Assembly: GCA_946629635.1 (NCBI GenBank)
Contig: CAMOYA010000003.1
Coordinates: 1 to 64,000, forward strand
Direction: 5' to 3'
Origin: an uncultured Clostridia bacterium
Lineage (GTDB): Bacteria > Bacillota > Clostridia > Christensenellales > Aristaeellaceae
DNA length: 64,000 nucleotides
Shown here: positions 1 through 64,000 of the stretch, in pieces
How the letters are laid out: every line of letters starts with the position of its first letter
Position numbering within the stretch: position 1 is the stretch's first letter
Position numbers and translations under genes: made by a program
Notes under the pieces: generated by a model
Databases searched by the model: none
What the model was told of the DNA's origin: nothing
What the model saw: only the letters and a program-made list of their open reading frames with translations

Positions 1-42
1 GTCATATACTTTTTTGACGTCCGTCAGTTTTACGCTTGCCAT
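1..42 (-). CDS. N-terminus of sugar ABC transporter ATP-binding protein (MsmK/UgpC/MsmX type), runs off window
   Basis: Reverse complement of 1-42 encodes MASVKLTDVKKVYD, the typical N-terminus of CUT1 sugar ATPases, preceded by an RBS (AGGAGGAAAGACAG). Confidence 0.75.
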   Translation of the reverse strand, partial: MASVKLTDVKKVYD

Positions 43-164
43 CTGTCTTTCCTCCTACCTTATCCTCCGCAACCTCAATCGGCGCGGCTCCACACTGTGG
101 AGACCGCTTGTTTCGGTTGATTTCACCTCTGACGAGACTTCCGCCTCAGGCGGTCGTCAGAGGT

Positions 165-1034
165 TCATCCTTTAACAGCCCCACCGGTAACGCCTTCAAC
201 GTAGTACCGCTGCAGGCACATGAACAGCACCGTCACCGGAACCGCCACCAGCACGCCGCCGGAGCAGAACATGGTGTAATTCTTGGAAATCTGATCCTTG
301 TTCAGCCAGTCATACAGGCCGACCGCCACGTTCTTCCCCGCGGAGGTTCCGAAGGAAATGTACCTGGCAAACACATAGTCTCCCCAGGGGCCCATGAAAG
401 CCGTCAGGATCGTATAGATGACGATGGGCTTGGAAAGCGGAAGAATGATCTTGTAGAGCACCTGCGCCCTCGTTGCGCCGTCAACGCGGGCCGCCTCGTC
501 CAGCGACATGGGGATCGTGTCAAAGAAGCCCTTGGAAACATAGTACCCCATGCCGGAGGAAGCGATATACACCAGGATCAGGCCCGGAACCGCATTGGCC
601 TGGGTCATGCCGAGATCCTTCAGCACGCGGTACAGGATGATCATGGACAGCATGCCCGGGAACATCCCCAGGATCAGCATGATCCGCATCAGCGGCTGGC
701 GCATCTTGAAGCGGAAGCGGCTCAGCGTGTAGCTCATGCAGAGCACGATGATCGTCTGGAACACCGCCGTGACCAGCGCGGCAATGAAGGTGTTCAGATA
801 CCAGCGGGGAAAGTCCGTCTCAAACAGGCGGGTGTAATTGTCCAGTCCCCACTGCTTCGGAATAATGTATCCCACGGGGCCGGTGCCTTCCACCCGGAAG
901 GACTGCAGCACGATGCACACGAAGGGAATCAGCCAGACGACGCTGATCACGATCAGCAGGATATGGATCGCCGTATTGCTGATCGCCCGGGAGGTCCGCA
1001 GGCCCATGTGGCGTTTCATCGTCGATTCACTCAT
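165..1034 (-). CDS. MalG-like sugar ABC transporter permease (probable galactooligosaccharide permease)
   Basis: 289 aa, inner-membrane permease fold, EAARVDGA loop typical of MalG. Confidence 0.9.
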   Translation of the reverse strand: MSESTMKRHMGLRTSRAISNTAIHILLIVISVVWLIPFVCIVLQSFRVEGTGPVGYIIPKQWGLDNYTRLFETDFPRWYLNTFIAALVTAVFQTIIVLCMSYTLSRFRFKMRQPLMRIMLILGMFPGMLSMIILYRVLKDLGMTQANAVPGLILVYIASSGMGYYVSKGFFDTIPMSLDEAARVDGATRAQVLYKIILPLSKPIVIYTILTAFMGPWGDYVFARYISFGTSAGKNVAVGLYDWLNKDQISKNYTMFCSGGVLVAVPVTVLFMCLQRYYVEGVTGGAVKG

Positions 1035-2575
1035 CAGCGGAAATCCTCCTCATTCTTGATACTGGGCAGCAGATTGTAAACGATCAGGGAAATCAGCGCG
1101 ACCACCACAAACACCAGGATACCGATGACGGATGCCAGATAATACTGGGTCTCCGCGCCCATGGTAATCTTGAACAGCCAGGTGATCAGCAGGTCCGTAT
1201 AGCCCACGGTGCCCGCCGCGGAGGAGGCCGCCGGATTCGTCGGCGCACCGCCGGTCAGCAGATAGATCACGTTGAAGTTGTTCATGTTCCCGGTAAAGCT
1301 GGTCAGCAGGTAGGGACCGGTCACGAACAGCATATACGGCAGCGTGATTTTCCGGTACTGCTGCCATCCGCTGGCCCCGTCGATCTTGGCGGATTCATAA
1401 AGATCCGCCGGGATGTTCATCAGGATGCCGGTGGTGATCAGCATCAGATACGGTATTCCGATCCAGATATTGATCAGGATCACGGTCACCCGGGCCCAGG
1501 TGGCCTCCTCCCAGAAGGGCAGCGCCTTGGTGATCAGCCCCAGATCCATCAGCGTCGTATTGATGATGCCGTTCTTGGCGAACATCTTGGATACATACAG
1601 CAGGGAGATGAACTGGGGAATCGCGATGGTCAGTACCAGAATCGTGCGCCAGCCCTTCTTGAACCGGATGCCCTTCTTGTTGATGGCCATGGCCACGAAC
1701 ATGCCCAGGAAATAGTTCGTGAAGGTGGCAAAGAACGCCCAGATCAGCGTCCAGATCAGCACCTCGCCGAAGGTGGCCGCATAGGACTGCGTACCGGCTC
1801 CGCCGGTCACATCCCAGGAGAGCATCGTATTGAAGTTGTCCAGCCCCACCCAGGTAAACAGCGCATTCGTATATCCGTTGTGCGCGCCGTCATAGTTGGT
1901 GAATGCCACCAGGATCATGAAAAAGATCGGCAGCACGGTAAAGATCAGAATGCCCGTGACCGGCAGTGCCAGCAGCGTCTTGTGGAACTGATCGTCCACG
2001 ATGCTGTGCAGATCTTCCTTTCCGCTTTTGAGCGGCTTTCCGGAGGCCAAAATCTTCTCCGCCATTTTGTTCTGCCGGATGTTCACCCGCCAGGAATAGA
2101 TGAAGGCGATGATGAAGAAAATGGTCAGCACGCCGTACAGCAGAATCTGGAAGGAATTATCGTGATAGGTGGTCACGTACACGTCGTAGATTTCATTGTA
2201 CTCCTTGCCGGGGCCTTCCGTTCCCAGCGTCGGCAGCATGCTCAGCCATTTGCCTCCGGAGAGGATCATGTAGCCGATAAACACGATTTCAAACAGCAGG
2301 AAAAGAATGCCCCGCAGGATCTGACCCCTGGCCAGATTGCCAAACCCCATGACAAAAAAGGATGTTTTCGTTTTCCAGTCCCCGTGAACAAACGTGCTCC
2401 CGATGTCCTTCAGCTCCCGGCCGACAGCTTTCAGTCCCTGCATCAGCAGCGTCCAGAGCTTCATGAAGAAATGGGCAATGCCCAGGGGGATGGAGACAAA
2501 GAACTTTTTGAGCCTGTACAGGAACTTCTGTCCCTTCGACAGCTTCAGAAATTCCAGATCGCTGTACTGTTTCAT
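1034..2575 (-). CDS. MalF-like sugar ABC transporter permease with long N-terminal extension
   Basis: ORF 1034..2623; likely start MKQYSDLEF at 2575 after an AAGGAG RBS; YESAKIDGA permease loop. Confidence 0.88.
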   Translation of the reverse strand: MKQYSDLEFLKLSKGQKFLYRLKKFFVSIPLGIAHFFMKLWTLLMQGLKAVGRELKDIGSTFVHGDWKTKTSFFVMGFGNLARGQILRGILFLLFEIVFIGYMILSGGKWLSMLPTLGTEGPGKEYNEIYDVYVTTYHDNSFQILLYGVLTIFFIIAFIYSWRVNIRQNKMAEKILASGKPLKSGKEDLHSIVDDQFHKTLLALPVTGILIFTVLPIFFMILVAFTNYDGAHNGYTNALFTWVGLDNFNTMLSWDVTGGAGTQSYAATFGEVLIWTLIWAFFATFTNYFLGMFVAMAINKKGIRFKKGWRTILVLTIAIPQFISLLYVSKMFAKNGIINTTLMDLGLITKALPFWEEATWARVTVILINIWIGIPYLMLITTGILMNIPADLYESAKIDGASGWQQYRKITLPYMLFVTGPYLLTSFTGNMNNFNVIYLLTGGAPTNPAASSAAGTVGYTDLLITWLFKITMGAETQYYLASVIGILVFVVVALISLIVYNLLPSIKNEEDFR

Positions 2576-2705
2576 TCCGGCCTCCGCTCCTTTTTTACGA
2601 AGACGGCCGGAACCAATCATCATTGGCTCCGGCCAGGTGTTTCACAATTCAGTCTCCGCCGGATCCGCAGGGATCAGCGGCGCTTCATTGTTCAGATGAT
2701 ATCTC

Positions 2706-4232
2706 TCAGTTCTGCGCGATGGTGATGGCAGTGCCGTCCCAGGTCACGGTATAGTTGCCGGGAGCCAGGAAGACGATGTTGTTGTCGCCGATGTCCTCGC
2801 CCAGGTCCTGAATCAGTTCCTTGCCCTCGGTGACCTGCTGGAAGCCCTTGTCGGTGTCCCAGCTGCCGGGATTGACGATCCGGCCGCCCATATAGTCGCT
2901 TTCCGGAACGTCCAGCGTCACGGCGCCGTCCTTCAGGTAATAGGTTTCTTCCTGATCCGCATTGTTCCAGCCGTTCCACGCGCCCACGAAGAGCAGGGCG
3001 GAACTGTCCAGCGTGAACAGCTCGGCGATCTTGTTGTAGTAGTTGTCCAGCGCCTGCTGCAGGCCGGCATCGTCCGTCGCGGCCTTCACGTCATCCGCGA
3101 TGACCTTGGCGATATCCCACCAGGAGCCATGGATCTGGCCCTGCGGCACGGAGTAGGGAGACTGGGCCAGCAGCGCAGCCAGACCGGCGTTCGCCTGAAC
3201 GGCTTCCGCCTGCTGATCCACCAGGTTGGAGGGGCCCCATGCGCGGGCTTCAAACCGCTCCATCTGGCACTTCTCGCCGCTCAGATACTGGGCCAGACGA
3301 TGGGTCACACCGCCCTTGAGCGGATCGACCTGCGGCTTGACGCCCATCAGCTTGCAGCCGTTGAAGGAGCCCAGGTGATATTCCTTGCCGTCCACTTCGA
3401 AGGAGGGCAGATCCGCAACGCCCAGGTTGTCTCCCAGGATTTCCTGCGCCGTCACGAAGTCCCACGTTCCGCTGACCACGATGGCCGCGCCGGAATTGAA
3501 CTCGTTCACGGAGGAAGCGCTCAGATGGAAGGGAGAATCCACCAGCTTCTTCATGCCCTTGACAGCCACCAGACCGTTGGCGCTGTTGAAGGTATCATCC
3601 ACGGAAATGAAGTTGCCTTCGTCATCCGTGGTCCAGTTGGAATGGCAGCCGGTCGCAAAGAAGAAGGAAGCCGCGTACCAGGCGGAGGTGTTCATTTCGA
3701 AGGCGAAATACTTCTGCGCCGCCTCGCAGTCCGCGATCAGCTTCTCCAGGGAGTCCACATCCTCCTCCGGAATCACGCTCTTGTCATAGTACATGAAATA
3801 TCCGTTGTCCGCGGTCAGCGGATAGGCATACAGCACATCGCCGGACTTGGCCGCCGCCACAACGCCCGCCGCGTTGGCCGCTTCAACCGTTTCGGAGGCC
3901 TTCACGCCCAGGGAATCCAGCGCGCCGGCCTGCACCAGACGGGCGAACTGGTCCTGCGCGAAGCAGAAGATATCGCCGCCGGCTTCCACGTCCGTAATCA
4001 TCTGCGTCGCCGCATCCGATTCGGAAACCGCTTCGATGGTCGCATTGATCTTGATCCCGTCGGTATTGGTGGCATTGTAGTCATCCACCTGCTTCTGGGT
4101 CAGGTCCTTGATTTCCTCCGCCACCCACAGGGTAACGTCATACTCGCCCGCAAAGGGCTGCTCGGCGGAAGCCGTCACGCACAGGGACAGTGCCATGATC
4201 GCCGCCAGAACGATCGCCAGGAATTTTTTCAT
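2706..4232 (-). CDS. Extracellular maltose/galactan-oligosaccharide-type solute-binding protein with C-terminal extra domain
   Basis: Signal peptide MKKFLAIVLAAIMALSLCVTASA, MalE-like body, additional ~100 aa C-terminal domain (LFVGAWNGWNNADQEETYYLKDG...). Confidence 0.88.
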   Translation of the reverse strand: MKKFLAIVLAAIMALSLCVTASAEQPFAGEYDVTLWVAEEIKDLTQKQVDDYNATNTDGIKINATIEAVSESDAATQMITDVEAGGDIFCFAQDQFARLVQAGALDSLGVKASETVEAANAAGVVAAAKSGDVLYAYPLTADNGYFMYYDKSVIPEEDVDSLEKLIADCEAAQKYFAFEMNTSAWYAASFFFATGCHSNWTTDDEGNFISVDDTFNSANGLVAVKGMKKLVDSPFHLSASSVNEFNSGAAIVVSGTWDFVTAQEILGDNLGVADLPSFEVDGKEYHLGSFNGCKLMGVKPQVDPLKGGVTHRLAQYLSGEKCQMERFEARAWGPSNLVDQQAEAVQANAGLAALLAQSPYSVPQGQIHGSWWDIAKVIADDVKAATDDAGLQQALDNYYNKIAELFTLDSSALLFVGAWNGWNNADQEETYYLKDGAVTLDVPESDYMGGRIVNPGSWDTDKGFQQVTEGKELIQDLGEDIGDNNIVFLAPGNYTVTWDGTAITIAQN

Positions 4233-4327
4233 GAGAAAACATCCTTTCTTATTATTTTTGTCGGAACACAGACGGGCAACAGACATCCCTGCCCATTGTC
4301 CGCCTTATTCCGTTCAAATTCGGAAAT

Positions 4328-4356
4328 ATTGTATCGCCTGTCTCTTTTTTTGTCAA
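4328..4356 (-). promoter_or_regulatory. Sigma70-type promoter of SBP-permease operon
   Basis: Minus strand TTGACA-N17-TACAAT (plus-strand tgtcaa 4351-4356, attgta 4328-4333). Confidence 0.8.
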
Positions 4357-4392
4357 CAGAAACTTTTCCTAGCATCCTTATTTTTCAACATT

Positions 4393-4404
4393 GGTAACGT
4401 TTCC
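4393..4404 (-). promoter_or_regulatory. LacI/CcpA-like operator candidate upstream of SBP promoter
   Basis: GGAAACGTTACC with central AACGTT, about 37 bp upstream of the -35. Confidence 0.45.
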
Positions 4405-4426
4405 GGCGCGCGGCCCTTTTCCGATG

Positions 4427-6397
4427 TTACTCCACCACCGCATTCAGCATCGCATCGTCGATTTTACCCCATGCGCCGTTCCCTTCCCCGGCGCATTTCA
4501 CATAGACACCGACGGTCACTTCGCTCCCGGCCGGATGATCGAAAGCCGTAACCCGGCCCGTGTCCCAGTTGCCGTATCCGCTGATCGTCATCGGACAGGT
4601 GCCCACCGTTTCCCCGTCCACCTTCGCATAGGCATAGATCTCCGTTTCCCCGCAGTCGCCCCCCATGATGGATACGGAGAACTTGAACCGCCCTTCCGGC
4701 AGATCCGTCACCGTCTGCTCCACGGTAAACTCCACGCTGTTCTTGGCCGCGCTCCAGAAATGCATATGCTTCGATCCGGTCAGCGAGTCCGTTTTCTTGT
4801 CCTCCACATACAGCTCGTCCGCCTTCTTCAGGTCCGTAATCCGCCAGGCGTCTCCGCCTTCCTCGAAGCTGTAATCCTGCAGATAATTGTATTCAATCAT
4901 GGAAACGTAGCATTTCGCGGCCATCCCGCCGGCTTCTCCCGCAATCTCATAAACCGCCGGGCCGGAGGCGTGCATCCGCTCATTCTCCTCCTCCGTCAGG
5001 TTCCAGACCACCGGAACCGGCTGCCGGCTGTTGTCCGTCATCACTGCGTTCACGGTTTCCGGCAGCTGAAGCGGCATCGCCAGGTCACAGATCACCGTCG
5101 GCTCCTCCAGCGCGTCCGCCTTCAGCTCCGTTTCATTGCCCTCCCGCATCATCCGGAATACCTTCAGGGATTCCAGCGGTTTTCCCTCCGCGTCAAAGAA
5201 GGCCTGATTGTCCACCGCGCTGCCGCCGTAGTATTTCCCCGCATCGTCCGGATCGTAGACCGCGGCATAGCTGGAGGCCCAGCCGGAGCCGTACTTTTCC
5301 CAGATCTCATGGTTTTCCTCCCAGGAGCTGCGGCCAACCGTGATCCACGCGCCTTCCCAGTAGCAGACGCCGATGCCTGAGGGCGTGCCGTTGACCACCG
5401 TATCCGTAATGTTCCGGATGGCGTTGGCCTGGCCCTGAACGGTGAAGGGGTAATCCTTCACGATCCCGCCGCCGCCCCCGATCGTGTTCCCGGAAAAGTC
5501 CGTATCCTCCTCCGTAAAGGCATAGGAGGTTTCCATGACCATGACCTTCTTGCCGTAGGTTTCGGCAATTTCCGTCAGAATCGCGGAAAGGTTCTCCAGC
5601 GTGCCATGCCAGTAGGGATAGTAGGAAGTGCCGAATACGTCGTAGTGAATGAGGCCGTTCTTTTCATAGTAGGCCAGCTTGCTGGCATAGGTCCGGTAGC
5701 TGTCCGCCTTTTCCGGATTTGCAAAATGCACCGCGATCAGCGCATCCGGGTACACCTCCCGCACGCCCCTCGCTCCCGCATCCATGATATAGGCGATGTT
5801 CATCCAGATCTTTTCGCCCGCCAGCCGCCCGTTCGTTTCATTGCCGACCTGCACCATGCCGACATCCACCCCGGCGTCCTTCAGCTTCTGCATGCAATCC
5901 CGGGTATACTGATAAACCGCCTCCCGCTTCTCGTGGATATCCGTGATGTTCTTCCAGGCCCGGGGCACCATCTGCTTGGACGGATCCGCCCAGAAGTCGG
6001 AATAATGGAAATCCACCAGCAGCTTCATGCCGCAGGCCGTCGCCCGCTTTCCGATCTCCACCGCGGCATCGATATCGCAGTTGCCCCCGCCGAACCCGCG
6101 CCATTCCGCATCGTACGGATCGTTCCATACCCGGACCCGGATATAATTGATGCCCTGAGATGCCAGAATCCGGAACAGATCCGTCTCGTTTCCGTCAAAG
6201 TCGAAATAACGGACCCCGCTCTTTTCCTCCGCCAGCACGCTGGAAACATCCATGCCGAAGATGAAATCCTCCGGCAGATTTTCCACCTTTTTCACGTACA
6301 GGGAGCTTGCTTCAGCCGTTTCCGCCCCGGCCGTCACCGGCAGCACGGGAATCAGGCTCAGCAGCAGAACCAGGGATACCAGCATACGCAATTTCAT
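4427..6397 (-). CDS. Secreted GH53 arabinogalactan endo-beta-1,4-galactanase with Ig-like and C-terminal CBM-like domains
   Basis: DFIFGMDVSSVLAEEKSGVRYFD, YIRVRVWNDP, QVGNETN and VMETSYA motifs of GH53; start at MKLRMLVSLV (6397). Confidence 0.9.
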   Translation of the reverse strand: MKLRMLVSLVLLLSLIPVLPVTAGAETAEASSLYVKKVENLPEDFIFGMDVSSVLAEEKSGVRYFDFDGNETDLFRILASQGINYIRVRVWNDPYDAEWRGFGGGNCDIDAAVEIGKRATACGMKLLVDFHYSDFWADPSKQMVPRAWKNITDIHEKREAVYQYTRDCMQKLKDAGVDVGMVQVGNETNGRLAGEKIWMNIAYIMDAGARGVREVYPDALIAVHFANPEKADSYRTYASKLAYYEKNGLIHYDVFGTSYYPYWHGTLENLSAILTEIAETYGKKVMVMETSYAFTEEDTDFSGNTIGGGGGIVKDYPFTVQGQANAIRNITDTVVNGTPSGIGVCYWEGAWITVGRSSWEENHEIWEKYGSGWASSYAAVYDPDDAGKYYGGSAVDNQAFFDAEGKPLESLKVFRMMREGNETELKADALEEPTVICDLAMPLQLPETVNAVMTDNSRQPVPVVWNLTEEENERMHASGPAVYEIAGEAGGMAAKCYVSMIEYNYLQDYSFEEGGDAWRITDLKKADELYVEDKKTDSLTGSKHMHFWSAAKNSVEFTVEQTVTDLPEGRFKFSVSIMGGDCGETEIYAYAKVDGETVGTCPMTISGYGNWDTGRVTAFDHPAGSEVTVGVYVKCAGEGNGAWGKIDDAMLNAVVE

Positions 6398-6441
6398 GTT
6401 TTCCGCCTCCCGCTTGATGTTTTTTGTTTCAACCGTCCGGC

Positions 6442-7458
6442 TCACTCCGCCCCGAGGAGCAGCTCCGCCGCCTTTTCCGCGAGCCCGTCCTCCAGATGCC
6501 GGGAACCGGCGCCCAGCATCATCCGATACGTTTCCGGCTCATAGATCAGCCAGTTTCCGGCCGCGGACAGCCCCGTCTCCGGATCGTGCACGCATTTTCC
6601 CTCCTGCCCCGGCAGGAACCATTCCCCATAATCCGCCAGATGCGATTCCGGCACGATATACAGATCCGCGCTCCGGAGCTCGTCCGATCCGAAGAGCGCA
6701 TAGGTGAAGGGCCGGATCTGCACCTTCCGGATCGGAGAAGGCAACTGCTGCTCCAGCCGGTCCGCCAGCTCCGCGCCCCTTCGGACCGTTCCGTCCATAT
6801 AGATCATGATCTTGTTCTCCGGCGCGGCATCCGTCACGCGGATGAAAATAAACCCGCCGATCAGGCCCGCCGCGATCATCCAGGCCAGCAGGCCGGGAAT
6901 CATGATCCGGATCCGCCGAACTGCCCGCAGGAGGCGAACCGACGGCGCCTCCCGGCCCCGGGGTGCGGGGTCGCCTCCATCGGGCAGTTCGATTCCCGTC
7001 AGATACCGGTGGGCGGTTTCCGCCCGGAGCTGCGTTCCTTCCTTCGGCATGAGCGGAAGCAGATCAGCGTCCATGTTCAGCGAAAGGTCCTCCGCTTCCC
7101 CGTGCAGGATCACCTTCCGCACGGGCACGCTTCGGGGAATCCGGAAAACCTCCGACGAGATGTTCAGCCGCCCCTCACAAACGGTCTTTTCACCGCTTTC
7201 CAGGCGCTGCAGGTGCTCCGCCCGGGCTTTCGCCGGAAGGTATCCGCACACGATCAGCAGGATGCCGATCCAGCCCAGCAGCGTCATGCTGCCCAGGATG
7301 ATCCACAGCATGACGGACGCATTGCCCGTGCGCACATTCAGGAACAGCACCGTCAGCAGCACCGCCGAGCACGCGGCCAGCGCAATCACGACGATCCGGA
7401 GATGTTCCGCCCTTTTCCGAAGCCGCAGGCTCTCCTGCCCCGCATACAGATTCTTCAT
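6442..7458 (-). CDS. Hypothetical membrane protein (about 3 TM)
   Basis: 338 aa ORF with good promoter (minus TTGAAA-N17-TATAAT, 7496-7524) upstream. Confidence 0.65.
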   Translation of the reverse strand: MKNLYAGQESLRLRKRAEHLRIVVIALAACSAVLLTVLFLNVRTGNASVMLWIILGSMTLLGWIGILLIVCGYLPAKARAEHLQRLESGEKTVCEGRLNISSEVFRIPRSVPVRKVILHGEAEDLSLNMDADLLPLMPKEGTQLRAETAHRYLTGIELPDGGDPAPRGREAPSVRLLRAVRRIRIMIPGLLAWMIAAGLIGGFIFIRVTDAAPENKIMIYMDGTVRRGAELADRLEQQLPSPIRKVQIRPFTYALFGSDELRSADLYIVPESHLADYGEWFLPGQEGKCVHDPETGLSAAGNWLIYEPETYRMMLGAGSRHLEDGLAEKAAELLLGAE

Positions 7459-7495
7459 TGCGCCATCCGTCTTTCAGTTCGTTTTTGATACAGCG

Positions 7496-7524
7496 ATTAT
7501 ACCGGAATCGGAAATGATTTTCAA
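7496..7524 (-). promoter_or_regulatory. Promoter for 6442..7458 gene
   Basis: Minus strand TTGAAA-N17-TATAAT. Confidence 0.65.
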
Positions 7525-7540
7525 CGTCCCGGCCGCTCCG

Positions 7541-7570
7541 TTGAACAATCCCGCCCCCGCATGGTATAAT
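7541..7570 (+). promoter_or_regulatory. Promoter for msrA
   Basis: TTGAAC-N18-TATAAT with TGG extended -10. Confidence 0.6.
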
Positions 7571-7611
7571 GAACGCCGACAGTCACGGAAAAGCGGAAAG
7601 GGGAATAGCGG

Positions 7612-8100
7612 ATGGAGAAGACGATTTATCTGGCCGGCGGTTGCTTCTGGGGCATGCAGAAGTTCATGGATCAGTTTGACGGCGTGATCCGCACGGAGGT
7701 CGGTTATGCCAACGGGCCCGATCAGGCACCCAGCTATGAGGATGTCTGCCATGACAGCGGGCATGCGGAAACCGTCCGCGTCGATTATGATCCGGAAAAG
7801 ACAACGCTGACGGAGCTTCTGCATTTTTATTTCATGGTGATCGATCCCCTGTCCGTCAACCGGCAGGGGCATGACGAAGGCATTCAGTACCGGACCGGCA
7901 TCTATTATACGGATCCCTCCCAGCTGCCGGAAATCGAAGCAGTCTGGGCGGAGGAAGAAAAAAGGGCCGGCGCGAAGCTGGCCGTGGAAAAGCAGCCGCT
8001 TGACAATTTCTTCTCCGCGGAGGAATATCACCAAAAGTATCTGGACAAGAATCCGGGAGGGTACTGCCACATTCCCCCGCGCTTTTTCAGCATCCAGTAA
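7612..8100 (+). CDS. msrA: Peptide-methionine (S)-S-oxide reductase
   Basis: GGCFWGMQKF active site, GYANGPDQAPSYEDVC, 162 aa. Confidence 0.95.
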   Translation: MEKTIYLAGGCFWGMQKFMDQFDGVIRTEVGYANGPDQAPSYEDVCHDSGHAETVRVDYDPEKTTLTELLHFYFMVIDPLSVNRQGHDEGIQYRTGIYYTDPSQLPEIEAVWAEEEKRAGAKLAVEKQPLDNFFSAEEYHQKYLDKNPGGYCHIPPRFFSIQ

Positions 8101-8146
8101 TCCTTCATGCGAAGCAGACAGATCATACAGGGATAACGAAACAAGA

Positions 8147-8560
8147 ATGAATACGCGAAGCCTGAACCGGGAGATTCTGGATATCGGCGTGCCATCGTTT
8201 CTGGAAACGCTGTTTACCACCTTTGCGGCCATCATCGACTCCAAGATGGTCGCCGTGATGGGCGTTTCAGCCATTTCTGCCGTTTCTGTAACCAATCAGC
8301 CGCGGCTTTTCCTTTTCAGCATCTTCTTCGCGATCCAGACGGTGACCACCAGCCTCGTGGCCAAGTATTCCGGGCGGAATGACCGGGAAGCGGCCAACCG
8401 CGTGTTTGATCACGCGCTGAAGCTGGTGGTGATCCTATCGATCGGGCTTGGGCTGATCTCCGTCCTGCTGGCCGAACCGATCCTGAGGCTTTTTTCCGGC
8501 CAGAAGGACACGCTGGAGAGCTCCGTGATCTATTTCCGGATCGTGATGGCCGGAACGGAA
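8147..8560 (+). pseudogene. Truncated MATE-family efflux transporter (N-terminal part only)
   Basis: MNTRSLNREILDIGVPSFLETLFTTFAAIIDSKMVAVMGVSAISAVSVTNQPR... matches a MATE N-terminus; homology stops after IVMAG and the frame runs into unrelated sequence. Confidence 0.7.
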
Positions 8561-8579
8561 GAAGCGTCTTTTCCGTCTC

Positions 8580-8607
8580 TTGCATTTTGGCCTGAAATCG
8601 ATATAAT
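8580..8607 (+). promoter_or_regulatory. Promoter for small membrane ORF
   Basis: TTGCAT-N16-TATAAT. Confidence 0.65.
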
Positions 8608-8649
8608 GGAAGCAGTCATTTGGAACATGGATTCCGGGGAGGGCTCGCA

Positions 8650-8784
8650 ATGGAAACAGGTGTGGTGGTGGCAATTGCCGTCGTTCTTTTTGTGGCAATC
8701 TTTGCTGTGCTGATCTGCATCTTCTCATCGGTCAGCGCCGTCAGCGGAATCAAGCACACCCAGGATGATGACTCCGAGGCATAA
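8650..8784 (+). CDS. 44-aa single-pass membrane protein (small ORF)
   Basis: METGVVVAIAVVLFVAIFAVLICIFSSVSAVSGIKHTQDDDSEA; GGGGAGGG RBS, own promoter, followed by terminator. Confidence 0.65.
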   Translation: METGVVVAIAVVLFVAIFAVLICIFSSVSAVSGIKHTQDDDSEA

Positions 8785-8807
8785 TGCTGCTGCATATGTT
8801 GATTTTG

Positions 8808-8838
8808 AAAGGGATCCGCGATCAGCGGATCCCTTTTC
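8808..8838. terminator. Bidirectional terminator between small ORF and larC
   Basis: AAAGGGATCCGC-GATCA-GCGGATCCCTTTT. Confidence 0.75.
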
Positions 8839-10147
8839 TGATTTCATCCAGCGTCCGGCCGCTGGCTTCCGCCAGCGCGGCCAGATCGTCATATTCCGCC
8901 TTCCGGCGCTCCACCCCCATGCCGGATGCCGTTTTCATCCGGATCGGGCCAAACTCCGAATCCACGGTTTCGATGCGCCGCTCAAGCACGTACCGGCTCA
9001 TATCCTGCCGGCGGATGCCCAGGGTGGTGGTATGCTTCATCATGACCTCCGCCAGGCGGTCCGCCTCATCCGGCAGACAGATGACGCTGAGCAGCACCCC
9101 CGGCCGGGATTTCTTCATCCCGATCGCCTGGGTATACGCATCCCGGGCGCCGGCCTTGAGCAGCTGATCCACCGCAAAGCCGATCTCCTCACCGGTCATG
9201 TCATCCAGGTTGCACTCCAGGCGGGTGATGCGCTCCCTTTCGCCTTCGCTTTCTCCCAGGAAGGCGCGGACGCAGTTGGCACGCTCGAAGTCCTTCTTCC
9301 CCATGCCGTATCCGATGGCCGCCGCAGTCATCACCGGCCGGTCGCCGAAGGAGGTCACAAAATGCTTCAGCAGTGCCGCACCGGTCGGCGTGCACAGCTC
9401 ACCGTGAACGGATCCGCCATAGGTGGGGATTCCGGTCAGAATCAGCGCGGTCGCCGGCGCCGGCACGGGCAGGATGCCATGGGCGCAATGCACATGACCG
9501 CTGCCCACATGCACCGGCGATGCCACGATTCTCTCCGCGCCGATCTTCTCCATCAGCAGGCATACGCCCACCACATCCGCCACCGCATCCAGCGTTCCGA
9601 CTTCGTGGAAATGAATCTCGCTGACCGGATGGCCGTGCACCCGGCTCTCCGCGTCCGCGATCAGCGCGTACACCGCCCGGGCATCCGCCTTCACCTTCTC
9701 CGATACGTTCAGCCCGCCGATGATGCCTTCAATATCCGCCACGGAAGTGTGATGGTGATGGTGATGATGGCCGTGATCCTCATGGTCATGATCCGGATGA
9801 TCGTGATCCTCATGATGATACGCTTCGTCATGATCATGAGGGTGCCCGTGATGATCGTGATCATGGTGATGTCCGTGATGATCCTCATCATGGTCATGAT
9901 CATGGTGATGATGACCGTGACCGTCCGCGTCCTCCGATTCCTCTTCCTCGCCGTGGACTGTAATCTTCATATGGGTTCCGGTAATGCCGCACTTCACCGC
10001 CGGCTCCGCCCCCACCTGAACGCCCGGCAGCCCCAGCGCGTTCATCTGATCCAGAAAAGACTGCCGGTCCGGGATCAGCTCCAGCAGCGCCGCCATCAGC
10101 ATATCTCCGGCAGCGCCCATCCCGCATTCCAGATACAGCGTTTTCAT
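8822..10147 (-). CDS. larC: Nickel pincer cofactor biosynthesis protein LarC (DUF111) with large His-rich insertion
   Basis: MKTLYLECGMGAAGDMLMAALLEL, EIHFHEVGTLDAVADVVG; about 32 His in a 60-residue insert. Confidence 0.92.
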   Translation of the reverse strand: MKTLYLECGMGAAGDMLMAALLELIPDRQSFLDQMNALGLPGVQVGAEPAVKCGITGTHMKITVHGEEEESEDADGHGHHHHDHDHDEDHHGHHHDHDHHGHPHDHDEAYHHEDHDHPDHDHEDHGHHHHHHHTSVADIEGIIGGLNVSEKVKADARAVYALIADAESRVHGHPVSEIHFHEVGTLDAVADVVGVCLLMEKIGAERIVASPVHVGSGHVHCAHGILPVPAPATALILTGIPTYGGSVHGELCTPTGAALLKHFVTSFGDRPVMTAAAIGYGMGKKDFERANCVRAFLGESEGERERITRLECNLDDMTGEEIGFAVDQLLKAGARDAYTQAIGMKKSRPGVLLSVICLPDEADRLAEVMMKHTTTLGIRRQDMSRYVLERRIETVDSEFGPIRMKTASGMGVERRKAEYDDLAALAEASGRTLDEIRKGIR

Positions 10148-10164
10148 CCCGCGGCGTTCTCCTT

Positions 10165-11295
10165 TCAGTTCAGTTCCTTCCAGGCCCGCTGCAGTTCATC
10201 CATGATGTTCAGGTGCTGCGGGCAGGCCGCCTCGCAGGCCCCGCACTGAATGCACTTCTCCGGCGTATCGCCCTTCTTCCGATAGTTCTGCATGTTCCAG
10301 TCATGCTTCGGATCCCCGCCGTACAGGCTGATGTTGTTCCAGATGGAGAACATGCCCGGAATGTTGACCCCGTTGGGGCAGGGCATACAGTAGCGGCAGG
10401 AGGTACAGCCGATCTTCGTGCGGCTGATGTAGGCTTCCCGGACGTCATCCATCAGCTTCAGCTCTTCCTCCGTCATGATGTCGGGCTCCACCGTATCGAA
10501 GATCCGCAGGTTGTCATCAATCTGCTCCGTTTCATTGCAGCCGGAAAGCACCGTGGCAATCTCCGGCCGGTTGCACAGCCAGCGAAACGCCCATTCGACC
10601 GCGCTGCGCTTCACCGGGAAGGCATCGTACAGCGCCTGCACGTTCTCGGGCGCCCTGGCCAGCCGGCCGCCCAGCAGGCCTTCCATGATCACGACCGGGA
10701 TGCCCAGCCGTCCCGCCAGCTCCAGCCCCTTCGTTCCGGCCTGGTTGTTGATATCCATGAAGTTGTACTGGATCTGAACCATGTCCCAGTCGCTGTCCTG
10801 AATGATATACTCAAAGTCGTCATAGGAGCCGTGGAAGGAGAAGCACTTGTAACGGATCTTGCCTTCCTTCTTCATATCGTCAAAGAATTCCGGCGCGCCG
10901 ATGGACTTGAAGTATTCCCAGCCCTTCCGGTCGATCCCGTGCATCAGATAAAAGTCGATATGATCGGTCTGCAGCTTTTTCAGCTCTTCATCCAGCAGCG
11001 CCTGCATGCTGGCCCGGTCGTGCACCGCGTGCTGCGGCATCTTGGTGGCGATGGTCACCCGGTCCCGGTATCCGTCCTGCAGCGCCTTTCCCAGCACCAC
11101 CTCGGATGTTTTGTCCAGATAAACATACGCGGTATCCAGATAGGTCACGCCGCCGTCAATCGCCCGGCGGATCAGCCCGATGGCCTTCTGCTCGTCAATC
11201 ACGCTGTCCCCGGATGCCTCGCCGTTGAAGCGCATGCATCCCAGACCAAACGCGGAACCCTGGATCCCCAGCTTGCCAAATGTACGGTATTTCAT
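10165..11295 (-). CDS. Aldo/keto reductase with C-terminal 4Fe-4S ferredoxin-type motifs
   Basis: MKYRTFGKLGIQGSAFGLGCMRF; C-terminal CTSCRYCMPCP and CIQCGACEAACP. Confidence 0.92.
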   Translation of the reverse strand: MKYRTFGKLGIQGSAFGLGCMRFNGEASGDSVIDEQKAIGLIRRAIDGGVTYLDTAYVYLDKTSEVVLGKALQDGYRDRVTIATKMPQHAVHDRASMQALLDEELKKLQTDHIDFYLMHGIDRKGWEYFKSIGAPEFFDDMKKEGKIRYKCFSFHGSYDDFEYIIQDSDWDMVQIQYNFMDINNQAGTKGLELAGRLGIPVVIMEGLLGGRLARAPENVQALYDAFPVKRSAVEWAFRWLCNRPEIATVLSGCNETEQIDDNLRIFDTVEPDIMTEEELKLMDDVREAYISRTKIGCTSCRYCMPCPNGVNIPGMFSIWNNISLYGGDPKHDWNMQNYRKKGDTPEKCIQCGACEAACPQHLNIMDELQRAWKELN

Positions 11296-11345
11296 TTCCT
11301 GACCTCCTCGTCCAAAAAAGCCTGAAACTCATCGTCCTGAATCCA

Positions 11346-11374
11346 TTTATAGGGTACGGCAGGCATAATGTCAA
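11346..11374 (-). promoter_or_regulatory. Promoter of aldo/keto reductase
   Basis: Minus strand TTGACA-N17-TATAAA. Confidence 0.7.
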
Positions 11375-11405
11375 GTGGAGAAATTTACAATTTCATTGTC
11401 ATTTC

Positions 11406-11520
11406 GGTCGTTTGGCAGAATCTCGTCCGGCTGTTTGGCGAAATATTATTCGGTTGTTTGGCGCGATATCGATCGGGTGTTTGGCGAAATATCGTTTGGC
11501 TGTCTGGCAGAATCACCGCC
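11406..11520. repeat. Five contiguous imperfect 23-bp tandem repeats
   Basis: Units 11406, 11429, 11452, 11475 and 11498; consensus about GGYTGTTTGGCGAAATATCGTYC. Confidence 0.9.
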
Positions 11521-11535
11521 GGTCCGTATTATTCC

Positions 11536-11564
11536 TTGACGGATTGGCCCAACTCTGCTAGATT
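11536..11564 (+). promoter_or_regulatory. Promoter of MATE transporter
   Basis: TTGACG-N17-TAGATT. Confidence 0.7.
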
Positions 11565-11631
11565 AGATTCGTTGTCTGTACATCTGACGGCGTACGGACA
11601 GACATCCATTCAGAAAGGTCGATTCAGTTCC

Positions 11632-13029
11632 ATGCAGCATGCAGACCGCTCCGCACTTCTCGGCTCCATGAAAATGAGCCAGCTCATTCCCAAAGTCAGT
11701 ATTCCGATCATGGTTTCCATGCTCGTGCAGGCGCTGTACAACGTGGTCGACAGCATCTTCGTTTCCCGCTTCGACCCTCATGCGCTGACCGCCGTTTCCC
11801 TCGCCATGCCCTTTCAGATGCTGATGATTGCCCTGTCCACCGGCATGGGCACCGGGATCAACAGCCTGCTCAGCCGCAGGCTGGGCGAAAAGCGGCCGGC
11901 GGACGCCCGGAAGGCCGCCTGGAACGGATTTGTGATTGAAGGATGCGGATCCCTGCTGTTCGTGCTGGTCGGGCTTCTCCTGGCCGGCCCGATCATGCGC
12001 ATGGTGGTATCCGGCAACCTCAGCAACGCCGACGCCATCCGCGATATGGGGATCAGCTACCTGTCCATCGTGACCATCGGCAGCTTCGGCCTGTTCATGG
12101 CGATCTTCTTTGAACGGATGCTGCAGGCCACCGGAAACGCCATGCTCTCGATGATCACGCAGCTGGCCGGCGCCATCACCAATATCATCCTCGACCCGAT
12201 CCTGATCTTCGGTTATCTGGGATTCCCGCAGATGGGCGTCGCGGGTGCCGCCGTGGCCACCGTCATCGGCCAGTGGGTTTCCGCCGTTCTCGGCTTCACG
12301 CTGAACCAGCTGAAGAACCGCGAGCTTCGCCTGAATCCCGAAGATTTCAGCATTCAGCGGCGCATTCTCCGGGACATTCTGTCCGTCGGTCTGCCCAGCA
12401 CCATCATGGCCTCCATCGGTTCCGTGATGAACATCGGCATGAATGCCATTCTCTCCGGATTTGCGGAGAGCAATGCCGCACTGAACGTCATGGCCGTTTA
12501 CTTCAAGCTCCAGTCCTTCATCTTCATGCCGGTTTTCGGCCTGAGCAACGGCATCATCGCGATCATCGGGTACAACTACGGTGCCCGGATCCGGGAGAGG
12601 GTATATGAATGTCTCCGGATCGCGCTGATCTGGGCCATCACCATTCTGGCGGTCGGCACGCTGGTCTTCATGGTCTTCCCCGGCGCGCTGATGTCCATCT
12701 TTGAATCCGAAGCGGAAGCAGAGCTGACCGCTCAGATGAGCCAGATCGGCGTCGTTGCCATGCGGATCATCAGCACCAGCTTCATCTTCGCCGCTGTCGG
12801 CATCATCCTGTCCACCGTGTTCCAGGCCGTCGGCAGAGGCACATTCAGCATGATCATCAGCATCAGCCGGCAGCTGGCCATCCTGCTGCCTGTCGCGTGG
12901 ATCTTCGCCCGGCTGACAAACAATGTTTATGCGGTCTGGTGGTGCTTCCCCATCGCGGAAATCTGCGCGCTGTTCCTCAGCCTCTTCTTCTATCGGAAAT
13001 GCAAGCGGGAGATGCTGGACACGCTGTAA
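11632..13029 (+). CDS. MATE family efflux transporter
   Basis: Start at MQHADRSALLGSMKMSQLIPKVSIPIMVSMLVQALYNVVDSIFVSR; 12-TM MATE protein. Confidence 0.9.
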   Translation: MQHADRSALLGSMKMSQLIPKVSIPIMVSMLVQALYNVVDSIFVSRFDPHALTAVSLAMPFQMLMIALSTGMGTGINSLLSRRLGEKRPADARKAAWNGFVIEGCGSLLFVLVGLLLAGPIMRMVVSGNLSNADAIRDMGISYLSIVTIGSFGLFMAIFFERMLQATGNAMLSMITQLAGAITNIILDPILIFGYLGFPQMGVAGAAVATVIGQWVSAVLGFTLNQLKNRELRLNPEDFSIQRRILRDILSVGLPSTIMASIGSVMNIGMNAILSGFAESNAALNVMAVYFKLQSFIFMPVFGLSNGIIAIIGYNYGARIRERVYECLRIALIWAITILAVGTLVFMVFPGALMSIFESEAEAELTAQMSQIGVVAMRIISTSFIFAAVGIILSTVFQAVGRGTFSMIISISRQLAILLPVAWIFARLTNNVYAVWWCFPIAEICALFLSLFFYRKCKREMLDTL

Positions 13030-13043
13030 GCAGTACAGAAGGC

Positions 13044-13087
13044 TTGACATTTATTCGGTACCGAACTATAATTTGTTCGGTACCGAA
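13044..13087 (+). promoter_or_regulatory. Consensus promoter with two identical TTCGGTACCGAA operators
   Basis: TTGACA 13044-13049, N17, TATAAT 13067-13072; TTCGGTACCGAA at 13054-13065 and 13076-13087. Confidence 0.9.
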
Positions 13088-13115
13088 TTTTTTTGATTCA
13101 AGGAGTTGATTCGCG

Positions 13116-13613
13116 ATGACATCTGAAAGCGATGTGATTCTGGCTGTACTGAAGCTTTCCCGCGCCATGCGCCGCTGCCCGCCGGATCCCGGAAAGCTGC
13201 CCTTCCCGCCCGCGGTCGGCCGTCTGATGGCGTGCGTGAGTGAAAATCCGGGCGTTTCCTCCCGGGAGCTGTGTGAGATGCTGGATCTCCGCCCCTCCTC
13301 GCTGAGCGAAATGCTGCGGAAGGCGGAGGAGGACGGATGGATCCTGAAGGCCGCGGATGAGGCGGACCGGCGGATTCAGCGTGTGACCCTTTCCGAAAAG
13401 GGCCTGCAGTTCATCGCCCGGATGCGGGATGAGCGCGAAAAGGACAATGAACGGAAAGCAGCATGCTTCACAGACGAAGAAAAGGCGCAGTTCTGCGCCC
13501 TTTGCAACCGGTTAAGCGACCATATCGAATCCCTCGCCACGGATGTCCCGGAACCATTGCGCCGGCATCCCGGGCGGCCCGGATTCCCTCCGCCTCACCG
13601 GATCCGCTGCTGA
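13116..13613 (+). CDS. MarR-family transcriptional regulator
   Basis: winged-helix MLDLRPSSLSEMLRKAEEDGWILKAADEADRRIQRVTLSEKG; AAGGAG RBS. Confidence 0.88.
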   Translation: MTSESDVILAVLKLSRAMRRCPPDPGKLPFPPAVGRLMACVSENPGVSSRELCEMLDLRPSSLSEMLRKAEEDGWILKAADEADRRIQRVTLSEKGLQFIARMRDEREKDNERKAACFTDEEKAQFCALCNRLSDHIESLATDVPEPLRRHPGRPGFPPPHRIRC

Positions 13614-13620
13614 CGGGATC

Positions 13621-14913
13621 TCATTCCGTCTGCTCCGTCTCCGTCTCCGGATCCGCTTTTTCCGCTTCCTCCGCGACATCCGTAATCCGGATCCGGGTGA
13701 CCCGGAAGCCGTCCATCTCCGTCACCGTAAACTCATGATTGTCCAGCCGGAAGGTGTCACCCACCTCCGGCACTTTTTCAAGCATTTCGCCGATCCATCC
13801 GCCGACGGTATCCGTGTCGTACTGATCCTCGATCCCGTATTTTTCCAGCAGCTCCTCCAGCTGCATATTGCCGTCCACGATCAGCGTGCCGTCTTCCTGT
13901 TCAACAACTTCCTCGTTGATCTCGTCATGCTCGTCATAGATCTCGCCCACGAGCTCCTCCAGCACGTCCTCCATGGTCACAATCCCGTCCGTCCCGCCGT
14001 ATTCGTCCAACAGAATCACCAGATGGGTCTTGGACGTCCGGAACAGCTTGAGCAGGCTGCTGATCGGAATCGATGCCGGCGCAAAAACCGGCTCATTCAT
14101 GATCCGGGTAATATCCGTACATCCTTCGTGGGTTTTCTTGTAAAAGTCCTTCTCATTGAGGATGCCGACGACATGATCCAGGTCCTCGTGATACACCGGG
14201 ATCCGGGAATACCAGGTTTTCCGGAATGTTTCCGCCGCTTCTTCGAGCGAAACCGTATCCTCGATCGCCGTCACGTCCACCCGGGGCGTCATGATATCGG
14301 AGGCATCCTGATCGTTGAACTCGATGGCGGAGCGGATCAGCTCTCCCTCGTCCTCCTCGATGTCGCCCTCAGTCTGCGCCTCATCGATGATGGTAATCAG
14401 CTCATCTTCGATCTGACTCTCCTCGGGATCCGGCTTGATGAGCTTTGAAAGCAGCTTTCTCCACAGGGAAAACAGCAGATCCAGCGGCCGGAGCACCACC
14501 ATCAGCACCTGAATCGTCGGCGCCACGGCCATCGCATACTTTTCCGGCTGCTGTTTGGCCAGGGTTTTCGGCCCCACCTCGCCGAAAAAGAGCACCAGCA
14601 CCGTCATCACGGCGGAGGCCACCGTTGCGCCCAGATCCTCCTGACCTTTGAAAACAAACATGGTAAACAGCACCGTCGCGATGGCGGTGCCGGCAATGTT
14701 GACCAGATTGTTCCCGATCAGAACCGTTGTCAGCAGAGAGTCATATTTTTCCAGTAAATCGAGCACCAGCTGGGCTCTGCCCTTCCGCTGCCCATCCATC
14801 GTTTTCAGCTTCACCCGGTTGGAGGCGGAGAAGGCCGTTTCCGTCGCGGAGAAAAAAGCCGAAAGCGCAATGCACAGGATCAGGGCAAACCATAGGCCCA
14901 TGAATACATTCAA
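13621..14913 (-). CDS. CNNM/CorC-HlyC family protein (DUF21, CBS pair, transporter-associated domain)
   Basis: SAFFSATETAFSASNRVKLK, CBS domains, LLDEYGGTDGIVTMEDVLEELVGEIYDE. Confidence 0.92.
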   Translation of the reverse strand: MNVFMGLWFALILCIALSAFFSATETAFSASNRVKLKTMDGQRKGRAQLVLDLLEKYDSLLTTVLIGNNLVNIAGTAIATVLFTMFVFKGQEDLGATVASAVMTVLVLFFGEVGPKTLAKQQPEKYAMAVAPTIQVLMVVLRPLDLLFSLWRKLLSKLIKPDPEESQIEDELITIIDEAQTEGDIEEDEGELIRSAIEFNDQDASDIMTPRVDVTAIEDTVSLEEAAETFRKTWYSRIPVYHEDLDHVVGILNEKDFYKKTHEGCTDITRIMNEPVFAPASIPISSLLKLFRTSKTHLVILLDEYGGTDGIVTMEDVLEELVGEIYDEHDEINEEVVEQEDGTLIVDGNMQLEELLEKYGIEDQYDTDTVGGWIGEMLEKVPEVGDTFRLDNHEFTVTEMDGFRVTRIRITDVAEEAEKADPETETEQTE

Positions 14914-15062
14914 TCCTTTCGCTTACACACCGTAAAAACCAGTCCCGGCACCCGGAACAGGCTGATTATAACATGTCATGCCTTGATTTGCAACATATCC
15001 GGCAATTGTGGTATGATGAAGGCCTGAGATCAGAAGCGTTTCCATCAGGGAGGTGCGGCCAG

Positions 15063-15743
15063 ATGAATGAACCATTCCGTCCGGTTCGTGCTGTTCGCTA
15101 TGCCTGTGCCGTCCTGACAGACTTCCGGATTGACCGTCTTCCGGTGGATCCTTTCCGTCTGGCCGCAGACGCCGGCATCGCGGTGGAGCCGCTGTCCGGG
15201 CTTCGGAATCATCCCGCCTGGGCGCCGTATGATCTTCCCTCGCGGATGGGGCTGACCCGGGTGATCACCATTCCCTACCCCACCTTCTGCATCGTATACC
15301 GGGATGAGGGAAGCTCGCCGGAGCAACTGACGCTGCCGCTGGCCCGGGAGCTGGGGCACCTGTTCATGAATCACTATCGGGAGATACCGGATCTCTCGGT
15401 TCCCGGCCGGCTCTTTCGCCCGGAGATGGAACGGGAGGCGGACATCTTTGCGCGGAACCTGCTCTGTCCGGTTCCCGTCGTGGACGTCATCCGCTACAAC
15501 CGGCCGCAGCAGGCCCGGGCATCCCTTTTTCGCCTGAACCGTTCCGCATGGATTCATCGGCTGAACACGCTGAATGAGGACCGGGCTTCCATTGACGAGG
15601 AGACCGCGAATATTCTGCTGTATCTGTTCCGGGATTATCTGATTGCCCGCCGCTGCAGGGCGTGCGGCGCGGAGTTCCGGGATGAGGCACAAAATAACGC
15701 CTGCCCCTTCTGCGGGGCAGGCGATCCGGAGTGGGTTTTGTAA
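15063..15743 (+). CDS. ImmA/IrrE-like metallopeptidase-fold protein with C-terminal zinc ribbon
   Basis: RELGHLFMNHYREI (HExxH-like), EREADIFARNLLCP; C-terminal CRACGAEF...CPFCGA. Confidence 0.8.
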   Translation: MNEPFRPVRAVRYACAVLTDFRIDRLPVDPFRLAADAGIAVEPLSGLRNHPAWAPYDLPSRMGLTRVITIPYPTFCIVYRDEGSSPEQLTLPLARELGHLFMNHYREIPDLSVPGRLFRPEMEREADIFARNLLCPVPVVDVIRYNRPQQARASLFRLNRSAWIHRLNTLNEDRASIDEETANILLYLFRDYLIARRCRACGAEFRDEAQNNACPFCGAGDPEWVL

Positions 15744-15746
15744 TCT

Positions 15747-16661
15747 TTACAGCGCATCGATAAAGCGGCAGGCGGCCAGAGCGGCGGCGGAACCATCCGC
15801 AGCGGCGGTCGTCAGCTGCCGGACGCTCTTGCTTCGGCAGTCCCCCGCCACAAACACGCCCGGCGTTTTTGTGGTGCAGGTTTCATCGCTTTCAAAATAT
15901 CCATACGCATTCAGCTCCGCCAGCGGCGCGAACGCTTCGTTTTCCGGGATCAGGCCGATCGCCACAAACAGTCCGTCGCAGGAGATCTTTTCGGCTTCTC
16001 CCCCATTCTGCGGCTCCACCGTCACGCTGTGCAGCTCGCCCGATTCCGTATTCAGCGCGGTGATCCGGACACCCGTTCTCTTTTCCACGTTCGGCCGGGA
16101 GAAGAGGATCTCCTGAAGCTTCTTTTCGCCGGTGAATTCCGGCAGATCCTGCAGCATGATCACGCGGGCGCATTTCCCGGAAAGCAGGATGGCCTCCTGC
16201 AGGGCGGAGTTGCCTCCTCCGGCGACGCATACGGTCATGCCGGAATAAAAGTCTCCGTCGCAGACGGCGCAGAAGCTGATGCCCTCGCCGATCAGTTCAT
16301 TCTCGCCGGGCAGGCCCAGCATCCGGTGCTTCACGCCGGTCGCGAGGATCACCGCCTTCGCGTCCCGCGCCTGACCGTCATCGGTATAAACCGTTTTGTG
16401 ATCTCCGTGATCCTCAATCCGGAGAACCTCCGCCAGATCCACCTCGGCCCCCTGGGCCATCACCTGGTCCAGCAGCCGGTCCGCGAACTCGTTGCCGCTC
16501 ATCTGCGCGGTTCCCGGCCAGTTTTCCACCTTGGGGCTGTACGTGATCTGCCCGCCAAAGCCGTGCTTTTCCAGAATCAGCACCGTTTTTCCGTTGCGCA
16601 GGGCATACAGCGCCGCCGTCATTCCCGCCGGGCCGCCGCCGATGACAATGATATCCGTCAT
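15747..16661 (-). CDS. trxB: Thioredoxin-disulfide reductase
   Basis: GGGPAGMTAALYALRNGK, CAVCDGDFY redox motif. Confidence 0.94.
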   Translation of the reverse strand: MTDIIVIGGGPAGMTAALYALRNGKTVLILEKHGFGGQITYSPKVENWPGTAQMSGNEFADRLLDQVMAQGAEVDLAEVLRIEDHGDHKTVYTDDGQARDAKAVILATGVKHRMLGLPGENELIGEGISFCAVCDGDFYSGMTVCVAGGGNSALQEAILLSGKCARVIMLQDLPEFTGEKKLQEILFSRPNVEKRTGVRITALNTESGELHSVTVEPQNGGEAEKISCDGLFVAIGLIPENEAFAPLAELNAYGYFESDETCTTKTPGVFVAGDCRSKSVRQLTTAAADGSAAALAACRFIDAL

Positions 16662-16671
16662 GTTCTCTTCC

Positions 16672-19074
16672 TCATACCGCCTGGCTGGCCGTCAGCATTC
16701 CCTTGATTTCGGATACGCCGCGGAACTTTTCGAATGAGCCGTCCGCGCCGAGCACCACCAGGGTCGGCGCCTGCCGGATCCCGTATTTATTGGTCAGCTC
16801 GACATTTTCCGTCGCCAGGATCTTCTTGAACAGGAATCCGTTCTTCTCCAGCATATTGATCGCCAGCTTGCAGTTCGGGCAGGTCGCGCTGACAAACAGC
16901 ATGGCACGGGAATTCTGCGCCGCGCCCGTTTCCGGAGCCGCTTCTTCCTTCGTGGGCTTCTCCTGCGCCTGCGGCGGAACCAGCACCGGGCCCTGATGGG
17001 TCAGGCGGGAATGGCCGATGTCGTACACCTTCCGGTCCTTGAATTCCTGCGCCTTGCCGTCGTTCCAGTTCTGCACGGGGCGGTAGTAGCCGGTGATCCG
17101 GCTGTACACTTCCGTCTTCTGGCCGCAGTGGGGGCAGGTATACTTTTCGCCCGCGATGTATCCATGATCCTTGCAGACCGAATAGGTCGGGCTCATGGTG
17201 TAATAGGGCAGCTTATAGTTTTCCGCGATCTTCCGCACCAGGTTGGCCGCGGCCTTCCAGTCCGGCAGCTTCTCTCCCAGGAAGGCGTGGAACACCGTTC
17301 CGGAGGTGTACAGGGTCTGCAGCTCATCCTGCACATCCAGGGCGGAGAAGATGTCCTCGCTGTAGCCGACGGGCAGATGGCTGGAGTTGGTATAGTAGGG
17401 CGTGCCGTTCTCATTGGCCGTAATGATATTGGGATACATTTCCTTGTCATGCTTGGCGAAGCGGTAGGACGTGGACTCCGCCGGCGTGGCTTCCAGATTG
17501 TACAGATCGCCGTACTGCTCCTGATAGTCGCTCAGGCGCTCCCGCATGTGGTTCAGCACTTCCCTGGCAAACTGCTGCGTCTCCGGATGGGTCAGGTCCT
17601 TCTTCAGCCACTTCGCGTTCAGGCCCGCTTCGTTCATGCCCACGAGGCCGATGGTGCTGAAATGGTTGTTGAAGGTGCCCAGATACCGCTTGGTATAGGG
17701 ATAGAGGCCGCCGTCCAGCAGCTTGGTAATCACGGTGCGCTTCGTCTTCAGGCTGCGGGCGGCAATGTCCATCAGCCGGTCCAGCTGACGGTAGAAATCC
17801 TGCTCATCGGACGCTTCATAGGCCAGGCGGGGCAGGTTGATCGTCACCACGCCGACGGAGCCGGTGGATTCCCCGCTGCCGAAGAAGCCGCCGCTCTTCT
17901 TGCGCAGCTCCCGCAGATCCAGCCGCAGGCGGCAGCACATGCTCCGCACGTCGCTGGGCTCCATGTCGGAATTGATGTAGTTGCTGAAATAGGGCGTCCC
18001 GTACTTGGCGGTCATTTCGAACAGAAGCTTGTTGTTCTCCGTCTCCGACCAGTCAAAATCCCGCGTGATGGAATAGGTGGGAATCGGATACTGGAAGCCC
18101 CGGCCGTTGGCGTCGCCTTCGATCATGATCTCGATGAACGCCTTGTTGACCATGTCCATTTCCTTCTGGCAGTCGCCATAGGTGAAATCGACCTCCTTGC
18201 CGCCGATGATCGCCGGCAGGTTGGCCAGATCCTTCGGGCAGGTCCAGTCCAGCGTGATGTTGGAGAAGGGCGCCTGGGTGCCCCAGCGGCTGGGCGTATT
18301 CACGCCGTAGATGAAGCTCTGGATGCACTGCTTGACTTCCTTCTGGCTCAGATTGTCCACCCGGACGAAGGGCGCCAGATAGGTATCGAAGCTGGAGAAC
18401 GCCTGCGCGCCTGCCCACTCGTTCTGCATGATGCCCAGGAAATTGACCATCTGGTTGCACAGGGTGGACAGATGCCCGGCGGGAGAGCTGGTGATCTTTC
18501 CGGGAACGCCGCCCAGGCCCTCCTGGATCAACTGCTTCAGGCTCCAGCCGGCACAGTACCCGGTCAGCATGGAAAGGTCATGGATATGGATGGCGGCGGA
18601 ACGGTGCGCCTCAGCGATCTCGTTGTCATAGATTTCGCTGAGCCAGTAGTTCGCGGTAATGGCGCCGGAATTGGACAGAATCAGACCGCCGACGGAATAG
18701 GTAACGGTCGAGTTTTCCTTCACGCGCCAGTCATTGATGCGAAGATAGTTGTCCACCAGGTCCTTGTAATTCAGCAGAGCGGAATTGACATTGCGGACCT
18801 TCTCCCGCTGCTTGCGGTAAAGGATGTAGGCCTTGGCCACATCCGCATAGCCCGCTTCGGACAGCACCTTTTCGACACAGTCCTGAATGCTTTCCACGGC
18901 GATTTTCCCGTCCCGGATCAGGGGCTCGTACTCCGCCGTGACCCGCAGCGCCAGCATGTCAATGACGCTGGGATGATACTGCTTCTGCAGTGCCTCGAAG
19001 GCCTTGGTGATCGCCTTGGAGATCTTGCTGATCTCGAATTCCGTCACTTTTCCGTCTCTTTTGACAACCTGATA
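16672..19074 (-). CDS. nrdD: Anaerobic (class III) ribonucleoside-triphosphate reductase fused to C-terminal redoxin domain
   Basis: Start MYQVVKRDG (ATP-cone); CPHCGQKTEVYSRITGYYRPV glycyl-radical region; C-terminal MLFVSATCPNCKLAINML thioredoxin/glutaredoxin fold. Confidence 0.94.
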   Translation of the reverse strand, partial: YQVVKRDGKVTEFEISKISKAITKAFEALQKQYHPSVIDMLALRVTAEYEPLIRDGKIAVESIQDCVEKVLSEAGYADVAKAYILYRKQREKVRNVNSALLNYKDLVDNYLRINDWRVKENSTVTYSVGGLILSNSGAITANYWLSEIYDNEIAEAHRSAAIHIHDLSMLTGYCAGWSLKQLIQEGLGGVPGKITSSPAGHLSTLCNQMVNFLGIMQNEWAGAQAFSSFDTYLAPFVRVDNLSQKEVKQCIQSFIYGVNTPSRWGTQAPFSNITLDWTCPKDLANLPAIIGGKEVDFTYGDCQKEMDMVNKAFIEIMIEGDANGRGFQYPIPTYSITRDFDWSETENNKLLFEMTAKYGTPYFSNYINSDMEPSDVRSMCCRLRLDLRELRKKSGGFFGSGESTGSVGVVTINLPRLAYEASDEQDFYRQLDRLMDIAARSLKTKRTVITKLLDGGLYPYTKRYLGTFNNHFSTIGLVGMNEAGLNAKWLKKDLTHPETQQFAREVLNHMRERLSDYQEQYGDLYNLEATPAESTSYRFAKHDKEMYPNIITANENGTPYYTNSSHLPVGYSEDIFSALDVQDELQTLYTSGTVFHAFLGEKLPDWKAAANLVRKIAENYKLPYYTMSPTYSVCKDHGYIAGEKYTCPHCGQKTEVYSRITGYYRPVQNWNDGKAQEFKDRKVYDIGHSRLTHQGPVLVPPQAQEKPTKEEAAPETGAAQNSRAMLFVSATCPNCKLAINMLEKNGFLFKKILATENVELTNKYGIRQAPTLVVLGADGSFEKFRGVSEIKGMLTASQAV

Positions 19075-19145
19075 CATACTTTCCCGCTCCCCGCTGAAAT
19101 TTTGCGATTTTTTTCGGGGCAAGCATCACGCTCCCCCGACTGCTC

Positions 19146-19221
19146 ACACAATATATCAGGTTGTCTCAGAAAAGTCAATATGTTGTGAAGAAAAAAACAG
19201 GATAGGCACTATATGTTGTGT
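19146..19221 (-). promoter_or_regulatory. Candidate NrdR boxes upstream of nrdD
   Basis: ACACAATATATCAGGT (19146), AGTCAATATGTTGTGA (19173), GCACTATATGTTGTGT (19206) resemble acaCwAtATaTwGtgt. Confidence 0.65.
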
Positions 19222-19916
19222 TCTGTATCCATCCCGCGGATCTGAACCGACGCTGCAAACGGCTGCATGATCTCCGCGTAGCGCCGCATTTCCGCCTCCT
19301 GCGGCGCGTGAAAGCCGTCATAGGGGACCGTGTCCCGGTCCGTGAACGCCTGCAGGAAATAGCGGCGCGCGCCGCGGATCCACGGACCGATTTCGCGGAA
19401 GGAAGCCTCGTCATGCAGCTCCGCCACCACCGTCGTCCGGAATTCGTAATCCACCCGGCCCTCCAGCAGGATCGATACGCTTTCCCGGACGGGCTGCAGA
19501 TCCAGTTCCGCCAGGCCCGCGGTCATCGCATATTTTCCGGGACTGTTCTTGATATCCATGGCCACATACTCCACGAGCCCCCGGTCGATCAGGTCCCGCA
19601 GGCGGTCAGGATGCATGCCGTTCGTGTCCACCTTCAGCGGATAGCCCAGCGCCGTGATCTTCTCCGCCAGAGAAAGAATATCCGGCCGCAGCAGCGGTTC
19701 TCCGCCGGTGATGGCCACGCCGTCCAGCAGCCCCCGGCGCTTTTTCAGAAAGGAAAGCAGCTCCTCCTCTTCCATGACGGCCGGTGCCGTCCCGTCAATC
19801 AGTTCCGCATTATGACAAAAAGGGCAGCGCATATCGCATCCGCCCAGAAAAACCGTGCAGGCCACCCGGCCGGGAAAGTCCAGCAGGGTCATCTTCTGCA
19901 ATCCGTGAATCTTCAT
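19209..19916 (-). CDS. nrdG: Anaerobic ribonucleoside-triphosphate reductase activating protein (radical SAM)
   Basis: CTVFLGGCDMRCPFCHN radical SAM motif, GVAITGGEPLL. Confidence 0.93.
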   Translation of the reverse strand: MKIHGLQKMTLLDFPGRVACTVFLGGCDMRCPFCHNAELIDGTAPAVMEEEELLSFLKKRRGLLDGVAITGGEPLLRPDILSLAEKITALGYPLKVDTNGMHPDRLRDLIDRGLVEYVAMDIKNSPGKYAMTAGLAELDLQPVRESVSILLEGRVDYEFRTTVVAELHDEASFREIGPWIRGARRYFLQAFTDRDTVPYDGFHAPQEAEMRRYAEIMQPFAASVQIRGMDTEHNI

Positions 19917-19989
19917 TCGCTCACCGTCCGCCGCTTCATGATGGATCGGCTCGTATTATACCCCGCTTTCATCCGTCCGCGCAAGACCG

Positions 19990-20892
19990 TCACCGGCCAT
20001 AGATCGCCCGGTATTTGGTCGGGGTGCACCCGTTCTTCTCCCGGAATGTCCGGTTGAAGGTCGCCACGCTGCCAAAGCCGCTCCGGATGGCCACCTCCCG
20101 CATGGAAAGCTCCGTCCGCGTCAGCAGATCCTTCGCCACCTGCAGCCGCTTCTGGCACAGGTAGTCCTTGAAAAAGTAGCCGGTCTGCTTCTTGAACGAT
20201 CGGGAGAAATAATACCGGCTGAACCCCGCGAAGGAGGCGACGTCCTCCAGGGAAAGCTCCTCCTGATAATGCTCGTTGATATAGTTCATCGCCGTGGCGA
20301 TCACTTCCTGATCCACCGCGCCGACCGGTTCCTTCCGCCAGCTGACCGCCCCGGACAGATAATGCTGGGACAGCAGGGCGAAAATCCGGATCAGATAGCT
20401 GTAGGCCCGGGCATTCCAGGCGAGCTCCTTTTCATGGTCCAGATTCTGGATCTTCAGGAGCATCTCCCGGATGCGCAGATGGGTTTCCGAGCCGTCATGC
20501 AGATAAAACACCCGGTCGAACAGCCCCGGTATCATCTTCAGATCCCGCAGGGAACGGAGCGTATCCGGCTCGAAGAGGTAAAGATAGCGGCTGCTGTTCT
20601 CCCCCATGTTCAGGGAGTGCGGCGCCTCCCCGGGAATGATCAGCACTTCATTTTTCCGGACGGTATAGGCGCTTCCGTTCACCACATACTCCACGGTTCC
20701 CTCCAGGGTCAGCACCACCTCCATGGCGGAATGCACGTGGGGATCGTAGCGCCAGGGAATATTGGAATACCAGACCCGCAGCGACGCATTGTCGGGATAG
20801 GTCACAAATTCCCTTTCGCCCTGCATGACCCGGAAGCCGTCTTCATACCGCTTATCCCGCAGCTCGGCATCCTTTGTACGGAACGTCGTCAT
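19990..20892 (-). CDS. AraC-family transcriptional regulator with N-terminal cupin
   Basis: C-terminal double HTH LSLEDVASFAGFSRYYFSRSFKKQTG ... SVATFNRTFREKNGCTPTKYR. Confidence 0.93.
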   Translation of the reverse strand: MTTFRTKDAELRDKRYEDGFRVMQGEREFVTYPDNASLRVWYSNIPWRYDPHVHSAMEVVLTLEGTVEYVVNGSAYTVRKNEVLIIPGEAPHSLNMGENSSRYLYLFEPDTLRSLRDLKMIPGLFDRVFYLHDGSETHLRIREMLLKIQNLDHEKELAWNARAYSYLIRIFALLSQHYLSGAVSWRKEPVGAVDQEVIATAMNYINEHYQEELSLEDVASFAGFSRYYFSRSFKKQTGYFFKDYLCQKRLQVAKDLLTRTELSMREVAIRSGFGSVATFNRTFREKNGCTPTKYRAIYGR

Positions 20893-20949
20893 GGTGTTCC
20901 TCCCTTCTCTGACAACTGAAGCATCCGCACCGTCGGAACATGATCCATT

Positions 20950-21867
20950 TTACTCCTTCACTGAGCCCAGTGCCATACCCGTTACAAAATAACGCTGCAG
21001 AAAAGGATAGACCACCAGGATCGGCACCGTGGATATGACGGTAATCGCGCAGCGGATCGTGATCGGCGTCGTCTGCGTCGTGGACTTCAGCGCATCCGCG
21101 GATGTCTTGGCCGCATTGGCGCTGGCCTGGGTCGTCGCCAGCTTCATCTTCAGCAGGTACTGCAGGCTGTGCAGCTGCTTCTGTCCTCCGCAGTACAGAT
21201 AGGTGTCAAACCAGCTGTTCCAGCTTCCGACCGCCACGAACAGCGCAACCGTCGCCATGACCGGCATGCACAGGGGGAAGATAATCTGCCAGTACACCCG
21301 GATGTCTCCGGCACCGTCGATCCGCGCAGACTCCACCAGCGCGTCCGGCAGTCCGGTGATATATGTCCGGATCACGATCATATTGAAGCAGGAGAACATG
21401 GTGGGAATGATATAGACCCAATAGCTCTTGCCCAGTCCAAGGGTCCGGGTAATCAGAAGATAATTCGGAATCAGGCCCGCATTGATATACATGGTCAGAA
21501 CCATGACCGTCGTGATCACCTTGCGGAGCACATACTCCTTCCGGCTCAGCGCAAAAGCGAGCATCCCCGTCCAGAACAGGTTCAGCAGCGTGATGATGAC
21601 CGTTTTGGACGCAGAAATCCACGCTGCCTGATAGACCGCCGAATCCTCGAGAATGGACGTATAGCTCTTGGTGCTGAACACCCTTGGCCACAAACCGATG
21701 TTCCCCCGCAGCGCGTCCGTCCCGTCGTTAAAGGAATACGCCACCGTATTGAGCACCGGGTACAGCGTGATGAACATCAGAAGGATCAGGATCAGTGCGT
21801 TGACCACCGGAAATACAACGTCATGCCGTCTCTTTCGATTCTTTTTCGGAATGGATACAGCTGTCAT
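20950..21867 (-). CDS. LplC-type carbohydrate ABC transporter permease
   Basis: 305 aa permease, ESARIDGAGDIRVYWQIIFPL, C-terminal GMALGSVKE. Confidence 0.93.
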   Translation of the reverse strand: MTAVSIPKKNRKRRHDVVFPVVNALILILLMFITLYPVLNTVAYSFNDGTDALRGNIGLWPRVFSTKSYTSILEDSAVYQAAWISASKTVIITLLNLFWTGMLAFALSRKEYVLRKVITTVMVLTMYINAGLIPNYLLITRTLGLGKSYWVYIIPTMFSCFNMIVIRTYITGLPDALVESARIDGAGDIRVYWQIIFPLCMPVMATVALFVAVGSWNSWFDTYLYCGGQKQLHSLQYLLKMKLATTQASANAAKTSADALKSTTQTTPITIRCAITVISTVPILVVYPFLQRYFVTGMALGSVKE

Positions 21868-21885
21868 TACGATCCCTCCCTTCCA

Positions 21886-22842
21886 TCAGATCAGCGTCGC
21901 TTCATCGAGCTTCTTCGCAATCGTATTGGCACTGATCAGAAGCACGATCGCAACAACACTCTTGAACAGACCGGCTGCCGTCGCAACACCATACTGCTGC
22001 TTGGATATGCCGTACTGGAGCACAAACACGTCAATCGTCTGACTCCAGTCCATCACCACAGAGGAACCCAGCAGATACTGGATTTCAAATCCCGCCTCCA
22101 TCAGGTGCCCGATATTCATGATCAGCAGGATGACAAAAGTGGATTTAATGCCCGGCAGTGTCACGTGCAGGATCCGCTGGAAGCGTCCCGCTCCGTCAAT
22201 CGCCGCCGCCTCATACAGGCTCGGATCGATGGATGTCATGGCGGAAATGTAGATGATCGTATTCCATCCAACTTCCTTCCATACATTGATCACGCCCACG
22301 AGCCACCAGAAATACTTCCCTTCTCCCAGGAAGAAGACGGGCTCCCTGACCAGCCCCAGACTCAGCAACAGCCCGTTCACCGCACCGTTGCTGGCGAAAA
22401 TATTCTGCGCCATTCCCACAACGATGACCATGCTCAGAAAATGCGGCAGGTACGTCACCGTCTGCACGGTACGCTTGAATGACCGCTGACGCACCTCATT
22501 GAGCAAAATCGCCAGTACAATAGAAGAAACGGTTCCGAACACCAGGTTGATCACGCTCATCGCCAGCGTGTTCCGGATGCTGTTGATAAAGTCCGCACGG
22601 TTGAACAGCCATTCAAAGTTTTTCCAACCAACCCACGGGCTCTTGAACATGCCCGTCTTGGGTTTGTAGTCCTGGAAGGCGGTGATCCAGCCCCACATCG
22701 GACCATAATTGAACAGCAGCACGTAAAGAAACATGGGAACGGACATCAGCATCAGCTGCCACTGCCCGCCCAGCGTGCGGAAAAAGCTTTTTCTCCGGAC
22801 AGGAATGACGGAGCCTCCGACTCCTTTCCCAACCTTTGTCAT
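21886..22842 (-). CDS. LplB-type carbohydrate ABC transporter permease
   Basis: GPMWGWITAFQDYKPKTGMFKSPWVGWKNFEWLF; EAAAIDGAGRFQRILHVTLPG. Confidence 0.93.
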   Translation of the reverse strand: MTKVGKGVGGSVIPVRRKSFFRTLGGQWQLMLMSVPMFLYVLLFNYGPMWGWITAFQDYKPKTGMFKSPWVGWKNFEWLFNRADFINSIRNTLAMSVINLVFGTVSSIVLAILLNEVRQRSFKRTVQTVTYLPHFLSMVIVVGMAQNIFASNGAVNGLLLSLGLVREPVFFLGEGKYFWWLVGVINVWKEVGWNTIIYISAMTSIDPSLYEAAAIDGAGRFQRILHVTLPGIKSTFVILLIMNIGHLMEAGFEIQYLLGSSVVMDWSQTIDVFVLQYGISKQQYGVATAAGLFKSVVAIVLLISANTIAKKLDEATLI

Positions 22843-22898
22843 AACGTTTCCTCCTCGCCTTTGGAAAATCCATTTCCCCAACCATCAGATTCCTGAAA

Positions 22899-22934
22899 AA
22901 GCAAGGGGAGAGAAGCTGTTCTCTCCCCTTGCGA
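22899..22934 (-). terminator. Strong intercistronic hairpin (attenuator-like) between SBP and permease genes
   Basis: GCAAGGGGAGAGAA-GCTG-TTCTCTCCCCTTGC, 14-bp perfect stem, U5 on minus strand. Confidence 0.8.
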
Positions 22935-22945
22935 ACCGCATGCGG

Positions 22946-24616
22946 TTACTCGTTGCCCAGCACCTTCTGGGCTTCCTTCAGTACAGCTTCCTGCATATAG
23001 TTGCCGAAAGCTGTCGCGCTGGGGGTGATCTCCTCAACGAAGGCATCCCACTTGGCATCAAATTCGGCCTCATCACACATGATGATCTCAGGCAGGCGCT
23101 TGTCCTGAATGTTCAGGAAGTCCTGATGCTCGACATCCACGGGCGTATAGTCGATCTGCCAGGCTTCTCCGTACGGAGCCAGTTCGATCGGCGGGTTGAC
23201 GAAGTCCGCCCACTTGGAGAATCCATAGGCCTTCAGGAAGTTCTTGTCATACTCATTCATCAAGCCGAATACGATTTCATCCTGGTTGCCGGGCTCCCAG
23301 CAGTTGCCGGCGTACTCGCCTTCCATGATCCAGCCCTGCTTCTTGGGGCTGCTCTCGAAGAACGCGCGGGCCTTGTTGTGCATGATCCAGGTGTTGTCCT
23401 GGGTGTTGGCATACTGCTCTTCGGTCATCAACAAGCGGCCGTTTTCCACATAGTAATCTTCGCCTTCAATACCCCAGTTGAAGATCAGCTGCCATTTGTC
23501 GGACAGCATTTCTTCCCACATGTTGACGATGCGCTCCGCATAGGGGCTGTTCACGGAGATACCGAATCCGCGGCGGACGTTCGGCAGAGAACCGTTCAGA
23601 TAATGCTCTTCCACCACTTTGCCGTCGATATCCGCAGGATCATAGACCGGTCCGAGGGCCACGAAGGTGTTCTTGTACATCTGGGCAGCATTCAGCGCGC
23701 TGGTGGCATTGCCGAAGTCCCAGGCCTGGTCGAACATTCCCAGGATCGTACCGCTGGACAGGGCCGCGATATACTGGTCATAGTTCATCACGAAGGTGTC
23801 CTTGTTGATCAGTCCCTTGTGGAACAGGGTGTTCAGCTTCTTGTAATAGGGCTTCGCATAGGGCTTGTCAATGAATGTTTCGGTATGGAAATCATTGGTG
23901 CTCACGTCGATCAGCACTTCGCCGTCATTCGGTCGACCCATCAGGTGCTGCACGGGATTGATCAGGCAGAAATGCCGCCAGTCTTCGCACAGGATCGCGA
24001 AACCGGTGTAGGGATTGCCGTTCTCGTCCGTCGGGTTGGCAGTGATGAACTTCTCCAGCACGTCAAAGTACTCATCGATGGTCTTGATCGTGGGATAGCC
24101 GGCCCATTCCAGCACCTGCTTCTGGATGAAGAAAGCGGGGCCACCGACATTCAACGCGATCTGCGGACCATCCGGCAGACCGTAGTTGGGGATGATGTAC
24201 AGCACATCGTTTCCGTCCGCATCCTTCTCGATCAGGCGGGCCTTCTGGGGCTCAATATGCGCCCAGAGGCGGGGGGTCTTTTCGGGGCTGATATAGTCCA
24301 GCAGGTTGATCAGGGCTCCGTTGGAGATGATCAGGTCCGCGCTGTTGCCGCCGTCAAACAGATCCGGATAATCCTCGTTGGCGATCTTCAGACCCAGCGT
24401 CTCGTCCAGGTCCCCAGCCAGAAACTCAAACTCGAACTTCACGCCGAATTCTTCTTCGATCAGCTTGTAAATCTTGTTGTCTTCCGCCGGCTGATCACCG
24501 GGATCGCCGCGGAACACGGTCAGCGTGATGGGTTCAGGCGCGCCTTCGGCCATCACCGCAGGGACGAGCGCAAGCACCATCGCCAGCGCCAGCAGCATCG
24601 CGATCAGTTTCCTCAT
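22946..24616 (-). CDS. LplA-type extracellular solute-binding protein
   Basis: 556 aa, signal peptide MRKLIAMLLALAMVLALVPAVMA, LplA-like sequence. Confidence 0.9.
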   Translation of the reverse strand: MRKLIAMLLALAMVLALVPAVMAEGAPEPITLTVFRGDPGDQPAEDNKIYKLIEEEFGVKFEFEFLAGDLDETLGLKIANEDYPDLFDGGNSADLIISNGALINLLDYISPEKTPRLWAHIEPQKARLIEKDADGNDVLYIIPNYGLPDGPQIALNVGGPAFFIQKQVLEWAGYPTIKTIDEYFDVLEKFITANPTDENGNPYTGFAILCEDWRHFCLINPVQHLMGRPNDGEVLIDVSTNDFHTETFIDKPYAKPYYKKLNTLFHKGLINKDTFVMNYDQYIAALSSGTILGMFDQAWDFGNATSALNAAQMYKNTFVALGPVYDPADIDGKVVEEHYLNGSLPNVRRGFGISVNSPYAERIVNMWEEMLSDKWQLIFNWGIEGEDYYVENGRLLMTEEQYANTQDNTWIMHNKARAFFESSPKKQGWIMEGEYAGNCWEPGNQDEIVFGLMNEYDKNFLKAYGFSKWADFVNPPIELAPYGEAWQIDYTPVDVEHQDFLNIQDKRLPEIIMCDEAEFDAKWDAFVEEITPSATAFGNYMQEAVLKEAQKVLGNE

Positions 24617-24679
24617 GTTGTTTCTCCTCCATCTGTTTTTTTGACACTATCGCGTGTCTTTTGCTATATTATGCCCAAC

Positions 24680-24691
24680 ATGTACGTACAT
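24680..24691. promoter_or_regulatory. 12-bp perfect palindrome upstream of SBP gene
   Basis: ATGTACGTACAT in promoter region of the 24616 gene. Confidence 0.45.
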
Positions 24692-24910
24692 ATACAATGT
24701 CTTGCATGGTCATTTCTGCTCAATTATTGTGGTTTTTGTACTCAACTATTGCAAACCCCATCTGCAACCGTTTGCACAGCAAAAGATGATTCCCTACGGC
24801 ACCGGATTGTCTTCAAAGCCTTTATTTTCAAGCATCTCTTGTATTTTCCCTGTTCAGCACTTTCTGACGCATTCCGCAAGACCTGTGTGTTTTCGCAACA
24901 AATGAAGCAC

Positions 24911-24940
24911 AAAAAAAGAGCATTCTCCGATGAGAATGCC
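24911..24940 (-). terminator. Terminator of dap/ddh operon
   Basis: GCATTCTC-ATCG-GAGAATGC followed by U-rich tract on minus strand. Confidence 0.75.
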
Positions 24941-24962
24941 CAGATATTGCAGAATGGAATGC

Positions 24963-25952
24963 TTACAGCAGATGCGCGCGGATTTCCTCCGGAGAGAGCG
25001 GAGACAGGTCCGCCGGCGCCAGGTCGAAGACCGTCTTGCAGCCGTAGATTCCCCGGCCGTGCATCCGTCCGATGGCCCGCGCGCAGGCGAGCAGCACGGA
25101 GGCGGTAAACTCCGGATTGGAATCCAGCTTCAGGGAGAACTCCATCACATGATGATGGCCGTTTTCCTGCCCGGTGGCGCCGGTGCGGATCACCTGACCG
25201 CCGTGGGGCAGTTCCATATGATCCCGCTTCATCTCCGCTTCGGTGATGAACGTGACCGCGGTATCATAATCCGCGAAATAGTTCGGCATTTCCTTAATCT
25301 GTTTCTCGATCAGGGCCGTGTCCGCCCCGTCCTCCGCCACCACATAGCACTCCCGCGTATGCTTCTGGCGGGTCGTCAGCTCGGGATTTTCCCCGGCGCG
25401 CACCCGCTCAAGAGCCTCCGGCACGGGCACCGTGTACTGACGGGCATCCTTCACCCCGGGAATCCGGCGGATCGCGTCGCTGTGGCCCTGGCTGACGCCA
25501 CGGCCCCAGAAGGTGTAGTCCTTTCCCTCCGGCAGCACGCAGTTCATATACAGCCGGGCCAGGGAGAACAGGCCGGGATCCCATCCTGCACTGATCAGCG
25601 CCGTATGGCAGGAGCCCGCGGCCGCCTGATCCACGTTCGCAAAATGCTCCGGAATCCGGGCGTGCGTATCAAAGGAATCGATCACATTGAAGCATTTCGC
25701 CAGCGCCGGGGTCATCACCGGCAGGTCCGACGCGCTGCCGCCGCAGATGATCAGCACATCCACCTTTTCCGCGAACTTTTCCACGTCCTCCGCCGCATAA
25801 ACCGGCACCCCGGTCAGCGTTTTCACCGCCTGAGGATCCCGCCGGGTAAACACGCCGACCAGCTCCATATCCGGATTCTGCCGGACGCCCAGCTCCACGC
25901 CCCGGCCCAGATTGCCATACCCGTAAATCGCGATTTTCATCTCTTCGTTCAT
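24963..25952 (-). CDS. ddh: meso-Diaminopimelate D-dehydrogenase
   Basis: MKIAIYGYGNLGRGVELGVRQNPDMELVGVFTRRDP; SAGWDPGLFSLARLYM; FWGRGVSQGHSDAIRRI. Confidence 0.94.
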   Translation of the reverse strand: MNEEMKIAIYGYGNLGRGVELGVRQNPDMELVGVFTRRDPQAVKTLTGVPVYAAEDVEKFAEKVDVLIICGGSASDLPVMTPALAKCFNVIDSFDTHARIPEHFANVDQAAAGSCHTALISAGWDPGLFSLARLYMNCVLPEGKDYTFWGRGVSQGHSDAIRRIPGVKDARQYTVPVPEALERVRAGENPELTTRQKHTRECYVVAEDGADTALIEKQIKEMPNYFADYDTAVTFITEAEMKRDHMELPHGGQVIRTGATGQENGHHHVMEFSLKLDSNPEFTASVLLACARAIGRMHGRGIYGCKTVFDLAPADLSPLSPEEIRAHLL

Positions 25953-25979
25953 CCTTCCCTCTCCGGTTTCCGCCCGATT

Positions 25980-26729
25980 TTACTCCGCGGCGCTTTCCGC
26001 CAGCAGATCCTTCATATCATACATGCCGGGTTCCTTCCCCATCAGGAACGCCGCCGCCTTCAGGCTGCCGTCCGCGAACACGCCGCGGCTGAACGCCTCA
26101 TGCTTCAGGCTGATCCGCTCGTTCTGCGTGCCGATCATCACCTCATGCACGCCCACGATGTTGCCCATCCGGATCGCATGAATGCCGACCTCGTTCTCCG
26201 TCCGTTTTCCCATGCCGGAGCGGCCTGTGTTCGCCACGGCATCGGGACGGACTTCCTTCACTGCGCCGAACAGGGCCAGGGCCGTGCCGCTCGGGGCATC
26301 AATCTTCCGGTCATGATGCTGCTCGACGATCTCAATCTCCGCGTCCGGATAGAGCGCGACCGCCCGCCTGACCAGATCCGTCAGCGTCGCGATTCCCAGG
26401 CTGTAGTTCGCGGCCAGAAAAACCGGAATGCGCCCTGCCGCTTCCTGAATCCTTGCCTTCTCCTCCTCCGTCTGCCCCGTCGTGGCCAGCACCACCGGAA
26501 GGTTCCGCTTTTCCGCAAAGTCCATCAGGGCTCCCGTCAGGGAGTGATGGCTGAAGTCGACAATCACATCCGCCGGGGCGGTGCAGTCATCAAAGGAAAG
26601 CCGGCAGATTTCATCCGCTTCCTTCGCCATGGGATCCACCCCGGCCGTGATCTCCACACCGGCGCGCTCCGCGCTCATCCGCACCTCCCGGCCCATATGT
26701 CCGGTATATCCGCAGAGAATGATTTGCAT
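25980..26729 (-). CDS. dapB: 4-hydroxy-tetrahydrodipicolinate reductase
   Basis: GYTGHMGREV, EIVEQHHDRKIDAPSGTAL. Confidence 0.95.
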   Translation of the reverse strand: MQIILCGYTGHMGREVRMSAERAGVEITAGVDPMAKEADEICRLSFDDCTAPADVIVDFSHHSLTGALMDFAEKRNLPVVLATTGQTEEEKARIQEAAGRIPVFLAANYSLGIATLTDLVRRAVALYPDAEIEIVEQHHDRKIDAPSGTALALFGAVKEVRPDAVANTGRSGMGKRTENEVGIHAIRMGNIVGVHEVMIGTQNERISLKHEAFSRGVFADGSLKAAAFLMGKEPGMYDMKDLLAESAAE

Positions 26730-26746
26730 CTTCCGTCCCTCCGCCT

Positions 26747-27637
26747 TTATTTCACATCCAGCCCCGCATCGCGCATCAGCTGAAACAGCCGTTCCCGGTT
26801 GCCGTCTTCCATCGGCACCAGCGGCAGCCTCAGCAGGTTCTTCCCGTATCCCAGCGCAGCGCAGGCCGCCTTCACGGGGATCGGATTGGTTTCCAGCATC
26901 AGCTGGTTCATCAGGGGCAGCAGCTTCAGCTGCAGCGATGCCGCGCCCTGCACATCCCCCCGGAAGAAGCGCTCGCAGATTTCCACCGTTTCCTTCGGCA
27001 GAATATTGGCCACCACGGAAATCACGCCCTTGCCTCCCAGGCTCAGAATCGGAACGATCTGATCGTCATTTCCGGAATATATATCCAGGTCATCCCCGCA
27101 GAGATACCTTTCCTTCGCCACCTGGCTCACATTGCCGCAGGCTTCCTTCACGGCGGCAATCCGCTCATGCCCGGACAGCACCTTCAGCGTTTCAGGCGCC
27201 ATGTTCAGCCCGGTGCGGGACGGCACATTATACAGGATACAGGGGACCGCACTGGCGTCCGCAATGGCGGAAAAGCTGGCAATCAGGCCCCGCTGCGTCG
27301 TCTTGTTGTAATAGGGCGTCACCAGCAGCACCGCGTCCACCCCGGCCCGGCAGGCCGTCTGTGTCCGCTCGATCGCATGGGCGGTATTGTTCGACCCGGT
27401 GCCCGCGATGACCGGCACCCGGTGCGCGACCCTTCTGACGCAGAAGGACACCACGTCCTCATGCTCCCGATCCGTCAGCGTGCTGCCTTCGCCGGTCGTT
27501 CCCACCACGACGATGGCACGGATGCCCTGTTCAATCTGATCGTCAATCAGGCGGGCAAACGCATCATAGTCCACCCCGTTCTCATCAAAGGGCGTAATGA
27601 TCGCCGTCGCCGTGCCGGTAAATACCGTGTTCTTCAT
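26747..27637 (-). CDS. dapA: 4-hydroxy-tetrahydrodipicolinate synthase
   Basis: VFTGTATAIITPFDENGVDYDAF, VVGTTGEGSTL, VTPYYNKTTQRG, LYNVPSRTGLN. Confidence 0.96.
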   Translation of the reverse strand: MKNTVFTGTATAIITPFDENGVDYDAFARLIDDQIEQGIRAIVVVGTTGEGSTLTDREHEDVVSFCVRRVAHRVPVIAGTGSNNTAHAIERTQTACRAGVDAVLLVTPYYNKTTQRGLIASFSAIADASAVPCILYNVPSRTGLNMAPETLKVLSGHERIAAVKEACGNVSQVAKERYLCGDDLDIYSGNDDQIVPILSLGGKGVISVVANILPKETVEICERFFRGDVQGAASLQLKLLPLMNQLMLETNPIPVKAACAALGYGKNLLRLPLVPMEDGNRERLFQLMRDAGLDVK

Positions 27638-27761
27638 TCCTGCTTCTCCTCCGGACCCACGGTCCGCTTTCTCAGAAGTCATGCTCCCCGTCAGTACAGG
27701 GTATTCTATCATATCCCATCCGCGGCCGGTTGTTTTCCGCTTGTCTTTTCAGCGCTCCGCC

Positions 27762-29030
27762 TCACCCGTTCCAGAGCGTCTCCAGCGCCCGGATCAGCAT
27801 CGGCAGATCCTTCACGCCGGCGGTCTCGCAGACGGAATGCATCGCCAGCTGCGCCAGGCCGATGTCCACGCATTCCACGGAGACGTGGGAAACCGATTTG
27901 TTTCCCAGCGTGGATCCGCCGGGCATATCCGCCCGGTTGGCAAAATGTTGCACCGGCACCCCGGCCTTCTCGCAGATCAGCGCAAAGCGCGCGGAGGAAA
28001 CCGCGTCCGTCGTATACTTCTGGCTGGCGTTGTGCTTGATCACGATTCCCCGGTTCATATACACCCGGTTCTGCGGGTCATACTCGTCCGGATGATTCGG
28101 ATGCACCGCATGGGCGTTGTCCGCGGATACCATGAAGCTGCCCGCGATCGCCGCCCGGATTTCCCCGTCCGACGCGCCGAGGGCAAACCCCGTCCGCGTC
28201 AGCGTGTCATACAGGAAGCCGGAATCCGCCCCCTGCCGGCTGCCGGAGCCCACCTCTTCGTTGTCAAACACGGCGCAGACGTTGATGGCATCGTGCGGCG
28301 CGGATCCCACCATGGCTGTGACCGCGGCCCAGGCGCATTCCAGATCGTCGATCCGGCCGCAGGAGAAGTACGCGTCTCCCGCGCCCCAGACGCTGCCGTT
28401 CTGACGGCTGTAGAGGAACAGATCGTGGCTAAGCACCGCCTCCGGCTCCACGCCGGCCGCCTCCGCGATCTCCTTCATCAGGCCGCCCCCGCTGCTCTCA
28501 TCCCCGTACAGCGGCATCAGGTCCACCTGGGGGTTGAACTCATAGCCCTTATTGACATCCCGGTTGAAATGAATCGGCAGGTTCGGAATCAGCACCGCAT
28601 CCCGGTCCAGGTTCACCAGGCGGGTGGAAACGGTATCCCCGGAGCGGACGGCCAGCCGCCCCGCCACGGAAAGGGGCCGGTCCAGCCAGGTGGACATGAT
28701 CATTCCGCCGTATTTTTCCACGCTGAGGCGGACATAGGCCTCTGACTTGTTTTCAAAATGCTCCTTCAGCTTAAAGGTCGGCGAATCCGCGTGGGCCGCC
28801 ACCATCCGGAAGGACGCAAAGCCCGTCTCCGGCACAGCGAAGGCAATCAGGGCGGAATCATTGCGAACCACATAATACTTTCCGCCGGCGTCCACCAGCC
28901 AGGGATCCGTCTCCTTCAGCTCGGAATATCCGTTTTCCCGCAGCATCTCCGTCAGGTTCGCCACCGCGTGAAACGCCGTCGGGGACTGCTCCGCAAAGTT
29001 CAGGAACCGTTCCATCACATCCATGTCCAT
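27762..29030 (-). CDS. M18 family aminopeptidase
   Basis: SPTAFHAVANLTEML, VAAHADSPTFKLK, VFDNEEVGSGSRQGADS. Confidence 0.93.
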   Translation of the reverse strand: MDMDVMERFLNFAEQSPTAFHAVANLTEMLRENGYSELKETDPWLVDAGGKYYVVRNDSALIAFAVPETGFASFRMVAAHADSPTFKLKEHFENKSEAYVRLSVEKYGGMIMSTWLDRPLSVAGRLAVRSGDTVSTRLVNLDRDAVLIPNLPIHFNRDVNKGYEFNPQVDLMPLYGDESSGGGLMKEIAEAAGVEPEAVLSHDLFLYSRQNGSVWGAGDAYFSCGRIDDLECAWAAVTAMVGSAPHDAINVCAVFDNEEVGSGSRQGADSGFLYDTLTRTGFALGASDGEIRAAIAGSFMVSADNAHAVHPNHPDEYDPQNRVYMNRGIVIKHNASQKYTTDAVSSARFALICEKAGVPVQHFANRADMPGGSTLGNKSVSHVSVECVDIGLAQLAMHSVCETAGVKDLPMLIRALETLWNG

Positions 29031-29044
29031 TCCTCCCGTTCTGC

Positions 29045-29074
29045 AAAAAAGCGGACGGGTCGCCCGTCCGCTTT
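29045..29074 (-). terminator. Terminator of ATP synthase operon
   Basis: GCGGACGGG-CGA-CCCGTCCGC then U6 on minus strand. Confidence 0.8.
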
Positions 29075-29079
29075 CGCCA

Positions 29080-31584
<2,505 letters not shown>

Positions 31585-31587
31585 CCG

Positions 31588-33077
<1,490 letters not shown>

Positions 33078-33081
<4 letters not shown>

Positions 33082-33608
33082 GCGTTCATCACTTCCTTGA
33101 TCTCATCAAGCTTATTCCGGATGCTGCCGTCAATTACCCGTCCGTCCACTTCCACGCGGACCCCGCCGATCAGCGACGGATCCACATGGCAGGAGAGCGT
33201 CACCCTGCGGCCCAGCTTTTTCACCAGCTTATCCCGCAGCACCACCATTTCCGCTTCCTTCAGCGGCACCGCCGAGGTTACGATGGCCACGGATTCGCCC
33301 CGGTACTGGCGGGAGAGCTCATTGTAGTCCTCCGCCATCCGGTTCAGCGCCGCCACATGGCCCCTGGCCACCATCATCCGGAGAACGCCCAGCAGGACAT
33401 CCGGAATCTTTCCGCGGAACGCCGCGTCCAGCGCGTTCAGGCGTTCCTCCTTGCTGATGGCCGGGCTTGCCAGCAGCGCCCGGTATTCCGGCGTCTGCAT
33501 CATCGCGCTGACCACCGTTTCCAGGCCGGCGGAGGTTTCCTCCAGCTGGTTTTCCTGTGCCGCCAGCTCGAACAGCGCCTCGGCATATTCCCTACTCGTT
33601 GTTGTCAT
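33078..33608 (-). CDS. atpH: F1 ATP synthase delta subunit
   Basis: [44 protein letters not shown]. Confidence 0.94.
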
Positions 33609-33630
33609 TCTCGTCTCCTGATTCCGTCTA

Positions 33631-34125
33631 TCAGTCCAGATCGTTCAGGAAGGAATCGATCAGCGCGCGGTGATCCTCCTCGTTGATCTCCCGCTCCAGC
33701 AGCTTGCCGGTCAGGCGGGCGGATACGTCGGCGATCTCGTGCTTCATATCATCCTCCGCCTTCTTCCGCTCCAGCTCCGCGTCCGCCTCCGCCTGGCGGC
33801 GGATATCCGTCGCCTTGTCGCGCGCCGCAGCCACAATTTCGTTGCTCCGGTACTCCGCGGTACGCGTCGCCTCAGCAATGATCTGGTCAGACGTCTGCCG
33901 GGCGGCGGACATGGCGGCTTCATAGTTCAGCCGGTTCTCCTCCGCCTGCTCCCGGGCGGCCTTGGCCTGCGCATAATCCGCATCGATCGCTTCCCGCCGG
34001 GTATTGATGATCTTCATGACCGGCTTGAAGAGAAATTTCTTCACGATCCATGTCAGGATCAGCAGGTTGACCAGGCTGATCAGAACATTCCAGATATTGA
34101 CGGAGATAACGCTCAAATTCTGCAT
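33631..34125 (-). CDS. atpF: Fo ATP synthase b subunit
   Basis: single N-terminal TM plus long charged helix; position in operon. Confidence 0.93.
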   Translation of the reverse strand: MQNLSVISVNIWNVLISLVNLLILTWIVKKFLFKPVMKIINTRREAIDADYAQAKAAREQAEENRLNYEAAMSAARQTSDQIIAEATRTAEYRSNEIVAAARDKATDIRRQAEADAELERKKAEDDMKHEIADVSARLTGKLLEREINEEDHRALIDSFLNDLD

Positions 34126-34183
34126 GGTTTCCCCTTCATTCGTTCAGATGTTTTCCCCTTTGTTCTGACGCGGGACAGGTGGA

Positions 34184-34495
<312 letters not shown>

Positions 34496-35425
34496 TTATG
34501 CGGCTGATTTCGAGAGCTTTTCCTTCAGTTTCTTCCGCTTTTCGCGGCGGGCCGCCCATTCCTCCCAGGGCACCGCGCCGGAAACATTCAGCATCGTCAG
34601 CATCGCGAAGATGAACGCCTGCATCACGCCGCTGAACACGTCAAAGTAGATGCTCAGCACCGCGGGAAGACCGATTCTCAGGAAGGGGATATCCCCCAGG
34701 AATCCGGGCAGCCAGCCCAGCAGCGATTTGCTCAGCCCCGACAGGGCGCTTCCGATCAGCGCCGAGATCACGGCGCCGGAAAGGACATTTCCGTAATGAC
34801 GGAACGCCATGGAAATCGGGGTGGAGAACTCGCCGATCAGGTTCATGGGCGCAAACACGGGAATCGGCTTGAACAGGCCGATGAAGTAGTTCCACAGGCC
34901 GCCCCTGAACTTGTAATACATGATCAGGAAGAACACCAGGAGCGCCCAGCCGAAGGTCACATTCACGTCCCCCGTCGGGCTGAACAGGCCGAAGAGGCAG
35001 ATCAGAGAGGAGAACGCGCTCAGCGCCATGATCGCCGCAATGAACGGCGCCCAGGCGGAAAAATAGTCCCCCATGTTGCTGTTGACCAGTCCCTGGCACT
35101 TCTCCACGATCCACTCCGCGATCAGCTGGCGCCGGCAGACGGCCTTTGCCGTCAGCCCGTGGGTCAGATAGAGGCACAGCCCGAGAATGGAGATCATGAC
35201 CGCCCAGGTATTGATCTGGCTCTCCGTGATGATCACCGGCATGACCGGCGCCTCAAACTCGGCATAGATCATCGCCCCGGCGATCTGCACCCCGTCCGCC
35301 GCCGGCGTAAACAGCACCTTCAGCACGATCAGCGCCAGAATCGGCAGGATCATCATCGCAATCAGCGCCCCGTCCACGGCCCGGAACCGGGTGCTTTTCA
35401 CATCCGGCGTTGCCGCTTCAGTCAA
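34496..35425 (-). CDS. atpB: Fo ATP synthase a subunit
   Basis: FKPIPVFAPMNLIGEFSTPISMAFRHYGNVLSGAVI. Confidence 0.94.
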   Translation of the reverse strand: MTEAATPDVKSTRFRAVDGALIAMMILPILALIVLKVLFTPAADGVQIAGAMIYAEFEAPVMPVIITESQINTWAVMISILGLCLYLTHGLTAKAVCRRQLIAEWIVEKCQGLVNSNMGDYFSAWAPFIAAIMALSAFSSLICLFGLFSPTGDVNVTFGWALLVFFLIMYYKFRGGLWNYFIGLFKPIPVFAPMNLIGEFSTPISMAFRHYGNVLSGAVISALIGSALSGLSKSLLGWLPGFLGDIPFLRIGLPAVLSIYFDVFSGVMQAFIFAMLTMLNVSGAVPWEEWAARREKRKKLKEKLSKSAA

Positions 35426-35864
35426 TCAGATCACTTCCTTCCGCCCCGGAGGGTTCGATGCCGCGCTTCCGGTCCACCATCGGGCGGAAGGCGAGGCCAA
35501 TCCGGGGAAAGAGCAACGGTATCAGCGTTGCATATACATTCGTTTTGAACACGCCGACCAGCAGCGCGCAGATCGCGCCGACGCCCACAAGCCGCAGGCT
35601 GGCAGTCGCCCGGACCTGCTTCGCCGCCTGATCCGCCTGGCCTTTGTCAATCGCCCGGCTGACGGTGACCGCCAGGAGAAAATAATTGCCAACGGCAACG
35701 GCCGCGCCGCCTAGGTTGCCCAGCAGCACGCTCAGGTCCCACTGCCCGATCAGCAGGAAGACCGCTTCCATCAGGATGCTGAGCAGCACGACCCAGACCG
35801 CGATATACCCGGTCTCCTTCCTGACCGCCGGATCCAGCGCCACGCACGACCCCTCCCGATGCAC
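35418..35864 (-). CDS. AtpI-like small membrane protein preceding atpB
   Basis: 148 aa, about 4 TM, first gene of ATP synthase operon. Confidence 0.7.
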   Translation of the reverse strand: MHREGSCVALDPAVRKETGYIAVWVVLLSILMEAVFLLIGQWDLSVLLGNLGGAAVAVGNYFLLAVTVSRAIDKGQADQAAKQVRATASLRLVGVGAICALLVGVFKTNVYATLIPLLFPRIGLAFRPMVDRKRGIEPSGAEGSDLID

Positions 35865-35876
35865 AATCTGAGGACT

Positions 35877-35905
35877 ATTCTATCAAAACCATATTCTTTT
35901 TGCAA
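35877..35905 (-). promoter_or_regulatory. Promoter of ATP synthase operon
   Basis: Minus strand TTGCAA-N17-TAGAAT. Confidence 0.7.
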
Positions 35906-36030
35906 TCCCGGATGCGCCGTTTTTGCCCGTTCAATGAAGGAAAAATAGCAGTGGAAAAGCGAAGCGGAATGGAGTAAAATAAAGCCGAATCAAATCTGTC
36001 TGAATCCAGTTCATTTTTTCAGGAGGCTGT

Positions 36031-37158
36031 ATGGGTAAGCTGGTCATGGGTTACTGGGACTGCCCCGTCTGCGGATCGCAGGGAATCCGCGGGGATGTGG
36101 TGAACTGCCCCTCCTGCGGGCGTGCCAGGGGAGATGTCCAATTCTACTTGAAAAATGTTGCCGAGGGAGAAACCCGCGAGGAAAACGAACGGGGCGATAT
36201 TGAATACATGGACGAGGCCAAGGCCCAGTCCTTCAGCAAGAACCCCGACTGGTACTGTTCCTTCTGCAACTCCCTGAACAGTGACAACGCGCAGTTCTGC
36301 GGCAACTGCGGCGCCAGCCGGGCTGATTCCGAAAGCAACTATTTCGATCAGCTGAAAAAGAAGCAGGAACAGGAAGCCGCCGAGCTGGCCGCCCAGCCGC
36401 AGCCCGCTGCCCGGACGCAGCCGAAGAGCAAGCGTCCGCTGCTGATTCTGGCCGCGGTCGTCATCGGGATCATCCTGCTCTTTACCTATCTGAACGGAAA
36501 CAAAACCGCCGGAGATCTGAAGGTGACCGCGCTGAACTGGGTGCGGAACATTCAGATCGAGGAATACCGGGAATTCAGCGAATCCGGATGGACGCTGCCC
36601 GACGGGGCGGAGCTGACGGATCAGAAGTCGGAGTATCATCATTCCGACAGCGTGCTGAGCCATTACGTGGACCGGGAGGTCCAGCGTTCCCGCCGGGTGC
36701 TGGATCATTACGAAACCTACTACACCTACGAGGACCGGGGAAACGGCAGCTTCGAGGAAGTGTCCCACCAGCGCCCCGTCTATGAGACGGAGTACTATAC
36801 GGAAACCATCCAGGAGCCGGTCTTCATCCAGGTTCCCCGGTACCAGACCAAGTACTATTACAATATCTGGCGATGGACGCCGACCCGGGAAGCCACCGCG
36901 GACGGAACCGATCACAACGCCGTCTGGCCGGAAACGAACCTGGGCGAGAACGAGCGGGAGGGCCAGAAGTCGGAGGATTACCGCTTCACGGTGACCGACT
37001 CCAAAGGCGAAAGCACCACCTACCGCCTGGCGGAAAGCGACTGGAGGAACCTGAACGAGGGAGACAGCATCAGCATTACCTCCAGGCGCACCGGCGCGGA
37101 CGCGTTCATCTCCGACGAGAAGGGAAACCGGATCGCCGATATCTATCCGGTCCGATAA
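36031..37158 (+). CDS. Zinc-ribbon membrane protein of unknown function
   Basis: CPVCGSQGIRGDVVNCPSCG and WYCSFCNSLNSDNAQFCGNCG zinc ribbons, one TM, C-terminal ectodomain. Confidence 0.8.
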   Translation: MGKLVMGYWDCPVCGSQGIRGDVVNCPSCGRARGDVQFYLKNVAEGETREENERGDIEYMDEAKAQSFSKNPDWYCSFCNSLNSDNAQFCGNCGASRADSESNYFDQLKKKQEQEAAELAAQPQPAARTQPKSKRPLLILAAVVIGIILLFTYLNGNKTAGDLKVTALNWVRNIQIEEYREFSESGWTLPDGAELTDQKSEYHHSDSVLSHYVDREVQRSRRVLDHYETYYTYEDRGNGSFEEVSHQRPVYETEYYTETIQEPVFIQVPRYQTKYYYNIWRWTPTREATADGTDHNAVWPETNLGENEREGQKSEDYRFTVTDSKGESTTYRLAESDWRNLNEGDSISITSRRTGADAFISDEKGNRIADIYPVR

Positions 37159-37164
37159 ACAAAC

Positions 37165-37200
37165 GCCGTGCGGGGCAGCTGGCCCCGCACGGCCTTTTTT
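37165..37200 (+). terminator. Intrinsic terminator
   Basis: GCCGTGCGGGGC-AGCTG-GCCCCGCACGGC-CTTTTTT. Confidence 0.88.
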
Positions 37201-37396
37201 GCGTTTATTCGCATGAAACAGATTCGGGATCTTCATGGACTCACGAAGCAGGAGACCGCCGGTATCAGCGTTTCGGCCGCGGCCGGCTGCAACGATGGAC
37301 CACGCTTTCGATCGGAATCGTGGCCGGTTTCCTTGCCATCGAGGCCATCCCCTCGTTTTGTATGGATGACAGGAACGAAAAGGGCCGATCATTCCC

Positions 37397-38335
37397 TTAT
37401 TTGACGCCACGCCACTGGCCGAAGGGGAAGACCACCTGGCGCACATGTCCGACGATCATGCTGCGCTCCAGGGCGCCGTTCTGCCGGCAATCATTGGAGT
37501 TGTTCCGATGGTCGCCCATGACGAAGAAATAATCCTCGTTCACCTTGAATTCTTTCTCCGTCAGCGTCGGAAGGATTTCCGCGATCGCGCTCTCGCCCCG
37601 GTATTCCTTTCCGTCATAGGAGATCACCTGGATATTCTGCGCACGCATGCCGTCCGCGCTGGATTCATCCGCCTTTTCGGTCAGAACCTTCAGTTCCTTT
37701 CCGTCCCCGTCCAGCGCCTTGACCGGCGTATTGGCGCGCTGCCAGTATTCCCCGTTGAGCAGGAACATCTGGCCGTCCAGGATCTTCAGGCTGTCGCCCT
37801 TCTTCGGGATGACATAGGGTCCGAAGGAGGAGGCTCCCTTCCGGTAGGCGGATGCGATGGTGTCGATGTTCTTTTCCGCCTCCACCTGCTCCCCGTTGAC
37901 GTACAGATACCCGTCGCGCAGCTCGATCGTTTCGCCCGGCAGGCCGACCACCCGCTTGACAAAATTCATCGCGCCGCGGGCCGGGTACCGGCAGATGACC
38001 ACATCGAGCCGGTTCGGCGTTCCGTAGGACAGGCGCGCCGCCCGCTGGGCCGCGTTGTCGCTGGTGAAGGGCATGTTCAGCCAGATGCTCGAGTAGTCAA
38101 ACTTGCTGACAAACATGATTTCTCCGTTCGCCAGCGTATCATCCATCGACTCGCCGTCCACCCGGACGGGTTCGAACACGAAGGCGCGGATGACCAGCGC
38201 GGCCACCACGGCGACCGCCAGGGTCAGCACCCATTCCAGGATTTCCTGCCCAAGCGATTTCTTCACCTTCTCCTTTTTCTTTTTCCCCGTCTGCGCCTCC
38301 GGCGCGTTCTCCTGCAGCTTTTCCTGTTCGCTCAC
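37397..38335 (-). CDS. lepB: Signal peptidase I
   Basis: GESMDDTLANGEIMFVSKFDY; MNFVKRVVGLPGE; FVMGDHRNNSNDCR. Confidence 0.93.
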   Translation of the reverse strand: MSEQEKLQENAPEAQTGKKKKEKVKKSLGQEILEWVLTLAVAVVAALVIRAFVFEPVRVDGESMDDTLANGEIMFVSKFDYSSIWLNMPFTSDNAAQRAARLSYGTPNRLDVVICRYPARGAMNFVKRVVGLPGETIELRDGYLYVNGEQVEAEKNIDTIASAYRKGASSFGPYVIPKKGDSLKILDGQMFLLNGEYWQRANTPVKALDGDGKELKVLTEKADESSADGMRAQNIQVISYDGKEYRGESAIAEILPTLTEKEFKVNEDYFFVMGDHRNNSNDCRQNGALERSMIVGHVRQVVFPFGQWRGVK

Positions 38336-38337
38336 GA

Positions 38338-39201
38338 TCAGGCATCTCCTTTCAGGCGGGCGATCTCCCGCCCGATCAAATCCTTGTTCACATAATTCAG
38401 CGGAGAGAAGCGGCCCTGCGCCGCCTTCTCCAGCTTTTCCACCGCGGCTTTCCGGTCCCCGGCATCCAGATCATACCGGCTGAGGAAATAGAGCGTATCA
38501 ATCTGCCCTTCCTTCAGGGCGATGGCCTTGTCAAACCATTTCCGCGCGGCCGCCTGATCGCCCCGGACCCGCCAGAGGAACTGCCCCATATTGTCCAGGC
38601 AGATGGAGTCCTCATCATCGTACTCGATCGACTCCCGGATAAACTGCTCCGCCTTTTCGATCCCGGCGTTCCAGGCATCCTCCGGGTTTGCCGGCTCCGG
38701 CTGCGGTTCCGCGGGATCCGCCTGCGGTTCCGTCTGATCCGCCGCCTCTTCATCCGTTTCCGGATCCTCCGCGGCTGCCGGTTCCGCTGCAGATGCCAGC
38801 GCCGCAAAATCAGGCCGGTTCGCCTGATCGTACTTCTCGATATACAGATATCCGAGCGTCTGATAGATCAGGCCGGTCTGCGCCTTGCGGAACTGCTGCT
38901 CCAGCGTGCTGATTCCCTTGTCCACATTGCCCAGCCGCAGGCAGCATACCGCGTAATAGACCAGCAGCTCCGTCCGCTGGGACGGCGTCATACCGGGCGC
39001 CTTCTGATGCGCCACCAGGAACTCCTTCGCCTTCTGGAACTCTCCGGCACGGATGATCAGCAGGGCATACGGCAGGATATACCGCGCGTCACTGACGCCT
39101 TCGGCAAAGGCTGCCTCGTACAGGCCTCTGGCCTCATCCGTCTTCCCGTCCCGCTGCAGTTTCATGGCCTTGTTGGCCTTGAACACCGACATAATTCCCA
39201 T
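38338..39201 (-). CDS. TPR-like repeat protein
   Basis: 287 aa, helical repeats with acidic/Pro linker; AAGGAG RBS upstream of ATG at 39201. Confidence 0.75.
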   Translation of the reverse strand: MGIMSVFKANKAMKLQRDGKTDEARGLYEAAFAEGVSDARYILPYALLIIRAGEFQKAKEFLVAHQKAPGMTPSQRTELLVYYAVCCLRLGNVDKGISTLEQQFRKAQTGLIYQTLGYLYIEKYDQANRPDFAALASAAEPAAAEDPETDEEAADQTEPQADPAEPQPEPANPEDAWNAGIEKAEQFIRESIEYDDEDSICLDNMGQFLWRVRGDQAAARKWFDKAIALKEGQIDTLYFLSRYDLDAGDRKAAVEKLEKAAQGRFSPLNYVNKDLIGREIARLKGDA

Positions 39202-40345
39202 GATTCTCTGTCTCCTTCAGCTTGCGCCGCAAGCGATGATAGCGGTATTGTAACTCATTTTTTGTCTGTTGTACAGTTTCCCCCTGCCGGAGCGAGGGCT
39301 CGTTGAGCAGGGAGATCGCCAGCTCCGTCAGCCGAAGCGCCTCCGGAATATTTTTCCGGTAATGCTCCTCATGCTTGGCCAGCTCCACATAGGGCGTCAC
39401 GCCGCCCCGGCGCTCGCGGATCATCCCCCGCCAGATCTCCGCCGCCTGCTCCCTCTCGCCGGTGCGGCGGTAGCTGACCGCCAGGGCGGAGCCCGCCAGA
39501 TCCCCCACCCGGCTTTTCCGCGCCAGCCGGTAGCATCGGCGGGCGCTTTCCGTCCGATGCAGCCTCTCCAGCGCCCGGCCCATCGAATACACGTCCTCGC
39601 CGAAGGTGATCTGCTCCGGATGCAGATACAGATCCGCCATATGGTTCAGCAACACGCAGAGGGTGGCGATATCCTGGGCATTGTGCCGGAGAATATCATC
39701 CAGCAGAGAAATCTGCTTTGTTTTCAGATAGGTAAAATACCGCTGCGGTACCTCACTGCCCGGCAGGTCATCCACCCGGGGCTTTCCCAGTATGACCTCC
39801 TCCAGCCGCCCCAGGTTGCATCTTCCCAGCCGCAGCTTCCACAGCCTCCGGCACATATGCAGCAGATCCAGATGCGGCAGGTCCAGGCATTCCCGGTCCA
39901 TCCGGTTCATCAGAAACCGGCTTTCCAGCAGCGGCACGTCGAAGGTCGTCCCGTTGAAGGTGCACAGCACATCAAACCGGCCCATGCCCGCCGCCACATG
40001 ACGGAGCAGATACGGCTCCTCCGGGTAATCCCGCATCAGAAACTGATGCACTTCAAAGCCCTGATCCGTCAGGAACCCCATTCCGACCAGGAACGCCACC
40101 GTTCCGCTGCCGCCCAGCCCGGTCGTTTCCGTGTCCAGATACAGGATGCGGCGGGGATCCAGATCGTCCGGAAGCTCCTGGTCGCTCATCATCCGCAGCG
40201 TTTCGGCGCGAAGTGACAGCGCGCCGGGGAACTCCTCCATCGGTCGATAAACCGCCAGGTGCTGGCAGTCCCCGGCCGTCTCCGCCGGACGCTTCTGCGC
40301 ATTCCCGGTTCCGCCGACCGCGCGCAGCTTATCCCTCAGATTCAT
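39134..40345 (-). CDS. mrfB: RNase H-like exonuclease-fold protein (YprB/MrfB family) with C-terminal helical repeats
   Basis: LYLDTETTGLGGSGTVAFLVGMGF; CTFNGTTFDVPLLESRF; adjacent to MrfA-type helicase. Confidence 0.85.
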   Translation of the reverse strand: MNLRDKLRAVGGTGNAQKRPAETAGDCQHLAVYRPMEEFPGALSLRAETLRMMSDQELPDDLDPRRILYLDTETTGLGGSGTVAFLVGMGFLTDQGFEVHQFLMRDYPEEPYLLRHVAAGMGRFDVLCTFNGTTFDVPLLESRFLMNRMDRECLDLPHLDLLHMCRRLWKLRLGRCNLGRLEEVILGKPRVDDLPGSEVPQRYFTYLKTKQISLLDDILRHNAQDIATLCVLLNHMADLYLHPEQITFGEDVYSMGRALERLHRTESARRCYRLARKSRVGDLAGSALAVSYRRTGEREQAAEIWRGMIRERRGGVTPYVELAKHEEHYRKNIPEALRLTELAISLLNEPSLRQGETVQQTKNELQYRYHRLRRKLKETENHGNYVGVQGQQGHETAAGREDG

Positions 40346-42612
40346 TTTGTCAGCTCCCTCAGAAGGCGGATCGCCGTCCGCTTTCCGTCCTCGCCAACCT
40401 CGCCCACCGGGCCGACGCAGGAGGGGCATCCATATTCGCAGGGGCAGTCCTCCGCCACCTGCATCGCCTTCTCCAGCAGCAGCTCCCGCATGCCGAACGC
40501 CTTCTGGGACAGCCCGATTCCGCCGGGGCAGTTGTCATACAGAATGATCGTCGGCTGATCCGTAATGGGGCTTTTCACCTGATACACCACTGCGATGTCC
40601 TGCGGCGCGCACATCAGGTACAGCGGACACACGATCCTGAGCAGATTGGCAATTCCGAGCATCCCGTTTTTCAGCCGGTCGCTCGGAATCTTCGCCGCCA
40701 CCTCCGGCGGCAGCGTCCACCACATGGCCGTGGTATGCATATCCGTTTCCGGCAGGCGCACGTGGCCGAAGCCCAGCGTCTCGTGGGTATCAAAGCGGAT
40801 TTTTTTGAACATGGTCACCAGGGCGGTCACCTTGATCTCCCCCAGCGCCGCCTTCGCGGTTTTCGCAAAAGGCTCCTCCTTTTCGATATCCAGCAGGCTC
40901 AGGTTGATATTCAGGTCCGCATCGGTGTAATACCCCACGTCCACGCTGCGGATAAAGGCCTTGCACGCGTCAAAATCCAGCTTCTCGACCTGGAACTGGC
41001 GGCCCTCATGCATGTATATGGCGTTTTCATGCAAAAGCATCGGGGCGGTGAACCGGTCCATCTCCCCGATGACCCGGTGATGCGCCGGATCGGTAATATC
41101 AATGATGATAAAGTTCTCCGCCGCCGCGGACCGCAGGGAAATCTCGCTGGCGGGGAAATCCTCCGCGGACCAGTGATACCGTCCCTCCACATGGTGCAGA
41201 ATGCCCTCATCGCTCAGGTATCCGAGCAGCTCCTCCGGGGCCGGCGCGTTTCCGAATCCGTCCCCGTCCTCAAAAGGCAGCTCGAAGGCCGCACACTTGA
41301 AATGGCTCAGCAGAATATACAGATTATCCGGATTCAGCAGCGCGTTTTCCGGGCTCTGGTGCAGGAAATAATCCGGATGATTGACGATGTACTGGTCAAT
41401 GGCCGCGGAGGAGGCGATAAAGAACACGATGCTCGTGCCCTGGCGCCGACCCGCCCGGCCGGCCTGCTGCCACGCGCTGGCGATGGTGCCCGGATAGCCG
41501 CACATCACGCAGGCATCCAGCGCGCCGATATCGATGCCCAGCTCCAGCGCATTGGTGGATACCACCGCATCCACCTGGCCTGCCCGGAGGCCCCTTTCAA
41601 TCTCCCGCCGCTCGCCCGGGAGATAGCCGCCCCGGTAGCCGCGGACCCGGCCGGCGTTTCCCAGTGGATCGCGCACCATGTCCTTCAGGTAGCGGGTCAG
41701 CACCTCGACCGTCAGGCGGGAGCGGGCAAAGGTGATCGCCTGAATCCCGTTCTTGAGCAGCATGCCGGAAATGCTCCGGGTGACGGGAATCGCGCCCTTG
41801 CGGATCCCCAGCTGACGGTTGATCACCGGCGGATTGTAGAACACGAAATGCCGCTCGCCCATCGGCGCGCCGTTATCGTCCACCAGGGTCACCGGACGGC
41901 CGATCAGCGTTTCCGCCAGCTCCTTCGGATTGGCAATCGTCGCGCTGCAGAGAATAAACTGTGGATGGCTGCCATAGAATTCGCACAGACGGAGCAGGCG
42001 GCGGAGCACATTCGCCAGATTGCTGCCGAAGACGCCCCGGTACGTGTGAATCTCGTCAATCACGATATACTTCAGGTTTTCAAACAGCTTAACCCACTTG
42101 GTATGGTGCGGCAGGATGCCGGAATGCAGCATATCCGGGTTCGTCACCACGATATGCCCCGCCTGGCGGACGGCCTTGCGGGCGGCGGCGGGCGTATCGC
42201 CGTCATAGGTGTAGGTTTTGATATCCACACCCATTTCCTCGATCATATCGTACAGCTCGCTGACCTGATCCGCCGAGAGCGCTTTGGTCGGAAAGAGATA
42301 GAGTGCCCGGGAATCCGGATCCTTCAGGATGGCGGAGAGCACCGGCAGGTTATAGCACATGGTCTTGCCGGAGGCCGTGGGCGTCACCACCGTGACATCC
42401 TCGCCCCGCGCCGTGGCCTCCATGCTGTGGGCCTGGTGGGTATAGAGCGCATGAATGCCCCGCTTCTCCAGCACGGGCGCCAGGCGCGCGTCCATCGACG
42501 CGGGAAAGGGGAGCGTCCGCGCCGGACGGGCAGGAATCACTTCCCACCGGGTCACGTCCTTCATGAACATATGATCCCGCCTGAGCTGATCGGCCAGCTG
42601 CGATACATTCAT
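40342..42612 (-). CDS. mrfA: DEAD/DEAH-box helicase with C-terminal Cys cluster (YprA/MrfA family, DUF1998)
   Basis: TPTASGKTMCYNLPVL; VIDEIHTYRGVFG; QQAGRAGRRQGTS; CPCEYGCPSCVGPVGE. Confidence 0.9.
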   Translation of the reverse strand: MNVSQLADQLRRDHMFMKDVTRWEVIPARPARTLPFPASMDARLAPVLEKRGIHALYTHQAHSMEATARGEDVTVVTPTASGKTMCYNLPVLSAILKDPDSRALYLFPTKALSADQVSELYDMIEEMGVDIKTYTYDGDTPAAARKAVRQAGHIVVTNPDMLHSGILPHHTKWVKLFENLKYIVIDEIHTYRGVFGSNLANVLRRLLRLCEFYGSHPQFILCSATIANPKELAETLIGRPVTLVDDNGAPMGERHFVFYNPPVINRQLGIRKGAIPVTRSISGMLLKNGIQAITFARSRLTVEVLTRYLKDMVRDPLGNAGRVRGYRGGYLPGERREIERGLRAGQVDAVVSTNALELGIDIGALDACVMCGYPGTIASAWQQAGRAGRRQGTSIVFFIASSAAIDQYIVNHPDYFLHQSPENALLNPDNLYILLSHFKCAAFELPFEDGDGFGNAPAPEELLGYLSDEGILHHVEGRYHWSAEDFPASEISLRSAAAENFIIIDITDPAHHRVIGEMDRFTAPMLLHENAIYMHEGRQFQVEKLDFDACKAFIRSVDVGYYTDADLNINLSLLDIEKEEPFAKTAKAALGEIKVTALVTMFKKIRFDTHETLGFGHVRLPETDMHTTAMWWTLPPEVAAKIPSDRLKNGMLGIANLLRIVCPLYLMCAPQDIAVVYQVKSPITDQPTIILYDNCPGGIGLSQKAFGMRELLLEKAMQVAEDCPCEYGCPSCVGPVGEVGEDGKRTAIRLLRELTK

Positions 42613-42822
42613 CCTTCCCGCCTCCGGTTCTGTTTTTCGGTTGTTTCATTATAGATGCATCCCGCGGCCATTGCAAGCCGCCGGCGGAAATCGTCCGTTT
42701 TCTCCCCGGCGCATCCGAATCCTCCCGCTTTTGTTCGCTCCGGGATGTGTCTTTTTCCCCGGAATGTGGTATAATGCATGGGTTTGACCCCAGGATGAAT
42801 GTAACGAAGAAGGAGTATGTCC

Positions 42823-43824
42823 ATGCGCAGTGCCATTTACGGAGCCGGTTCGCTGGGAACCGTACTCGGGGCTTATCTGACCCGGGCCGGAGAAACGGTG
42901 GACCTGATCAATCGAAACCGGGCTCATGTGGAAGCCCTGAAAAAGAACGGCGCCCGGATCACGGGCACCGTGAATATGACCGTTCCGGTTCATGCCCTGC
43001 TGCCGGAGGAAATGAACAGCAAATATGACGTCATCTTTCTGATGACCAAGCAGCTGAACAACCGTGAAACCGTGACCTTCCTCCGGAACTTTCTGACGGA
43101 GAACGGGCTGATCGTCACCATGCAGAACGGCATTCCGGAGGATTCCGTCGCCGAGATCGTCGGTGCTGAAAAAACGGCGGGCTGCGTCGTGGAGTGGGGC
43201 GCGACCATGACCGCCCCCGGCGTATGCGAGCTGACCAGCGAGCCGGACAGCCTGTCCTTCCATATGGGCGCGATGCCCGGCATCGATCCGACCCGGCTGC
43301 TGACCGTCAAGAAGCTGCTGGAGAAGATGTGCCCGGTACAGATCGAAAGCAACCTTCCCGGCGCCCGGTGGTCGAAGCTGCTGATCAACGCCACCTTCTC
43401 CGGCCTCGGCACCGTGATGGGCGGCACCTTCGGCGATGTGACCCGGAATCCCCGGGCAAAGTCGCTCGCCGTCGCCTGCATGAAGGAGGTCATCGATGTG
43501 GGCCATGCGGCCGGCGTCACCTTCGCCCCGGTTCAGGGGAAGGACATCGTCCGCCTGTTCTACTGGCGCAGCGCTCTGAAAAAGGCCATCGCCAAAATGA
43601 TCCTCCCCATCGCCATGAAGAAGCATGCCGCCATCGAGCCCTCCATGCTGCAGGATCTGAAAAAGAACAAGCCCTGCGAGATCGACGCGATCAACGGGGT
43701 CGTCTGCCGCTGGGGACAGAAATACGGCACTCCCACGCCGATCAATGACCGGATCGTCGTCCTCATCCATGAAATCCAGGACGGGAAGCGAAAGCCTTCC
43801 CCGGAGCTCCTGAATGAATTCTGA
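42823..43824 (+). CDS. 2-dehydropantoate 2-reductase (ApbA/PanE) family protein
   Basis: MRSAIYGAGSLGTVLGAYLTRAG; SKLLINATFSGLGTVMGG. Confidence 0.88.
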   Translation: MRSAIYGAGSLGTVLGAYLTRAGETVDLINRNRAHVEALKKNGARITGTVNMTVPVHALLPEEMNSKYDVIFLMTKQLNNRETVTFLRNFLTENGLIVTMQNGIPEDSVAEIVGAEKTAGCVVEWGATMTAPGVCELTSEPDSLSFHMGAMPGIDPTRLLTVKKLLEKMCPVQIESNLPGARWSKLLINATFSGLGTVMGGTFGDVTRNPRAKSLAVACMKEVIDVGHAAGVTFAPVQGKDIVRLFYWRSALKKAIAKMILPIAMKKHAAIEPSMLQDLKKNKPCEIDAINGVVCRWGQKYGTPTPINDRIVVLIHEIQDGKRKPSPELLNEF

Positions 43825-43839
43825 TCACTTCTTCCCGCA

Positions 43840-43865
43840 GCGGGCGCCCTGGCGCCCGCTTTTTT
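43840..43865 (+). terminator. Intrinsic terminator
   Basis: GCGGGCGCC-CT-GGCGCCCGC-TTTTTT. Confidence 0.85.
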
Positions 43866-43900
43866 GTGCGCAGGATGTCAATCACCGTCAACAAATCTCC

Positions 43901-43957
43901 TTGACATCCGGGGCCGGCAGGCGTATTATTCTGTTAAACGATTAAACAATCGTTTAA
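43901..43957 (+). promoter_or_regulatory. Promoter and ArsR/SmtB-type operator of metal efflux operon
   Basis: TTGACA 43901-43906, N17, TATTAT 43924-43929; perfect inverted repeat TTAAACGATT-AAAC-AATCGTTTAA 43934-43957. Confidence 0.85.
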
Positions 43958-43980
43958 TCTTTCTGAGAGGAGTCCCCGCC

Positions 43981-44199
43981 ATGAAGAAGGTTTACAAGGT
44001 TGAGGTCGACTGTGCCAACTGCGCCAACAAGATGGAGGAAGCTGCCGGAAAGGTTGCCGGCGTGGAGGAGCTGACCATCAGCTTCATGACCCAGAAGATG
44101 ACCGTCCGCTTTGCGGAGGGGGCTGACGTCGCCGCCGTGATGAAAAAGGTGGCGGACTGCTGCACAAAGGTGGATGACGACTTCTCGATCCAGCTGTAA
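43981..44199 (+). CDS. HMA-domain metal-binding protein
   Basis: MKKVYKVEVDCANCANKMEEAAGKVAGVEELTISFMTQKMTVRF. Confidence 0.9.
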   Translation: MKKVYKVEVDCANCANKMEEAAGKVAGVEELTISFMTQKMTVRFAEGADVAAVMKKVADCCTKVDDDFSIQL

Positions 44200-44282
44200 T
44201 CCGCTCCGGGATTCATCCATCGTTTCTCCGCCGATTCCTCCGGGTTCCCCATGAAACGCCAGGAAAGTGAAGTGAGCCGGTC

Positions 44283-46178
44283 ATGACCGCCAAGCAGCGG
44301 AAAATGCTGATCCGTATCCTCATCACCGCCGCGCTGCTGATCGCGCTGCAGTTTGTTCCCGAAAGCAGCGCGCTGCACGGCCTTCCCCTCTTTTTTCTGT
44401 ACCTGATTCCGTACGGAATCATCGGGTATGACATTCTGCGGAAGGCCCTGAAGGGGATCATGAACCGTCAGGTCTTCGACGAAAACTTCCTGATGGCCAT
44501 CGCCACCATCGGCGCGCTGGCCATCGGCCTGCTCAAAACCGGTGATTACGTCGAAGCCGTCGCCGTCATGCTGTTCTATCAGATCGGCGAACTGTTCCAG
44601 AGCTATGCCGTCGGAAAAAGCCGGCGGAACATCAGCGAGCTGATGGATATCCGGCCGGACTATGCCAATATTGAAACGGACGGAGCACTGACGCGGGTGG
44701 ATCCGGACGAGGTGGAAATCGGCACCGTCATCGTCGTCCAGCCCGGGGAAAAGATCCCGATCGACGGCATCGTGGAAGAAGGGGCATCCAGTCTGAATAC
44801 GGCAGCCCTGACCGGGGAGAGCGTTCCCCGGGATGTGAAGCCCGGAGACGAGGTCATCAGCGGCTGCATCAACATGAGCGGACTGCTCCGGATCCGGACC
44901 ACCCGGGAGTTCGGGGAATCAACGGTGTCCAGGATCCTGGATCTGGTGGAAAACGCCAGCTCCCGGAAGTCCCGGTCGGAAAACTTCATCTCCCGCTTCG
45001 CCCGGTACTATACCCCGGCCGTGGTATTCAGCGCGCTGGCGCTGGCCATTCTCCCGCCGGCGGTGCGCGGCCTGTTCCTGGGCCTCAGCCCCGAATGGGG
45101 GGACTGGATCTACCGCGCGCTGACCTTCCTGGTCATCAGCTGCCCCTGCGCGCTGGTGATCAGCATCCCGCTGAGCTTTTTTGCCGGCATCGGCGGCGCG
45201 AGCAAATCCGGCATCCTGATCAAGGGCTCCAACTACCTGGAGGAGCTTTCCCGCACCGGCATCGTCGTGTTCGACAAAACGGGTACGCTGACGGAAGGCC
45301 GGTTCGAAGTGTCCGCGATCCATCACAGTCCCATGACCGAGGAAGCGCTGCTGGAATATGCCGCGCTGGCGGAGAGCGCTTCCTCCCATCCCATCGCCAT
45401 GAGCATCCGCAAGGCCTGCGGGACGGAACCGGATCTGACCCGTGTGTCCGACATTCAGGAGATCAGCGGAAACGGCGTGATCGTCCGCATTGACGGAAAG
45501 GAAACCGCCGTCGGAAACGCCCGGCTCATGGAGCATCTGGGCATCCGCTGGAAGCCGTGCCATCATACCGGCACCATCGTCCATGTGGCGATCGACGGCG
45601 AATACGCCGGGCATATCGTCATTTCCGACGTGGAAAAGGCGACCTCCGCCGAGGCCATCCGCGCGCTGAAGGCCTCCGGCATCCGGAAGACAGTCATGCT
45701 GACGGGCGACGGAAAAGCCGTCGCGGAGGATGTCTCCGGACGGCTTGGCATCGATGAGGTCTGGAGCGAGCTGCTCCCGGGGGATAAGGTGGCCAAGGTC
45801 GAGGAACTGCTGAGCGGCAAAAAGGGCCGGGAGGTCCTCGCCTTTGTCGGCGACGGCATCAACGACGCGCCGGTGCTGAGCCGGGCGGATCTGGGCATCG
45901 CCATGGGCGCCATGGGATCGGACGCCGCCATCGAGGCGGCGGACATCGTTCTGATGGATGACAATCCGCTGAAAATATCCAAGGCGATCCGGATTTCCCG
46001 CAAATGCATGCGCATCGTCTATGAGAATATCGCTTTCGCGCTGATCGTCAAGGCGCTGTGCCTGATCCTGGGCGCCGTGGGCATCGCCAACATGTGGCTG
46101 GCCATCTTCGCGGACGTCGGGGTCATGATCCTGGCCGTCCTCAATGCCATGCGCGCGCTCTTTGTCCATCGGCTGTAA
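44283..46178 (+). CDS. Heavy-metal translocating P-type ATPase (CadA/ZntA-like)
   Basis: SCPCALVISIPLSFF; VVFDKTGTLTEGRF; VGDGINDAPVLSRADLGIAMG. Confidence 0.95.
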   Translation: MTAKQRKMLIRILITAALLIALQFVPESSALHGLPLFFLYLIPYGIIGYDILRKALKGIMNRQVFDENFLMAIATIGALAIGLLKTGDYVEAVAVMLFYQIGELFQSYAVGKSRRNISELMDIRPDYANIETDGALTRVDPDEVEIGTVIVVQPGEKIPIDGIVEEGASSLNTAALTGESVPRDVKPGDEVISGCINMSGLLRIRTTREFGESTVSRILDLVENASSRKSRSENFISRFARYYTPAVVFSALALAILPPAVRGLFLGLSPEWGDWIYRALTFLVISCPCALVISIPLSFFAGIGGASKSGILIKGSNYLEELSRTGIVVFDKTGTLTEGRFEVSAIHHSPMTEEALLEYAALAESASSHPIAMSIRKACGTEPDLTRVSDIQEISGNGVIVRIDGKETAVGNARLMEHLGIRWKPCHHTGTIVHVAIDGEYAGHIVISDVEKATSAEAIRALKASGIRKTVMLTGDGKAVAEDVSGRLGIDEVWSELLPGDKVAKVEELLSGKKGREVLAFVGDGINDAPVLSRADLGIAMGAMGSDAAIEAADIVLMDDNPLKISKAIRISRKCMRIVYENIAFALIVKALCLILGAVGIANMWLAIFADVGVMILAVLNAMRALFVHRL

Positions 46179-46198
46179 CATCCCGGAGGTGAAACTGC

Positions 46199-46558
46199 AT
46201 GGAATCCAACCGCCTGCCCCACCACCATGAGCACAGTGCGGAAAGCCTGTTTGATCACATGCCCGCGCCGGACGCGTTTGCCGGCGCGGCGGATCTGTTC
46301 AAGCTCATGAGCGACCGGACCCGGATCCGCCTTTTCTGGATCCTGTGCCACTGCGAGGAATGCCTGCTGGATCTCGGCGTCATGATGGACATGTCCAGCC
46401 CGGCGATTTCCCACCACCTGAAGCTGCTCAAGGCCTGCGGGCTGGTCGACTCCCGCCGGGAGGGCAAGGAGGTCTATTACCGGGCAGCGGACAATCCCCG
46501 CGCCAACGCGCTGCACCATATGATCGAGCACATGTCCGAAATCGCCTGCCCGGAATAA
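46199..46558 (+). CDS. ArsR/SmtB-family metalloregulator
   Basis: LSDRTRIRLF-type helix (LMSDRTRIRLFWILCHCEECLLDLGVMMDMSSPAISHHLKLLKACGLVDSRREGKEVYY). Confidence 0.93.
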   Translation: MESNRLPHHHEHSAESLFDHMPAPDAFAGAADLFKLMSDRTRIRLFWILCHCEECLLDLGVMMDMSSPAISHHLKLLKACGLVDSRREGKEVYYRAADNPRANALHHMIEHMSEIACPE

Positions 46559-46568
46559 ATGCGGAGGC

Positions 46569-48164
46569 TTACACCTCATCCTCCGGGGAATTGGGCGCGT
46601 TTTCTTCCTCTATCTGAATATCCTGGAACGCCGAGTACATCGGCTCTTCCTTCGAACCGCGCATGACGCGGTTCACATAGTTTTTGGTGATCTTTGCCAC
46701 CACGCCGGAAAGGGCAATGACGCCGATCAGGTTGGGAATCATCATCAGGCCGTTGAAGGTATCCGCCAGATCCCACGCCAGGTTATCCCCCATCACCGCG
46801 CCGCCGAAGACCAGCAGCACAAACAGGACCCGATACGGCACCGTGCGCTTTTCGCCCAGCAGGTATTCGCAGGCCTTCGTTCCGTAGTGGCTCCAGCCCA
46901 GCACGGTGGAAAACGCGAACAGCATGATCGAGATGGCGATGAACGCGGAGCCGATAAAACCGAAGTTCTGATTGAACACGGCGGAGACCAGATTGGCCTT
47001 GCCCAGGGCCACCGTCTGCCCCGCGCTGTTGACAAACTCCGTCGCGGTCACGCCCGTTTCCAGATTAACCAGGCCCGAGGACAGGATCGAGAAGGCCGTC
47101 AGCGTGCAGACCACGATCGTATCCGCGAAGACCTCAAAGATGCCCCACATGCCCTGCTTGACCGGCTCCTTGACGTTGGAATTGGAATGCACCATGACCG
47201 ACGAGCCCAGGCCGGCCTCATTGGAGAAAACGCCTCTCTTCATGCCCTGCTCGATCGCCAGCCGGATGCCGTATCCCACCACGCCGCCGGCAGCCGCCTC
47301 CAGACCGAAGGCGCTGCGGAAGATGGACGTAAACACCGCGCCGACATGCCCGATATTGATGAAGAAGATGGCGATGCTCCCCACCATGTACAGGATGACC
47401 ATGAAGGGAACCACCTTCTCCGTTACGCTGGCGATCCGCTTCAGGCCGCCGACCACCACCAGGCCCACCAACACCATGATGATCACCCCGGTCACCCACG
47501 TCGGAATGCCGAACACGCTTTCCATGTTGCCGGAAATGGAGTTGACCTGGGTCATATTGCCGATGCCGAAGGACGCCACCAGGCAGAAGAAGGAGAACAG
47601 CCAGGCCAGCACCTTGCCGACCGTTTTGCAGCCCTTCCGGGCGCCCAGTCCGTCCCGAAGGTAATACATGGCGCCGCCGGACCATTCACCCTTCGCATTC
47701 TTCCGGCGGTAGAAAATGCCCAGCACGTTTTCGGAATAGTTGGTCATCATGCCCAGGAAAGCCATGACCCACATCCAGAATACCGCTCCGGGTCCGCCGA
47801 CAATAATGGCGCCGGCCACACCGACGATATTTCCGGTTCCCACCGTCGCCGCCAGCGCCGTACAGAGGGACTGGAACTGGGAGATGCTCTTGTCCTTCGT
47901 ATGCGTCGTCACATGGCGGTCCCGAAAGATCGCGCCGATCGTCTTCTTCATCCAGTGGCCGAAGTGGCTCACCTGAAACACCTTGGTCAGCACGGTCATC
48001 AGCACGCCGACAAACGCCAGCAGCACCAGCGCCGGAACGCCCCAGACCACGCCGTTGACCGCATCATTGACCTTGGCCACGCTGTCCAGGAAGCCGCCGG
48101 CTTCCTCCGCCCCGGCATGACCCGCCAGCAGGATCAGAAACAGTCCAGGCATCAGCTTTTTCAT
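46569..48164 (-). CDS. Sodium:alanine (AGCS) symporter family protein
   Basis: ALAATVGTGNIVGVAGAIIVGGPGAVFWMWVMAFLGMMTNYSE; SNEAGLGSSVMVHSN. Confidence 0.94.
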   Translation of the reverse strand: MKKLMPGLFLILLAGHAGAEEAGGFLDSVAKVNDAVNGVVWGVPALVLLAFVGVLMTVLTKVFQVSHFGHWMKKTIGAIFRDRHVTTHTKDKSISQFQSLCTALAATVGTGNIVGVAGAIIVGGPGAVFWMWVMAFLGMMTNYSENVLGIFYRRKNAKGEWSGGAMYYLRDGLGARKGCKTVGKVLAWLFSFFCLVASFGIGNMTQVNSISGNMESVFGIPTWVTGVIIMVLVGLVVVGGLKRIASVTEKVVPFMVILYMVGSIAIFFINIGHVGAVFTSIFRSAFGLEAAAGGVVGYGIRLAIEQGMKRGVFSNEAGLGSSVMVHSNSNVKEPVKQGMWGIFEVFADTIVVCTLTAFSILSSGLVNLETGVTATEFVNSAGQTVALGKANLVSAVFNQNFGFIGSAFIAISIMLFAFSTVLGWSHYGTKACEYLLGEKRTVPYRVLFVLLVFGGAVMGDNLAWDLADTFNGLMMIPNLIGVIALSGVVAKITKNYVNRVMRGSKEEPMYSAFQDIQIEEENAPNSPEDEV

Positions 48165-48343
48165 ATCGTTTCCCCCTTCCGGAATGAATTCATATTATTA
48201 CGTGCCGTTTGCGTCTGTCAATGCGGCCACGGGGGGTCTGCATTCAAAAAAACACAAACAAAGCAAAACGGGATTCCGCCGGCACCGTGGTTTGCCTCGA
48301 TTGTATTTCCGCCACTTTTATGATACTCTTCCCTTCGGGGTGA

Positions 48344-49564
48344 GTGATGCGCATGAAACGTTTTTTCCGTATGATTCTGCTGCTGACGGCAGCGGTGCTC
48401 CTGACTGCCCTCTCCGCATCCGCGGAGGATGCCCTTTCCTTTCTTCCGCTGAAAAACGGAAGCAAGGGGCAGGAGGTGCTGGAGCTCAAGAAGCGCCTGA
48501 AGGAACTGGGATACTACCAGTCCGGCGAGTTTACCAAACGGTACACCGAGGATACGGATGAGAAGATCCGGGAATTCCAGCGGACCAACAGCCTGCCCGT
48601 CACAGGGGAAACGGACGAGGTCACATGGACGCTCCTTTTTTCCGATCAGGCGCTGAAGGCCGTCAAACCCACACTGCCGCCGCTGGCTACGCCGGCACCC
48701 ACCCCGGTGCCGGACTGGCCGGAGCGGGATCCGGACGGCTATCTTGCGGATGGAGAGGAATACTTCTTCGAGGACGATGAAGCCGGTCTGTGGATCTATC
48801 TGGGAAAAGACCTGCAGATCGTCATCACCCACCGGGAGGACTCCTCCATTCCCCTGGAATGGTTCGAAACGGAGATATGGACCCGGAACGGCGAAGCGTT
48901 CCGGACCGCCGCCACGGATCCGGAGCATCCGGGCCGGAAGTTTCAGTACCCCGATGTCATCTCCCGAAACGAGAAATTCGTGCTCGGTTTCTCCGACGAT
49001 TTCTACGGAAACCGGATGGCGGAGAAGGAAACCGTCGGCATCATCATCCGCAACGGTCAGATTTTCAGCCAAAAAACAAACCGGAAAACCGGCCATCATC
49101 TGCCGAATCTGGACATGATGGCGCAGTTTCCGGACGGACGGATGGAGGTATATCCCTGCAATGCGCATACCGCGGAAGAACTGCTGGAGATGGGCGCAGT
49201 CAACGTGTTCAGCTTTGGTCCCATCCTTCTGAAGGACGGGGAAATCAATGATCTGGTATACACCTATTACAAGAGCATCGAGCCGCGCCATGCCCTGGGC
49301 ATGATTGCGCCGGGTCACTACTTCCTGCTCTCCGTTCAGGGGCGCCGCCCGGACAGCCGGGGTACCACGCTGCAGCGCATGGCGGAAATCATGAACGCGC
49401 ACGGCGTTCAGCAGGCGCTGAATCTCGACGGCGGAAACACCATGGCACTGGTCTTCCGGGGCCGGATGCTGAACAAGATGGCCGTTTACAAAAACAAATC
49501 CTTTGTCCGCACCATGACCTCCCTGATCGGCATCGGATACACGGAAAACCAGGCGGAGGAATGA
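48344..49564 (+). CDS. Secreted peptidoglycan-binding / phosphodiester glycosidase (NAGPA) family protein
   Basis: LKNGSKGQEVLELKKRLKELGYY PG-binding repeat; GHYFLLSVQGRRPDSRGTTLQRMAEIMNAHGVQQALNLDGGNTMALVFRG. Confidence 0.88.
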   Translation: MMRMKRFFRMILLLTAAVLLTALSASAEDALSFLPLKNGSKGQEVLELKKRLKELGYYQSGEFTKRYTEDTDEKIREFQRTNSLPVTGETDEVTWTLLFSDQALKAVKPTLPPLATPAPTPVPDWPERDPDGYLADGEEYFFEDDEAGLWIYLGKDLQIVITHREDSSIPLEWFETEIWTRNGEAFRTAATDPEHPGRKFQYPDVISRNEKFVLGFSDDFYGNRMAEKETVGIIIRNGQIFSQKTNRKTGHHLPNLDMMAQFPDGRMEVYPCNAHTAEELLEMGAVNVFSFGPILLKDGEINDLVYTYYKSIEPRHALGMIAPGHYFLLSVQGRRPDSRGTTLQRMAEIMNAHGVQQALNLDGGNTMALVFRGRMLNKMAVYKNKSFVRTMTSLIGIGYTENQAEE

Positions 49565-50161
49565 TCACTGCCCGCTTCCCAGCAGATCCGGATACAGCTT
49601 CAGCTCAATCAGCTTATCCCGCAGCCGCTGCATATCCTCCCATGCGGCGGCCTTTTTCGTTTCGTCCCGCAAAAGCGCGGAGGGATGAAAGGTCGGCAGC
49701 ATCCAGACGCCCTTCCGCTCCGTCCACTTTCCCCGGTCCCGGGTGATGCGGATGTTCGGATCCAGCGTATACCGGGCCGCCGTGGCGCCCAGGAGCACGA
49801 TCACCTTCGGCCGGACCAGGTACGTCTGCATCCGCAGATGGATCCGGCACGCCTCCGCCTCTTCCGGCAGCGGCACCCGGTTCTGCGGCGGGCGGCATTT
49901 GACGATGTTGCAGATATAGACCCGCTCCCGCGGAAGATGGATTGCCGCCAGCATCCGCGTCAGCAGCTGACCGGCCGCGCCGACGAACGCGAGCCCCTGC
50001 TCATCCTCGTCCCGTCCCGGGCCCTCGCCGATCAGCATCAGCGGAGACTGACGGTCCCCCTGCCCCGGCACCTTGTGATGGATATTCGCACACAGCACGC
50101 ACAGGCGGCAGGTTTCCACCTGACGGTCAAAAAGCTCCCATGTAATCTCTTCCATCGTCAT
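49565..50161 (-). CDS. Family 4 uracil-DNA glycosylase
   Basis: CRLCVLCANIHHKVPGQG; LMLIGEGPGRDEDEQGLAFVGAAGQLL; TFHPSALLRDETKK. Confidence 0.92.
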   Translation of the reverse strand: MTMEEITWELFDRQVETCRLCVLCANIHHKVPGQGDRQSPLMLIGEGPGRDEDEQGLAFVGAAGQLLTRMLAAIHLPRERVYICNIVKCRPPQNRVPLPEEAEACRIHLRMQTYLVRPKVIVLLGATAARYTLDPNIRITRDRGKWTERKGVWMLPTFHPSALLRDETKKAAAWEDMQRLRDKLIELKLYPDLLGSGQ

Positions 50162-51354
50162 TCCTCCCGACGCACAGACGGTTCAGACGCCCGGGCAGGC
50201 TCCAGCCCGGTGACCCGCAGTATGCCCTTCCGCAGGAGACGGAAGATCAGCGTGGCCACGATGCCGCAGGAAAGCACCGCCAGCAGGTAGGTGGGCACGT
50301 CCCGGATATAGACCAGGCTGCTGCGCTGATCCAGGAAGTTGTATCCGAAGAGCTCCACAAAGACCCCGTGCGCCAGATAGAAGTCCAGCGATACGGCGCC
50401 GAACCATGCCAGCACCCGATTCCCGATCCGGACTTTCATCATGAGCAGGAAGCAGAACCAGACCACGACGATGCAGATCAGCCACTGGGAACCCGCGCTG
50501 CCCAGGCGATGAATCACCTTCAGCCGATCGCCCCAGTTTTCCCCGTAAAATCCGCCCCAGTGGTTGATCACCAGATCGGAAAGCCGCATTGCGCCGTATA
50601 CGCTCAGCATGCTGGCCGCAAGCCAGAGAATGTAGCCCTTCCTGAAAACCTTCGTCAGCGGTTTTTCAAACCGCCCGAACAGGATTCCCAGCGGGAAAAG
50701 AATCACGCTGTTGTACCACCATTCGCCCCGGATCCACCAGTCGTTCTGATGATCCACACAGGCGCAGCCCACCGTGTACAGCAGCACGCCGATGAATACC
50801 CACAGGATCGCGGTTCCCTCATGCCGGCAGAAGCGGAACGCCAGCCAGAAAATCAGATAGAACAGCGGAATGATGACCAGATACCAGGCATTCATGTTCG
50901 CCATATGCAGACCGGAAAGGTACCAGATCACATCGACGGCCCCCATGGGCTCTCCCATGGCCGCACGAATGATCAGATAGATCACTTCCGACAGATAATA
51001 GGCGATGACCAGCGGCAGAACCCGACGCCGGAGAAAGCCCTTCAGGTATCCCGGCTTCGTCCGGAAGCTTTTGTACAGCCCCAGCCCGCTGCAGAAAAAG
51101 AAGACCGCCACGAGGATAAAGCCCATATCCACAAAAACATCCAGCCCGTGAACGATAAACCGCTTCGGATGCCAGCTGGCGCAGGATTTCTGGGCAATAT
51201 GATGCAGCGCGACACCCAGCGCCGCGATCCCGGTCAGCATCTTCGTCTGCTTCAGGGAGGTATACTCCTCATTCCATTCTCCCCGTCGGTACAGCACCGC
51301 CCCGAAGAAGATCACCGCGCCGAGCAGAAAGTAAAACAGGTCCAGCCAGTCCAT
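50158..51354 (-). CDS. Acyltransferase 3 family membrane protein
   Basis: start MDWLDLFYFLLGAVIFF; multi-TM OafA/acyltransferase-3-like protein. Confidence 0.7.
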   Translation of the reverse strand: MDWLDLFYFLLGAVIFFGAVLYRRGEWNEEYTSLKQTKMLTGIAALGVALHHIAQKSCASWHPKRFIVHGLDVFVDMGFILVAVFFFCSGLGLYKSFRTKPGYLKGFLRRRVLPLVIAYYLSEVIYLIIRAAMGEPMGAVDVIWYLSGLHMANMNAWYLVIIPLFYLIFWLAFRFCRHEGTAILWVFIGVLLYTVGCACVDHQNDWWIRGEWWYNSVILFPLGILFGRFEKPLTKVFRKGYILWLAASMLSVYGAMRLSDLVINHWGGFYGENWGDRLKVIHRLGSAGSQWLICIVVVWFCFLLMMKVRIGNRVLAWFGAVSLDFYLAHGVFVELFGYNFLDQRSSLVYIRDVPTYLLAVLSCGIVATLIFRLLRKGILRVTGLEPARASEPSVRREE

Positions 51355-51392
51355 ATGCAACAGATTCCTTCCGTCCGTTTTCTCCGATTCTG

Positions 51393-51426
51393 AAAAAAGG
51401 CGCCCGCCGGAAAACCGGAGGGCGCC
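51393..51426 (-). terminator. Intrinsic terminator of third sugar ABC operon
   Basis: GGCGCCC..CCGG-AAAA-CCGG..GGGCGCC then U6 on minus strand. Confidence 0.75.
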
Positions 51427-51445
51427 TGATACGCTGTAAAATGGA

Positions 51446-52927
51446 TTATTCCTTGACACCGCCCAGGGCTACGCCGGCGATGATGTACTTGCTGAAGGCG
51501 AAGTACACGATGATCAGCGGCAGCGCCGTCAGGGTCAGGCCCAGATAGATGGAGCCATATTCCGTACGATAGATATCGCCGCGGAGTTCCTGCACCATCA
51601 TGGGCAGGGTCTTCAGATCAGGCTTGGTGAACAGCATCAAAGGCGTCAGGTAGTTGTTCCAGGATCCGATCACGGCCATGATGCCCATGGTTGCCATGGC
51701 GGGAACCATGATCGGCAGGATGATGCTGTTAAAGGTTCTCAGCTCACCGCATCCGTCAATCCGCGCCGCTTCCACCAGGGAGAGCTGCAGGTTGGCCTCC
51801 AGATACTGCCGGAAGAAGAAGACGGTGGATGCCGCCGCAATCGAGGGAATGATCAGCGCCAGCCGGTTGTCCACCCAGCCCAACTGGTACATGAACATGA
51901 AGAAACCGGTACCGGTGACCTGGCCGGGGATCATGATGATCGCCATGACCACCGCGTAGAGGAACTTGTTGCCCTTGAACTGATAGACCTTGAAGCCGTA
52001 GGCCGTCATCGCGGAGAAGTATACGCTCAGGATCGTGGATCCGAACGCGATGATCGCGCTGTTCTTGAAGCCGATGGCCACGTTGAAGTTCTTGGTGGCC
52101 AGCACGTTCCAGTTATAGCCCAGGTACGTGCCCGGAATCAGGCTGACACCCTGCTGAATCGCCTGGCTGGAACGGGTCGCGTTCACAATCATGATCCAGA
52201 AGGGCACGATCGCCAGCAAGCTCAGGAAGGTGCAGAAGACGTAGATCATGCTGCGCTTGGAGTTATGAACGCCCTGAACATGCAGCGCAAAGGCGATCAG
52301 GTTGCCGCACAGAATCATCAGCACCACCGGCGTGTTCAGCGTAGCAGTGCCGTACGGCAGCGCGAACGGGAAGGCCGTCAGCCGGATCACCACATAAGCC
52401 GACAGGATCAGGCTGATCAGATGCAGGAAGGAGGAAACCGTATACAGCACGCTCGCATCCTTGTTCCCTGCCAGCACCACCAGCAGCGCAGCCAGCACCA
52501 TCGTGCCGAGCGCCGCCCAGATGCATCCGTAGTAAACCGGATAATTCCAGTTGTAAATCTTGTACTGATTCACAACCGACATGTCGATCTCCAGCTCGGC
52601 CGGGAGCTGTCCGGGCAGGAAGGAGTATGACAGTCCGGTCTTTTCCCCGGTGTCGGCCGCCGCCTGCTGATCGAGCAGCGCCTGCAGCTTATCCTTTTCC
52701 TTCTGAACCTTGTCCCGCTGCTTCTGGATTTCCGCCTCGGTCTTCTTTCCGCCGTCAATCCAGCGCTGCAGCTGCGTTTCCGCGCTTTCCACCTTGCCCT
52801 GCTGCTTCTCGATGTCCGCATCCATCGCCGCGGAGGAATTGTCGAAGAAGGTCGCCACGGGCAGGAACATACCGATAATCGCGATCGCCATGAAGATCAG
52901 ATAGATTATCTTTCTTGTCTGTTTCAT
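51446..52927 (-). CDS. MalG-type sugar ABC permease with ~210-aa N-terminal TM/coiled-coil extension
   Basis: C-terminal EAARIDGCGELRTFNSIILPIMVPA permease loop; N-terminal DADIEKQQGKVESAETQLQRWIDGGKKTEAEIQKQRDKVQKEKDKLQALLDQQ coiled coil. Confidence 0.88.
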   Translation of the reverse strand: MKQTRKIIYLIFMAIAIIGMFLPVATFFDNSSAAMDADIEKQQGKVESAETQLQRWIDGGKKTEAEIQKQRDKVQKEKDKLQALLDQQAAADTGEKTGLSYSFLPGQLPAELEIDMSVVNQYKIYNWNYPVYYGCIWAALGTMVLAALLVVLAGNKDASVLYTVSSFLHLISLILSAYVVIRLTAFPFALPYGTATLNTPVVLMILCGNLIAFALHVQGVHNSKRSMIYVFCTFLSLLAIVPFWIMIVNATRSSQAIQQGVSLIPGTYLGYNWNVLATKNFNVAIGFKNSAIIAFGSTILSVYFSAMTAYGFKVYQFKGNKFLYAVVMAIIMIPGQVTGTGFFMFMYQLGWVDNRLALIIPSIAAASTVFFFRQYLEANLQLSLVEAARIDGCGELRTFNSIILPIMVPAMATMGIMAVIGSWNNYLTPLMLFTKPDLKTLPMMVQELRGDIYRTEYGSIYLGLTLTALPLIIVYFAFSKYIIAGVALGGVKE

Positions 52928-53904
52928 TTGATCGCCCCCTTCCCTGAAACTTTACCGGGTTTGGGGTCATGGTCATTGAGCACATAGCGGATGACCAGAG
53001 AGCCGGCAATGATGATGACAAACAGCACCACGGAAGCCGCGCTCGCCATGTTGAAATTCCGGGAACCGGTGAAGCCCTGGGTGTAAATGAAGCGGGCGAC
53101 CGTATTGGTGGTCTCGTTCGGGTTGCCCTGGGTCATCATGTGCGGGATATCGAACATGGTCAGACCGCCAACCAGAGAGGTGGTCAGGTTATAAACCAGG
53201 ATGGGCTTGATCAGCGGCAGCGTAATCTTCCAGAAGGTCTGCCGGGAGGTGCAGCCGTCCACCAGCGCCGCCTCGAACAGGCTGGGGTTGATACCGGAAA
53301 TACCCGCGATCATGATGATCATGGTATTGCCGCACCACATCCACCACTGGATGAAGGAGATCAGGCCGCGGCTCCATGCCACGGAGCGGAAGTACTCAAT
53401 CGGCATATTGGCGATACCGGATGTCTGCACAAAGGTGTTCACCGGGCCGATCGGGAACGCGAAGAAGCTCATGAACAGCATACCGATGGTCGCGGCGGTA
53501 ATGATGTTCGGCATGAAGATCGTGGTCTTGTAGAAGCCCTGAAGCTTCAGGTGCAGGCGGCTGTCCGTAAACCAGGAGGCCAGGATCAGTGCCAGGCCCA
53601 GCTGCGGGACGAAGTTGAAGAACCACATGATCATCGTGTTCCCCAGCGAGCCCCAGAATTTGCTGTACACCAGGCTGTTCGGATCAAACAGCTGCCGGAA
53701 GTTCTCGAATCCAATGATGTTGTTGTTCAGAATCTTTTCCCAACCCACAGCATCCGTAATGGATGTCCGGAAGGTAAAGATGATCGGATACAGACCGAAA
53801 ATCAGGAACGTGATAAAGAAGGGAGCGATGAAGATATAACCCCAATGGCTATAGCTGATCGATTTGACCTTCTTTTTCGGCCCAGAGGTTGCCTGCGCTT
53901 GCAT
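52924..53904 (-). CDS. MalF-type sugar ABC permease
   Basis: start MQAQATSGPKKKVKSI; EAALVDGCTSRQTFWKITLPLIKP. Confidence 0.93.
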   Translation of the reverse strand: MQAQATSGPKKKVKSISYSHWGYIFIAPFFITFLIFGLYPIIFTFRTSITDAVGWEKILNNNIIGFENFRQLFDPNSLVYSKFWGSLGNTMIMWFFNFVPQLGLALILASWFTDSRLHLKLQGFYKTTIFMPNIITAATIGMLFMSFFAFPIGPVNTFVQTSGIANMPIEYFRSVAWSRGLISFIQWWMWCGNTMIIMIAGISGINPSLFEAALVDGCTSRQTFWKITLPLIKPILVYNLTTSLVGGLTMFDIPHMMTQGNPNETTNTVARFIYTQGFTGSRNFNMASAASVVLFVIIIAGSLVIRYVLNDHDPKPGKVSGKGAIK

Positions 53905-54019
53905 AAATCCACCCCTTTTTGTGTAATCATTCCCGCGCACCGGCGAGGAATGAGGACTGAGAAGGAATCCTCCGAATCTCCTTCCCACTCCTCATGCCTC
54001 GAACCCTGACGCGGGGAAA

Positions 54020-54062
54020 AGAAGGGGCTGCCTCTGCCTCGTTGGCAAGAGACAGCCCCGAA
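54020..54062 (-). terminator. Intercistronic hairpin between SBP and permease genes
   Basis: GGGGCTGtCTCT-N12-AGAGgCAGCCCC on minus strand followed by TTCTTTTC. Confidence 0.7.
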
Positions 54063-54095
54063 GGTTTGTCTGTTTGCTACAGAACTGTCAAATGA

Positions 54096-55457
54096 TTATT
54101 CAACAGTGATCGTGGTGATCGCAGCAGCGACAGCTTCCTTGAACTCAGTCAGGCAGGTGTCCAGATCCTTCTCGCCCTTGGTGTAGGGAGTGGTGACATA
54201 GTCGTTCCACAGAGAGTTGATGGTGTCGTCATATTCGCTCATCAGAGAACCGTTGGCCAGAGCCGCGGCGGAAGCGAAGATGGCGTAGTGGTCCTGACCG
54301 CCCAGGAAGGGGTTCGGGGTGCCGCCTTCGGCCAGAATCTTGTCAACAGCAGCCTTGCTGCCAACGAAGTCGCCGGAGTCCTTGGCATACTGGGTCAGGA
54401 AGTCATCATCCAGGGTGAAGAACTTGATCAGGTCATGCATAGCAGCCTTCTTGGCATCGTCAGCCTGAGCGGCCTTCGCAGCGTTGATGCCCATCCAGGT
54501 GCCGCCCCAGCTGTAAGCCACGGGGCCATCGGTGATGCGCCAGTCGCCGTAGGTGCCTTCTTCAGTTGCCTTCTTGATGTTCTCTTCACTGTCGGGGTTC
54601 TCAGCATCCCAGCCAGCCACGCAGTTGGGCTTCAGGGTGTAGTGCAGGCCCCAGGTGGGGAGGAAGTAGCACAGGGTGGGCAGCTCGCCGCGCATACCGG
54701 CGAACCAGGGCTCGGACCAGGCGCCGCCCTTGTGGGTCAGGTCATCCTGTTCCATGGTCTTGACCAGTTCTTCGAAGTCGAGCAGTTCGTCGTCGATGAC
54801 CAGTTTGCCATCAACAACCCAGGGCTCGGAGCGCTGATACTGATAAGCATTCCAGATGTCGCCGGAACCGATGATCATCTTCACTTCGCCGTTGGAAGCG
54901 GTCTTCAGTTCTTCAGCGGTCTCCAGGAAGGTATCCCAGTCAGCAACCTTCGCCTGCATTTCTTCGGGGGTCTTGACGCCCAGGTACTTCTCAGCCAGGG
55001 AAGCACGATACATCAGAACGCCAGGGGTGGACTGCCAGGACAGGCCCTTCTGCACGCCGGCAGAGTTCTGACCGATCTGAGCCATCACGGGGAACGCAAC
55101 AGCCAGCTCTTCGTCGGTGAATCCGATGTCCTTCAGATCGCCGGTCCAGTCGGACTCAACATAGTGCTTCACGAAAGCAGCTTCCAGGGTGAAGATGTCG
55201 GGAGCTTCGTCGCTCGTGGCATTGGCACCGAAGGTGTTGTCAACCTTGGTGGTGTAGGCATTGCCATCAGTCGGATAGATCTGGAACTCGATGTCCAGTT
55301 CAGGATGATTGGGCAGATAGTACTTCTCGATCATGCCCTGCAGTTCGTTGGTGAAAGACCAGACGACCAGCTTGATTTTTCCGTCTTCAGCAGTCGCGAA
55401 GCTCATCATGCCGATCGCGAGCGCCAGAGCCAGAACCAGGGAAAGGATCTTCTTCAT
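54096..55457 (-). CDS. Extracellular sugar solute-binding protein
   Basis: signal peptide MKKILSLVLALALAIGMMSFATA; KLVVWSFTNELQGMIEKYYL family 1 SBP. Confidence 0.92.
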   Translation of the reverse strand: MKKILSLVLALALAIGMMSFATAEDGKIKLVVWSFTNELQGMIEKYYLPNHPELDIEFQIYPTDGNAYTTKVDNTFGANATSDEAPDIFTLEAAFVKHYVESDWTGDLKDIGFTDEELAVAFPVMAQIGQNSAGVQKGLSWQSTPGVLMYRASLAEKYLGVKTPEEMQAKVADWDTFLETAEELKTASNGEVKMIIGSGDIWNAYQYQRSEPWVVDGKLVIDDELLDFEELVKTMEQDDLTHKGGAWSEPWFAGMRGELPTLCYFLPTWGLHYTLKPNCVAGWDAENPDSEENIKKATEEGTYGDWRITDGPVAYSWGGTWMGINAAKAAQADDAKKAAMHDLIKFFTLDDDFLTQYAKDSGDFVGSKAAVDKILAEGGTPNPFLGGQDHYAIFASAAALANGSLMSEYDDTINSLWNDYVTTPYTKGEKDLDTCLTEFKEAVAAAITTITVE

Positions 55458-55566
55458 AAGGGTTCCTCCTTTTTTATTTCGCGGCAATGCCGCAATATTC
55501 TCAAACAGCGACGTAACGCTGTTATCGACATCTCTTGAATCCTAATATCTCATTTCCGCGGAACGT

Positions 55567-55595
55567 AGTATACTCCGAAAGGGATCTTTTTGCAA
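55567..55595 (-). promoter_or_regulatory. Promoter of third sugar ABC operon
   Basis: Minus strand TTGCAA-N17-TATACT. Confidence 0.7.
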
Positions 55596-55650
55596 GCACT
55601 ATATGTTGTAATCTTTCGTTTTTTATACCGGATCCAACATGTCGAAAACG

Positions 55651-55667
55651 TTATCGGTTAACGATAA
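55651..55667. promoter_or_regulatory. Inverted repeat, candidate operator
   Basis: TTATCG-GTTAA-CGATAA upstream of the 55457 gene promoter. Confidence 0.4.
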
Positions 55668-55827
55668 TGTCCTTGAAAAACAATATGTTCGGACAAATCG
55701 ATCATCGCTTGCTTTTTTTATGTTTGTCACGAAAAAAAATGCTGCCCTTCAGCAGCATAGTCAGATGTAAGCGTTTTCATGTTTCCCGGCGGACCAACTG
55801 ATCCTGTCCTCTGATCCTTTTCCAGGA

Positions 55828-55971
55828 TCATACCGGATTGTTCCAGGGCTTCCTTTCGGATCGGATGGTCTCCCGGGGATGCGCAACCGCTTCCTCCATG
55901 CAGATCCAGAAATACGCGTCCCACAGCGCTTCCTCCAGCGGATAGGAAGACGGTCCTTCAGAAAGGATCAT
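55828..55971 (-). CDS. Possible 47-aa small ORF overlapping the end of the upstream gene
   Basis: MILSEGPSSYPLEEALWDAYFWICMEEAVAHPRETIRSERKPWNNPV; overlaps the stop of 55958..56896. Confidence 0.35.
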   Translation of the reverse strand: MILSEGPSSYPLEEALWDAYFWICMEEAVAHPRETIRSERKPWNNPV

Positions 55972-56896
55972 CCGGGGACGCGACCAGCTCCGACTGGCCG
56001 ATGCCCAGGATCTCCGCCGTTCTGCGCGCGCTGATCCGGCGGTTGTACTCGTTCTTGATTTCGCAGATCTGCCTGCCCATGAAGACCATCGTGCTCGTCT
56101 GCCCGCCGTCCAGATTGAAGGCCACGGTACAGTTTTTATTCATGAACAGGTCCGCCAGCCCGGCAACGGATGTACCGCTGCTGCGGTTGCTGCGGCCTTC
56201 CACCATGATCGCCCAGTAATGGCCCGGTTCCTCCATCCCGATCCCCGCGCGGGGCTGCCGGGATGTCCCGTATTTTTTCAGGCCTGCCTCATTCCGTTCC
56301 CCGTCCCGGATCATCCACGGGCCGAAGGCCAGCACATCCGATGCGCCCTTTTCCAGATACTCTTCCGGTTTCAGCTCATCGCTCCAGAAGGTTTCCATAT
56401 TCCCGTCCGGAAAAATGGCCAGCGTATCCAGGTTCGGAAATGAGCCTTTGTTCTTCGCGCTCGTTTTGGATGAAATGATCTCCCCTGCCCGGATGATGAT
56501 CCCCACCCGGGATTTCTGCTTCATCCGCAGCTGGGCATAATCGCTGTTGATGGCCAGCACGGTGCGGTTGATCCGGGTAATCTTATAGGGATACTCATCG
56601 CCCTTCCACCGGTTCTCCGGATCCGCCGGAATCATGTGCCAGAGCGTTCCGTCCCGGCTGAACACTTCCGCTTCAAACCAGGTGAGCTTCGGTTTCGCCT
56701 GGCTGTAACGGATGATCTCCACGCGAAGGGTATCGCTGCAATAGCGCCAGACCCCTTCTGCTTCGTTTTCATAGACAAACTCGCCGCTGTCCAGAAACCC
56801 TTCCGCATTCAGTTCCGGAAAATCGCCTTCCGCCATCGCGATTCCCGCCATCATGAGCGCCGCCAGGACCAGGCAGCAGGCGAGCCATCTCTTCAT
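55958..56896 (-). CDS. Secreted phosphodiester glycosidase (NAGPA) family protein
   Basis: VLAFGPWMIRDGERNE; PGHYWAIMVEGRSNRSSGTSVAGLADLFMNKNCTVAFNLDGGQTSTMVFMG; paralog of 48344..49564. Confidence 0.87.
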   Translation of the reverse strand: MKRWLACCLVLAALMMAGIAMAEGDFPELNAEGFLDSGEFVYENEAEGVWRYCSDTLRVEIIRYSQAKPKLTWFEAEVFSRDGTLWHMIPADPENRWKGDEYPYKITRINRTVLAINSDYAQLRMKQKSRVGIIIRAGEIISSKTSAKNKGSFPNLDTLAIFPDGNMETFWSDELKPEEYLEKGASDVLAFGPWMIRDGERNEAGLKKYGTSRQPRAGIGMEEPGHYWAIMVEGRSNRSSGTSVAGLADLFMNKNCTVAFNLDGGQTSTMVFMGRQICEIKNEYNRRISARRTAEILGIGQSELVASPDDPF

Positions 56897-56914
56897 CTTA
56901 TGCTTCTCCTCGGA

Positions 56915-57268
56915 TCAGGGTTTTTTGACGATATGGACGGCAAATCCGCCGACTTCCTGCTTCAGGTATACGGCGTTCAGCGTTCCGTCCGGCTTATACT
57001 TGGCCGTCGTCATATCCATTTCGTATCCGCGAGATTCCAGATCCCTGACTGCCGCCGCACAGTCCGGCGTCGCCACGCCGATATGCCCCAGCCGTCCCTT
57101 GTACGGCGTCTTCATCACTTCCACCGCGCTGCCGGCAAAGTTGGAGCTGTTGCCCTCCTTGACAGGCATCCCGAACATATCCGCAAACAGCTTTGCAATC
57201 TCCAGCGCTTCCTCCGGATTGGCGCCGTTGATTCCCACATGAGCCAGTTCATACTTCACTTCAGACAT
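56915..57268 (-). CDS. VOC (glyoxalase-like) family protein
   Basis: start MSEVKYELAHVGING; single VOC domain, LGHIGVATPD. Confidence 0.8.
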   Translation of the reverse strand: MSEVKYELAHVGINGANPEEALEIAKLFADMFGMPVKEGNSSNFAGSAVEVMKTPYKGRLGHIGVATPDCAAAVRDLESRGYEMDMTTAKYKPDGTLNAVYLKQEVGGFAVHIVKKP

Positions 57269-57346
57269 GAAAAAACCTCCTTCATTCATCATCAGAATGC
57301 GGAAAAACCGCTCCGACTGTGATTATACCCAAATCCTTCGGGCGCT

Positions 57347-57988
57347 TCAACCTTTTCCCGTCCGCTTCGGCGGCACGCGATAGCGCGCCATCCGCTTCCG
57401 GAACACCTCTTCCCGGGCGACCGACCAGCCGAAAAAGCCCATGACATCCCCCAGCTTCTGGTACAGCCCGTGGCTATAGGCAATCAGCCGGGCCCTCTCC
57501 AGGCGGAGCGTACCCTGCTCATCCACCAGATCCTTCCGCACACTGACGGCGATCACATCGCCCAGAAACAGGTCGTGGCTTCCCAGGGGAATCCGCTGCC
57601 GGACCCTGCAGCTGAGGCTGACCGGAACGCCATCCACCGCCGGCGCGATCTCCAGCCCCTCCGCCTTCCGGTACCGCAGGCCCGTCTCCGCCGCCTTATC
57701 CAGATCCCGCCCGCTCCGCACGCCGCAGAAGTCCACCGCGCGGCACATTTTTTCATCCACCAGGTTGACGACGAATTCACCGGAGGCGGCAATCAGCCCG
57801 TGGGAATACCGCTCCGGCCGAAGGCTGACCGAGACAACCGGCGGCTCCGAATTCACGGTGCCCGCCCATGCGGCGGTCACCATGTCTCTTCTTTCCGGAT
57901 CCTCCCGGTCCGCGCAGCTGACCAGCACGACCGGCGTCGGGTTCAGCAGCGTCGCCGGCGGAAAAGGCATATACTCTGCAGATTTCAT
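57347..57988 (-). CDS. Flavin reductase family protein
   Basis: FPPATLLNPTPVVLVSCAD; PPVVSVSLRPERYSHGLIAASGEFVVNLV. Confidence 0.87.
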   Translation of the reverse strand: MKSAEYMPFPPATLLNPTPVVLVSCADREDPERRDMVTAAWAGTVNSEPPVVSVSLRPERYSHGLIAASGEFVVNLVDEKMCRAVDFCGVRSGRDLDKAAETGLRYRKAEGLEIAPAVDGVPVSLSCRVRQRIPLGSHDLFLGDVIAVSVRKDLVDEQGTLRLERARLIAYSHGLYQKLGDVMGFFGWSVAREEVFRKRMARYRVPPKRTGKG

Positions 57989-58048
57989 CTTCTCGCTCTC
58001 CCCGTTTCTGACCGGCCCTCCGGCCTGGCTTCCCGCGCGGCGCATGCG

Positions 58049-58573
58049 TTACGAGTCAAAGACGCGCTGCCCTTCCCCGGTCACCGGCCGTTCCGTTCCC
58101 GGGTATTCAAAGATATCGCTGTTTCCGGCGTTGGCCTCCAGGTAGGACGCGAACTCCCGGGCGTACCATTTGGCCATGGCAAGATTGTGCATCAGGTAAT
58201 GCCCGCAGTTTTCCGGCGCCGTCCCAGGCACCTCGCGTGCATCCTCCACCGCCCGGAAGGCGGCCAGCATCAGACCGTACAGCTCCTGCGGCGCGCGGCT
58301 TCCCTTGAGGATCAGATAAAAGCCCGTCAGGCATCCCATGGGGCCCCAGTAAATGACATCGTCCTTCCAGTCCGGATCATTGCGGAGATACGTGGCGATG
58401 AGATGCTCCAGCGAATGCATCGCGCCCACATCCATCACCGGTTCCCTGTTCGGCCGCTTCAGCCGGATGTCATAGGTGGTCACCGTCTCCGCCCCCAGCG
58501 TATCCGTCCTGCTGGTGTAAATACCGGGGACCATATGCATATGATCCACAGAGAAGCTCTTGATCAATTCCAT
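58049..58573 (-). CDS. luxS: S-ribosylhomocysteine lyase
   Basis: SVDHMHMVPGIYTSR; HSLEHLIATYLRN; MGCLTGFYLIL. Confidence 0.95.
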   Translation of the reverse strand: MELIKSFSVDHMHMVPGIYTSRTDTLGAETVTTYDIRLKRPNREPVMDVGAMHSLEHLIATYLRNDPDWKDDVIYWGPMGCLTGFYLILKGSRAPQELYGLMLAAFRAVEDAREVPGTAPENCGHYLMHNLAMAKWYAREFASYLEANAGNSDIFEYPGTERPVTGEGQRVFDS

Positions 58574-58668
58574 GCTTTTTCCTTTCCGGGCAATGCTTCC
58601 GGGAAGCATCCCCATCCCTTTCGTTTCCCTTTATCCGAAAGACGCCTGAAATGAAGATTCCTGCGTCG

Positions 58669-58697
58669 ATTATACTTCACAAGCCTTTTGCCGTCAA
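58669..58697 (-). promoter_or_regulatory. luxS promoter
   Basis: Minus strand TTGACG-N17-TATAAT. Confidence 0.75.
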
Positions 58698-58820
58698 TTC
58701 GGGGCGCGGCCATGGCCGATTCCGTTTCAGCGAAATAAATCATTTCATGCCACTTGCGGTTTGCGTGCCGGATGGCATATAATAAAAGTATCTCAGCAAT
58801 GGAAGGAAGGTCTTGCTATC

Positions 58821-59393
58821 ATGGATAAGTTTATCGTTGAAACCTCCGCCCGTCACGTGCACGTGACCCAGGAAGATCTGGAAAAGCTGTTCGGCGCCGG
58901 TCATGAGCTGACCGTGAAGAGCTGGCTGTCCCAGCCCGGTCAGTTTGCCAGCGAGGAGCAGGTGGATGTCGTCGGTCCCAAGAACACGCTCAAGCGCGTC
59001 CGGATCCTCGGGCCCGTCCGCCCCGCCACCCAGATCGAGCTTTCCCTGACCGACGCCCGCACCATCGGCGTGACCGCTCCGATCCGGGAATCCGGTGATG
59101 TGGCCGGTTCCGGCGCCTGCAAGCTGGTCGGCCCCGCAGGTGAAATTGAAGTGCCGGAAGGCGTGATCGCCGCCAAGCGTCATATTCACATGACGCCCGC
59201 CGATGCGGAGAAGTATGGCGTCCAGGATAAGGATACCGTCTGCGTGAAGGTGGATACCAACGGCCGCAGCCTGATCTTCGGCGATGTGGTGGTTCGCGTG
59301 AGCGAAAAGTTCTCCCTCGCGATGCACATCGATACGGATGAATCCAATGCCGCCTGCGCGGTCAACGGCACCATGGGTGAGATCATCAAATAA
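58821..59393 (+). CDS. PduL-type phosphate propanoyl/acyltransferase
   Basis: VETSARHVHVTQEDLEKLFG; ILGPVRPATQIELSLTDARTIG; AAKRHIHMTPADAEKYGV. Confidence 0.92.
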   Translation: MDKFIVETSARHVHVTQEDLEKLFGAGHELTVKSWLSQPGQFASEEQVDVVGPKNTLKRVRILGPVRPATQIELSLTDARTIGVTAPIRESGDVAGSGACKLVGPAGEIEVPEGVIAAKRHIHMTPADAEKYGVQDKDTVCVKVDTNGRSLIFGDVVVRVSEKFSLAMHIDTDESNAACAVNGTMGEIIK

Positions 59394-59406
59394 TCAGCGC
59401 TTACAG

Positions 59407-59440
59407 AAACGCTCCGGCATGCAGCATGCCGGAGCGTTTT
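59407..59440. terminator. Bidirectional terminator between pduL-like gene and metK
   Basis: AAACGCTCCGGCATG-CAG-CATGCCGGAGCGTTTT. Confidence 0.85.
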
Positions 59441-59445
59441 GTATC

Positions 59446-60618
59446 TTATTTTACGGCGGCCTTCAGCGCTTCCGTCATGTCCTCATGCTCCCAGGGAAGG
59501 TCGATATCCGTCCTGCCGAAATGGCCGTAGGATGCAGTCTGCCGATAGATCGGGCGGAGCAGATCCAGCCTCCGGATGATCGCCGCCGGCCGGAAATCAA
59601 ACACCTTTCTGACCGCTTCCGCAATCCTTTCCTCCGGTACGGTCGCCGTGCCGAAGGTATCCACCAGGACGGAGACGGGCTCCGCCACGCCAATGGCATA
59701 CGCGAGCTGAATCTGGCAACGGTCCGCCAGTCCCGCCGCCACGACATTCTTCGCCGCATGGCGGGCAGCATAGGCGGCGCTGCGATCCACCTTTGTCGGA
59801 TCCTTGCCGCTGAAGCAGCCGCCGCCATGGGGGGCCGAACCGCCATAGGTGTCCACGATGATCTTCCGGCCGGTCAGCCCCGTATCGCCCGCAGGGCCGC
59901 CCAGAACGAAGCGCCCGGTGGGATTGACGAAATACTTCGTATCCGCATTCAGCAGCTCCGCCGGAATGATCGGCTTCACCACATGCTCCAGGATCCCGGC
60001 GCGGATTTCTTCCTGGGTCGCGTCCGCCGCATGCTGTGCGGATACAACCACAGTGTCCACTGCCACCGGTTTTCCGTCCTCATAGACAACCGTCACCTGC
60101 GTCTTTCCGTCCGGATACAGGAAGGGAAGGATTCCCTGCTTCCGCACCTCCGCCAGCCGCCTGGCCAGCCGATGGCTCAGCGAAATCGCCAGCGGCATGC
60201 GCTCCGGCGTCTCATTGCAGGCATACCCGAACATCATTCCCTGATCGCCCGCCCCGGTATCCGCCTCCGCCTGTTCGTTCCGGGTTTCCAGCGCGTTGTC
60301 CACGCCCTGGGCGATATCCGGACTCTGATCGTGAATCGCGGTCATGACGGCACAGGTATGGCCGTTAAAGCTCTTTTCCGGGCTGTCATAGCCGATCTCC
60401 GTCACCGTTTTGCGGACAATGGCGGCGATGTCCGCGTATGTGGTCGTGGAAATCTCGCCCATCACCGTAATCATGCCCGTGGTGGCGAATGTCTCACAGG
60501 CGACCCGGGCCTTCGGATCCTTTTCCAGAATCGCGTCCAGCACCGCATCGGAAATCTGGTCACACAGTTTGTCCGGATGTCCCTCCGTCACCGATTCAGA
60601 AGTAAACAGTCTGCGCAT
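59446..60618 (-). CDS. metK: S-adenosylmethionine synthetase
   Basis: [56 protein letters not shown]. Confidence 0.97.
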
Positions 60619-60659
60619 CGTTCAAAAACCTCCTTGTGCCTCCCGGCCTTCCATGGGGC

Positions 60660-60694
60660 AAAAAAACCGTCTGGCATGCACACAAGCCAGACGG
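60660..60694 (-). terminator. Riboswitch expression-platform terminator
   Basis: Minus strand CCGTCTGGC-N10-GCCAGACGG-T7. Confidence 0.88.
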
Positions 60695-60715
60695 ACTCAA
60701 TCGGAATTCGATTGG

Positions 60716-60828
60716 CCTTATCTGCCAGCGCTCCCTGCCGGGGTGTGCGCGCTGCGGGATTTGGCACCAAGCGAAAAGCCGGTTGCCGTGACGTCATCGG
60801 GCCCGTCCCTCGGTCACTCGTGATAAGG
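60716..60828 (-). ncRNA. SAM-I (S-box) riboswitch aptamer upstream of metK
   Basis: Minus strand CCTTATCACGAGTGACCGAGGGACGGGCCCGATGACGTCACGGCAACC...GGTGCCAAATCC...GCAGATAAGG; P1 CCTTATC/GATAAGG. Confidence 0.95.
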
Positions 60829-60874
60829 TTTGCGGTATGAATGATATCTGTTCTTCCGGTTCTTGTCAAGGCAC

Positions 60875-60904
60875 AAAAAAGGAGCCCCGATCGCGCAGGG
60901 CTCC
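60875..60904 (-). terminator. Terminator after mscL
   Basis: GGAGCCC-N10-GGGCTCC then U6 on minus strand. Confidence 0.8.
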
Positions 60905-60932
60905 GAAAACGGTCAAACCGCATCCGGGATCA

Positions 60933-61325
60933 TTATTTCAGCTCGCTGGTGCAGTTGGGGCAGCGGGTCGCCTTGATGTCGATTTCGCTGCAGCAGAAGG
61001 GGCACTTCTTGGTGGTGGGAGCAGCGGGCTTTTCGGGCTTCTTCGTCGCTTCCTTCGCCTTGTTGAACGCCTTGACAATCAGGAACAGGATCAGCGCGGT
61101 GATCAGGAATTCCACGACGATCGCGCAGAAGTTGATGATGCTGCCCAGCCAGCCCACCTTGCCGCTGCCGTCGATCGCGATGCTTTCCAGGATCGGATTG
61201 AGGAAAATTTCCACAACCGCATTGACGACCTTACCAAAGGCACCGCCCAGAACGACCGCAACGGCCATATCCAGGAAATTACCCTTGATGGCAAACTCCT
61301 TGAACTCCTTCAGAAAATTCTTCAT
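60933..61325 (-). CDS. mscL: Large-conductance mechanosensitive channel with C-terminal zinc ribbon
   Basis: MKNFLKEFKEFAIKGNFLDMAVAVVLGGAFGKVVNAVV; C-terminal CPFCCSEIDIKATRCPNC. Confidence 0.93.
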   Translation of the reverse strand: MKNFLKEFKEFAIKGNFLDMAVAVVLGGAFGKVVNAVVEIFLNPILESIAIDGSGKVGWLGSIINFCAIVVEFLITALILFLIVKAFNKAKEATKKPEKPAAPTTKKCPFCCSEIDIKATRCPNCTSELK

Positions 61326-61385
61326 AACCTTTTCCTCCCCAAATCTTCCGTTTATTGTTCAGAGCCAAAGCCCATGAAACCCATT

Positions 61386-63590
61386 TTACTTCTTGTTTCC
61401 GCCAAAGAGGTTGCTGACCGCCTTGCCGATCTCCTTGGTCAGGCTGCTGACCACCTGACGGGTTGCCGTGGAAATGGCGGTATTCTTGACCCGGCCGGCC
61501 ACGGAGTCGTTCCGGCGGGCACGCTCGGCCGCTTCTTCCCGGAGCTCATCCGCCCGGGCACGGCGGGCTGCCGCTTCCGCTTCCTTGGCCTGGCGGGCGG
61601 CTTCCTTCGCAGCCTTTTCCGCTGCCTTCTGCTGCTCTTCCAGCACCTTGGGATCCACGGGTGCCTGCACCGGAACATAGGTGCCGGTGGCGGGATCATA
61701 CTGAACGGTCACCATCTGCTGAACCATCTGGCCCGTCACCGGATCCTGAACCAGCATGGGCATCTGCTGCAGCTGGGGCTGAACCTGGATCGTCGGAACC
61801 TGCTGATTCGGCTGAACCATGCCCTGCACGGCCTGAACGACCGGCTGTGCCGCCTGCTGCACCGCCTGCATCACGGGCTGGGCCGCCTGCTGCACCATCT
61901 GAGGCGCCTGCTGGACCGCCTGAACGACCGGCTGCGCCGCCTGCTGGAACATCTGAGGCGCCTGCTGCACGGCCTGCATCACCGGCTGGGCTGCCTGCTG
62001 GACCGCCTGCATGACGGGCTGAGCCGCCTGCTGCACCATCTGGGGTACCTGCTGAACCGCGTCCACCACGGGCTGGACCGCTTCCACCACAGGCTGCACC
62101 GCTTCGGCCACAGGAGACATGCCTTCGATCTGCTTCTCTTCATACTCGCCGGTTGTGGGGTTGAAAACCTTGAACGTATTCGCCATGTTCTGTTGCGCGG
62201 TGCTCACCTGCGCCGCGAGAGGGGTCGGTTGAGGAATGGTCTGCGCCATGACGGGCTGTGCGGAAAATGCCCAGGGCTGAAGCACCACCTGCGGCCGGAC
62301 TGCAGGCGCAGGGTTCAGCTGTTCATAGGCGCTGACACGATTGACAGCTTCATCGTAGACGCCCCGGTAAGGGCTGTCCTCGTTCACCCGGGCGCGTTCT
62401 TCCGCACTGATCGCGCCCATATGACTCTGCGGGGGAAGAATGGTCGCCCGCTCGACCACGCCCGGAGCGCCATGCTCATCCAGGAAGGATACCAGTGCCT
62501 CCCCGGTCTTCAGGGTTGTGATGGCTTCCTCTGTATCAAAGGACGGATTCGTCCGGAACGTCTGCGCGGCAACCTTGACCGCTTTCTGATCCAGCGGTGT
62601 ATAGGCCCGGAGCGCGTGCTGAATGCGGTTGCCCAGCTGGCCCAGGATCGTCATGGGAATATCCGCCGGGCTCTGGGTAATGAAATATACGCCGACGCCC
62701 TTGGAGCGGATCAGGCGTACGACCTGCTCCACCTTTTCCATCAGCGCCCGCGTGCAGTTATTGAACAGCAGGTGCGCTTCATCGAAGAAGAAGACGATCA
62801 GCGGCTTTTCCGCATCGCCCCTTTCCGGCAGCAGGTCATACAGCGCGGAAAGCATCCACAGCAGGAAGGTGGAATACATGGTCGGGTTATTGAAGAGCCG
62901 GTCCGCCGCCAGAATGTTGATATATCCTCTGCCGTTCTCATCGCAGGTCAGCCAGTTGCCGATATTGATCTCCGGCATGCCGAAGAAGGTGTTCCCTCCC
63001 TGATCCTCCAGAACGGCCACCGCCCGCTGAATCGCCCCGACGCTGGCAGAGGAAACATTGCCGTAATTCAGCGTAAGCTCCTTCGCGTGCTCACCGATAT
63101 GAACCAGCATCGCCTTGAGGTCCTGCAGATCATCCAGCGGATACCCCCGGTCATGCGCCACGCGGAAGAGAATGTTCATCACGCCGCTCTGCGTCTCATT
63201 CAGGCCGAGCATGCGGCTCAAAAGCAGCGGACCCATCCGCTCCACCGTGGTACGCACCGGCATTCCCTGCTCGCCGTATACATCCCAGAACATGGTCGGA
63301 TAGCTCTGATACACAAAGGCATCCGCATCCACCCCGCAGCCGAGCAGGCGCCTGTCCAGAGACTCGGATCTCTGCCCGGGCTGCACCATACCGCTCAGGT
63401 CGCTTTTCACATCGCTCAGGAAAACGGGAACGCCCATGTCGGAAAAGCTTTCCGCCAGGACCTTCAGGGAGACCGTTTTCCCCGTCCCCGTCGCTCCGGC
63501 GATCAGCCCATGCCGGTTCGCCATGGAAGGCAGCAGATATACCGGACCGTTTTCGGATGTACCGACCCAGATTTTTCCATCGTGAAGCAT
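61386..63590 (-). CDS. HerA-like (DUF853) ATPase with Gln-rich repeat linker
   Basis: GATGTGKTVSLKVLAE Walker A; FFFDEAHLLFNN Walker B; VQQAAQPVMQAVQQAP repeats. Confidence 0.9.
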   Translation of the reverse strand: MLHDGKIWVGTSENGPVYLLPSMANRHGLIAGATGTGKTVSLKVLAESFSDMGVPVFLSDVKSDLSGMVQPGQRSESLDRRLLGCGVDADAFVYQSYPTMFWDVYGEQGMPVRTTVERMGPLLLSRMLGLNETQSGVMNILFRVAHDRGYPLDDLQDLKAMLVHIGEHAKELTLNYGNVSSASVGAIQRAVAVLEDQGGNTFFGMPEINIGNWLTCDENGRGYINILAADRLFNNPTMYSTFLLWMLSALYDLLPERGDAEKPLIVFFFDEAHLLFNNCTRALMEKVEQVVRLIRSKGVGVYFITQSPADIPMTILGQLGNRIQHALRAYTPLDQKAVKVAAQTFRTNPSFDTEEAITTLKTGEALVSFLDEHGAPGVVERATILPPQSHMGAISAEERARVNEDSPYRGVYDEAVNRVSAYEQLNPAPAVRPQVVLQPWAFSAQPVMAQTIPQPTPLAAQVSTAQQNMANTFKVFNPTTGEYEEKQIEGMSPVAEAVQPVVEAVQPVVDAVQQVPQMVQQAAQPVMQAVQQAAQPVMQAVQQAPQMFQQAAQPVVQAVQQAPQMVQQAAQPVMQAVQQAAQPVVQAVQGMVQPNQQVPTIQVQPQLQQMPMLVQDPVTGQMVQQMVTVQYDPATGTYVPVQAPVDPKVLEEQQKAAEKAAKEAARQAKEAEAAARRARADELREEAAERARRNDSVAGRVKNTAISTATRQVVSSLTKEIGKAVSNLFGGNKK
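61815..62110 (-). repeat. Coding tandem repeat (mixed 33-bp and 21-bp units) in HerA-like gene
   Basis: Alternating QQAAQPVMQAV (11 aa) and QQAPQMV/VVEAVQP (7 aa) units. Confidence 0.8.
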
Positions 63591-63705
63591 CTGCTTTCCT
63601 CCACTTATCTATGTCTTTCCAATCTTCTTTATTTTACACGCTTGCCCTTTGTCCGTCAAGGTTTGCGCGGGCTCTTTGCTCAAAAAACAGCGCGGATACA
63701 GGCGC

Positions 63706-64000
63706 TCACTCCTTTGCCTGCGCCATCCGGCGCATCACCTCGCGCATCTTCTCCGCCGCCCGGGAGCGATGGCTGATCTCATTCTTCTCCTGATCGTTCA
63801 TCTCGGCATACGTTTTGCCCATGGGTTCATACAGGAACAGCGGGTCGTATCCGAAGCCGCCCGTCCCCCGGCGCGCATGCAGAATGGTGCCCGGGCACCG
63901 GCCTTCCGTGACGATCGTATCCTGCCCCGGCAGCTTCAGCGCCAGCGCGCATTCAAAGACCGCGCTTCTCTCCTCCCGGCCTTCCATCCGGCGCAGAAGC
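63706..64000 (-). CDS. rdgB: RdgB/HAM1 non-canonical purine NTP pyrophosphatase, C-terminal part; N-terminus beyond window
   Basis: GTGGFGYDPLFLYEPMGKTYAEMNDQEKNEISHRSRAAEKM. Confidence 0.9.
   Translation of the reverse strand, partial: LLRRMEGREERSAVFECALALKLPGQDTIVTEGRCPGTILHARRGTGGFGYDPLFLYEPMGKTYAEMNDQEKNEISHRSRAAEKMREVMRRMAQAKE

Follow-up and report, generated by a model that had tools for sequence, protein, structure and literature searches.

The MalG-type permeases of CUT1 importers typically comprise ~270-300 aa and six transmembrane (TM) helices, although these values are not strictly defining. External additions to MalG are already known and recurrent, occurring in Thermotoga and in other Bacillota. 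Thermotoga maritima MalG1 and MalG2 carry ~525 extra N-terminal residues, with a hydrophilic region of ~500 residues between TM1 and TM2, and the P2 domain of E. coli MalF, ~180 aa long, is placed between TM3 and TM4 (PMC2246101). In our phylum survey, we also observed a group of Bacillota MalG proteins (L183-L188, L190 and L193), most of them ~440-510 aa long, in which an insert of ~170 aa (FFGxFAPGAVVPFxVTY...RLGRVQSWNN) occupies the first external loop, after the permease's TM1.

The protein described here is encoded in the window, the whole 64,000-nucleotide stretch of DNA that was analysed. Its residues 223-493 and its operon with MalF and a substrate-binding protein (SBP) are like those of CUT1 MalG/SugB permeases, but it has 222 extra residues with four TM helices and an external arm. 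As in the Thermotoga proteins, MalG is C-terminal, the N-terminal addition is large and a hydrophilic region follows the first TM; compared by description, the Thermotoga addition is one long TM1-TM2 region, whereas here it is a whole four-TM module with a short hairpin. The P2 domain is likewise an extracytoplasmic CUT1 addition, but it sits in MalF and not N-terminally on MalG. The Bacillota insert also adds an external domain; it lies within the permease, brings no extra TMs and is apparently independent of the module, whose profile had no match in this phylum sample. The Corynebacterium accessory protein MusI was considered as a possible analogue of the module. Our literature search on bacterial claudin-like modules and on MalG with extra TMs found nothing beyond Thermotoga, and, as far as we searched, no MalG bearing an entire four-TM module plus helical arm has been described. 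Taken with the Thermotoga proteins and the Bacillota first-loop inserts, this module suggests that extra parts have repeatedly been added on the external side of MalG.

An extended MalG in an SBP-MalF-MalG operon

A single ORF at 51446..52927(-) encodes the 493 aa, and it is one intact protein in which a CUT1 MalG permease is preceded by a module of ~222 aa. The permease proper (residues 223-493; 51449..52261(-)) is 271 aa by itself, a normal size, and the four extra TMs belong to the remainder. It matches the Pfam domain BPD_transp_1 (PF00528) at residues 306-483 with an E value of 1.9e-17, contains an EAA-type loop that reads EAARIDG at residues 386-392, and has Foldseek matches in SugB (8ja7_B) and in the MalG of E. 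coli (2r6g_G). The initial annotation, which took the C-terminal part to be a normal CUT1 MalG permease, is thus borne out.

The 493-aa frame starts at an ATG that shares a 4-base overlap, ATGA, with the stop of malF; a Shine-Dalgarno sequence, AGGGGG, can be read directly at 52935..52940(-), 7 bases 5' of this ATG. The alternative, that the long frame is an artefact and that an ordinary MalG of ~267 aa is made from Met227 while the upstream frame is unexpressed, draws on the near-invariance of Met227 among orthologues. However, no Shine-Dalgarno sequence lies 5' of Met227, residue 227 is Leu in one orthologue (L057), and the annotated start has both its good Shine-Dalgarno sequence and its overlap with malF. 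Met227 was therefore rejected as an internal start, and no sign was seen of the start near residue 210 that the initial annotation had named as a possible objection. The upstream frame also argues against this alternative: it aligns in frame and without stops across the module in 57 full-length orthologues, and orthologue pairs with >80% identity give median dN/dS values of 0.19 (module), 0.14 (hairpin), 0.27 (TM2-4) and 0.09 (MalG). Since so many orthologues keep the frame at such ratios in the module and hairpin, the extension is not due to chance. Judged from these ratios, the module is kept by purifying selection, and we consider expression from Met227 alone extremely improbable.

The partner MalF-type permease, of ordinary size, is encoded at 52924..53904(-), its ATG at 53904 being preceded by AAGGGGTGG. 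The cognate SBP (54096..55457(-)) matches the trehalose/maltose-binding protein 1eu8. The gene order SBP, MalF, MalG is the same in the window and at orthologous loci, and the operon has no ATPase gene. Neighbours of the orthologous loci include GH94 in 11, GH3 in 13 and LacI in 14. The GH94 phosphorylase and GH3 glycosidase genes near some of these loci suggest import of beta-gluco-oligosaccharides in at least part of the orthologue family, and the window's own neighbours show no such sign. Two secreted proteins flank the transporter region of the window, at 48344-49564(+) and 55958-56896(-); their C-terminal domains are alike (EPGHYWAIMVEGR / APGHYFLLSVQGR ... NLDGG), and they look similar to phosphodiester glycosidase-type proteins.

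Predicted fold and distribution of the module

AlphaFold2 predicted the module (~residues 1-222) with a pLDDT of 88.9 and a pTM of 0.74. It models four TM helices and, on a small beta-sheet, an external antiparallel helical hairpin of two ~29-residue helices. All features are on the (-) strand. TM1 (residues 3-19; 52871..52921), seen both by AlphaFold2 and by hydropathy, is followed by the predicted external strand beta1 (residues 23-29; 52841..52861), which contains a near-invariant FLPxAxF motif. The hairpin helices predicted by AlphaFold2, whose constraint is reflected in dN/dS, comprise residues 31-59 (52751..52837) and 64-92 (52652..52738); they lead to the external strand beta2 (residues 98-102; 52622..52636), with an LLPxxLP motif after it. 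AlphaFold2 then places TM2 at residues 129-153 (52469..52543), TM3 at residues 160-185 (52373..52450), a second external loop with invariant P187 and P191 at residues 186-198 (52334..52372), and TM4 at residues 199-219 (52271..52333), after which comes a conserved cytoplasmic link, NSKR(S/T)MIY. Hydropathy averaged over 58 orthologues gave TM segments at residues 7-25, 134-152, 170-188 and 197-215 ahead of the MalG TMs. The two methods thus agree on the order first proposed for this protein, namely one TM, an external coiled-coil hairpin, three TMs and then MalG. Because four added helices, an even number, keep the topology of the permease, the loop after TM1 would be extracellular; this topology, together with positively charged residues found N-terminally and behind TM4 (the positive-inside rule), would put the hairpin outside the cell.

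The architecture is unusual. Sister permeases are of ordinary size (~290 aa), residues 1-222 have no Pfam match above the cut-off, and no Pfam or NCBIfam family covers the module; a minority of the 58 members show only isolated weak hits of coiled-coil or TM type. The extension is therefore not a widespread annotated domain of these databases, which had been the other objection foreseen. In a Foldseek search of the module against the PDB, the top matches were mostly of the claudin superfamily (Cav gamma-1, TARPs, LHFPL4 and claudin-3), with a best E value of 0.13 and TM-scores <0.5, and there was neither a Pfam claudin match nor a demonstrated sequence relation. The claudin, TARP and LHFPL proteins share with the module four TMs and external strands after TM1, but the module has a helical hairpin in place of a larger sheet, and we treat the likeness of the predicted fold as common topology and not as membership. 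It is quite unlikely, in our estimate, that the module is an accessory subunit of claudin/TARP-like kind, fused to the importer, with an arm that influences how the SBP docks or how the transporter gates and that differs in length between species; if this were true, prokaryotes would have a counterpart of the auxiliary subunits that accompany animal ion channels.

A scan of genome contigs gave 71 loci, of which ~65 encode the full architecture, all of the latter in Clostridia/Christensenellaceae-type MAGs, mostly ruminant. Of 396 genomes that sampled the order, a profile of the module picked out 12, which belong to one family, and searches for standalone homologues or homologues in unrelated genes in the order, class and phylum samples returned three weak, partial, chance-like matches only. 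Within the samples searched, the module is confined to this one (Christensenellales-type) family, which answers the survey across genomes that had been proposed. When the MalG part was used as query against 120 genomes of the module-bearing family, every frame with a match of at least 70% identity and uncut by a contig end was 493-979 aa long; the next matches, of at most 58% identity, were ordinary MalG proteins, mostly of 283-341 aa, and a few of these have longer frames, in which the extra stretch looks like upstream sequence read through and not like the module. All extended proteins fall on a single branch of the MalG-part tree (support 100/99), so that a single gain is enough to explain them.

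The length of the arm is nearly fixed, the beta1-beta2 spacing being 72-74 residues in 59 of 65 measurable rows. It reaches 177 residues in five loci of four MAGs (L074, L075, L076, L078 and L080) and 289 residues in L082 (a single MAG), and the SBP is ~452-453 aa long whether the arm has ~73, 177 or 289 residues. The distance from LLPxxLP to TM2 is 24-28 residues in most proteins and 37-38 in some, and this second site, after LLPxxLP, holds insertions of 231 residues in L048 and 287 in L082 (one MAG each). In both L048 (5001-7097) and L082 (3510-6425), this beta2-TM2 insertion is coiled-coil-like, and L048 also has an acidic low-complexity stretch.

The binding protein and its membrane anchor

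The initial annotation took the cognate SBP not to be a lipoprotein and proposed that the coiled coil might tether it. The first part stands for the window's SBP, which has a signal peptide, no Cys within its first 34 residues and no lipobox; what does not stand is that this would be special to the system. In module-free sister systems of the same family, with ordinary ~290-aa MalG proteins, the homologous SBPs mostly have no lipobox either, and neither do most of the SBP-like proteins that we sampled in the same genome from stretches around other permeases, where a few proteins do have one. Beside extended MalG proteins, by contrast, an LxGC lipobox-like motif is present in 29 of the 51 orthologous SBPs; since the motif is followed by a hydrophobic run and then an ASA|E-type signal-peptidase-I site, the lipoprotein status of these SBPs is uncertain. 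Thus, SBPs without a lipobox are common where there is no module, SBPs with LxGC occur beside the module, and a missing anchor neither requires nor accompanies it. The idea that the coiled coil replaces a missing lipid anchor of the SBP, to which the window's Cys-free signal region had lent some appeal, was rejected on these controls, and we now regard such a tether as very unlikely. Contact of the external arm with a surface partner, also raised at the outset, is possible.

Across the family (L093-L111 and L158-L169), most CUT1-type SBPs have signal peptides that lack a lipobox, though lipobox-bearing proteins share their genome. Omp85 (PF01103) was not found in the genome (87% complete), as expected of a monoderm, and a diderm envelope was on this ground rejected as the cause of the lipobox-less SBPs. 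These SBPs raise the question of how they are retained at the surface of a bacterium in which no outer-membrane assembly protein was detected.

Possible roles of the module

Based on our findings, we tentatively propose, at somewhat less than even confidence, that the module is a fused accessory subunit beside MalG with its arm near the outer docking zone. An ancestor belonging to a single Christensenellales-type family acquired a four-TM module fused to the MalG of a CUT1 importer, and the extracellular loop after TM1 is predicted to form a small sheet bearing an antiparallel helical hairpin ~4 nm long. The module may pack alongside the TM bundle of MalG, so placed that the arm would be held beside the external opening at which the SBP docks, and could contact the SBP or MalF. 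There, it might have a stabilising or guiding role for the SBP once docked or for the MalF-MalG complex once assembled, with a possible effect on transport. This proposal accords with a fused frame that is intact, full length in ~65 MAG loci and under selection, with the near-constant hairpin length, the confident AlphaFold2 model of the module, the single gain and the SBP-MalF-MalG order, and with closest folds that are, at non-significant scores, claudin-type accessory subunits. CUT1 importers are a textbook case of a machine built from a set list of parts, and here a whole membrane module was fused once and has been maintained by selection in a family of gut bacteria.

Several points weigh against this proposal. 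In the full-length AlphaFold2 model, the MalG half is of low confidence (pTM 0.51), so that this model does not fix where the arm lies with respect to the docking site. In a partial-distance test, which is weak evidence and uncorrected for several comparisons, hairpin distances moderately track those of MalF over and above what MalG and the SBP account for (partial r 0.48, 0/300 permutations). This would hint that the hairpin has its partner within the complex, but the excess covariation of the hairpin with the SBP is negligible (partial r 0.09), and the arm doubles or quadruples with no change in SBP length. Arms of 177 and 289 residues would pass well beyond a docked SBP if they were straight hairpins. 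Sister transporters also persist without the module.

The covariation with MalF rather than the SBP, and the conserved cytoplasmic link after TM4, would also suit a module that serves assembly only, that is, insertion, stability or oligomerisation (for example, coiled-coil pairing of transporter with transporter), with no SBP contact. We consider this rather unlikely: close relatives do without the module, and selective constraint is stronger on the hairpin than on TM2-4, suggesting that the extracellular portion matters in its own right.

The long arms bear on another explanation, in which the arm would act as a spacer that reaches into the cell wall or surface layer (peptidoglycan, S-layer) or would recruit an extracellular glycoside hydrolase, so that the importer stays close to where polysaccharides are cleaved. 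The 177- and 289-residue arms and the 231- and 287-residue segments at the second site exceed what SBP docking would need, the envelope is monoderm-like as judged from Omp85, and GH3 and GH94 genes occur near some loci. On the other hand, the common arm is short and nearly fixed in length, Pfam detected no wall-binding domain, and GH94 phosphorylases are usually cytoplasmic. We regard a spacer as unlikely overall.

For an accessory subunit fused to MalG, the module-free sister transporters that exist alongside offer a natural comparison for what an importer gains from such a domain. Of additional note, the same genome (G000, contig C61) encodes a permease, L002 at 70-1345(-), with a different hydrophilic N-terminal extension of ~140 aa (MSEISTVKSNGTLKMIDGKKFRGYLQAD...), which is probably cytoplasmic.
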